In this document: positions 1 through 37,296 of the stretch, in pieces | Position numbering within the stretch: position 1 is the stretch's first letter | How the letters are laid out: every line of letters begins with the position of its first letter | Notes under the pieces: generated by a model | Database searches by the model: none | What the model saw: the letters and a program-made list of their open reading frames with translations, nothing else | Told to the model about the DNA's origin: nothing | Program-made: the position numbers and the translations under genes | NCBI GenBank assembly: GCA_025929715.1 | Contig: JAICPS010000003.1 | Coordinates: 1 to 37,296 of the forward strand | Direction: 5' to 3' | From: Anaerolineae bacterium | Lineage (GTDB): Bacteria; Chloroflexota; Anaerolineae; Promineifilales; Promineifilaceae | DNA: 37,296 nucleotides

Positions 1-802
1 GATTGTTAATCTGACTGAACGAGAGCCCCAACACCCGTGGGGCCATCAGGCGCAGAACCTGGCGCACGCCTCGATGACTCAACGTGACCACGGGCGTGTA
101 CGCCATGCCGTGGCGTCGTAAGCCGGGAAGTTGAATCAAGAGGTGCCCTGCCGCGCCTACAACCGTACCCCAGCCCAGCCCCATGACCGTATTTCGGGTA
201 AAGAGCGACGTCTCGCCTGCCAGAATGGCGCCGCCGATGATACCCAGGTTGTAGACGATTGGCGCCAGCGCCGGCAATAGGAAGTGCTGCCGTGCGTTGA
301 GGGCGCCCATGAAGACGCCGCTGGCGCCAAAGATGACCGTGGAGATCAGGAGGATCCTTAACAGATTGGTTGTGAGGTCGAGTAGCTCGGGCTGAACTGC
401 CATTTCCGGCAAATAAAAGAGGAGAAAGGGTCGGGCGAAGAGCGCGACCAGGGCCGAGAGCAGGCCGAGGACGATCAGCACGAGGTTGACGATGGCGGAA
501 AAGAGATGCCAGCCGCCCTTGCTGTTTTCTCGGGCGAAATAGGCCGAAAATGTGGGAATGAAGGCCGAACCTAACGCGCCGCCCGCAATGATGAAAAAGA
601 GGGTTTCGGGAACGCGCGTAGCGATGCGATAAGCGTTCGCTTCGAGACTGGTGGCGCCAAAATAGTAGCCAATGACTGCATCACGGATGAGCCCTAGAAT
701 CCGGCTGGCTACGAATGCTGCGGAGACGAGACCCGCCGCGCGCCATACCTGTCGCTGCGCCGACTGTCTGGATCTGTCTTCTACGTCCTCCGTAACGGTC
801 AT
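1..802 (-). CDS. murJ: MurJ-like lipid II flippase (MATE/MOP superfamily), N-terminal part; truncated by window start
   Basis: Minus-strand translation from ATG at 802-800: MTVTEDVEDRSRQSAQRQVWRAAGLVSAAFVASRILGLIRDAVIGYYFGATSLEANAYRIATRVPETLFFIIAGGALGSAFIPTFSAYFARE..., typical MurJ N-terminus. Absent from the ORF track because no stop lies in the window. Confidence 0.9.
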   Translation of the reverse strand, partial: MTVTEDVEDRSRQSAQRQVWRAAGLVSAAFVASRILGLIRDAVIGYYFGATSLEANAYRIATRVPETLFFIIAGGALGSAFIPTFSAYFARENSKGGWHLFSAIVNLVLIVLGLLSALVALFARPFLLFYLPEMAVQPELLDLTTNLLRILLISTVIFGASGVFMGALNARQHFLLPALAPIVYNLGIIGGAILAGETSLFTRNTVMGLGWGTVVGAAGHLLIQLPGLRRHGMAYTPVVTLSHRGVRQVLRLMAPRVLGLSFSQINN

Positions 803-809
803 GGTGCAG

Positions 810-820
810 GATTATACGCA
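810..820 (-). promoter_or_regulatory. Putative -10 (TATAAT) about 8 nt upstream of the murJ ATG
   Basis: Minus strand ...TTCTGCGTATAATCCTGCACC-ATG; no clear -35 (it would fall in the terminator T-tract). Confidence 0.4.
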
Positions 821-825
821 GAAGG

Positions 826-862
826 CAAAAAAAAAGCGGACCGCTCTTAAGCGGTCCGCTTG
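826..862 (-). terminator. Intrinsic terminator on the minus strand, just upstream of murJ
   Basis: Minus strand reads AAGCGGACCGC-TTAAGA-GCGGTCCGCTT followed by a T-tract; perfect GC-rich stem plus U-run. Confidence 0.75.
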
Positions 863-981
863 AATCTTTCTGAGAGCCAGGAACGCCGAACCCTGACTCT
901 CGTTAAAAGGAGGAGAAGAAGAAGAGATTTTTACCCTTCGAAGAGTAGTATATGGTAGATCTTATGTTAGTACTGTACGCC

Positions 982-1011
982 GACCCTACTTCAAACCTAC
1001 GCGAAACCTAC
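982..1011 (+). promoter_or_regulatory. Three direct repeats with 11-bp period (GACCCTAC ttc AAACCTAC gcg AAACCTAC), candidate OmpR/PhoB-family operator
   Basis: Read directly: 8-mers separated by 3-nt spacers. Confidence 0.5.
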
Positions 1012-1085
1012 GATAGTACATTATTTCACAATTACCTTGCCCGGCATATTTGGCCCGCATATCTATTCATCTTAGAATTCCAGCC

Positions 1086-3932
1086 ATGACACGATCGCGC
1101 GCATTGTGGCTGATGGTGGCTGCTCTACTAGTTGCAGCCGTTCTGCGCCTGCCCGAGTTACGGGTAGCGCCGCCCGGCCTACACTATGACGAAGCAGCCA
1201 ACGCCATTCTGGCTGCGGATATTGGGCTGCGCGGGGAACGGCCGATATTTATTTCCAGCTATACAGGGAAAGAGGTGCTTTTCTTTTACGTCGCCGGTGC
1301 GTTGACGAACGCCATTGGGTCGTCACTATTTGCCTTGCGGCTGAGTTCGGCTCTGATCGGGCTGCTGACCATCGCCGCCAGCTATTGGCTAGGCAGGGAG
1401 CTTTTGGCAGACCGGCGCGTCGCGGTTATCGCCGCCGCGCTAATCGCGGTCAGCTTCTGGCATCTCATGTTTAGCCGGCTGGGCTTTAGGGCGATCAGCC
1501 AACCGCTGCTGCAGGCGCTGGCGGTGGCCGCGCTCTTCCGTGGATTGAAGGTTGACGGCGGGCTCGCGCGGGCCTGGCAGTGGTTCGTATTGTCCGGGGT
1601 GTTCCTGGGATTAACCGCGTACACCTATCTGGCAGCACGCCTGTTTCCGGTTCCGCTGCTGCTGGCTCTCCTACCCTTGTTGACCCCAGGTGTACGGCGG
1701 TGGGAGAGGCGGTCTTCGCTCATTTTGGTCGCCGCGGTGGCGCTGCTGGTTATCGCGCCGCTCTTAGCCTATTTCATTCAGAATCCAGAAACTTTCTGGG
1801 TGCGGATCGCGCAGGTTGCGCCCGCCGGTTCCGGTGGCAACCCGGAGGCGTCAACGCTCGACAGCTATCTGCGCTCCCTGGGTATGTTCTTTCTCGCGGG
1901 CGATCCGTATTGGCGTTTTAACCTGCCCAGTCGCCCGCTGTTCAACTGGTTCTGGGGTGGTTTGCTTCTGGCCGGCTGGATTGCGGCGATCCTGCGCTGG
2001 CGACGCTGGTGGTATGACTGGCAAAAGGCCGCTGTCCTGTTGTTGGTGTCGGTTCCATTGCTCATGATACTGCCAACCGCCCTGGCTACCAGCGAAATCA
2101 TACCTAGTAATCTGCGCGCCATCGGATTGATACCTTTTATTTTCTATCTTCCTGCCCTGGGCCTGGTCACGCTGGTTGAGCAACTGGCCGACGTGGTGCG
2201 GCGCCCAGGCGTGCAGCTTACTGCTTTTCTGCGCTCCTTGAGTTTCCTGGAAGGATATGAAGTGAATTACGCCTTCCTCGTGATGCTAATCTTGCTGACG
2301 GGCGGCGCCGCGACGTGGACCAGCTACTTTGACGTGTGGGCCGCCCGCAGCGATGTTTATTATGATTCGGACGCCGACCTCGTTGCGGTCGCTACATTCA
2401 TAGATGAGGAGGCGCCGCCCGACGTGCCGATCTTCATCGCCGCGCTTCATTACAGGCATCCAACGCTGGCCTTTCTCTCCGAGAATTACGAGCGCGTTAA
2501 ATGGCTTGTCGAAAGTCAGGCCCTGGTTCTGCCGCCAGACGGCCCGGCCCTCTACGTGTTCCCCCACAATAGCCCGGCGCCGGAGTGGGCCCTGAATTAT
2601 CTTGAATCGGCTGAGAGGATAACGGGTCCAGAGGGACCTGATGGCGAGCCGCTATATGTGGCCTACCGGTTAAGCGAGGCCCCGGAAATCGAGGAATCAA
2701 CGGTGCAAGGAACGGTCGGCGACATGCTGAAGCCTTTATGGATAAGAAGCGAAGGCGGGGCGAGCGGCGAGACGGTACCCGTCACCTTTGCCTGGCGCGT
2801 TCTGAATACCGGCGCCACGCCATTGCGGCTTTTTGCGCATCTTACGGATATCTGGGGCCACCGCTGGGGGCAGACCGAACGTCTCAGCTATGCCGTCGAG
2901 CAGTGGCAGCCAGGTGAGATCGTTATACAGCGGGTGGAGGTGCCCGTCTCTGCAGGCGCGCCGCCAGGGGCTTACCGATTGCACCTGGGTTTCTTCGAGG
3001 ATGCCAGCGGACAAAGAGTACCGCGGCTGGACGAAGAAGGGCGCTACGCCGGGGACGCCATCGCAGTGGACGACGTGCGTATCGCTGCCGGATCCCCTCC
3101 ACAAACGCCGCCACAGGCGCCCAGTGGTAAGCCACAGCTCGTGCGTTCGGGCCTCCAGCTTCTAGGCTATACACTGAGCGACGGAGCCGTGGGCGCCGGC
3201 GCATCACTGCCCCTGAGCCTGTGGTGGTGGGCGACGGCCGCACAGCCGCCTATGACTGTACGTCTGGAGCTTTTACGCGGGGACAATACAGGCGTCGTTC
3301 TAATTGATACGACGCCGGTGCGCGGCACGTATCCTTTCCAGAATTGGCAGACCCCGCTTTTTCTGCGCGATGAGATCAATCCGCGCATCCCGGCAACGCT
3401 GGCGGCCGGCGACTATCGACTGCATCTACGCCTGCTTGACGCAGATAGCAACACTGTGTTCACCAGCAGCCTCGGCGCAGTGAGCGTTGAACCCACCGAA
3501 CGCACATTCGAAGCGCCGCAGCTCCAATATCCGCTTGACGCCACTTTTGCCGGAGAAGTTGAGTTGTTGGGCTACCGTCTAGAACAGATTTCGCCGCAGC
3601 AGTTTCGCCTCCAACTGGCCTGGCGCGCGTTGCAGGAGATCGAGAACAATTACACGGTCTTTGTTCACCTTCTAAATCCAGACGGGACCTGTTGCTTGTG
3701 GCAAAGCGATAGGATGCCGCGCCAGGGGCAGTATCCAACTTCACGCTGGGTGGAAGGGGAGGTTGTGGTCGAGGAGTATCTAATCGAGTCGGGAGAAGGC
3801 GCGGCTGCAGGAGCATATCCATTGGAAGTGGGCCTCTATGTAGCAGAAACAGGTAGGCGCCTGCTGGTGGAGATGCCGGGGCGAGAAGTGAGTGACTTTG
3901 TATTATTGCGGGCAGTGGGGCTTGGAGATTGA
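1086..3932 (+). CDS. GT-C/GT39-like membrane glycosyltransferase with long C-terminal beta-sandwich-like repeat region
   Basis: ORF 1050..3932; multi-TM N-terminus with acidic motif GLHYDEAANAILAADIG and GKEVLFFYVAGAL typical of the ArnT/PMT-like GT-C fold. The internal Met (MTRSRALWLMVAALL) at 1086 is the likelier start. Confidence 0.8.
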   Translation: MTRSRALWLMVAALLVAAVLRLPELRVAPPGLHYDEAANAILAADIGLRGERPIFISSYTGKEVLFFYVAGALTNAIGSSLFALRLSSALIGLLTIAASYWLGRELLADRRVAVIAAALIAVSFWHLMFSRLGFRAISQPLLQALAVAALFRGLKVDGGLARAWQWFVLSGVFLGLTAYTYLAARLFPVPLLLALLPLLTPGVRRWERRSSLILVAAVALLVIAPLLAYFIQNPETFWVRIAQVAPAGSGGNPEASTLDSYLRSLGMFFLAGDPYWRFNLPSRPLFNWFWGGLLLAGWIAAILRWRRWWYDWQKAAVLLLVSVPLLMILPTALATSEIIPSNLRAIGLIPFIFYLPALGLVTLVEQLADVVRRPGVQLTAFLRSLSFLEGYEVNYAFLVMLILLTGGAATWTSYFDVWAARSDVYYDSDADLVAVATFIDEEAPPDVPIFIAALHYRHPTLAFLSENYERVKWLVESQALVLPPDGPALYVFPHNSPAPEWALNYLESAERITGPEGPDGEPLYVAYRLSEAPEIEESTVQGTVGDMLKPLWIRSEGGASGETVPVTFAWRVLNTGATPLRLFAHLTDIWGHRWGQTERLSYAVEQWQPGEIVIQRVEVPVSAGAPPGAYRLHLGFFEDASGQRVPRLDEEGRYAGDAIAVDDVRIAAGSPPQTPPQAPSGKPQLVRSGLQLLGYTLSDGAVGAGASLPLSLWWWATAAQPPMTVRLELLRGDNTGVVLIDTTPVRGTYPFQNWQTPLFLRDEINPRIPATLAAGDYRLHLRLLDADSNTVFTSSLGAVSVEPTERTFEAPQLQYPLDATFAGEVELLGYRLEQISPQQFRLQLAWRALQEIENNYTVFVHLLNPDGTCCLWQSDRMPRQGQYPTSRWVEGEVVVEEYLIESGEGAAAGAYPLEVGLYVAETGRRLLVEMPGREVSDFVLLRAVGLGD

Positions 3933-3982
3933 CCGAACTTCGTTCGGGCGAGATTGGGGAACTGGAGTATAAGAACGAATCT

Positions 3983-5431
3983 CTAATCTTCAGTCGCCAA
4001 TCTCCAGTCACTTTCTTGTTCCTGCAAAGGGTAGTAGTAAGCCAGGACAATGGGCAGGATGAACGTAAAAGGCACGCCGATGAGGTGGGCGACCAGGAAG
4101 TCCCCGGCCAGTATGCCGGTGCGAATGTGGCCGTAGATGAGAATTGACAGGTGGGCGGTGAGCAAAAACCAGAAGCTGGCGGAAAGAGCGCGCCGATCTT
4201 TGTCGTCGCTCACTATCAGCCAGACGAAAGGCCAGGTACTGTACCAGATACGGAAGGTGAGCGCCGTGACTACGTAGGCGGCGAAAACGTAGGCGATACT
4301 TCGCAGAGAGTGCATGCCGCGCCAGACGCGCCATAGCAGAAGTACAGCCAGCGCCGCGAATAGCGCCGACCCCAACGTCGCGCCCACATCGGTCATGACG
4401 TCAACACTGAGCCCTATTCCAAGCCGTTGTGCAATCAGAATGATCAGCACGCCCGGAGAGAAACCGACGGCGTCGGACGCTTCCTGCAAGAGGCGGATAC
4501 CGAGTTCCAGGGGCGAGCCGAACGGTGCAAACGTGATCGCGGTCAGCAGGACTGATCCGGCGACGGCCGCCAGTAGAAAGCGCAGGCGCGCCCGCCCGGC
4601 ACTGAGTTCGCGCCAATGCGCGACAAACAGGAAAGGCAGGGCGAGCAGCGAAATCGGTTTGGTAAGCGCAGCCAAAACGGCGACGAGGAAGCCGAGTAAG
4701 GGATGCCGTTTCATGAGAAGGGTGCCAAAAACCAACCAGAAGATCATCAAGGCGTCATTGTGCGCGTCGACGGCGAACATAGATAGTAGCGCGGGATTCC
4801 AGGTCCAGAGAAGAGTATTGGCGGCTCGTTGCGCTTGCGGCTGCCGTTTGCCGGCCTTCCAGATCAGGGCGCCGATTCCTAAATGAGCCACAACGGCGAC
4901 TGTCTTGAAGAGTAGCACACCGGCTAACAGATTCTGGCCGCTGAGAATCGTGCCTGCGGCGGCCAACAGTTCCCAGAGCGGTCCGTAGGGCGACGATTCG
5001 TCGGCCCACTCGCCGGCAAGCGGCAGATAAGGGTCCTGTGGAAAGGCGCTTGGGGGCACCGCGAGCGCGCTCTCGTCGTAGACGGCTGTCACTCGGCCGC
5101 GGATGAAGTAGCGGAACACGTCCGTGGCGTTGATAGGGTAGGTCAGGAGAAGTGGAATGCAGAAAAGTAGTCCCGCCGCCAGAATAGGCCAGATTGATGC
5201 GCCGCGGTTTGAAACGCGGCGCCAGGCAATCGCATAGACGGCATAGAGGGTTAAGAAGAGGAGTCCGTATGCCACGCCCCCGGCCAGTGAAGGGGCAAAA
5301 GAGCGAATGTCCCGCAGCGGAGCGCGATTGACGTGGGGTAGCAGGGGGAAAAAGATCGGAAGTAGCGTGTAGCCAACGAGGCTAGTTGCAGCCAGAAGCC
5401 AGAGCGAGTACCGTTTTGCGAGAGAAGCCAT
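3983..5431 (-). CDS. Multi-TM glycosyltransferase, GT87/polyprenyl-phosphate mannosyltransferase-like
   Basis: 482 aa, about 10 hydrophobic segments, motif TYPINATDVFRYFIRGRV and DAHNDALMIFWLVFGTLL as in GT-C alpha-mannosyltransferases. Confidence 0.65.
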   Translation of the reverse strand: MASLAKRYSLWLLAATSLVGYTLLPIFFPLLPHVNRAPLRDIRSFAPSLAGGVAYGLLFLTLYAVYAIAWRRVSNRGASIWPILAAGLLFCIPLLLTYPINATDVFRYFIRGRVTAVYDESALAVPPSAFPQDPYLPLAGEWADESSPYGPLWELLAAAGTILSGQNLLAGVLLFKTVAVVAHLGIGALIWKAGKRQPQAQRAANTLLWTWNPALLSMFAVDAHNDALMIFWLVFGTLLMKRHPLLGFLVAVLAALTKPISLLALPFLFVAHWRELSAGRARLRFLLAAVAGSVLLTAITFAPFGSPLELGIRLLQEASDAVGFSPGVLIILIAQRLGIGLSVDVMTDVGATLGSALFAALAVLLLWRVWRGMHSLRSIAYVFAAYVVTALTFRIWYSTWPFVWLIVSDDKDRRALSASFWFLLTAHLSILIYGHIRTGILAGDFLVAHLIGVPFTFILPIVLAYYYPLQEQESDWRLATED

Positions 5432-5460
5432 TGCCGATTGCCGGGCCGGCGAGGACGTGT

Positions 5461-6960
5461 CTAGCGGCGGAGGGAAACGCGCTGATGATGGTGTAATGGG
5501 TGGTCGTTCTTACGGCCGTGTTTCTCCAGCGGAACGACGAGTGTCACTGTCGTACCTTTCCCCGGCGCAGATTCGACGCGCAGAGAACCATCTACCCGTT
5601 CGGCGCGCTCGCGCATGTTGACCATACCCAGGCTGCCGCGCGTGCTGTAGCTGGAGTTAACGCTCTGGATGTCAAAGCCCACGCCGTCGTCCTTCACCTG
5701 CGCCACAAAGAGGTCGTCTTCGCGCCAAAGCCGCACCTCTACGTTACTGGCCTCTGAATATTTGCGGGCGTTACTCAGCGCCTCTTCGACGATAGAAAAG
5801 ACGATGATTTGAGCGTGTTCGTCCAACAGATCGCCGGCCTCGCCGCCAACGAGCCTGATTGGGAGCTGGTGCGCCTGTTTGATGCGATCGATGACGGTTT
5901 CGATAGCCGCGGTGAGCCCTTCTGTCTCCAGCACCAGCGGGCGCAGCGTAAAAAGCATTCCACGAATTTCTTGAGAAGTATGCCGCGCCAGACGTTCCAC
6001 CTTATCCAGCTCGGCGATAGCCTGGTCGGGGTCGCGGCTGATCAAAGATCGAATGAAATTGACGCGCATGGCGATCGCTGCCACGCTCTGCGTGGGTCCA
6101 TCATGCAAGTCGCGGGCCAACTCTTTTCGCGCGTCCTCGTCCGCTTCGATGATCCGCTGTTTTTCGGCTTTCAGATCCTGGTAAAGCTTGGCGTTTTGGA
6201 GGGCGATAACGGCGTGATCGCCCACTGAATTGAAGAGGTCAAGGTGATCTTGTTCAAATGCCACCTGGGACTCAACGCCAATGATCATGGCGCCAAAAAT
6301 CTGGAAGCCGGCGCGCAGCGGAACACATACAACGGTCTTACAGCCCTGGAACGTTAATAGTTTCTGTAACTCGGGGTCACGCTCTGGCTCATTGGTCATT
6401 GTCGGCTCGGCCTGGTTCAGCGCCTCGCCGATGATGCCTGACTTACCGCCAATACGCTGGTCGTGATCCAGCGGAATAAAACTACGGGTAGCAACAGGCG
6501 TGAGGTGGTCTGATTCATATAAAAAAACGGCGCCGACCAGCGATCGTGTGGGAATACCCAATTCCTCGACGGCCAGGCCACACACGTCGAGAGCCGCCTC
6601 CACAACGCGCTCAAAACTTAGCGTGGCGCGTAGCGTGGAGGCCATGGCCTGCAACGAGCGAGCGCGGTTGTTGGACGAGCGTAACTCGTGCAGTTCTTCT
6701 TGCATCAGCTCTTCGGCCATCGAAGTTACCCGGCTGCGAAGCCCACCGATCATCAGCATAAAGATAAGCGAGATCGTGATGACGACAAAATTGGAGATAA
6801 GAATCGTCGGCAGCCACCCGGCCAGCGAGACGTCCGTAATCCGGCCGAGAAGATAGAGCGTACCCACCTGTAGCCCTACCACCAGGATTAGTAGTCCGAC
6901 GAGGAGCCAGTTAACTCGATTAAATTCCTTTCTTAGGCGCTTGGCTGCCTTATTATTCAT
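5461..6960 (-). CDS. GAF-domain sensor histidine kinase, NarL/HisKA_3 type
   Basis: Two N-terminal TM helices, GAF, HisKA_3 motif ARKELARDLHDGPTQSVAAIAMRV, HATPase VKDDGVGFD...GSLGMVNMRERAERV. Start set at MNNKAAKRLRKEF (6960) rather than 7026. Confidence 0.88.
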   Translation of the reverse strand: MNNKAAKRLRKEFNRVNWLLVGLLILVVGLQVGTLYLLGRITDVSLAGWLPTILISNFVVITISLIFMLMIGGLRSRVTSMAEELMQEELHELRSSNNRARSLQAMASTLRATLSFERVVEAALDVCGLAVEELGIPTRSLVGAVFLYESDHLTPVATRSFIPLDHDQRIGGKSGIIGEALNQAEPTMTNEPERDPELQKLLTFQGCKTVVCVPLRAGFQIFGAMIIGVESQVAFEQDHLDLFNSVGDHAVIALQNAKLYQDLKAEKQRIIEADEDARKELARDLHDGPTQSVAAIAMRVNFIRSLISRDPDQAIAELDKVERLARHTSQEIRGMLFTLRPLVLETEGLTAAIETVIDRIKQAHQLPIRLVGGEAGDLLDEHAQIIVFSIVEEALSNARKYSEASNVEVRLWREDDLFVAQVKDDGVGFDIQSVNSSYSTRGSLGMVNMRERAERVDGSLRVESAPGKGTTVTLVVPLEKHGRKNDHPLHHHQRVSLRR

Positions 6961-7099
6961 GGTCCAACGTGGACGCGCAGGCGGAATGGGATCGGTTGCG
7001 ACACAAAGGAAAATAAGCACCAGCAACCTGCTAGCGCCTAAACCTCGATATTATACTTGATATGAGCGAACGGCGACATAGGATCTGTATACCGTCATC

Positions 7100-7151
7100 G
7101 TGGCGCGAGCTTCCAGCTTGCAAGCCCGCACAAGCAAGATACTTATGCTAC
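7100..7151. repeat. Dispersed repeat copy 1 (52 bp, imperfect palindrome)
   Basis: GTGGCGCGAGCTTCCAGCTTGCAAGCCCGCACAAGCAAGATACTTATGCTAC; 47/52 identical to 30993..31044 without gaps. Confidence 0.85.
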
Positions 7152-8086
7152 GTTGGCGCGTACCTCGAACCTGAAAGCGCAACGGCGATTTCGGCGGCAA
7201 TGCGCCCATTATTGCGCAACAAAGCCACGTTGGCGCGTACACTTTCGCCGCCGCTTAGCTCCGCAATCCGTCGCAACAACCAGGGAGTGGTTGCTGCGCC
7301 TGAAATTCCACGGGCTTCGGCGTCCAAGGTGGCCTGCGTGATGATCGCTTCGGCGCGATCGGCGTCAAACGCTTCTGAGCTGGGCACCGCGGCCGCAACG
7401 AGGATGCCGCTCTGTAGGCTCAGCGAGCGGCGAGCCTCAACGACGGCGGCGACGCCGGCCGGCGTATCGATTCGCGAGCTTACGGCCAGCCCGCTACTGC
7501 GGGCGAAGAAAGCCGGTAGCTCGCCAGTTTTGTAGCCAATGACCGGAACGCCTTTTGTTTCCAGGACTTCCATCGTTGCCGGCAGGTCAAGAATAGATTT
7601 GGCGCCACTACAGACAACGGTGATCGGCGTGCGTCCCAGTTCTTCCAGGTCGGCGCTGACGTCGAACGGATGGCCGCGATGGACTCCGCCGATGCCGCCG
7701 GTGGCGAAAAGCTCGATACCGGCGCGGTGGGCGATGATCATCGTCCCGGCTACTGTCGTGCCCCCGTCTCCACGCTGCGCCAAAACTATTGCCAAGTCGC
7801 GGCGGCTACACTTGCGTAGTTCATGTGCAGGCCGGCATCCCAGATATTCAAGTTGCGTCGTGCTGAGACCCACGTGAATTTTTCCGCTCAAAACGGCGAT
7901 CGTTGCCGGCGTTGCGTCGCCCTGCCTCACGGCCTCTTCCATACCCATTGCTGTCTCGAGATTATCTGGATATGGCAGCCCGTGGGTTAACACCGTGCTT
8001 TCTAGGGCGACGACGGCGGAGCCACTTTCCAGCGCTGATTGCACTTCCGGGCTGATGACCACGGCGCTGCTGAAGTCATGATTCAT
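7148..8086 (-). CDS. psuG: Pseudouridine-5'-phosphate glycosidase
   Basis: 312 aa: ALESTVLTHGLPYPDNLETAMGMEEAVR...GKIHVGLS...ATGGIGGVHRG...PVIGYKTGELPAFFARSSGL, characteristic PsuG/IndA motifs. Confidence 0.93.
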   Translation of the reverse strand: MNHDFSSAVVISPEVQSALESGSAVVALESTVLTHGLPYPDNLETAMGMEEAVRQGDATPATIAVLSGKIHVGLSTTQLEYLGCRPAHELRKCSRRDLAIVLAQRGDGGTTVAGTMIIAHRAGIELFATGGIGGVHRGHPFDVSADLEELGRTPITVVCSGAKSILDLPATMEVLETKGVPVIGYKTGELPAFFARSSGLAVSSRIDTPAGVAAVVEARRSLSLQSGILVAAAVPSSEAFDADRAEAIITQATLDAEARGISGAATTPWLLRRIAELSGGESVRANVALLRNNGRIAAEIAVALSGSRYAPT

Positions 8087-8185
8087 GCTATCAAGTCCTT
8101 TCCAATTCCGGCCATTTACGGAGCACGATTAACATTACCTAATTTTTCCAGGCAATTGTACCAGTCTGCGGCGCATATGTATTAC

Positions 8186-8213
8186 TTGCATTTACACTGT
8201 AGCATGCAATAAT
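8186..8213 (+). promoter_or_regulatory. Candidate promoter of the ABC solute-binding protein gene (TTGCAT-16-AATAAT)
   Basis: TTGCAT at 8186..8191, AATAAT at 8208..8213, 33 nt before the ATG at 8247. Confidence 0.35.
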
Positions 8214-8246
8214 GCAATTTTCAGTTTGAAGGAAAGGAGAAGGAAA

Positions 8247-9281
8247 ATGAACGAGAGAAAACTGTTATACCCTATTCTGCTTTTGCTCCTTGCGCTGGTA
8301 TTAGCCGCCTGTGGCGGCACGGCGCAGGAAATCCAAGAGACTGTGGAATCGGCCGTCACCGATGTCGCTCCCACCCTGGAAGCAGCGGCAACCGAAATTG
8401 GCCCCACGGTTGAGGCGGCCGCCACGGAAGTGGCGCCTACTGTTGAAGAAGCCGTGACGGAAGTTGCTGCCACTGTTGAAGCGGCGGCGACGGAACTTGC
8501 TCCTACCGTCGAGGCTGCGGCAACGGAGATCGTCGACGGTGAAGAAGATACGCCCGCACCTGAAACGAGTGAATTACCCGATCTCGGCGGGCGCGAAATC
8601 CGCATTGCGGTTGAGAACGCGTACAATCCGTTCAACTTCATCAACGAAGAAGGGGAAGCGGTCGGGTACGACTACGACCTTTTCGCCGAGATCTGCGAGC
8701 GGTTGAATTGCGAGCCGTTGTTCGTCGAGACGAGCTGGGACGCGATGGTGGCGATCATGGCCGGCGAAGGAAACTTTGACACCTTCGATATCGGCGCGGA
8801 TGGCATCACGATAACCGAGGAGCGGGCGCAGAACGTAGACTTCTCGGATCCCTACATTCAGCTGTCGCAGGTACTTCTCGTGCGTATTGACGAAGATCGC
8901 TTCGCGACGCCGGAAGAGTTTGCAGCGAACGAAGAGTGGCTTGTCGGCACACAGCCGGGGACGACTAACTACGACACGGCCGTGGAGTTGGTTGGTGAGG
9001 ACCGTGTTGTGGGCTACGATCAGTTTGGGCTGGCGGTGCAGGCGCTGATTAACGGCGACGTAGACGCCGTCGTGATGGACGACGTGGCCGGTCTGGGCTA
9101 CGTGGGCGCGAACCCGGACGACGTGAAGATCATCGACGAGCCGATGACCAGCGAAGAGCTAGGCTTCATCTTCCCGCAGGGCAGTGACCTGGTCGAGCCA
9201 GTTAACCAGGCGCTGGCGCAGATGGACGAGGACGGCACGCTGGATATGCTGTTCGATAAGTGGTTCCAAACTGAAGAATAA
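8247..9281 (+). CDS. Polar amino-acid ABC transporter solute-binding lipoprotein with tandem 11-residue repeats after the lipobox
   Basis: Lipobox [11 protein letters not shown]_bac_3 features ([47 protein letters not shown]). SD GGAAAGGAGAAGGAAA before ATG 8247. Confidence 0.9.
8334..8531 (+). repeat. In-frame 33-bp tandem repeat (five clear units, one degenerate) encoding [AG]PT[VL]EAAATE[IVL]
   Basis: [11 protein letters not shown] / [11 protein letters not shown] / [11 protein letters not shown] / [11 protein letters not shown] / [11 protein letters not shown] / [11 protein letters not shown]. Confidence 0.9.
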
Positions 9282-9309
9282 CTGATTCTGGTTCCGCATA
9301 AAGTAACGT

Positions 9310-9343
9310 AAAGGGATCTGCCGCTCAAGCGGCAGATCCCTTT
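9310..9343 (+). promoter_or_regulatory. Strong intercistronic hairpin between solute-binding protein and permease genes
   Basis: AAAGGGATCTGCCGC-TCAA-GCGGCAGATCCCTTT: perfect 15-bp stem, 4-nt loop, no long U-tract. Confidence 0.8.
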
Positions 9344-9361
9344 AAATTTAGGAACTCAAGC

Positions 9362-10276
9362 ATGACAACACACGAAGCGAATATTCCGATTGCTCCCGGA
9401 CGGACACGTATTGCGCCCGGTTTCGTTGAGCGCATTTCCAACTGGCCGTGGTGGCTGCTTGTGGCCATTGGGCTGGCCGTGTACATTGCATACAACATCT
9501 TGACCGACCCGATCACCAATAGCGCGTTCTGGTTCATCAGCGGTCAGAGCCCTGAAGCCTTAGATGCAGGTCGCCTGGTACTGGAAGGTATCACGATGAC
9601 GCTTGGTGTGACGGCTGTGGCTTATAGTTTTTCAATCGTTATTGGTCTAATCATGGGTCTGGGGCGCGTGTCGGACAACGTCATAATCTATAACTCGTCT
9701 TCGTTTTATGTAGAAATCATTCGTGGGATTCCCATGCTGGTCTTGCTCATGAGTATCGCCTTCGTCGGCGTTCCTGTGGTTATTGACGCCGGCAATGCAT
9801 TGGGTAATTGGCTCCTGTCGCGAGGGGTTGGCTTTGGCGAATTGCTTACGGTTGTCACCACACGCGATATCAGCAATACATGGCGGGCCATTATCGCCCT
9901 GGCAATAGGCTACGGCGCCTTCTCGGCGGAGATCTTCCGCGCGGGCATTCAATCTATTGAAAAGGGACAGATGGAAGCTGCCCGGTCGCTGGGTATGAGC
10001 TATTTTCAGGCGATGCGCTACGTGATATTGCCGCAAGCTATCCGGCGCGTGCTGCCGGCGCTGGGTAATGACTTCATAGCGATGCTCAAGGATTCGGCCC
10101 TCGTTTCGGTCCTTGGGGTGCGCGACCTGACCCAGCTAAACAAACTCTATACCAGCAGCACCTTTAACTTCGTGCAGGGTTATATCGTGCTGGCCTTTCT
10201 TTATCTGATTATGACCATCTTGTTGGCCCGCCTCGTGCGCCTGCTGGAAAGGCGCATGTCGCGCAGCTACCGCTAG
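9362..10276 (+). CDS. Polar amino-acid ABC transporter permease (HisM/GlnP type)
   Basis: TLGVTAVAYSFSIVIGLIMGLGRVS...YVEIIRGIPMLVLL...GAFSAEIFRAGIQSIEKGQMEAARSLGMSYFQAMRYVILPQAIRRVLPALGNDFIAMLKDSALVSVLG: classic EAA loop and family signature. Confidence 0.95.
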   Translation: MTTHEANIPIAPGRTRIAPGFVERISNWPWWLLVAIGLAVYIAYNILTDPITNSAFWFISGQSPEALDAGRLVLEGITMTLGVTAVAYSFSIVIGLIMGLGRVSDNVIIYNSSSFYVEIIRGIPMLVLLMSIAFVGVPVVIDAGNALGNWLLSRGVGFGELLTVVTTRDISNTWRAIIALAIGYGAFSAEIFRAGIQSIEKGQMEAARSLGMSYFQAMRYVILPQAIRRVLPALGNDFIAMLKDSALVSVLGVRDLTQLNKLYTSSTFNFVQGYIVLAFLYLIMTILLARLVRLLERRMSRSYR

Positions 10277-10277
10277 T

Positions 10278-11489
10278 TCAGTGACTACCGCGGTGATGCG
10301 CAATTGTCTGTCGCTCATTCTCATAGTGAGCCACCTGCTGCTGATGATTCATTGCTTGCGCCAGGCGAATCGCTTCCTCTATATTCAGCGTGGCGGCCTG
10401 GTAGGCGCCGCGCCGGCGTAGCGTCAAGGCGCGCAAATAGTAGAGTTGGGCTGCATTGGCATTTACCCCAGGTCTGGCGGCGACCGCGAGCGCTTCGTCC
10501 AGATGGCGCAGCGCCTCGTCGGTCCGTTCCACTTGTAAGTAGTATTGGCCTAACAGGGCATGGGCAGCGACAACATTGGCGTCCTCTGGTAACCCCAAAT
10601 GTAGAGCCTGTTGCGCGTGGGATCGCACTGCGCGCGACATGTGGCTTTTACCCTCTGAATCAAGAAATGCCATGATCAGATGGCCCTGCCCCGAGCGGGG
10701 ATGAGCCTTTAGAAAATCGCGCAGGCGGCGGCGTGCCTCGTTTGCGGCGCCCTTGCGGCGCAGCGTGTCGATGATTTGCAACTGGACCTGCTCGTCCTGA
10801 GGATTAAGCGCCGCCTCTTCCTGCAGCGTCTGTAACTGCTCACGCTCGGCGTCGGACTGGAACGATGGCGCCTCATACCAGCCACGGCGGTCCGTCCACC
10901 AGAAAAGAGCAAGCGCCGCCACGTGCACGACCAGCGTTGCGCCGCTCAGCAGCGGCGTCGCGCCGAAGTTGTAGATCGTGCGCCAATCGCCGATAAAGGT
11001 GAAAAGCGTAAAGAGTGGATAATAGAGCAGGCCATAATAGAGGTGAAAACGCAGGATACGGAGGCCAAAATAGCGCCAGGCGCTGGACCGGCTACGTCGC
11101 AGTAACAGCCACAGAGCAAATCCGTAGAGGAGAGTCCCAAGAGTGCCGGCCAGGCTGATGAACCAGTTTTGCGCGAGCGAGTACGAGTCAGGGCTACTGA
11201 CGTATCCCCAGTAGAAACCGTAACCGGCGTCGTCAACCGAGCCGCCGAATGCCCAGATGGCGAGGGCATGTAAGAGTTCGTGAACGAACACGCCGGGCGG
11301 CACCGCCAGCAGGAACGACGCCCGTTCTGCCCACGCTTTTTTCCACGGCTGCAGCGGATTACTGCTGAAGGCTTTCCTGCGCTCCCATAGCGAGCGCGCC
11401 AGGCGCAGGCCACTGGCGAAATAGACCAGTGATAGTAACGTAAAGATCAGAAACAGGGGGTTGCCCTGCAGTGCGCGGAAGAAAGTCAT
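10278..11489 (-). CDS. Membrane HExxH (M50-like) putative metallopeptidase with C-terminal TPR-like repeats
   Basis: HELLHALAIWAFGG within a multi-TM N-terminal half; soluble C-terminal half with repeated Ala-rich helix pairs (AHALLGQYYLQVERTDEALRHLDEALAVA...YYLRALTLRRRGAYQAATLNIEEAIRLA). Confidence 0.7.
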   Translation of the reverse strand: MTFFRALQGNPLFLIFTLLSLVYFASGLRLARSLWERRKAFSSNPLQPWKKAWAERASFLLAVPPGVFVHELLHALAIWAFGGSVDDAGYGFYWGYVSSPDSYSLAQNWFISLAGTLGTLLYGFALWLLLRRSRSSAWRYFGLRILRFHLYYGLLYYPLFTLFTFIGDWRTIYNFGATPLLSGATLVVHVAALALFWWTDRRGWYEAPSFQSDAEREQLQTLQEEAALNPQDEQVQLQIIDTLRRKGAANEARRRLRDFLKAHPRSGQGHLIMAFLDSEGKSHMSRAVRSHAQQALHLGLPEDANVVAAHALLGQYYLQVERTDEALRHLDEALAVAARPGVNANAAQLYYLRALTLRRRGAYQAATLNIEEAIRLAQAMNHQQQVAHYENERQTIAHHRGSH

Positions 11490-11528
11490 CGTGTCTGCCC
11501 TCCGAGAAGTTAACAGTTTTTCGTTTCA

Positions 11529-11557
11529 CTGACAACCGAGTTTCCTTATGTTAAAAT
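11529..11557 (+). promoter_or_regulatory. Putative sigma70-type promoter (CTGACA-17-TAAAAT)
   Basis: CTGACA 11529..11534, TAAAAT 11552..11557, spacer 17; 28 nt before GTG 11586. Confidence 0.55.
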
Positions 11558-11585
11558 AGCCGCGGATGACAACAGGCAGGCTATT

Positions 11586-13337
11586 GTGTCAACGTCCAGG
11601 CTAGAGTTTTTCGACTCCCTACCCATTTTTACCTACCTGACACATCAGGAGCTACGCGCGCTGGCGAATATCAGCACGGAATACGAGGTTCCCGAGGGGG
11701 CGGTGCTTGCTTACCAGCGGGACGTGGCCGATTCCTTTTATCTGGTGCGCAGTGGGCGGCTATATGCGCGTGGCGTGGACGAACACGGCGTCGTGCGTGA
11801 AGCACAGGCATACGGCGAAGGCGAGACGTTCAAAGATGTCTGGCTGTTTACCCCACGCGCCCATCCGGCGACGATCCGCGCCACCGACCCGTCGCGCGTC
11901 GTCGTCATTCGAAGTAAGGATTTCATTGATTTTCTGGAACGTTACCCGGGGGCACTCGATCATCTGGCGCCGGAATACAACGAAGAGGGTGAAGTAGTCG
12001 CCGGGCTGTCTACGGAAGCGTGGGAAGAAGCGCAGAAAAGCATGATTGCACCGGTCCACCCGCGCTATCCGGTGGGCCACCTTCCTGCCGAAGAGCTTAT
12101 CGAGTTTGCGACCAGGCGCAGCCGATGGTTACTGGCCGTGAAAGTCGTGCCTCTGGTGCTGACCACTATCGTGTTTATGGCCGGATATACCTATCTTACG
12201 CTGAACGTAGCTTTGTTTTCAGGATGGCTGCTTGGTACCGTCGTTCCGGTATTGATCACTGCCGTCCTTGGCCTCGCCGTCGTGCTGCAATGGCTCGACT
12301 GGCGCAATGACTTTTTCGTGATTACGACACAGCATATCATCCACTACGAGTTTAACATTTCGCTGCGCCAATTTGGCACGGTGGTCAAGCGCACGCCGGT
12401 CGATCAGGTGCAGAGCGTGGAAGTCGAGAAGCCGAATTTGTTCGCCAATCTGCTGGACATTGGAACGGCGCGCATCACGACCGCGGCGCAATCGGGTGTC
12501 ATCTACTTTGATTACATTGACGATCCGGCAGTTGTTCGCGATACGCTGACGCGCTTGCAGCAGCGGGTGCGCGAGCTGGATGCCGGGCGCGAGCAGGCCA
12601 TGATGCGAGCGTCGCTGGAACAGCATTTTGAAGCAGACTCGCCGTTTTTGGAAGTCGAAGAGCCAGACGAGGGGGTTCTGGCCGCGCGGCCGCAAGAGTC
12701 GTTTATTAAGCGCACGCGCCGCCGCTTTGGTGGTCGCGTTGTGGACGGCAACACGGTGACCTATCGGAAGCATCTCTTTGTGCTACTGATCGGCGTCCGT
12801 TGGCCCGTTCTGGTCGGCTCCGTACTGTTTCTTCTTTTCGCCATTTTTCTGTACGCGGGCGTAACGACGCTGTTGTTCTGGTCTTTGCTCGTTCTTGCCG
12901 GATTAGTGGATTTGGGTTGGTTCGTGTGGCAGATTGAAGATTGGCGCAACGAAATGTACCAGGTGACGAACCGCTACGTCATAGATATTGATCGCCGGCC
13001 TTTTGGAACCGGCGAGAGCCGAAAACAGGCTGAGTTGAGCAACGTGCAGAATATCAATGCCGATCGCCCGGGTCTTTTGCCCACGGTCTTCAATTACGGT
13101 AACGTCTATATTGAGACTGCCGGTGTATCCGCGGACATCACTTTTGAGAACGTGTCGAATCCTAATCAGGTGCAGCGCGACATATTCGACCATCGCGAGC
13201 AGTTCCGGCGCCATCAGCGAACGCAAGATGGCTCCCAGCGCCGCAAAGAATATGCTGTGATGCTGGACGTATATAAGCAGGCCTTGGAACAAGGGCGCAT
13301 CCCGCGCCGCACGCCGCCGTCGGAGCTAGAGGCTTAG
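11586..13337 (+). CDS. Cyclic nucleotide-binding-like domain fused to duplicated TM + bacterial PH (bPH2/YdbT-like) modules
   Basis: N-terminal cupin/CNB (PIFTYLTHQELRALANISTEYEVPEGAVLAYQRDVADSFYLVRSGRLYARGV...), then two TM-pair/bPH2 units (RNDFFVITTQHIIHYEFNISL...PVDQVQSVEVEKPNLFANLLDIGTARI; RNEMYQVTNRYVIDIDRRPF...LSNVQNINADRPGLLPTVFNYGNVYIET). Confidence 0.75.
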   Translation: MSTSRLEFFDSLPIFTYLTHQELRALANISTEYEVPEGAVLAYQRDVADSFYLVRSGRLYARGVDEHGVVREAQAYGEGETFKDVWLFTPRAHPATIRATDPSRVVVIRSKDFIDFLERYPGALDHLAPEYNEEGEVVAGLSTEAWEEAQKSMIAPVHPRYPVGHLPAEELIEFATRRSRWLLAVKVVPLVLTTIVFMAGYTYLTLNVALFSGWLLGTVVPVLITAVLGLAVVLQWLDWRNDFFVITTQHIIHYEFNISLRQFGTVVKRTPVDQVQSVEVEKPNLFANLLDIGTARITTAAQSGVIYFDYIDDPAVVRDTLTRLQQRVRELDAGREQAMMRASLEQHFEADSPFLEVEEPDEGVLAARPQESFIKRTRRRFGGRVVDGNTVTYRKHLFVLLIGVRWPVLVGSVLFLLFAIFLYAGVTTLLFWSLLVLAGLVDLGWFVWQIEDWRNEMYQVTNRYVIDIDRRPFGTGESRKQAELSNVQNINADRPGLLPTVFNYGNVYIETAGVSADITFENVSNPNQVQRDIFDHREQFRRHQRTQDGSQRRKEYAVMLDVYKQALEQGRIPRRTPPSELEA

Positions 13338-13345
13338 TGCGCTTA

Positions 13346-13378
13346 AGGTGACCGGCACTTTCAAAGTGCCGGTCACCT
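13346..13378 (+). promoter_or_regulatory. Perfect intercistronic hairpin upstream of def
   Basis: AGGTGACCGGCACTT-TCA-AAGTGCCGGTCACCT, 15-bp stem, no U-tract. Confidence 0.75.
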
Positions 13379-13391
13379 ACCTAATGAAACA

Positions 13392-13952
13392 ATGACCGTA
13401 CTCCAAATAATTCAACCGAATAACCAGACGCTGCGCCAGAAGGCGAGGCCAGTAACCCGGTTTGACGACGATCTACAAACGCTGATTGATAATATGATCG
13501 AGACGATGCGCGACGTCAACGGCGTGGGCCTGGCGGCGCCACAGGTTGACGTGCCGCTACGTCTGGCAGTCATCGAAACGCTGCCGGACGAAGACGACGA
13601 GGGCAACGACATAGAGGGCAGTCGCGATCTATACGTCATTATTAATCCCGAAATTATCTGGCAGTCGCGCGATGTGGTGGACGGCATCGAAGGTTGTCTT
13701 TCCATTCCGGGATATATAGGCGAAGTAACCCGCTACCAGTCTGTCCGCGTTCGTGCTCTCGACCGGCATGGCAAGAAGATCCGGCTGCGCCTGCACGACT
13801 GGGACGCGCGCATCTTCCAGCATGAAATAGATCACCTTGATGGGGTACTTTACATTGACCGTCTCTCCGATCCTGACAAACTGTGGACCGAAGAAGAGTA
13901 CCGCGAGAAATTCGGGGCAGACGAAGAAACGACGGACGAGGTGATGACCTGA
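13392..13952 (+). CDS. def: Peptide deformylase
   Basis: Motifs GVGLAAPQ, EGCLSIPGY, QHEIDHLDG. Confidence 0.95.
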   Translation: MTVLQIIQPNNQTLRQKARPVTRFDDDLQTLIDNMIETMRDVNGVGLAAPQVDVPLRLAVIETLPDEDDEGNDIEGSRDLYVIINPEIIWQSRDVVDGIEGCLSIPGYIGEVTRYQSVRVRALDRHGKKIRLRLHDWDARIFQHEIDHLDGVLYIDRLSDPDKLWTEEEYREKFGADEETTDEVMT

Positions 13953-14245
13953 TGGAGCTGACGAGCGAGGAAGTGAAGAAAGTAGCAGACCTTGCCCGGC
14001 TGACCCTTTCTGAAGAAGAAGTCGAGCAGTATCGCGAGCAACTGTCGGCCGTACTGGATTACGTCGAGCAACTTAACGAGCTGGCGCTGGACGGCGTGAC
14101 GCCGACGACACATGCCGTGGGGCAGCAGAACGTACTGCGCGAGGACGAGGCGCGCCCCTCACTGGGGCTGGAGGATGTCCTGTACAATGCACCTGCCCAC
14201 ACCCGGCGCCAGTTTTTGATTCAAGCGGTGCTGGAAGACGAATAA
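13952..14245 (+). CDS. gatC: Asp-tRNA(Asn)/Glu-tRNA(Gln) amidotransferase subunit C
   Basis: MELTSEEVKKVADLARLTLSEEEVEQYREQLSAVLDYVEQLNELALDGVTPTTHAV; start overlaps def stop (TGATG). Confidence 0.95.
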   Translation: MELTSEEVKKVADLARLTLSEEEVEQYREQLSAVLDYVEQLNELALDGVTPTTHAVGQQNVLREDEARPSLGLEDVLYNAPAHTRRQFLIQAVLEDE

Positions 14246-14260
14246 TTGCGCGCTGACTAA

Positions 14261-15718
14261 ATGAATGTCACAGAGCTAACCCTGACAGAACTGCGTCGTC
14301 GGCTGCGGCAGGGGAGCGTCACCAGCGTTGCCGCCACAGAGGCCGTCCTACAACGGATAATAGACCTGGATAACGATCTGCGGGCCTACTTGACGGTCAG
14401 TGATGCGCTGGCGCTGGAGATGGCGCGGGATGCCGACGAACGGCGCGCGCTTGGAGAAGACGGTCCGCTGCTGGGGGTGCCTATCGCCGTCAAAGACATC
14501 ATCTGTACGCAAGGTGTTGAAACGACCGCCGGCAGCCGCATATTGGAGGGTTTTATTCCCCCTTACGATGCCACCGTGGTGGCCCGTCTCCGCGCCGCAG
14601 GCGCCGTGATCGTGGGCAAAACCAATACAGACGAATTTGCCATGGGTTCGTCCACCGAAAATTCGGGATATGTGACGACGCGTAATCCCTGGGACCATGA
14701 ACACGTTCCCGGCGGTAGCAGTGGTGGCAGCGCGGCAGCGGTAGCTGCCGGATTGGCTTTCGGTGCACTCGGTACGGACACCGGCGGCAGTGTGCGCCAG
14801 CCGGCCTCGTTCTGTGGCGTCGTCGGTATGCGCCCAACATATGGCCGCGTTTCGCGGTGGGGCGTCATTGCGTACGCTTCCTCTCTGGACCAGGTAGGTC
14901 CGTTCGGCCGTACCGTTGCCGATTGCGCCGCCATACTTCAGGTCATCGCCGGCCACGATGCGCTTGATAGTACGTCAATCGATGCGCCGGTTCCAGACTA
15001 TGAAGCTGCGCTCACCGGCGACATAAGCGGGCTGCGCATTGGCGTTCCCCAAGAATATTTCGCCGAAGGCCTCGACCCGCAGGTGGACGCTGCCGTAGGG
15101 CGCGCGATAGAGCAATTGGAGGCTATGGGCGCGCAAACGGTAGTAATCAGTCTGCCTCACACTCGTTATGCGCTGCCGGCCTACTATTTGATCGCGCCGG
15201 CCGAAGCCAGCGCAAATCTGGCGCGGTACGACGGCGTCCGCTATGGTCCCAGATGCGAGGGGTCCAACGTCGTCGATACGGTCAAACAGACGCGGGCGCT
15301 TTTTGGTGCGGAGACGAAGCGCCGGATTATGCTCGGAACGTACGCCCTGAGCGCAGGATACTATGAGGCCTACTATGGACAAGCCCTCAAGGCGCGCACG
15401 CTGATCCAGAATGATTTTCTACAGGCCTTTGAATCCGTGGACGTGATCGCTGCGCCCACCTGCCCCACGACGGCGTTCCGGATCGGCGAGCGGACAGCCG
15501 ATCCACTTAGCATGTATCTCGCCGACGTGCTCACTGTCCCTGTTAATCTGAGCGCGGGCTGTGGTCTCTCATTGCCCTGTGGCTTTGACGACGCGGGTCT
15601 GCCGATTGGCATGCAGCTTATCGGCAACACGCTGCAAGAGGCCACCGTTCTAAACGTCGCCTATGCTTATGAGCGGGCGACCGGGTGGAACCGAAAGAGG
15701 CCGGTGGAGACGAGATGA
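14261..15718 (+). CDS. gatA: Asp-tRNA(Asn)/Glu-tRNA(Gln) amidotransferase subunit A
   Basis: Amidase signature GVPIAVKDIICTQG...GGSSGGSAAAVAAGLAFGALGTDTGGSVRQPASFCGVVGMRPTYGRVSRWG. Confidence 0.97.
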   Translation: MNVTELTLTELRRRLRQGSVTSVAATEAVLQRIIDLDNDLRAYLTVSDALALEMARDADERRALGEDGPLLGVPIAVKDIICTQGVETTAGSRILEGFIPPYDATVVARLRAAGAVIVGKTNTDEFAMGSSTENSGYVTTRNPWDHEHVPGGSSGGSAAAVAAGLAFGALGTDTGGSVRQPASFCGVVGMRPTYGRVSRWGVIAYASSLDQVGPFGRTVADCAAILQVIAGHDALDSTSIDAPVPDYEAALTGDISGLRIGVPQEYFAEGLDPQVDAAVGRAIEQLEAMGAQTVVISLPHTRYALPAYYLIAPAEASANLARYDGVRYGPRCEGSNVVDTVKQTRALFGAETKRRIMLGTYALSAGYYEAYYGQALKARTLIQNDFLQAFESVDVIAAPTCPTTAFRIGERTADPLSMYLADVLTVPVNLSAGCGLSLPCGFDDAGLPIGMQLIGNTLQEATVLNVAYAYERATGWNRKRPVETR

Positions 15719-16728
15719 AGACAATCATTCTCCTGGGCGGCTATGGCACGCGCATGCGACCCCATACCTGGAGCCGGCCCAAGCCTTTGCTCAAGCTGGC
15801 GGGCAACACGGTCCTTGGCCACATTCTGGAGCACATGAGTGAAGTGACCAACGACCAGGTAATCTTTGTCGTCGGGTACAAAGGCGATCAGATAGAGGAG
15901 TGGGTGCGTGCGCACTATCCGCAGATGGACAGCCACTTCGTCCTGCAGCAAGAGCCCCTCGGCCAGGCGCATGCCGTCTGGCTTTGTCGCGATTACCTGC
16001 AAGACGACGACGAGCTGGTCCTGGCGTTCGGCGATGCCATTATCGACGCCGAGTTTGACGTCTTGCGCCGTGTTATAACCAGCCAAGCCGTGGATTCGGT
16101 CTTCATGATCGTGGAGATTGAAGATCCACGAGGGCACGGCGTCGTGGTGCTTGACGAGCTGGGTTACGTGCAACGCTTTATCGAGAAACCTCAAAGCACA
16201 GAGCACAAGCTGCTGGTGACAGGTCTGAACTGGTTCCGGCACAGTGCGGAACTTGCTACTGCGGTGGATATGGTAATTCGAGAAAAACGGCAGACGCTCG
16301 GCGAGTATTTTATGGCGGACGCTTACAAAGTGATGCTGGAAAAAGGGGCACGCATTCTGACCCTGCCTGTGCTGCGCTGGGTTGACACGGGCCAGCCCCA
16401 AAATATGTTGACGGCGAATGCACGATTGCTGGCGGTAGGCTACAGCACACCCGAAGCCATCGAACGCAGCTACGCCGAGGATTTCACCGTATTGCCCCCG
16501 GTGTATCTCCATCCATCAGCGCGCGTCGAGGGTTCGGTCATTGGACCATATGTCACGGTAGAAGCTGGCGCGACGATTAGAGGGTCAATCATTCGTAACA
16601 GCATCGTGGATCGCGAAGCCGTCGTCGTAAACTGCGTGCTGGATGGCGCATTGATTGGCGAATCATGCCAGATAAGGGGTCGAAGCAGGGCGCTCTTTGT
16701 TGGAGACGATTCTGTAGTGAAGGATTAG
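15715..16728 (+). CDS. NDP-sugar nucleotidyltransferase (NTP transferase + left-handed beta-helix)
   Basis: MKTIILLGGYGTRMRPHTWSRPKPLLKLAGNTVLGHILEHM; C-terminal hexapeptide-type repeats (VEGSVIGPYVTVEAGATIRGSIIRNSIV). ATG overlaps gatA stop (ATGA). Confidence 0.88.
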   Translation: MKTIILLGGYGTRMRPHTWSRPKPLLKLAGNTVLGHILEHMSEVTNDQVIFVVGYKGDQIEEWVRAHYPQMDSHFVLQQEPLGQAHAVWLCRDYLQDDDELVLAFGDAIIDAEFDVLRRVITSQAVDSVFMIVEIEDPRGHGVVVLDELGYVQRFIEKPQSTEHKLLVTGLNWFRHSAELATAVDMVIREKRQTLGEYFMADAYKVMLEKGARILTLPVLRWVDTGQPQNMLTANARLLAVGYSTPEAIERSYAEDFTVLPPVYLHPSARVEGSVIGPYVTVEAGATIRGSIIRNSIVDREAVVVNCVLDGALIGESCQIRGRSRALFVGDDSVVKD

Positions 16729-16731
16729 GCC

Positions 16732-17892
<1,161 letters not shown>

Positions 17893-17901
17893 TCTCAATT
17901 C

Positions 17902-19347
17902 ATGAACAGATTTGAAGCGGTTATCGGCCTGGAAGTTCACGCCGAATTGATGACCAATGCAAAGATGTTCTGCGGCTGTCGCGTGGTGGATAGCGTCGAG
18001 GCGCCACCAAATTCGGCGGTATGTCCCATTTGCCTGGGCATGCCGGGCATGCTGCCGGCGATCAACCGTCGGGCTGTCGAGTTTGCGTTGCGTGTGGCGC
18101 TGGCACTGAATTGCGAAATTCAGGCTGAGAACGTGTTCGCGCGCAAGAACTACTTTTATCCCGATCTGCCGAAGGGCTATCAAATTAGCCAGTACGAGCT
18201 GCCTCTGGCGCGCCACGGATGGCTTGAAATCTCGTTGCCCGGTGGCGCGAAACGACGCGTTGGCATACGGCGCGTGCACATCGAAGAAGATACCGGAAAG
18301 TTGACGCATCTTGACGGTGAAGGATCTTTAGTAGATTACAATCGTTCCGGGGTTCCGCTGCTCGAGATTGTTTCCGAACCGGAGCTGCATTCGGCTGAAG
18401 AAGTTTATGCCTATGCCGTGCGCCTGCGACAGATCCTCCGCTATTTGCAAGTCAACTCCGGTGATCTGGAGAAGGGCGTTTTGCGCGTCGAGCCCAATAT
18501 CAGCCTGCGTCCGCAGGGAAGCAGCGAGTTTGGCACGCGAACCGAGGTAAAAAACCTGAATAGCTTCCGGGCGCTTGCCGCGGCGACGGAGTACGAACTG
18601 CAGCGGCAAGAAGCCATCTTACGACAGGGGGGCGAGGTGGCGCAGGAAACGCGAGGCTGGCATGAGGGGCGCCGCGAGACATTCTCGCAACGGAGCAAGG
18701 AGGAAGCGGAGGATTACCGCTATTTTCCTGAGCCAGATTTGCCGCCGTTGTTCGTCGACAAGGCCTGGATCGATCGCGTTCGTCAAGAATTGCCGGAATT
18801 ACCCGCCGCGAAAGTTGACCGCTACCAGGAGGATCTTGACCTGTCGCACTATGACGCCTCAGTGCTGACCGAGGATAGACCCATCGCCGAATGGTTTGAA
18901 GCGGCGGTGAAAGCGGGTGGGGAACCAAAGAGGGTCGCCAACTGGATCATTAATAATCTTTTTGCGCTGATCAACGAGTCGCAACAAGAGATAACCTCGA
19001 TCCGAGTGACCCCGGAAGGGCTGGTTTCACTTCTAAAGCTGGTAGATGAAGAGACAATCAGCCACAACTCGGCCAAGGATGTGTTGGTAGAAATGTTTAA
19101 AACGGGCAAAGCGCCGGACGCGATCGTAGGCGAAAGAGGGCTGGCGCAAATCTCTGATGAACAGGCGCTCGAGCACATCGTCAGTAAGGTTCTGGCGCTC
19201 AATGCGCAGCAAGTGCAGGCCTACCTGGAGGGCAAGGAGCAGTTACAGGGCTGGTTCGTCGGCCAGGTGATGCGCGAAACGCGGGGCAAAGCCAATCCTG
19301 AGCTTGCCAACGAACTGGTTACGAAGCTTCTGGAACGCCGAAGATAG
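17902..19347 (+). CDS. gatB: Asp-tRNA(Asn)/Glu-tRNA(Gln) amidotransferase subunit B
   Basis: [23 protein letters not shown]...[29 protein letters not shown]...[21 protein letters not shown]. Confidence 0.97.
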
Positions 19348-19433
19348 TCTACTTCCCGCTTGTTTACGACAAAAGGGACCTCTGTTTAGGACTATTTTCA
19401 CCTGTAAGGGCGGAGCCGGTCACGCTACCATAT

Positions 19434-19456
19434 AACCTGTGACAACTATGCAGGTT
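19434..19456. promoter_or_regulatory. Inverted repeat AACCTG-N11-CAGGTT upstream of GAF ORF1
   Basis: Perfect 6+6 bp inverted repeat just before ATG 19462. Confidence 0.3.
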
Positions 19457-19461
19457 GGGAC

Positions 19462-20448
19462 ATGAGAATTAGACTGACGAGGACGGTCGTTCGCTATGCC
19501 GTTTATGGAGTCCTGTGTGGCGTACTATTCCCGGTTATCGCCACGCTGGTGGATATTTCGTCGCGGGAATTGCCCCTACATCCGTTCAGCGCGCTTTTTG
19601 TGCAGGTGACGCAGCCTCTGCACTGGGTCATCGACAGCATACCCATCGTGCTGGGAGTGATGAGCGGGCTAATCGGAGTAAGGGAGCAAAGGCAGGAACA
19701 GCTAAACCGTGATCTATCGCAGGCTGTCTCGAGACAGACCGCCGAATTGGCCGACGCCAACGAAGCCCAACGCACACGCGCGACAGAGCTTGAGCTAATC
19801 GTGCGCATCGTCCAGCGCGTCTCCGCCATCCTTGATCGGCGCGAACTCGTGACCTCTGTCGTCGATATTATCGGCACAACTCTCGACTATTATCACGTGC
19901 ATATTTACCTCTACGACGAGGAGCGCCAGTTCCTCGTCATACAAGCCGGCACTGGCGAAGCCGGAGCGAGCATGGCTCTACAAGGGCATCGGATAGCGCG
20001 AGGCAAGGGTCTTGTGGGTCGCGCGGCTGAATCGAACCTCCCGGTCGTGGTTCCTGATGTGAATAAGGACGGTGGCTGGTTGCCGAACGCGCTGCTACCT
20101 GAAACGCGCGCCGAGGTTGCCGTACCGATCCGGCGTGCGGACAGGGTGCTTGGCGTACTTGACGTTCAACATGACGTCGCCGCGGGTCTTGGCGAAAGTG
20201 ATGCACGGGTGTTGCAGACAATCGCCGATCAGATCGCCGTCGCACTAGAAAATGCACAGCTCTATGAACAGGTGCAGCGGCGCGTGGACCAGGAAATGTT
20301 ATTGAATAGCATTACTCAGAAGATCCAGAACACTATCGAGGTTGATGAGGCGCTGCAGGTGGCTGTTCGCGAGTTGGGGCGTGCCCTGGATGGCGCACAA
20401 GCAAGCGTGCGTATTGTAGGGCGCAACCAGCCAGGAGGCCCGGCGTGA
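19462..20448 (+). CDS. Two-TM + GAF sensor protein without an output domain (GAF cluster ORF1)
   Basis: N-terminal hydrophobic pair, coiled coil, GAF (YYHVHIYLYDEERQFLVIQAGTGEAGASMALQGHRIARGKGLVGRAAESNLPVVVPDVNKDGGWLPNALLPETRAEVAVPIRRADRVLGVLDVQHD). Confidence 0.8.
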   Translation: MRIRLTRTVVRYAVYGVLCGVLFPVIATLVDISSRELPLHPFSALFVQVTQPLHWVIDSIPIVLGVMSGLIGVREQRQEQLNRDLSQAVSRQTAELADANEAQRTRATELELIVRIVQRVSAILDRRELVTSVVDIIGTTLDYYHVHIYLYDEERQFLVIQAGTGEAGASMALQGHRIARGKGLVGRAAESNLPVVVPDVNKDGGWLPNALLPETRAEVAVPIRRADRVLGVLDVQHDVAAGLGESDARVLQTIADQIAVALENAQLYEQVQRRVDQEMLLNSITQKIQNTIEVDEALQVAVRELGRALDGAQASVRIVGRNQPGGPA

Positions 20449-23198
20449 GCGGCCGACGCCTGCGGGATGCTCTACAGCCGGCGCGTCGCTTGCGCCACAT
20501 TCGCCGTCCTCGTCGCTCGCTCTGGCGTCGGATCGAACGGCTCACCGAAGGCGCTTCTCGACTGGCAGCAGGCTCGTTTGACCAGCGCGTGCCGGTGGAA
20601 GGAGACGACGAAATCGCGCAACTGGCGCAAGCTTTTAACAGTATGGCCGGCCAATTGCAGACTTCTTATCGAAGTCTGGAAGAACGCGTAACGGAACGTA
20701 CGCGTGCCTTGGAGACGAGCTTGCAAATCAGCCGGCGCCTTTCCACGATTCTCGATCAGGAAACGCTGACGCAAGAAGTGGTAGACGAGGTGCAAAGGGC
20801 CTACAACTACTATCACGTTCACATTTATCTGTTTGACCTTGGGCGACAATACCTTTTGATGGTTGGCGGTACCGGCGAAGCGGGACGCGCCATGCTGCTG
20901 CGCGGACACCGGCTTAAGGCGGGACAGGGACTGGTGGGTCGCGCAGCGTCACGCAATGAGATCATGCTGGTCCCTGATGTACGTGAGGCGCCTGATTGGC
21001 TCCCGAATCCACTACTTCCCGATACCAAGTCCGAGCTTGCCGTGCCAATTACGTTCGACGGGAAAGTACAGGGCGTGCTAGATGTGCAGCATAATGTCGT
21101 CGGCGGTCTGGACAGCGGTGATGTAGACTTGCTCCAGACGATAGCGGCGCAGTTGGCGGTGGGCCTGCAAAACGCACAGCTGCTGACACAGGTACAAACA
21201 CGCGCCGAGCGCGCCGCACGCATCAATACTATCAGCCAGCGTATTCAACACACGACGAGTGTGGAACAGGCCCTGCAGGTGACAGTGCGTGAACTTGGGG
21301 GCGCGCTGCCGGTGAGCAGCGCCTATATCGAGCTGGAAGCACAGTCGCAGAGCCGCATTAACGAAACCTGGCAGGCGTTCCTAAACGCAATTGATCGCCC
21401 TGAGCGGCTGGTCTATTGTTATGCTGGGGGCATCGTCAGCGCCGAGCCCAAATTAAATGTGATCGACGCTGTAGGCGAGAACTCGCTCAATGCGTCGTTA
21501 GAAGTTAAGAACGAACTCATCGGCCATGTCCGTCTGAATCCTCAGCCTCAACAGCACTGGACGCCTCAGGATCTGGAACTCCTGGAAGCGGTCGCTGCGG
21601 TAGTGGCGCAACAGGTGGAGAACCTGCGCCTGCTGGCTGAAGCCGAGCATTACCGCGAAGAAGCGGAGAAGGCGTTGCGCCGCTTCACACGTGAGCAATG
21701 GGAGGAGCCGGACGCCGGACCCGGGGGCTATCTTTATGACGGACGGTTGGTCACTCCTCTATTGATCGACGATGGTGTGCATGACATTGCACGACCCCTC
21801 CTCGTCCGTGGCGAGCGCGTCGGCGAATTGATGGTCGACGTTGAGGGTCTTTCACCGGCTAACGAAGCGGCAGAACTGGTGTCGGCAGTCGCCGCGCGCC
21901 TAAGCGCTCACGTCGAAAATCTACGTTTATCCCGACAAACAGAGATTGCGTTGGCCGACGTGCAGCGTCGTAGCGACGAACTGGCCCACCTGAATCGCGT
22001 CGTAACGCGTATTGCGGCGACGTTGGATTTGCGCAACAGCCTGCAAATTGTTGTCGAAGAACTGGTGGCTGTCACGGCGGCCGATCAGGCGCGTATCGGG
22101 CTGCTCAATGGAGAGCGCTCGGCATTGAAGATCGTTTCCGAACAATTCGACGAAAGCCGGTCGCCGAGCGCCCTGGGTCTTGAGATTCCGGTCGAAGGTA
22201 ATGCCTTGACCCAGGAAGTGCTCTCTACGGCAAGACCGGTGGTGATTCGGGATGCGCAAAATCATCCGCTGACAGCGCCAATTCGAGGAATGCTGTACGA
22301 GCAGGGAATTCAGACGATGATCGTGCTGCCGATTATGGCCGGCAACGAAATCATTGGCACAGTTGGCGCCGACATTTTGAGTATGGACGTCGACTTCGGC
22401 GCCGAAGATCTGCGGCTGGCAGAGATGGTCGTCTTCCAGGCAGCGACCGCTATTCAGAATGCGCGTTTGTTCGAGCAGGTCCAGACCACCCTTGCCGAAA
22501 CGCGCGCTCTTTATCGGGCTAGCGCCGAGCTAAATCGGGCTCGCAGCTACGATGATCTGTTAGACGTTCTGCGCCTGCATTCGGTAGCGGGCGAAGACAG
22601 CAATATGCTCAGCCTGACGTTGTTTGACGTTCCGTGGACAGATTCTACAACGCCTGAATGGATAAACGTTTTGGCCCACTGGTCGCCGCACCCGGTGCAA
22701 AATCCTACAGTTCGTTTCAGCCTGCAGGATTATCCGGCGCTGAAGATCATGGAACGCGATCGCCAGGCCATGATTGAGGATGTGGCGACCGATTCGCGGT
22801 TGGATTCGCGATCGCGGTGCGCCTTGTTAAATGCGTTTAGGGCGCGAGCGGTGTTGGCGATGCCTCTGGTCGCGGGCGGTCAGTGGATCGGTCATGTAAA
22901 CGTCATGTATCCTGAGCCCCGAAATTTCAGCGAATCGGAACTACAGCAGCTTCGTAATCTTGTTGGACAGGCCGCCGTTGCCGTGCAAAGCATTAACCTG
23001 CTCAAGGAGACGCAGGCCCGAGCGCAGAGGGAGCGCGTTCTGCGCGAAATTACGGCGCGTGTGCGTAGTGTAACGGATATAGACGTCATCATGAAGACCG
23101 CGGTTCGCGAAGTAAGCCGCGCCCTGGAGCGTGACGCGTTCGTCATGCTGGGCGAAGCGTCAAGCAATGGCGAAAACGAAACAGAGCAAGCGGGCTAA
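20445..23198 (+). CDS. HAMP + multi-GAF protein lacking TM and kinase domains (GAF cluster ORF2)
   Basis: HAMP-like IERLTEGASRLAAGSFDQRVPVEGDDEIAQLAQAFNSMAGQL then about 4-5 GAF/GAF-like units; no H-box or HATPase seen. GTG start overlaps ORF1 TGA (GTGA). Confidence 0.75.
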   Translation: MSGRRLRDALQPARRLRHIRRPRRSLWRRIERLTEGASRLAAGSFDQRVPVEGDDEIAQLAQAFNSMAGQLQTSYRSLEERVTERTRALETSLQISRRLSTILDQETLTQEVVDEVQRAYNYYHVHIYLFDLGRQYLLMVGGTGEAGRAMLLRGHRLKAGQGLVGRAASRNEIMLVPDVREAPDWLPNPLLPDTKSELAVPITFDGKVQGVLDVQHNVVGGLDSGDVDLLQTIAAQLAVGLQNAQLLTQVQTRAERAARINTISQRIQHTTSVEQALQVTVRELGGALPVSSAYIELEAQSQSRINETWQAFLNAIDRPERLVYCYAGGIVSAEPKLNVIDAVGENSLNASLEVKNELIGHVRLNPQPQQHWTPQDLELLEAVAAVVAQQVENLRLLAEAEHYREEAEKALRRFTREQWEEPDAGPGGYLYDGRLVTPLLIDDGVHDIARPLLVRGERVGELMVDVEGLSPANEAAELVSAVAARLSAHVENLRLSRQTEIALADVQRRSDELAHLNRVVTRIAATLDLRNSLQIVVEELVAVTAADQARIGLLNGERSALKIVSEQFDESRSPSALGLEIPVEGNALTQEVLSTARPVVIRDAQNHPLTAPIRGMLYEQGIQTMIVLPIMAGNEIIGTVGADILSMDVDFGAEDLRLAEMVVFQAATAIQNARLFEQVQTTLAETRALYRASAELNRARSYDDLLDVLRLHSVAGEDSNMLSLTLFDVPWTDSTTPEWINVLAHWSPHPVQNPTVRFSLQDYPALKIMERDRQAMIEDVATDSRLDSRSRCALLNAFRARAVLAMPLVAGGQWIGHVNVMYPEPRNFSESELQQLRNLVGQAAVAVQSINLLKETQARAQRERVLREITARVRSVTDIDVIMKTAVREVSRALERDAFVMLGEASSNGENETEQAG

Positions 23199-23199
23199 C

Positions 23200-25287
23200 A
23201 TGAGATCCGAGCACCGCCTCTACCTGGCCTGGCGCGAGCACCGCCTGATTGACGCCATTAACCACGTGATTTTTGAAATGGACGAAGGGGGGCAATGGAC
23301 CTTCCTTAATCCGGCCTGGACACAGCTCAGTGGTTATTCCGTCGCCGATAGTCTCGGTTCCGAGTTCCACACATTTTTCCACGCCGACGATCGCGGAGCA
23401 GCAGATGGGCTTTTGCAGCGCGTGCAGGCGGGCGAGGCTGCACAAGCCTTTGTGCGTCTACAAACACGTGATGCGGGCGCGCGATGGGTCAGCATTGAAG
23501 CGCGGTTGGCGCCTGACGAACATGGTGGACTTCCTGTGGTCGTGGGCACGCTGTCAGACGCCGGCGCATTAAAAGAGGTTGAGGCCCGTTTACAGGCCAT
23601 GGCCATCGAAAGTATGCAATTGCGACAGGAAATGGAAGAGCGCATGGCTGAGCTTGACAACCTGCAACGGCTGATGCGTCGGGAAGCATGGCTGCATATG
23701 CAGGCCACTCATGATGGGGGTGTTCGCGGTTACCGCTACGACCGGCGCCTCATGCAACCGGTAGACACCGTCGAAAGCAACCTTTCAACGCTTTCTGCAA
23801 ACGAGCACGAAGCGGCACAGCGGCTGAAAAAGAACCTCACCAGCGCACTACAAGTCCGTGGTCAGAATTTTGGTGTACTAGGCGTAGAAGACGATCCAGC
23901 TAATCCGGTGACGCCTGCCGAGCGTGAACTTCTGGATGCAATATCGCTGCAGGTCGCCGAAGCCATGGAAAATGCCCGGCTTCTGGAACAGACGCAAAAG
24001 CGCGCCGTAGAGTTGGAGACTGTGGCCCGTGTGAGCACGGCAACGTCGACGATCCTGGAGAAAGATAAGTTGTTGCAGGGCGTGGTCGAGCTGACCCGCC
24101 GTAGCTTCAACCTTTATCACGCGCATATTTACCTGCTGAACCCGGAGAACAATGAGCTTATACTGGCTGCCGGCTCTGGTGAAGCAGGCAGGCAGATGGT
24201 TGAGGATGGCTGGCGCATCAATCTGCACCATCCGCGTTCGGTGGTGGGCAACGCGGCAAGAACCCGCAAGGGTATCATCGTCAACGATGTGCGCAAAGAA
24301 ACGGGCTTCCTGGCCAATCCATTGCTGCCGGCAACACGTTCAGAGCTTGCGGTCCCGATGATTTCTGGTAACCGGCTGCTTGGCGTGCTGGACGTGCAGT
24401 CGGACGCTCCTAATTATTTCACGCAGGATGACGTGCGCATTCAATCGGCGCTTGCAGGGCAGGTGGCTACCGCTTTGCAAAATGCCACGTTGTATCAGGA
24501 GCAGATCGAGACCGCCGAGAAATTGCGTGAGTTCGATCGTCTTAAGTCAGAATTTTTAGCCAGCATGAGCCATGAACTGCGCACGCCGCTAAACTCGATC
24601 ATCGGTTTCGCCGACGTACTCCTGGAGGGTATTGATGGTGAGCTTAATGAGCGCATGGAAGAAGACGTGCAGCTTATTCGCAACAGCGGCCAACATTTAC
24701 GCGAGCTAATTGGCGATATCCTGGACATGTCTAAGATTGAAGCAGGCATGATGGACTTGCGCTACGAATCGATTGACGTAACCGCGTTGCGCCACGAGAT
24801 TGAAGGGTTTGCGCGTACGCAATTGATGACCTATGAGAAAGAGCTAGAATTCAATCTGCACATCGGGAAAGGGGTAGGCCTCGTCGAGGCGGACCTCACC
24901 CGCTTCAAGCAGGTGCTCTTTAATCTGGTAAGCAACGCGATCAAATTTACGGCACAGGGAGGCGTTACGCTTTCTATGAACAACGAAGCGGGTATGCTGG
25001 TCGTGCGCGTTGACGACACCGGCATCGGCATCAAAGAGGAAAATATTCCGATTGTTTTCGAGCAGTTCAGACAGGTGGATGGCAGCCTGACCCGCACAGC
25101 CGGTGGTACCGGCCTGGGACTGCCCATCAGCAAGAGCCTGGTTGAGCTACACGGCGGTGAGATCTGGGTAGAAAGTGAAGTGGGCGAAGGAACGTCTTTC
25201 TATTTTTCACTCCCGCTGGAACGACCACGACCGCGACGCACACAGACGGCGGTCAATATTACGGCAACTGAGGGGAATTTGGGATAA
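23200..25287 (+). CDS. PAS-GAF hybrid histidine kinase (GAF cluster ORF3)
   Basis: PAS (AINHVIFEMDEGGQWTFLNPAWTQLSGYSV), GAF, HisKA (SEFLASMSHELRTPLNSIIGFADVLL), HATPase (NLVSNAIKFT, DTGIGI, GTGLGLPISKSLVELHGGEIWVES). Start may instead be ATG 23167. Confidence 0.93.
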   Translation: MRSEHRLYLAWREHRLIDAINHVIFEMDEGGQWTFLNPAWTQLSGYSVADSLGSEFHTFFHADDRGAADGLLQRVQAGEAAQAFVRLQTRDAGARWVSIEARLAPDEHGGLPVVVGTLSDAGALKEVEARLQAMAIESMQLRQEMEERMAELDNLQRLMRREAWLHMQATHDGGVRGYRYDRRLMQPVDTVESNLSTLSANEHEAAQRLKKNLTSALQVRGQNFGVLGVEDDPANPVTPAERELLDAISLQVAEAMENARLLEQTQKRAVELETVARVSTATSTILEKDKLLQGVVELTRRSFNLYHAHIYLLNPENNELILAAGSGEAGRQMVEDGWRINLHHPRSVVGNAARTRKGIIVNDVRKETGFLANPLLPATRSELAVPMISGNRLLGVLDVQSDAPNYFTQDDVRIQSALAGQVATALQNATLYQEQIETAEKLREFDRLKSEFLASMSHELRTPLNSIIGFADVLLEGIDGELNERMEEDVQLIRNSGQHLRELIGDILDMSKIEAGMMDLRYESIDVTALRHEIEGFARTQLMTYEKELEFNLHIGKGVGLVEADLTRFKQVLFNLVSNAIKFTAQGGVTLSMNNEAGMLVVRVDDTGIGIKEENIPIVFEQFRQVDGSLTRTAGGTGLGLPISKSLVELHGGEIWVESEVGEGTSFYFSLPLERPRPRRTQTAVNITATEGNLG

Positions 25288-25317
25288 TGCGGGAGACCGG
25301 AGCACGAGTAGGGGATG

Positions 25318-25344
25318 GCTGTTCGCCGGTGCGGCGCGAACGGC
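25318..25344 (+). promoter_or_regulatory. Hairpin between the histidine kinase and the response regulator genes
   Basis: GCTGTTCGC-N9-GCGAACGGC (9 bp, one G-U), followed by the SD-like sequence TAAGGGA. Confidence 0.45.
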
Positions 25345-25363
25345 TGTAAGGGACGAAACATAT

Positions 25364-25747
25364 ATGCATAAGACGGTACTTTGCATTGAAGATAACAAGA
25401 CACATATGCTGCTCGTCTCGCGCATCGTCGAGGCCGAAGGCTATGAGTTGGTTCGGGCTGAAGACGGCCCTTCTGCTCTGAAGCTGCTTGAAGCGATTGT
25501 ACCAGACATTGTCCTGCTCGACGTAAACATCCCTGGGATACACGGGCTGGATCTGGCGAGGATGATCAAGGACGACGAGCGGCTGGCAGATATTCCCTTA
25601 ATTGCTACAACTGCAAACGTGCTGGTAGGCGACAGGGAGCGCTGCCTGGAGGCGGGGTGCGACGAGTATCTTCCTAAGCCGCTGGATATACGCCGGTTAA
25701 GGCAAGTTATGCGCGATTATGTCAACGGGAGAGTCAGCCCTTTGTAG
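25364..25747 (+). CDS. Stand-alone CheY-like receiver/response regulator
   Basis: MHKTVLCIEDNKTHMLLVSRIVEAEGYELVRAEDGPSALKLLEAIVPDIVLLDVNIPGIHGLDLARMIK...ATTANVLVGDRERCLEAGCDEYLPKPLD; conserved Asp and Lys. Confidence 0.95.
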   Translation: MHKTVLCIEDNKTHMLLVSRIVEAEGYELVRAEDGPSALKLLEAIVPDIVLLDVNIPGIHGLDLARMIKDDERLADIPLIATTANVLVGDRERCLEAGCDEYLPKPLDIRRLRQVMRDYVNGRVSPL

Positions 25748-26936
25748 CAAGGTACTCGCTGCCAATCAAAACAAATGGATCTCCCTGTACGTGGGTCAAA
25801 AAGACGATAGCGTGCTGGTCACCGTCCAGATCCAAGCGGCGCTGCAACGCTTCTGGTGATAGCGGCGAACCGCGCTTTTTAACCGTAACGCGGCCAACCC
25901 CCATCTCCCGCAACCGTGCCCGCAGCTTTTTTAGATGAAAAGGCATCGACTCCTCGAGCACGAAGCAGCGAGCGAAAGGCGTGGCTACGGCAGTTTCAGA
26001 CGTCAGGAATGCGATATCCTCGTCGATCTTAGTGGCCCCTAACTGTTGCGCCAGTGACTCGACCAGATGTGCGCGGATCACGGCGCCATCAGGTTCATAC
26101 ATGTACCGGCCGGGCCGTGTGGTGACGATCGCCGTCCCGCTAAAGTCGAGATCGCTTAACGTATCGCCGCCGGGGAGCAGCGTCGCCCGCCGCTGACTGC
26201 CATCGTGCAGATCTCCGAACCATAGCAGCCCCTCCTTCACTTCCCCATGTAGGGAGACAAACTCCAGACTGGCGCCCTCTGGAATCAGTTCATAATCGAT
26301 TCCTGGGCTGACCTTGACGGCGCCATGCGGGACGCGAGACAGCCAGCGAGAAAGGAGCGGCGTTATGGGTGGTTCGTACTGGTCAGGCGCATAAATACGC
26401 TTGCCGTGCACGTCTCGCCTTCCAGGATCGGCAAAGAACGCATCGACGCTGAGCGCAGGAAATTCTGTGAGATCGGCAAGTAAAGGTTGAAAACGCTGCG
26501 CCCCCCCATGAACGCGCACGTTTTCGCGCGCCATCGCCAGCCGGTGCAGCTTCCGATCGATGCCCACCACGAAGTGGCGCTCCGCCAGAGCCAGGGCGTC
26601 GCCGCCGATACCACATCCCAGGTCCGCAATAGACTTAAATCCGGCGTTACTGAAACGACCGGCACGGTACTGGCTCACAGGTTCCGACGAAGCCTGCTCC
26701 AGTCCGGCGCGCGTAAAATACATCTCCGCTGCGCGACGAAACTTCGACGCGGCGCGCTGTCTCAGCAGCGCCGTCTCCAAAACGGCGTGCGTCTTTTCCT
26801 GATCCAGTTCCTGGCGCAGCCGGACAGCAAGCGCCAGATGACTGCTTTCCGTGATCGGCTCGTCGCCCAACAGTCGAAGGTATCGTCGACCGGTCTCGCT
26901 CAGAAGGAAGTGAAACGAATCCAGCTCCGCGCTCAA
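25734..26936 (-). CDS. Class I SAM-dependent methyltransferase with THUMP-like C-terminal domain
   Basis: SIADLGCGIGGDALALAERHFVVGIDRKLHRLAMARENV...VDAFFADPGRRDVHGKRIY; C-terminal RVTVKKRGSPLSPEALQRRLDLDGDQHAIVFLTHVQGDPFVLIG. Confidence 0.82.
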   Translation of the reverse strand: MSAELDSFHFLLSETGRRYLRLLGDEPITESSHLALAVRLRQELDQEKTHAVLETALLRQRAASKFRRAAEMYFTRAGLEQASSEPVSQYRAGRFSNAGFKSIADLGCGIGGDALALAERHFVVGIDRKLHRLAMARENVRVHGGAQRFQPLLADLTEFPALSVDAFFADPGRRDVHGKRIYAPDQYEPPITPLLSRWLSRVPHGAVKVSPGIDYELIPEGASLEFVSLHGEVKEGLLWFGDLHDGSQRRATLLPGGDTLSDLDFSGTAIVTTRPGRYMYEPDGAVIRAHLVESLAQQLGATKIDEDIAFLTSETAVATPFARCFVLEESMPFHLKKLRARLREMGVGRVTVKKRGSPLSPEALQRRLDLDGDQHAIVFLTHVQGDPFVLIGSEYLATKG

Positions 26937-26937
26937 G

Positions 26938-28017
26938 CTACGTGGGTTTTTGGCGCCGGCTAAAGAACCAGATTAGGAACAGGACCGCCGCGGTCAACAA
27001 AGCTATTCCGGCGATCTGACGTTCGCGGTCGACCAGCTCGGTGTCCGGCGCGGTTTTGGCTACCCACTCGAAAGTCTCCAGCATCCCGGCCTGCAAAGGA
27101 CGCGGATGCCAGCCTAACTCGGTGCGCGCTTTGTCGGCCCGCGCGGCGTATGTTACACCGGTGCTTTCGAGCGCTTCGCGGCTGACATAAGCGGGTAAGG
27201 GAACGACGGCGCTTAGCGCACCGGCGAGCGGCGCTAATGCATGCAAGAAGCGGGCGGGGATGCGTATCGGCGGGGCGCCTTTTCCGGTCAGGTAGGACCA
27301 AAAATCAAACATCTCGCCAAATGGCACGGCTGGTCCTGCAAGAATGTAGCTTTCCCCAATTCTCCCCTTCTCGGCAGCGAGAATGATCCCTTCGGCGATG
27401 TCTTCTACATGGGCGAAAGTTAGCGTGGTCTCGGGTCCCGGCAATAAGGGACTGCCCTGATAAAACATCGACATCAGGTCGCCCACAACGCTGTGGTCGC
27501 CGGGCCCATAGGCGGCGCCGGGCATGACAATGATAATTGGCGCGCCCTGCTCGATGAGCGGCTCGGCCACTTTGTAGTGAGCCAGCCACTTAGTACGGTC
27601 GTATTCCGTCAGAAATGGACCGCTGCTGCGATAATTTTCATCCACCAGCTGGCCTTTCGTGTCGCCAAAGACGGCGACGGAGCTGGCATAAACAATCTTT
27701 GGCACATCCAACTCTTGAGCAAGACTTAACACCTTGCGCGTTCCGCCCACGTTGATCGCTTCGGCCTTCATCCAGTCCGGCGAACCGACCTTATACCATC
27801 CCGCGATATGAAAGACGACGTCGGCGTCCCGCATCCCCTCGCGCATCGATTCTTTATCTGTAACATCTCCACGAGCGATTACAGCGCCCATGGCGCGCAA
27901 TGTTTCGGCGCTGCTTTCTGTACGCGCCAGGGCGACCACTTTATATCCGCGCCGGATCAGGGCGCGCACCAGGTGGCCGCCGACGAAGCCACTACCACCG
28001 GTTACAAATGCTCTCAT
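26938..28017 (-). CDS. NAD-dependent epimerase/dehydratase (SDR, HpnA-like) with C-terminal TM helix
   Basis: MRAFVTGGSGFVGGHLVRALIRRGYKVVALAR; YDRTKWLAHYKVAEPLI; C-terminal IAGIALLTAAVLFLIWFFSRRQKPT. Confidence 0.85.
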   Translation of the reverse strand: MRAFVTGGSGFVGGHLVRALIRRGYKVVALARTESSAETLRAMGAVIARGDVTDKESMREGMRDADVVFHIAGWYKVGSPDWMKAEAINVGGTRKVLSLAQELDVPKIVYASSVAVFGDTKGQLVDENYRSSGPFLTEYDRTKWLAHYKVAEPLIEQGAPIIIVMPGAAYGPGDHSVVGDLMSMFYQGSPLLPGPETTLTFAHVEDIAEGIILAAEKGRIGESYILAGPAVPFGEMFDFWSYLTGKGAPPIRIPARFLHALAPLAGALSAVVPLPAYVSREALESTGVTYAARADKARTELGWHPRPLQAGMLETFEWVAKTAPDTELVDRERQIAGIALLTAAVLFLIWFFSRRQKPT

Positions 28018-28181
28018 GCGTGCTTCCTCTTGGCTCTTTTTCGGGCTATGCTGCTACCTGACGCCTGATCTGTCTGACCATTACGCGCTACATTATACCT
28101 GAGTCGCTTTGCCCTGACACACCGCGGCTGGGAAAACAACGGCATACATGTCTACTACAAAGCAGATGAGCGCCGTACGAT

Positions 28182-28211
28182 TTGACGCCATTTCTACGGG
28201 GGACTTATAAT
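28182..28211 (+). promoter_or_regulatory. Putative sigma70-type promoter (TTGACG-18-TATAAT)
   Basis: TTGACG 28182..28187, TATAAT 28206..28211; 41 nt before ATG 28253. Confidence 0.65.
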
Positions 28212-28252
28212 CGCTCCATTGTCTGTGACGCAGTGCGGCAGAGGAGTAGACA

Positions 28253-28708
28253 ATGCGGCTGATCAAGCGTTATCCAAATCGAAAGTTGTATGACATGGAA
28301 GACAAAAAGTACGTGACCCTGAATGACATTTCGCGGTTGATTCGCGAGGGATATGAAGTTCAGGTCATAGGCCATCCAAGTGGCGACGATCTCACTGCGG
28401 TCACCCTCACGCAAATAATCTTCGAGCAGGAGAAGAGCCAGGCAGGATTCTTGCCCAGATCCGTACTTACCGGGCTGGTTCGGGCCGGTGGAGAGCGGCT
28501 GAGCACACTACGGCGCGCGCTGGCGTCACCGTTGGAATTACTGCATCACGTCGACGAAGAAATCGACCAACGCGTGCGCGTGCTTATCCGCCGTGGTGAG
28601 CTTGAAGAAGCGGAGGGTATGCGGCTGAGAGAAAAGTTACTGGCAATTGGCGGCTTTCGTAATGAGACATCGCCGTCCGAGTTGCGAGAGCACGATGCGG
28701 ATCTTTGA
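28253..28708 (+). CDS. Polyhydroxyalkanoate synthesis regulator (PhaR-like) DNA-binding domain protein
   Basis: N-terminus [39 protein letters not shown] matches the PHB/PHA accumulation regulator domain. Confidence 0.85.
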
Positions 28709-28711
28709 GCA

Positions 28712-29161
28712 ATGCAATTCTCTGATGTCGTAATGATTGGCGCTCCTCGCGAGCGTGTATGGACGGTGCTTGTCGATCCTCACGCAATTGGCTTTTGTGT
28801 GCCGGGCCTCGCCGACGTCGAAATATACGACGACGTGTCGTTTGGGGGTCAGGCAACTCTCCAGATGGGCTCGACGGCGCTGTCGTTTCCAACTCGTGTT
28901 ACCTGGATCGAGCAAAATGCTCCGGAGGGAGGCTGCCTGCTGGCTTCAGCAGTTATTGCCGGGTTTGAGATCGAAGGACGCGGTAATATCGTGCTGGCAG
29001 AGGGCGAGGCAGGAGAGACAACGCTGGCCTGGGATGCGACAATGGCTATGCCTGCGAAACTTTCGGGGAATCCAATCATGGTGCAGATGGTGCGCATGTT
29101 CGCCACGCGCTTTATCCAGGGCTTCTTTCAGTGCGTCCAGGCGCGGCTTGAGTCTGTTTGA
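28712..29161 (+). CDS. SRPBCC/CoxG-like protein (CO dehydrogenase subunit G family)
   Basis: MQFSDVVMIGAPRERVWTVLVDPHAIGFCVPGLADVEIYDD...GRGNIVLAEGEAGETTLAWDATMAM. Confidence 0.75.
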   Translation: MQFSDVVMIGAPRERVWTVLVDPHAIGFCVPGLADVEIYDDVSFGGQATLQMGSTALSFPTRVTWIEQNAPEGGCLLASAVIAGFEIEGRGNIVLAEGEAGETTLAWDATMAMPAKLSGNPIMVQMVRMFATRFIQGFFQCVQARLESV

Positions 29162-29186
29162 CATCGCCTGCCCATTTTGTTAAAAT
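29158..29186 (+). promoter_or_regulatory. Promoter of tRNA-Glu (TTGACA-17-TAAAAT)
   Basis: Consensus -35 TTGACA 29158..29163 overlapping the upstream stop codon, 17-nt spacer, TAAAAT 29181..29186. Confidence 0.75.
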
Positions 29187-29201
29187 TCGGTTTCGTCATT
29201 G

Positions 29202-29274
29202 GCCCCATTCGTCTAGTGGCCCAGGACGCGGCCCTCTCAAGGCCGAAACAGGGGTTCGAGTCCCCTATGGGGCA
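29202..29274 (+). tRNA. tRNA-Glu, anticodon CTC
   Basis: Cloverleaf: acceptor GCCCCAT/ATGGGGC, anticodon stem CGGCC-CTCTCAA-GGCCG, T arm AGGGG-TTCGAGT-CCCCT, discriminator A; CCA not encoded. Confidence 0.95.
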
Positions 29275-29286
29275 TAAAACAGTTAG

Positions 29287-29324
29287 GAGGCTTCGCGTGC
29301 GGCACAGCGAAGCCTCTTTTTTTT
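29287..29324 (+). terminator. Intrinsic terminator after tRNA-Glu
   Basis: GAGGCTTCGC-GTGCGGCACA-GCGAAGCCTC-TTTTTTTT. Confidence 0.92.
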
Positions 29325-29336
29325 CGGCCCAGGATA

Positions 29337-30992
29337 ATGCACGAACGGATACAAAAGCCCTCATCGCACATGCCGATTGATCGCACCCGCTACCGGCGGA
29401 TTACGCGTTTTTTCGCCGGAGTGATCATGCACCTGGCTTGGTGGGATATCTTATTACGTCGGCTGGCGGCGCAACGTGTTCTGGCTTCTCGCCCTGGACG
29501 CTGGCGTAAGCTCTCACGTCGTTTCCGCGAGCTCGCAGTGGAAATGGGCGGTGTTTTGATCAAGCTGGGGCAGTTCCTGAGCACGCGTGTGGACGTCTTG
29601 CCGCCGGAGATCACCGACGAACTTAAGGGATTGCAGGATGAAGTACCCGCGGTTGATTTTGAGGACGTCCGGCAGGTGCTGCACGAAGAGATCGGCGATT
29701 TCAGAGAATGTTTCGAGACAATCGAGGAAGCGCCGTTGGCAGCGGCATCCCTGGGGCAGGTTCACCGCGCCTGGTTGCATCCGCAGGTGGGTGATCAGGC
29801 GCAGAACGGCCGCGCCGTCGTCGTCAAGGTCCAGCGCCCGGGAATTGTGAAGCTTGTGCAGACGGACCTGGCGGCCTTACGAGCGGTGGCGCGCTGGATG
29901 ATGCGCTATAAGCCCATTCGCCGTCGCGCAAACATGCCCGCTCTGCTCGAAGAATTCGCCAACACCCTATGGGAGGAGCTGGACTATGATCAGGAAGCTC
30001 AGAATGCGGAGCGTTTTGCGGAGATGTTTGCCGCAGACGAGGGCGTCTACATTCCTTTCGTTTTTCGCCGCCATTCGACTGCTCGGGTCCTGGTGCTAGA
30101 AAACGTCGAAGCGATAAAGATCGTCGATCTCGACGCGCTGGACGCCGCGCAGATCAGCCGCAGCGAGGTGGCCGACCGCCTCCTGGACACCTATTTTCGT
30201 CAGATTTTTCGCGAAGGATTCTTCCACGCCGACCCGCATCCCGGAAACCTTTTTATCCAGCCACGAGATGACGCGCCGTGGACGCCCCAAAACGGGTCGC
30301 GCCCGTTCCGCCTAATCTTTGTAGACTTCGGAATGGTCGGCCGTATCGAGTCGCTGATGGGCGAGAACCTGACCAAGATTCTGGTGAGTGTCACGCAGAG
30401 AGATGCGCGCGCGCTCACCGAGGCCTACCGCGATTTGGGGTTTTTTCTACCTGGCGCTGACCTCGAACGAATTACCGAAGTACAGGCGCAGTTGCTGGAC
30501 GAACTTTGGGGCCGGAATCTGTTGGAATTAGCGCGGCCCGATCCACGTGAAGTTCAGCAGCTCACCAGAGAGTTCAGAGACCTTCTCTTTGATTTTCCCT
30601 TCCAGGCGCCGCAAGATTTCGTCTATCTCGGCAGGACGCTAGGTATTCTCTCTGGTCTGGCCTCATTCCTCAATCCGCAAATTAATCCCTGGTACCAGGT
30701 CGAGAAGTATGGGCGAGCGCTCATCCGCTCGAAAGAGGTGAGACAGGCAGGCTGGGAGAGCGTGTTGCAGAGTCTGAAGCCTCTGGTTACCCTTCCAGCC
30801 CAGCTCCAGCGTGTTCTTGCGGCTGCGGAGGAGGGTCGCTTGCGCATTGAGGCTGTGCCGGATCGCAAGACAGTGCGCCAGCTACAGCGCATGGAACGCA
30901 GCATCAGGCAGTTACAGGTCGCGATACTGGCGGCAGCGGGTGCGATTGCCGGGACGCTGCTTTATCTGGCACGCAAGTGGAGCGACGATTGA
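29337..30992 (+). CDS. ABC1/UbiB (AarF) family atypical kinase
   Basis: LIKLGQFLSTRVDVLPPEITDELKGLQDEVPAVDFEDVRQVL...EEAPLAAASLGQVHRAWL...VVVKVQRPGI...EGFFHADPHPGNLFI...FVDFGMVGRI. Confidence 0.95.
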   Translation: MHERIQKPSSHMPIDRTRYRRITRFFAGVIMHLAWWDILLRRLAAQRVLASRPGRWRKLSRRFRELAVEMGGVLIKLGQFLSTRVDVLPPEITDELKGLQDEVPAVDFEDVRQVLHEEIGDFRECFETIEEAPLAAASLGQVHRAWLHPQVGDQAQNGRAVVVKVQRPGIVKLVQTDLAALRAVARWMMRYKPIRRRANMPALLEEFANTLWEELDYDQEAQNAERFAEMFAADEGVYIPFVFRRHSTARVLVLENVEAIKIVDLDALDAAQISRSEVADRLLDTYFRQIFREGFFHADPHPGNLFIQPRDDAPWTPQNGSRPFRLIFVDFGMVGRIESLMGENLTKILVSVTQRDARALTEAYRDLGFFLPGADLERITEVQAQLLDELWGRNLLELARPDPREVQQLTREFRDLLFDFPFQAPQDFVYLGRTLGILSGLASFLNPQINPWYQVEKYGRALIRSKEVRQAGWESVLQSLKPLVTLPAQLQRVLAAAEEGRLRIEAVPDRKTVRQLQRMERSIRQLQVAILAAAGAIAGTLLYLARKWSDD

Positions 30993-31044
30993 GTGGCGTA
31001 AGCTTCCAGCTTGCAAGCCCGCGCAAGCAAGATGCTTATGCTAG
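30993..31044. repeat. Dispersed repeat copy 2 (52 bp, imperfect palindrome)
   Basis: GTGGCGTAAGCTTCCAGCTTGCAAGCCCGCGCAAGCAAGATGCTTATGCTAG; begins right after the UbiB-family stop codon. Confidence 0.85.
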
Positions 31045-31117
31045 GTTATTGAGCGCTACGGCGCCTCGGCGTGCGCCAGCTTGCAACCAATCCGCGCGTG
31101 GCTTGTCATTGTCAATC

Positions 31118-31963
31118 CTAGCCAACCAACCGTGCGCGGAGGATACGATCAAGCCGGAAAGTACGTTGCGCCTGCCGCATGTGGCAGAAAGCGATGACGT
31201 AGACCATTCCATCCTGTTCGCTGGCATAGAGCGGGCTGATCACCCGATCGGTTTCACCGCTACTTGTTTGATAGCGAATTTCTAGGGAGCAACGTCGCGA
31301 AAGCGCCTCGGCGAGTGGGAGCGGCAGAGACGGTGGCTGCCGCCAGGGAACATATATAGCGCCGCCCTGTGCGTGCAGCACATCGCCAACTGTATGCAAA
31401 TGCAACTTTTCCATCTGTTGCGCCATGCGCCTGAGAATGCCGATGGTCGTGTGTGCGTCGTTGAGCGCGCGATGTGAGCGGCCGGTGGGCACGCCCAGGC
31501 GGCGTGCGACATTTCCGAGGCTGTTTCGATCGAAGTAAAACAGGCGGCGTGCCAGTTGTAATGTGCAGATCCAGGCATTGGAAATGGTCAGGGTAGGGGC
31601 GGTGGTTGACGGCGGGGGCAGGAGAGCATATTCCATGCCCAGGAAGGCCGCGTCAAAGCGGGCGTTGTGCGCGACCAGCACCGCGCCGTCCAAAACCTCC
31701 CATAGGCGCTGCGCAATGCTGGAGAACGGCGGCGCGTCGACAAGATCTTCATCGTAGATCCCATTGACGCGCGAGGCGCCGGCATCCATGGGACGGCCGG
31801 GATTGACGATCTCGTTGAAGGTGGCCAGCTCATGCCATCCTTCCAGGCGCACGGCGGCGACTTCCACAACACGATGGCCGAGCGCGGGCGACAAACCGGT
31901 CGTTTCGGTATCCAGCACGACCAGCGGCGCCTGCGATAGATCCCGTTCCAGTAGACCCTCCAT
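31118..31963 (-). CDS. DnaQ-like (DEDDh) 3'-5' exonuclease with C-terminal WYL-like domain
   Basis: ExoI VVLDTETTGLSP, ExoII VAHNARFDAAFL, ExoIII HRALNDAHTT; C-terminus LAEALSRRCSLEIRYQTSSGETDRVISPLYASEQDGMVYVIAFCHMRQAQRTFRLDRILRARLVG matches the WYL pattern. Confidence 0.85.
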   Translation of the reverse strand: MEGLLERDLSQAPLVVLDTETTGLSPALGHRVVEVAAVRLEGWHELATFNEIVNPGRPMDAGASRVNGIYDEDLVDAPPFSSIAQRLWEVLDGAVLVAHNARFDAAFLGMEYALLPPPSTTAPTLTISNAWICTLQLARRLFYFDRNSLGNVARRLGVPTGRSHRALNDAHTTIGILRRMAQQMEKLHLHTVGDVLHAQGGAIYVPWRQPPSLPLPLAEALSRRCSLEIRYQTSSGETDRVISPLYASEQDGMVYVIAFCHMRQAQRTFRLDRILRARLVG

Positions 31964-32016
31964 GGCGGCATTGTATCAGAAACAGGAGATCTGAGTTAAG
32001 GGCGGAAGGTACTGCC

Positions 32017-32985
32017 TTAGCACCGCGCCTGTTCGAGCCACTCGCAAACGCTGGCGGTAGATACGTTGGCCCCGCACAGAACGACGGCGACGCGTTCGCC
32101 GGGCGTCACAGCTATTTTGCCATTCACAAGCGCCGCCAGGCAGCAGGCGGTCGCCGGCTCGGCCAGTAGTTTCTCTTTCACGAGCAATTCGGCGACCGCT
32201 CCCGTCGCTTCGGCGTCTGTAACCGTGACGACGTCGTCCGCATACCGCTGCACAATCTGGAAAGGAATTTCGCCCGGCCGGCGCGCGCCCAGACTCTCCA
32301 CAAGGGAGGTGATGGCGGGCAACTCCACGACCTCGCCCGCCTGCAGGCTCTGGTACATGCTGTCCGCTCCCATTGTTTCCACGCCAATCACGCGTGTGGC
32401 CGGTCGCAACTGTTTGACGGTTGAAATCACCCCGGCTATGAGCCCGCCGCCGCCAATGGACACGACGACGAGATCCACTTCGCGGAGCTGCTCCTCCAGC
32501 TCCATGATCATCGTGCCGGCGCCGGCCATCATATGGCGGTTGTCGAAAGGATGAACGTAAGTGCGCCCCGTCTGCGCCGCGACCTCCAGCGCCAGCCGGT
32601 TGGCGTCATCCCAGGCATCGCCGTGGAGCATGACCTCGGCACTCAGCGCGCGAATGGCTTCAATCTTGATTTGGGGCGTCCGTTTGGGCAGATAGATAGT
32701 CGCCGATACGCCCAGCAGGCGCGCAATATACGAGAGCGCCAGCCCGTGGTTTCCTCCCGAGGCAGTGATCATGCCGCGAGCCAGCTCGTCGTCCGTCAGA
32801 CTCAGAGCCGCGTTGCACGCCCCACGCACCTTAAATGAATGCGTGGGCAGCAGAGTCTCTAGTTTGAGATATATTTTAGCTCCGGTCAGCTCACTGTAAT
32901 GCGCTGAGCGATGCACCGGCGTCGGTGCCAGGTATTCGCCGATGCGCTCACGGGCTGCAATGATTTCGGGTAGGGGAATAAGCAC
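32017..32985 (-). CDS. PLP-dependent threonine/serine dehydratase-like enzyme
   Basis: YLKLETLLPTHSFKVRGACNAALSL, ASGGNHGLALSYIARLLGVSATIYLP, VSIGGGGLIAGV. GTG start at 32985 with SD AAAGGA preferred over the 33045 ATG. Confidence 0.88.
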   Translation of the reverse strand: MLIPLPEIIAARERIGEYLAPTPVHRSAHYSELTGAKIYLKLETLLPTHSFKVRGACNAALSLTDDELARGMITASGGNHGLALSYIARLLGVSATIYLPKRTPQIKIEAIRALSAEVMLHGDAWDDANRLALEVAAQTGRTYVHPFDNRHMMAGAGTMIMELEEQLREVDLVVVSIGGGGLIAGVISTVKQLRPATRVIGVETMGADSMYQSLQAGEVVELPAITSLVESLGARRPGEIPFQIVQRYADDVVTVTDAEATGAVAELLVKEKLLAEPATACCLAALVNGKIAVTPGERVAVVLCGANVSTASVCEWLEQARC

Positions 32986-33022
32986 GGTTGATTCCTTTGT
33001 TTGCGTATAATTTATGGCGTTG

Positions 33023-33028
33023 ATTATA
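33023..33028 (-). promoter_or_regulatory. Putative extended -10 (TGC-TATAAT) for the dehydratase gene
   Basis: Minus strand CAGTGCTATAATCAACG about 38 nt upstream of the GTG start; -35 not clear. Confidence 0.45.
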
Positions 33029-33076
33029 GCACTGTAGCAGAACACAAATACGCTTCAAGAAATGGCATAATTCTTT

Positions 33077-33104
33077 TTGCTACTCTCGCATTTTATGCTA
33101 TAAT
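33077..33104 (+). promoter_or_regulatory. Promoter of nusA operon (TTGCTA-16-TATAAT with TGC extended -10)
   Basis: TTGCTA 33077..33082; TGC TATAAT 33096..33104. Confidence 0.7.
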
Positions 33105-33135
33105 GTCTTTGCCAAAATTCTGCAGGAGCTGTGAA

Positions 33136-33165
33136 AAGTGGGCGACCCCCACTTTTTTGTTTTCC
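33136..33165 (+). terminator. Leader terminator/attenuator upstream of nusA, rimP-leader-like
   Basis: AAAAGTGGG-CGACC-CCCACTTTTTTGTTTT between promoter and nusA ATG. Confidence 0.75.
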
Positions 33166-33210
33166 TGAAGGTTACTTGATTACTTTTGTAGAGGTGTAGG
33201 TTTAGAGCGG

Positions 33211-35229
33211 ATGAGAAGCGAATTTATCTTAGCGTTTAACGAAATCTGCGAGGAACGTGGTCTGGCGAAGGACGTCGTCTTTGAGGCTTTGGAGACGGCC
33301 CTGGCCTCCGCTTACCGGCGCAATGTCAACGTTAGCAATACCCAGGAAATTCGGGTGGAAATTGACCAGCGTACCGGTGAACCGACGATCTACGCGGAGA
33401 AAGAGGTCGTGGATTCGATCATCGACAATCGAACCGAGGTGCTGCTTGAAGAAGCGCAGCGGCAAGGATTTACCGACGCACAAATGGGTGACACGGTGAT
33501 GGTCGTGAGCACACCACGAAACTTTGGGCGTATCGCGGCGCAAACGGCCAAACAGGTCATTTTGCAGCGCGTGCGCGAAGCCGAGCGCGAGCAGCTCTAT
33601 GAAGAGTTCCTGGACCGCGAAGGCGAAATTGTCAATGGCACGGTGCAGAGCGTCGGCGGACAGCATATCACGATTGGTCTGGGACGGACCGAGGCCATCA
33701 TGCCCCGCAGCCAGCAAGTGCGCAGCGAGCGGTACCGCCCGCACGACAAAATCCGCGTTTATCTTCTCGAAGTACGGCGCACAAACCGGGGTCCCCAAAT
33801 CGTGGTCAGCCGCAATCATCGCAACCTGCTACGCCGACTCTTAGAGCTTGAAGTGCCCGAAATATATAATGGGCAGGTTGATGTTAAGAGCATCGCCCGT
33901 GAAGCTGGCGCCCGGTCCAAGGTCGCCGTCGTCGCGCTGCAAGAAGGCGTGGATCCCGTCGGCGCGTGTGTTGGCATGCGCGGCGTGCGCATTCAAAGTA
34001 TCGTGCGCGAGCTGAATGACGAAAAGATCGACGTGATCGAGTGGGATCCTGATCCCAAGACGTTCATTGCCAAGGCCCTGAGCCCGGCGCGTGTCTCGCA
34101 GGTGCATCTGGACGACCATCCTGACGAGGGCAAGACGGCGATCGTCATTGTTCCTGACGACCAGTTGTCTTTGGCGATTGGTCGCGAGGGGCAAAATGCG
34201 CGCCTGGCAGCCAAACTGACCGGCTGGCGCATCGACATTAAGAGCCTGACGGAATCGGCTGTAGAGTCCCTGAGTAATCTGGACCATCCTGCCGCCGATC
34301 GCCGCGTCACCGCTGACAAGGATCTGGTGGAAAAGGCACAGCATATTTTGGCCAAGAAAGAGGCCGAGCGTCCCATTACGGCCGAAGATTACCTGGTTCT
34401 GGATCGTTTCGTGGCCGGCGTCGAGGGACGTGTAATCGACCAGCGCGCCGCGGATTACGAAGCAGTACGGAAAGAACGCGCCGCCGCGCGTAAGCTGATT
34501 CCGGATATAGCCTGGGATCTGGAGCTGGAAGAACTCGACTTACCGTTGAGCGTGCACAATCTTTTACTGGATCAGGGACTCACTTCGGTTGGCGACGTAC
34601 TTTACCGGCTGGAACTGGGTGACGAGGCGTTGCTGCGCATTGACGGCATCGACGACGAAGCGCTCGAAACCATCCACAGGCGAGTCGCCGAGACCGAAGA
34701 ACTCTGGCTTGAAGCCGAAGAAGCGTTGGAAGCGATTCCAGCCGAAGAGGTTGCGGCTGAGGCGGAAGTCGAGGGCGTCGCCGGCGGCGAGGAAGATGCC
34801 GCCGTTGAAGAAATCGACGAAGAAGTTGTGGTAGAAGAAGAGCCGGTACTCGAAGCCGAGGCAGTGGAAGAAGCTGGCGACATGGCAGCGGCCGAAGTTG
34901 CCGAAGCAGAAGTTGCCGAAGAAGAAGTTCACGAAGAGGAAATTCCGGCTATCGACGATCTTTCCACTTCACTGGTTGAGCCCAGACAACCGGAAAAGGA
35001 TGAACGTAAGAAGAAGGGCAAGGTCGTCGTGGTCTCGCGTACCCCTGGGGGTCGCGGTGAAGAAGAAGGCGAAGAGGACGAAACGGCCGATCAGCGCAAG
35101 GGCCGCCGTCTGGTCTTTGACGAAGAAGCCGGCCGCGTGGTCACCAAGCGCAAGCGCAAAGGTGGACGGCGCCGGCCGGAATGGGAAGAATTCGAGGATA
35201 TGGACATCGATGAACTCCTCGAAGACTAA
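33211..35229 (+). CDS. nusA: Transcription termination/antitermination factor NusA with long acidic/basic C-terminal extension
   Basis: N-terminal [35 protein letters not shown]1/KH core ([77 protein letters not shown]). Confidence 0.97.
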
Positions 35230-35245
35230 ATAAAAAGTTTGGCGC

Positions 35246-35272
35246 GCAGAGACGCCGTTACGGCGTCTCTGC
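35246..35272 (+). promoter_or_regulatory. Perfect intercistronic hairpin between nusA and ylxR
   Basis: GCAGAGACGCCG-TTA-CGGCGTCTCTGC, 12-bp stem, no U-tract. Confidence 0.7.
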
Positions 35273-35291
35273 CAATGCTTTATACGAGTAT

Positions 35292-35594
35292 GTGATGGCT
35301 TCCCGACAGCAGCGCCGCCGATACGTTCCCCAACGAACCTGTGTTGTCTGTCGCCAGAAGACCGACAAACGCAGGTTAACGCGGATCGTGAGCACATCGG
35401 AAGGACGTGTGGTCGTAGATAGCAGCGGCAAACTAGCGGGCCGTGGCGCCTATTTGTGTGAGAAGGTCTCCTGTTGGGAAGAAGCGTTGCGTGGAAGCGC
35501 GTTGAAGAGAGCTTTGAAGTCGGACGTTAGCCGGGAAGATCTGGCGCGACTTGCCGGGCGCCGGCCGGCAACGGAGAATGAGAACGCCGTGTAA
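35292..35594 (+). CDS. ylxR: YlxR/DUF448 family RNA-binding protein
   Basis: RTCVVCRQKTDKRRLTRIVSTSEGRVVVDSSGKLAGRGAYLCEKVSCWEEALRGSALKRAL; position between nusA and infB. Confidence 0.92.
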   Translation: MMASRQQRRRYVPQRTCVVCRQKTDKRRLTRIVSTSEGRVVVDSSGKLAGRGAYLCEKVSCWEEALRGSALKRALKSDVSREDLARLAGRRPATENENAV

Positions 35595-35699
35595 ACGACA
35601 ACGGTAGGTTCTCCGAGGCGCCGTTCGCCGTGACTGCCGGCGGTCTGTTGTAATTCGGCGGGCGCCTGAATCCGATTTTGAGCCGGTGAGACGTGCCCG

Positions 35700-35733
35700 A
35701 CACGGAGATGACAGAATATTGTTTTCTCCGTGT
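35700..35733 (+). promoter_or_regulatory. Hairpin in the roughly 200-nt infB leader
   Basis: ACACGGAGA-N16-TCTCCGTGT, perfect 9-bp stem. Confidence 0.5.
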
Positions 35734-35803
35734 CTGTGTCTGTAAGGCTGGCTACACGGTTGCGCGGTTGCGCTAGAAAGTTATAGATAGAGGAAGAGCG
35801 GAA

Positions 35804-37296
35804 ATGACTGAACCACAAACGAAAAACCGAATCGAGATCCCCGATTTTATTACCGTACGCGAACTGGCGACGCGCATGGACGTCAGCCCCATCAACGTCA
35901 TCAAGGAGCTGATGTCGAGTGGCATTATGGCCAACATCAATCAGCAGATTGATTTTGACACGGCTGCCATCGTCGCCGAAGAGTTTGGCTATGAGGCCGT
36001 CCAACCCGAGGTGGAGGTCGTTGAGGAGGAGGTCGGTGAACGGCCTGCCTGGCGCCTGATTCTGGCCGAAGAAGAAGCTGAGGATCTAGAGCCACGTCCT
36101 CCCGTCATTACCATGTTGGGTCACGTGGACCATGGCAAGACGTCGCTGCTAGATCTAATCCGTAAAACGAACGTACAGGAAGGTGAGGCCGGTGGTATCA
36201 CCCAGCATATAGGCGCCTACCAGGCCACGCATGACGACAGCCTGATTACATTTCTCGATACGCCGGGTCACGAAGCGTTTACCGCGATGCGCGCCCGCGG
36301 CGCTCAGGCCACCGATATTGCCATTCTCGTCGTGGCGGCCGACGATGGCGTGATGCCACAGACGAAAGAAGCTATCGACCACGCGCGTGCCGCGCATGTA
36401 CCAATTATTGTGGCGCTTAACAAGATCGATCTGCCCAACGCCAATCCGGCAGTTGTCAAGCAGCAACTGGCCGAACAGGATCTGGTACCCGATGAATGGG
36501 ATGGCGATACGATGGTCATCGAAGTCTCGGCCAAGGAGCAGTGGGGTATCGACGACCTGCTGGAAGCGATTCTACTTGTGGCCGAAGACATCAAGCCGCA
36601 GGCCAATCCCGATGCGGATGCTACAGGTACCGTGCTTGAAGCACGTATAGTGCGCGGGCGCGGCGTGACGGCCACCGTGCTGGTTCAAAACGGGACGCTT
36701 CGCGTTGGCGACACGTTGCTGGTCGGCGACCATTACGGGCGAATCCGCTCTATGTTTGATTTTACGGGCAGTCGAACGACGGAAGCGCGCCCCGCGACGC
36801 CTGTCTCGGTGTCTGGCCTGGATGGAATGCCCAAGGCCGGGGAGCAATTTGAGGTAGTAGACAGTGAGAAGACCGCGCGCAAGCTCATTGCAGAGCGCCA
36901 ACAAGCAGAAGTCATAGAGATTCGTGAGCGCAAAGGCGTCAGCCTGGACGAATTTTTCTCTTTGTTGCAAGAAGGCGAAGCCAAGACGCTGAACCTGGTA
37001 ATCAAGGCCGACGTGCAGGGTTCACTTGAACCAATCATTAGCTCTCTGGAAAAGCTGGGCCGCGACAATGAGGAGGTCGAGCTGGAAATACTGCATGCGA
37101 GTACGGGCAACGTCAGTGAGAACGATATCATGCTCGCCGCTGCGTCGGATGCCGTCGTACTGACCTTCAATGTCAGCATTGACCCTGCGGCGCGTGTGGC
37201 CGCCAGTAGCGAAGGCGTGCAGGTTAAGTCGTACAACATCATCTACAAACTCATCGAAGACATCGAAAAAGCGATGCGCGGCATGCTCGAGCCTGA
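35804..37296 (+). CDS. infB: Translation initiation factor IF-2, truncated by window end
   Basis: ATG 35804; MTEPQTKNRIEIPDFITVRELATRMDVSPINVIKELMSSGIMANINQQIDFDTAAIVAEEFG...PPVITMLGHVDHGKTSLLDLI...DTPGHEAFTAMRARGAQATDIAILVVAADDGVMPQTKEAI. No stop in window, so not in the ORF track. Confidence 0.97.
   Translation, partial: MTEPQTKNRIEIPDFITVRELATRMDVSPINVIKELMSSGIMANINQQIDFDTAAIVAEEFGYEAVQPEVEVVEEEVGERPAWRLILAEEEAEDLEPRPPVITMLGHVDHGKTSLLDLIRKTNVQEGEAGGITQHIGAYQATHDDSLITFLDTPGHEAFTAMRARGAQATDIAILVVAADDGVMPQTKEAIDHARAAHVPIIVALNKIDLPNANPAVVKQQLAEQDLVPDEWDGDTMVIEVSAKEQWGIDDLLEAILLVAEDIKPQANPDADATGTVLEARIVRGRGVTATVLVQNGTLRVGDTLLVGDHYGRIRSMFDFTGSRTTEARPATPVSVSGLDGMPKAGEQFEVVDSEKTARKLIAERQQAEVIEIRERKGVSLDEFFSLLQEGEAKTLNLVIKADVQGSLEPIISSLEKLGRDNEEVELEILHASTGNVSENDIMLAAASDAVVLTFNVSIDPAARVAASSEGVQVKSYNIIYKLIEDIEKAMRGMLEP

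Follow-up and report, generated by a model that had tools for sequence, protein, structure and literature searches.

A DEDDh exonuclease fused to a WYL domain in Anaerolineae, with a conserved groove predicted to bind single-stranded DNA and a probable repeated loss of catalytic residues among its relatives

The window analysed here, a stretch of 37,296 nucleotides from contig JAICPS010000003.1 of an Anaerolineae bacterium, carries a gene for a DEDDh exonuclease-WYL fusion at positions 31118..31963 of the minus strand (281 aa, stop codon included in the coordinates). The sequence-only reading had placed it at 31121-31963 and given no strand; the open reading frame does exist, but it lies on the minus strand and reaches 31118 with its stop codon, while the plus strand holds stops. 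An RNase_T/DnaQ-like DEDDh exonuclease domain occupies residues 15-176 (31436..31921, minus; Pfam PF00929, E 3.3e-28, and Foldseek). Its catalytic motifs, described in that reading as intact, are all found in the window protein: D18 and E20 in the ExoI motif DTE (31904..31912, minus), D104 in the ExoII motif HNARFD of residues 99-104 (31652..31669, minus), and H164 and D169 in the ExoIII motif HRALND (31457..31474, minus), the last being the motif that is decaying in relatives of family f2. The linker that follows (residues 177-216; 31316..31435, minus) consists of the end of a long helix, a helix at 192-199 and a lower-confidence stretch. Residues 217-278 (31130..31315, minus) form the WYL domain, an Sm-like barrel without the C-terminal WCX extension, as placed by Pfam, the structure model and Foldseek. 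The residues assigned to its groove from profile alignment, published PafB mutants and conservation (R240, Y255, C260, R263, R267, R270 and R273) lie at 31145..31246 (minus). RNase_T and WYL are the only Pfam domains above cut-off; N-terminal HTH and C-terminal WCX domains are absent from the window protein, which ends about three residues past the WYL domain.

The fusion gene is convergent with an ABC1/UbiB-type kinase gene (29337-30992, plus strand), and a PLP-dependent enzyme gene (32017-33045, minus strand) lies 53 bp upstream of it; a NusA gene (33211-35229) and a YlxR gene are also among its neighbours. An operon with the PLP-enzyme gene was considered, given the 53 bp gap, and set aside, as the pairing is not conserved. 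No neighbour family is conserved over 42 fusion loci, nor within f2. A cyanophycinase/S51-peptidase-like gene occurs on the same strand ~800-1200 bases upstream of the fusion in about 7 to 10 f2 genomes, that of L214 included, which is probably plain synteny. PADLOC matches the fusion protein (P0001) to DEDDh (2e-38) and WYL (1e-12) CRISPR-associated models and to the candidate defence family PDC-S48 (6e-44), each match spanning one domain only, and gives no convincing match for the window neighbours. Elsewhere in the window, a 41-base intergenic repeat, AAGCTTCCAGCTTGCAAGCCCGCGCAAGCAAGATGCTTATG, is present at 7107-7147 and 31000-31040 (plus strand, 3 mismatches), and a third copy, of its last 27 bases, was located elsewhere in the genome (G000 contig C338:3568-3594). 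Of these copies, the one at 31000 falls in the gap where the genes of the ABC1 kinase and the fusion converge, and this region does not fold better than shuffles do (z -1.27). At 19462-25287, plus strand, three consecutive and slightly overlapping open reading frames (328, 917 and 718 aa) appear to consist of repeated GAF-type and histidine-kinase segments, the overlaps suggesting one frameshift-split gene or a recently broken multi-sensor kinase.

Our results confirm that a DEDDh exonuclease is fused here to a genuine WYL domain. The WYL pattern noticed earlier at the C-terminus is borne out by PF13280, which scores 55.8 bits (E 4.7e-15) over residues 217-278 against a curated cut-off of 21.8, and the C-terminus is not a known exonuclease accessory domain, the significant Foldseek matches being without any nuclease accessory domain. 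Many other genomes carry the fusion at full length and with the same domain order, so it is not a frameshift or assembly artefact. An AlphaFold2 model of the whole protein (19 family members) has a mean pLDDT of 91.2 and a pTM of 0.86, and the WYL domain modelled alone (the C-terminal 71 residues) reaches a pLDDT of 96.8. For the whole model, the best Foldseek matches are the PolC exonuclease (E 7e-13) and E. coli epsilon, with RNase T and ERI also among the fold matches; by both sequence and fold, the exonuclease domain is nearest to the PolC/epsilon DNA exonucleases. An ExoI-like whole-chain architecture is not claimed, since the Foldseek alignment is obtained only at about 14 Å rmsd. The isolated WYL model resembles solved five-stranded Sm-like barrels (TM 0.86, rmsd 1.1 to 6sj9) and matches the WYL domains of PafBC, CapW, BrxR and DriD, including ssDNA-bound structures of CapW and DriD.

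Searched against solved structures, a profile of the fused WYL domain matches PafBC (E 2.7e-21), Pif1-type AAA ATPases (E 7.8e-13) and PafC (E 2e-11). In the profile alignment, PafB R181, Y196, R204, R208, R211 and R214 correspond, respectively, to R240, Y255, R263, R267, R270 and R273 of the window protein; these PafB numbers are those of the paper and equal R183/Y198/R206/R210/R213/R216 of the chain, a two-residue shift inferred from the matching residue pattern. PafC R201 and R204, numbered with zero shift, both have counterparts in the window protein. Each of the changes R181A, Y196A, R181A/R204A/R208A and R211A/R214A abolishes the binding of ssDNA by PafB (PMC11804915). Among the 113 distinct fusions, Y231, R240, C260, R267 and F269 are invariant (113/113), and R263 (in 109), R273 (in 108) and R270 (in 107) are nearly so. 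The nucleic-acid-binding role that had been predicted for the WYL module fits these findings well, as the PafB set of ssDNA-binding residues is complete and the groove is conserved; the match is strong though indirect evidence, drawn from sequence comparison, that the window protein would bind a strand.

A profile search (E 1e-40) of 396 genomes sampled from the class found relatives of the fusion in 85, a single one in each; a few of the weaker matches are partial. In family f2, relatives are in 73 of 152 genomes. Fused members are present in other classes of the phylum too (G011, G081, G150, G252 and G267), and a phylum-wide scan using the linker and WYL domain recovered many fusions. A scan of genome contigs gave a single fused relative, L034, from a Chloroflexi MAG (55% identity), the neighbour layout of which matches a contig of G659, a member of the window genome's family. 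Phage, plasmid and viral collections yielded no fused copy: the matches listed reach the exonuclease part alone, none of the phage or plasmid matches spans 80% of the query, and a family profile scored no viral open reading frame as WYL. In the exonuclease-domain tree, 35 fusions and one outsider group together at 97%, against 70 non-fused sequences. A tree forcing the fusions into one clade outscored the free tree and was not rejected (p-AU 0.61), so that a single fusion origin is compatible with the data. The distribution is patchy but mainly vertical. As a separate observation, L011 (G367:C16:3922-4107, minus) is an open reading frame of 570+ aa with a WYL domain at residues 503-562 and no exonuclease-domain match; similar open frames of 700-800 aa with WYL-like matches occur in G192, G323, G353 and G094, and these proteins are possibly helicase-associated.

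The five catalytic residues are intact in 71 of the 113 distinct fusions, and at least one of them is lost in 41. The one other sequence (L029) seemed to be without ExoI, but it is masked (N) and was left out of the loss count. All 41 losses fall within f2, in which 60 distinct sequences were examined, and none of the 52 other scored fusions is affected. The substitutions are H164S (n=34), H164R (n=2), E20K together with H164R (n=2) and D169G (n=3), and each of these states forms one clade in the tree, with support of 99-100. There were probably four separate catalytic losses in f2, a count obtained by parsimony, where five changes were computed and one of them is the masked L029. The WYL residues Y231, R240, P244, Y255, C260, R263, R267, F269, R270, D272 and R273 are unchanged in every one of the 41 catalytic-loss sequences. 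Nei-Gojobori dN/dS values, which are approximate because many pairs are near saturation, are 0.146 for the exonuclease and 0.088 for the WYL domain in the clade carrying serine at position 164, and 0.090 and 0.068, respectively, in intact f2 relatives. Both domains are under purifying selection in f2 despite the catalytic loss.

Exonuclease-DinG paralogues keep all five residues in two Ser-type genomes and in one D169G genome. Sequencing error or a lineage-wide oddity was rejected as the cause of the loss, given the intact paralogues, the single supported clade for each substitution and the low dN/dS; the paralogues and dN/dS mean that the loss is specific to the fusion protein, which itself stays under selection. 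Replacement of the lost histidine by a DEDDy tyrosine was rejected as well, the Ser clade being without tyrosine at the Yx3D position (26 R, 5 Q and 3 H). The f2 substitutions would presumably abolish cutting. The Ser clade retains all four acidic metal ligands, so that weak activity or metal-dependent 3'-end binding may still be possible in it. As judged from sequence, the protein has probably turned, in f2, into a catalytically dead binder of ssDNA or ssDNA ends.

We regard the window protein, with about even confidence, as a housekeeping enzyme, a 3'-5' exonuclease that acts on ssDNA and carries a WYL ssDNA-binding module. It would be a stand-alone DnaQ/PolC-type 3'-5' exonuclease in which the C-terminal WYL domain acts as a built-in single-stranded nucleic-acid-binding module, its groove most likely holding the strand on the 5' side of the 3' terminus, while that terminus enters the DEDDh active site. 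Such holding would raise the affinity for ssDNA tails or gaps from replication and repair, and the clamp would resemble the C-terminal WYL domain of Pif1 helicases, which holds the strand leaving the motor; in TePif1, the WYL domain was reported to bind ssDNA and to be required for helicase activity (PMC9964779). The protein would then serve in accessory genome maintenance of a housekeeping kind, not in dedicated defence. We infer the substrate (ssDNA rather than RNA), the polarity, the clamp geometry and the physiological role.

Since the WYL groove is kept after catalysis is lost, clamping for the nuclease cannot be the whole function of the WYL domain, and the repeated catalytic loss means that binding is valuable in its own right. 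Strand holding would be the most conserved property of the protein, kept more tightly than cutting; the protein may combine the roles of clamp and sensor, or else its main product could be an occupied ssDNA end. A bolder proposal, which we advance tentatively and think rather improbable, is that the family is primarily a binder or sensor of ssDNA or its ends built on an exonuclease scaffold, with cutting optional. The roughly four turns in f2 would then have led to a WYL pseudo-nuclease whose unchanged groove serves to mark, protect or signal ssDNA ends, a non-transcriptional WYL component acting in DNA damage.

The main rival to a clamp is ligand gating in trans, the kind of model raised in the sequence-only reading, which is possible. 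Here the WYL domain would be an allosteric sensor, and the exonuclease would be switched on or off when that domain binds a signal in the form of short ssDNA, an oligonucleotide or a nucleotide. The activity of PafBC is switched when ssDNA occupies the same groove (PMC11804915), ssDNA-bound DriD and CapW are among the WYL structure matches, and the groove is near-invariant in the fusions, all of which would suit a sensor. However, in WYL transcription factors of the switching kind a WCX domain is usually present as well (PMC6789036), and the window protein has no room for one. Moreover, gating of a nuclease cannot explain the conservation of the groove in the 41 relatives that lost catalysis, which weakens it as a family-wide function, and we consider a sensor of this kind doubtful for the window protein. 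It appears unlikely that the protein is instead an exoribonuclease, or an enzyme of RNA processing, whose Sm/Hfq-like WYL domain binds RNA. The WYL fold is indeed Sm-like, RNase T and ERI match the exonuclease fold, and fusions of WYL with a 3'->5' exoRNase are listed by Makarova et al. 2014 (PMC4012209), but DNA exonucleases are the best matches in sequence and fold alike, and the groove equals that of ssDNA-binding WYL domains residue for residue.

It is very unlikely that the fusion serves these bacteria as epsilon, the proofreading subunit in replication, a role that equivalog scores and near-complete relatives lacking the fusion both disfavour. The window genome has just two RNase_T-family genes, the fusion and an exonuclease-DinG helicase, so that no separate classical epsilon was found, and PolC exonuclease and epsilon are the closest fold matches; yet the window protein falls below the equivalog cut-offs of TIGR01406 (117.2 vs 222.7 bits) and NF004316 (112.7 vs 196 bits). 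Fusion-less relatives typically have a single RNase_T match, of the ~940-960-aa exonuclease-helicase type, so that the fusion is dispensable and no universal proofreader; G372, of the same family and 99% complete in 3 contigs, has no fusion and one such match of ~960 aa. The linker, itself unconserved among the fusions, shows by eye no conserved clamp-binding motif, catalysis is gone in many relatives, and two large open frames of 1264 and 1037 aa contain PHP and could proofread. The sequence-only reading had named a defence enzyme as one possibility; a dedicated anti-phage or CRISPR-associated nuclease is scarcely credible in spite of the PADLOC matches, because the window neighbours are housekeeping genes, the survey of 42 loci and f2 gave no conserved partner or defence context and ruled out a defence island, viral contigs, phages and plasmids are without a fused copy, and the gene spreads mainly vertically, if patchily, as one copy per genome.

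Makarova et al. 2014 (PMC4012209) apparently list the same architecture class, which is thus already known; the main text gives it one line, and no analysis of residues, distribution or catalytic loss of the fusion was found there. No paper describing the fusion family was found in the open literature, subscription papers and the 2014 supplement being beyond its scope, and the open papers searched seem to report neither the groove match nor the repeated loss of catalysis. What is added here is the spread over Chloroflexota, the complete ssDNA-groove match and the recurrent decay of catalysis while the groove stayed frozen. WYL domains have been studied almost entirely in transcription factors, and the widespread nuclease-WYL family, with its full PafB set of ssDNA-binding residues, offers a small single-chain system for asking whether a WYL domain clamps the substrate or works as a switch. 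In it, binding and cutting are already set apart by the natural range of intact and decayed relatives, with no need for engineering.

E. coli epsilon (DnaQ) and PolC have the DEDDh fold and the five catalytic residues in common with the window protein; epsilon, however, has a polymerase-binding tail where the window protein has its WYL domain. E. coli Exonuclease I (SbcB) combines a DEDDh domain and an SH3-like barrel in one chain. It too is a Foldseek match, with 14-16% identity over the poorly superposed whole chain, but its accessory domains are not WYL. PafBC, DriD, CapW and BrxR have the WYL fold in common with the fusion, and PafBC also the ssDNA-binding arginines and tyrosine, yet these are regulators, whereas the window protein is an enzyme. 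The Pif1 helicases, second-best PDB profile match of the fused WYL domain, are represented by TePif1, DdPif1 and SsPif1 (PMC9964779; PDB 8bnv/8bns), each an ssDNA-acting enzyme with one C-terminal WYL domain and the same basic groove, in which an SF1 helicase motor stands where the window protein has a DEDDh exonuclease.
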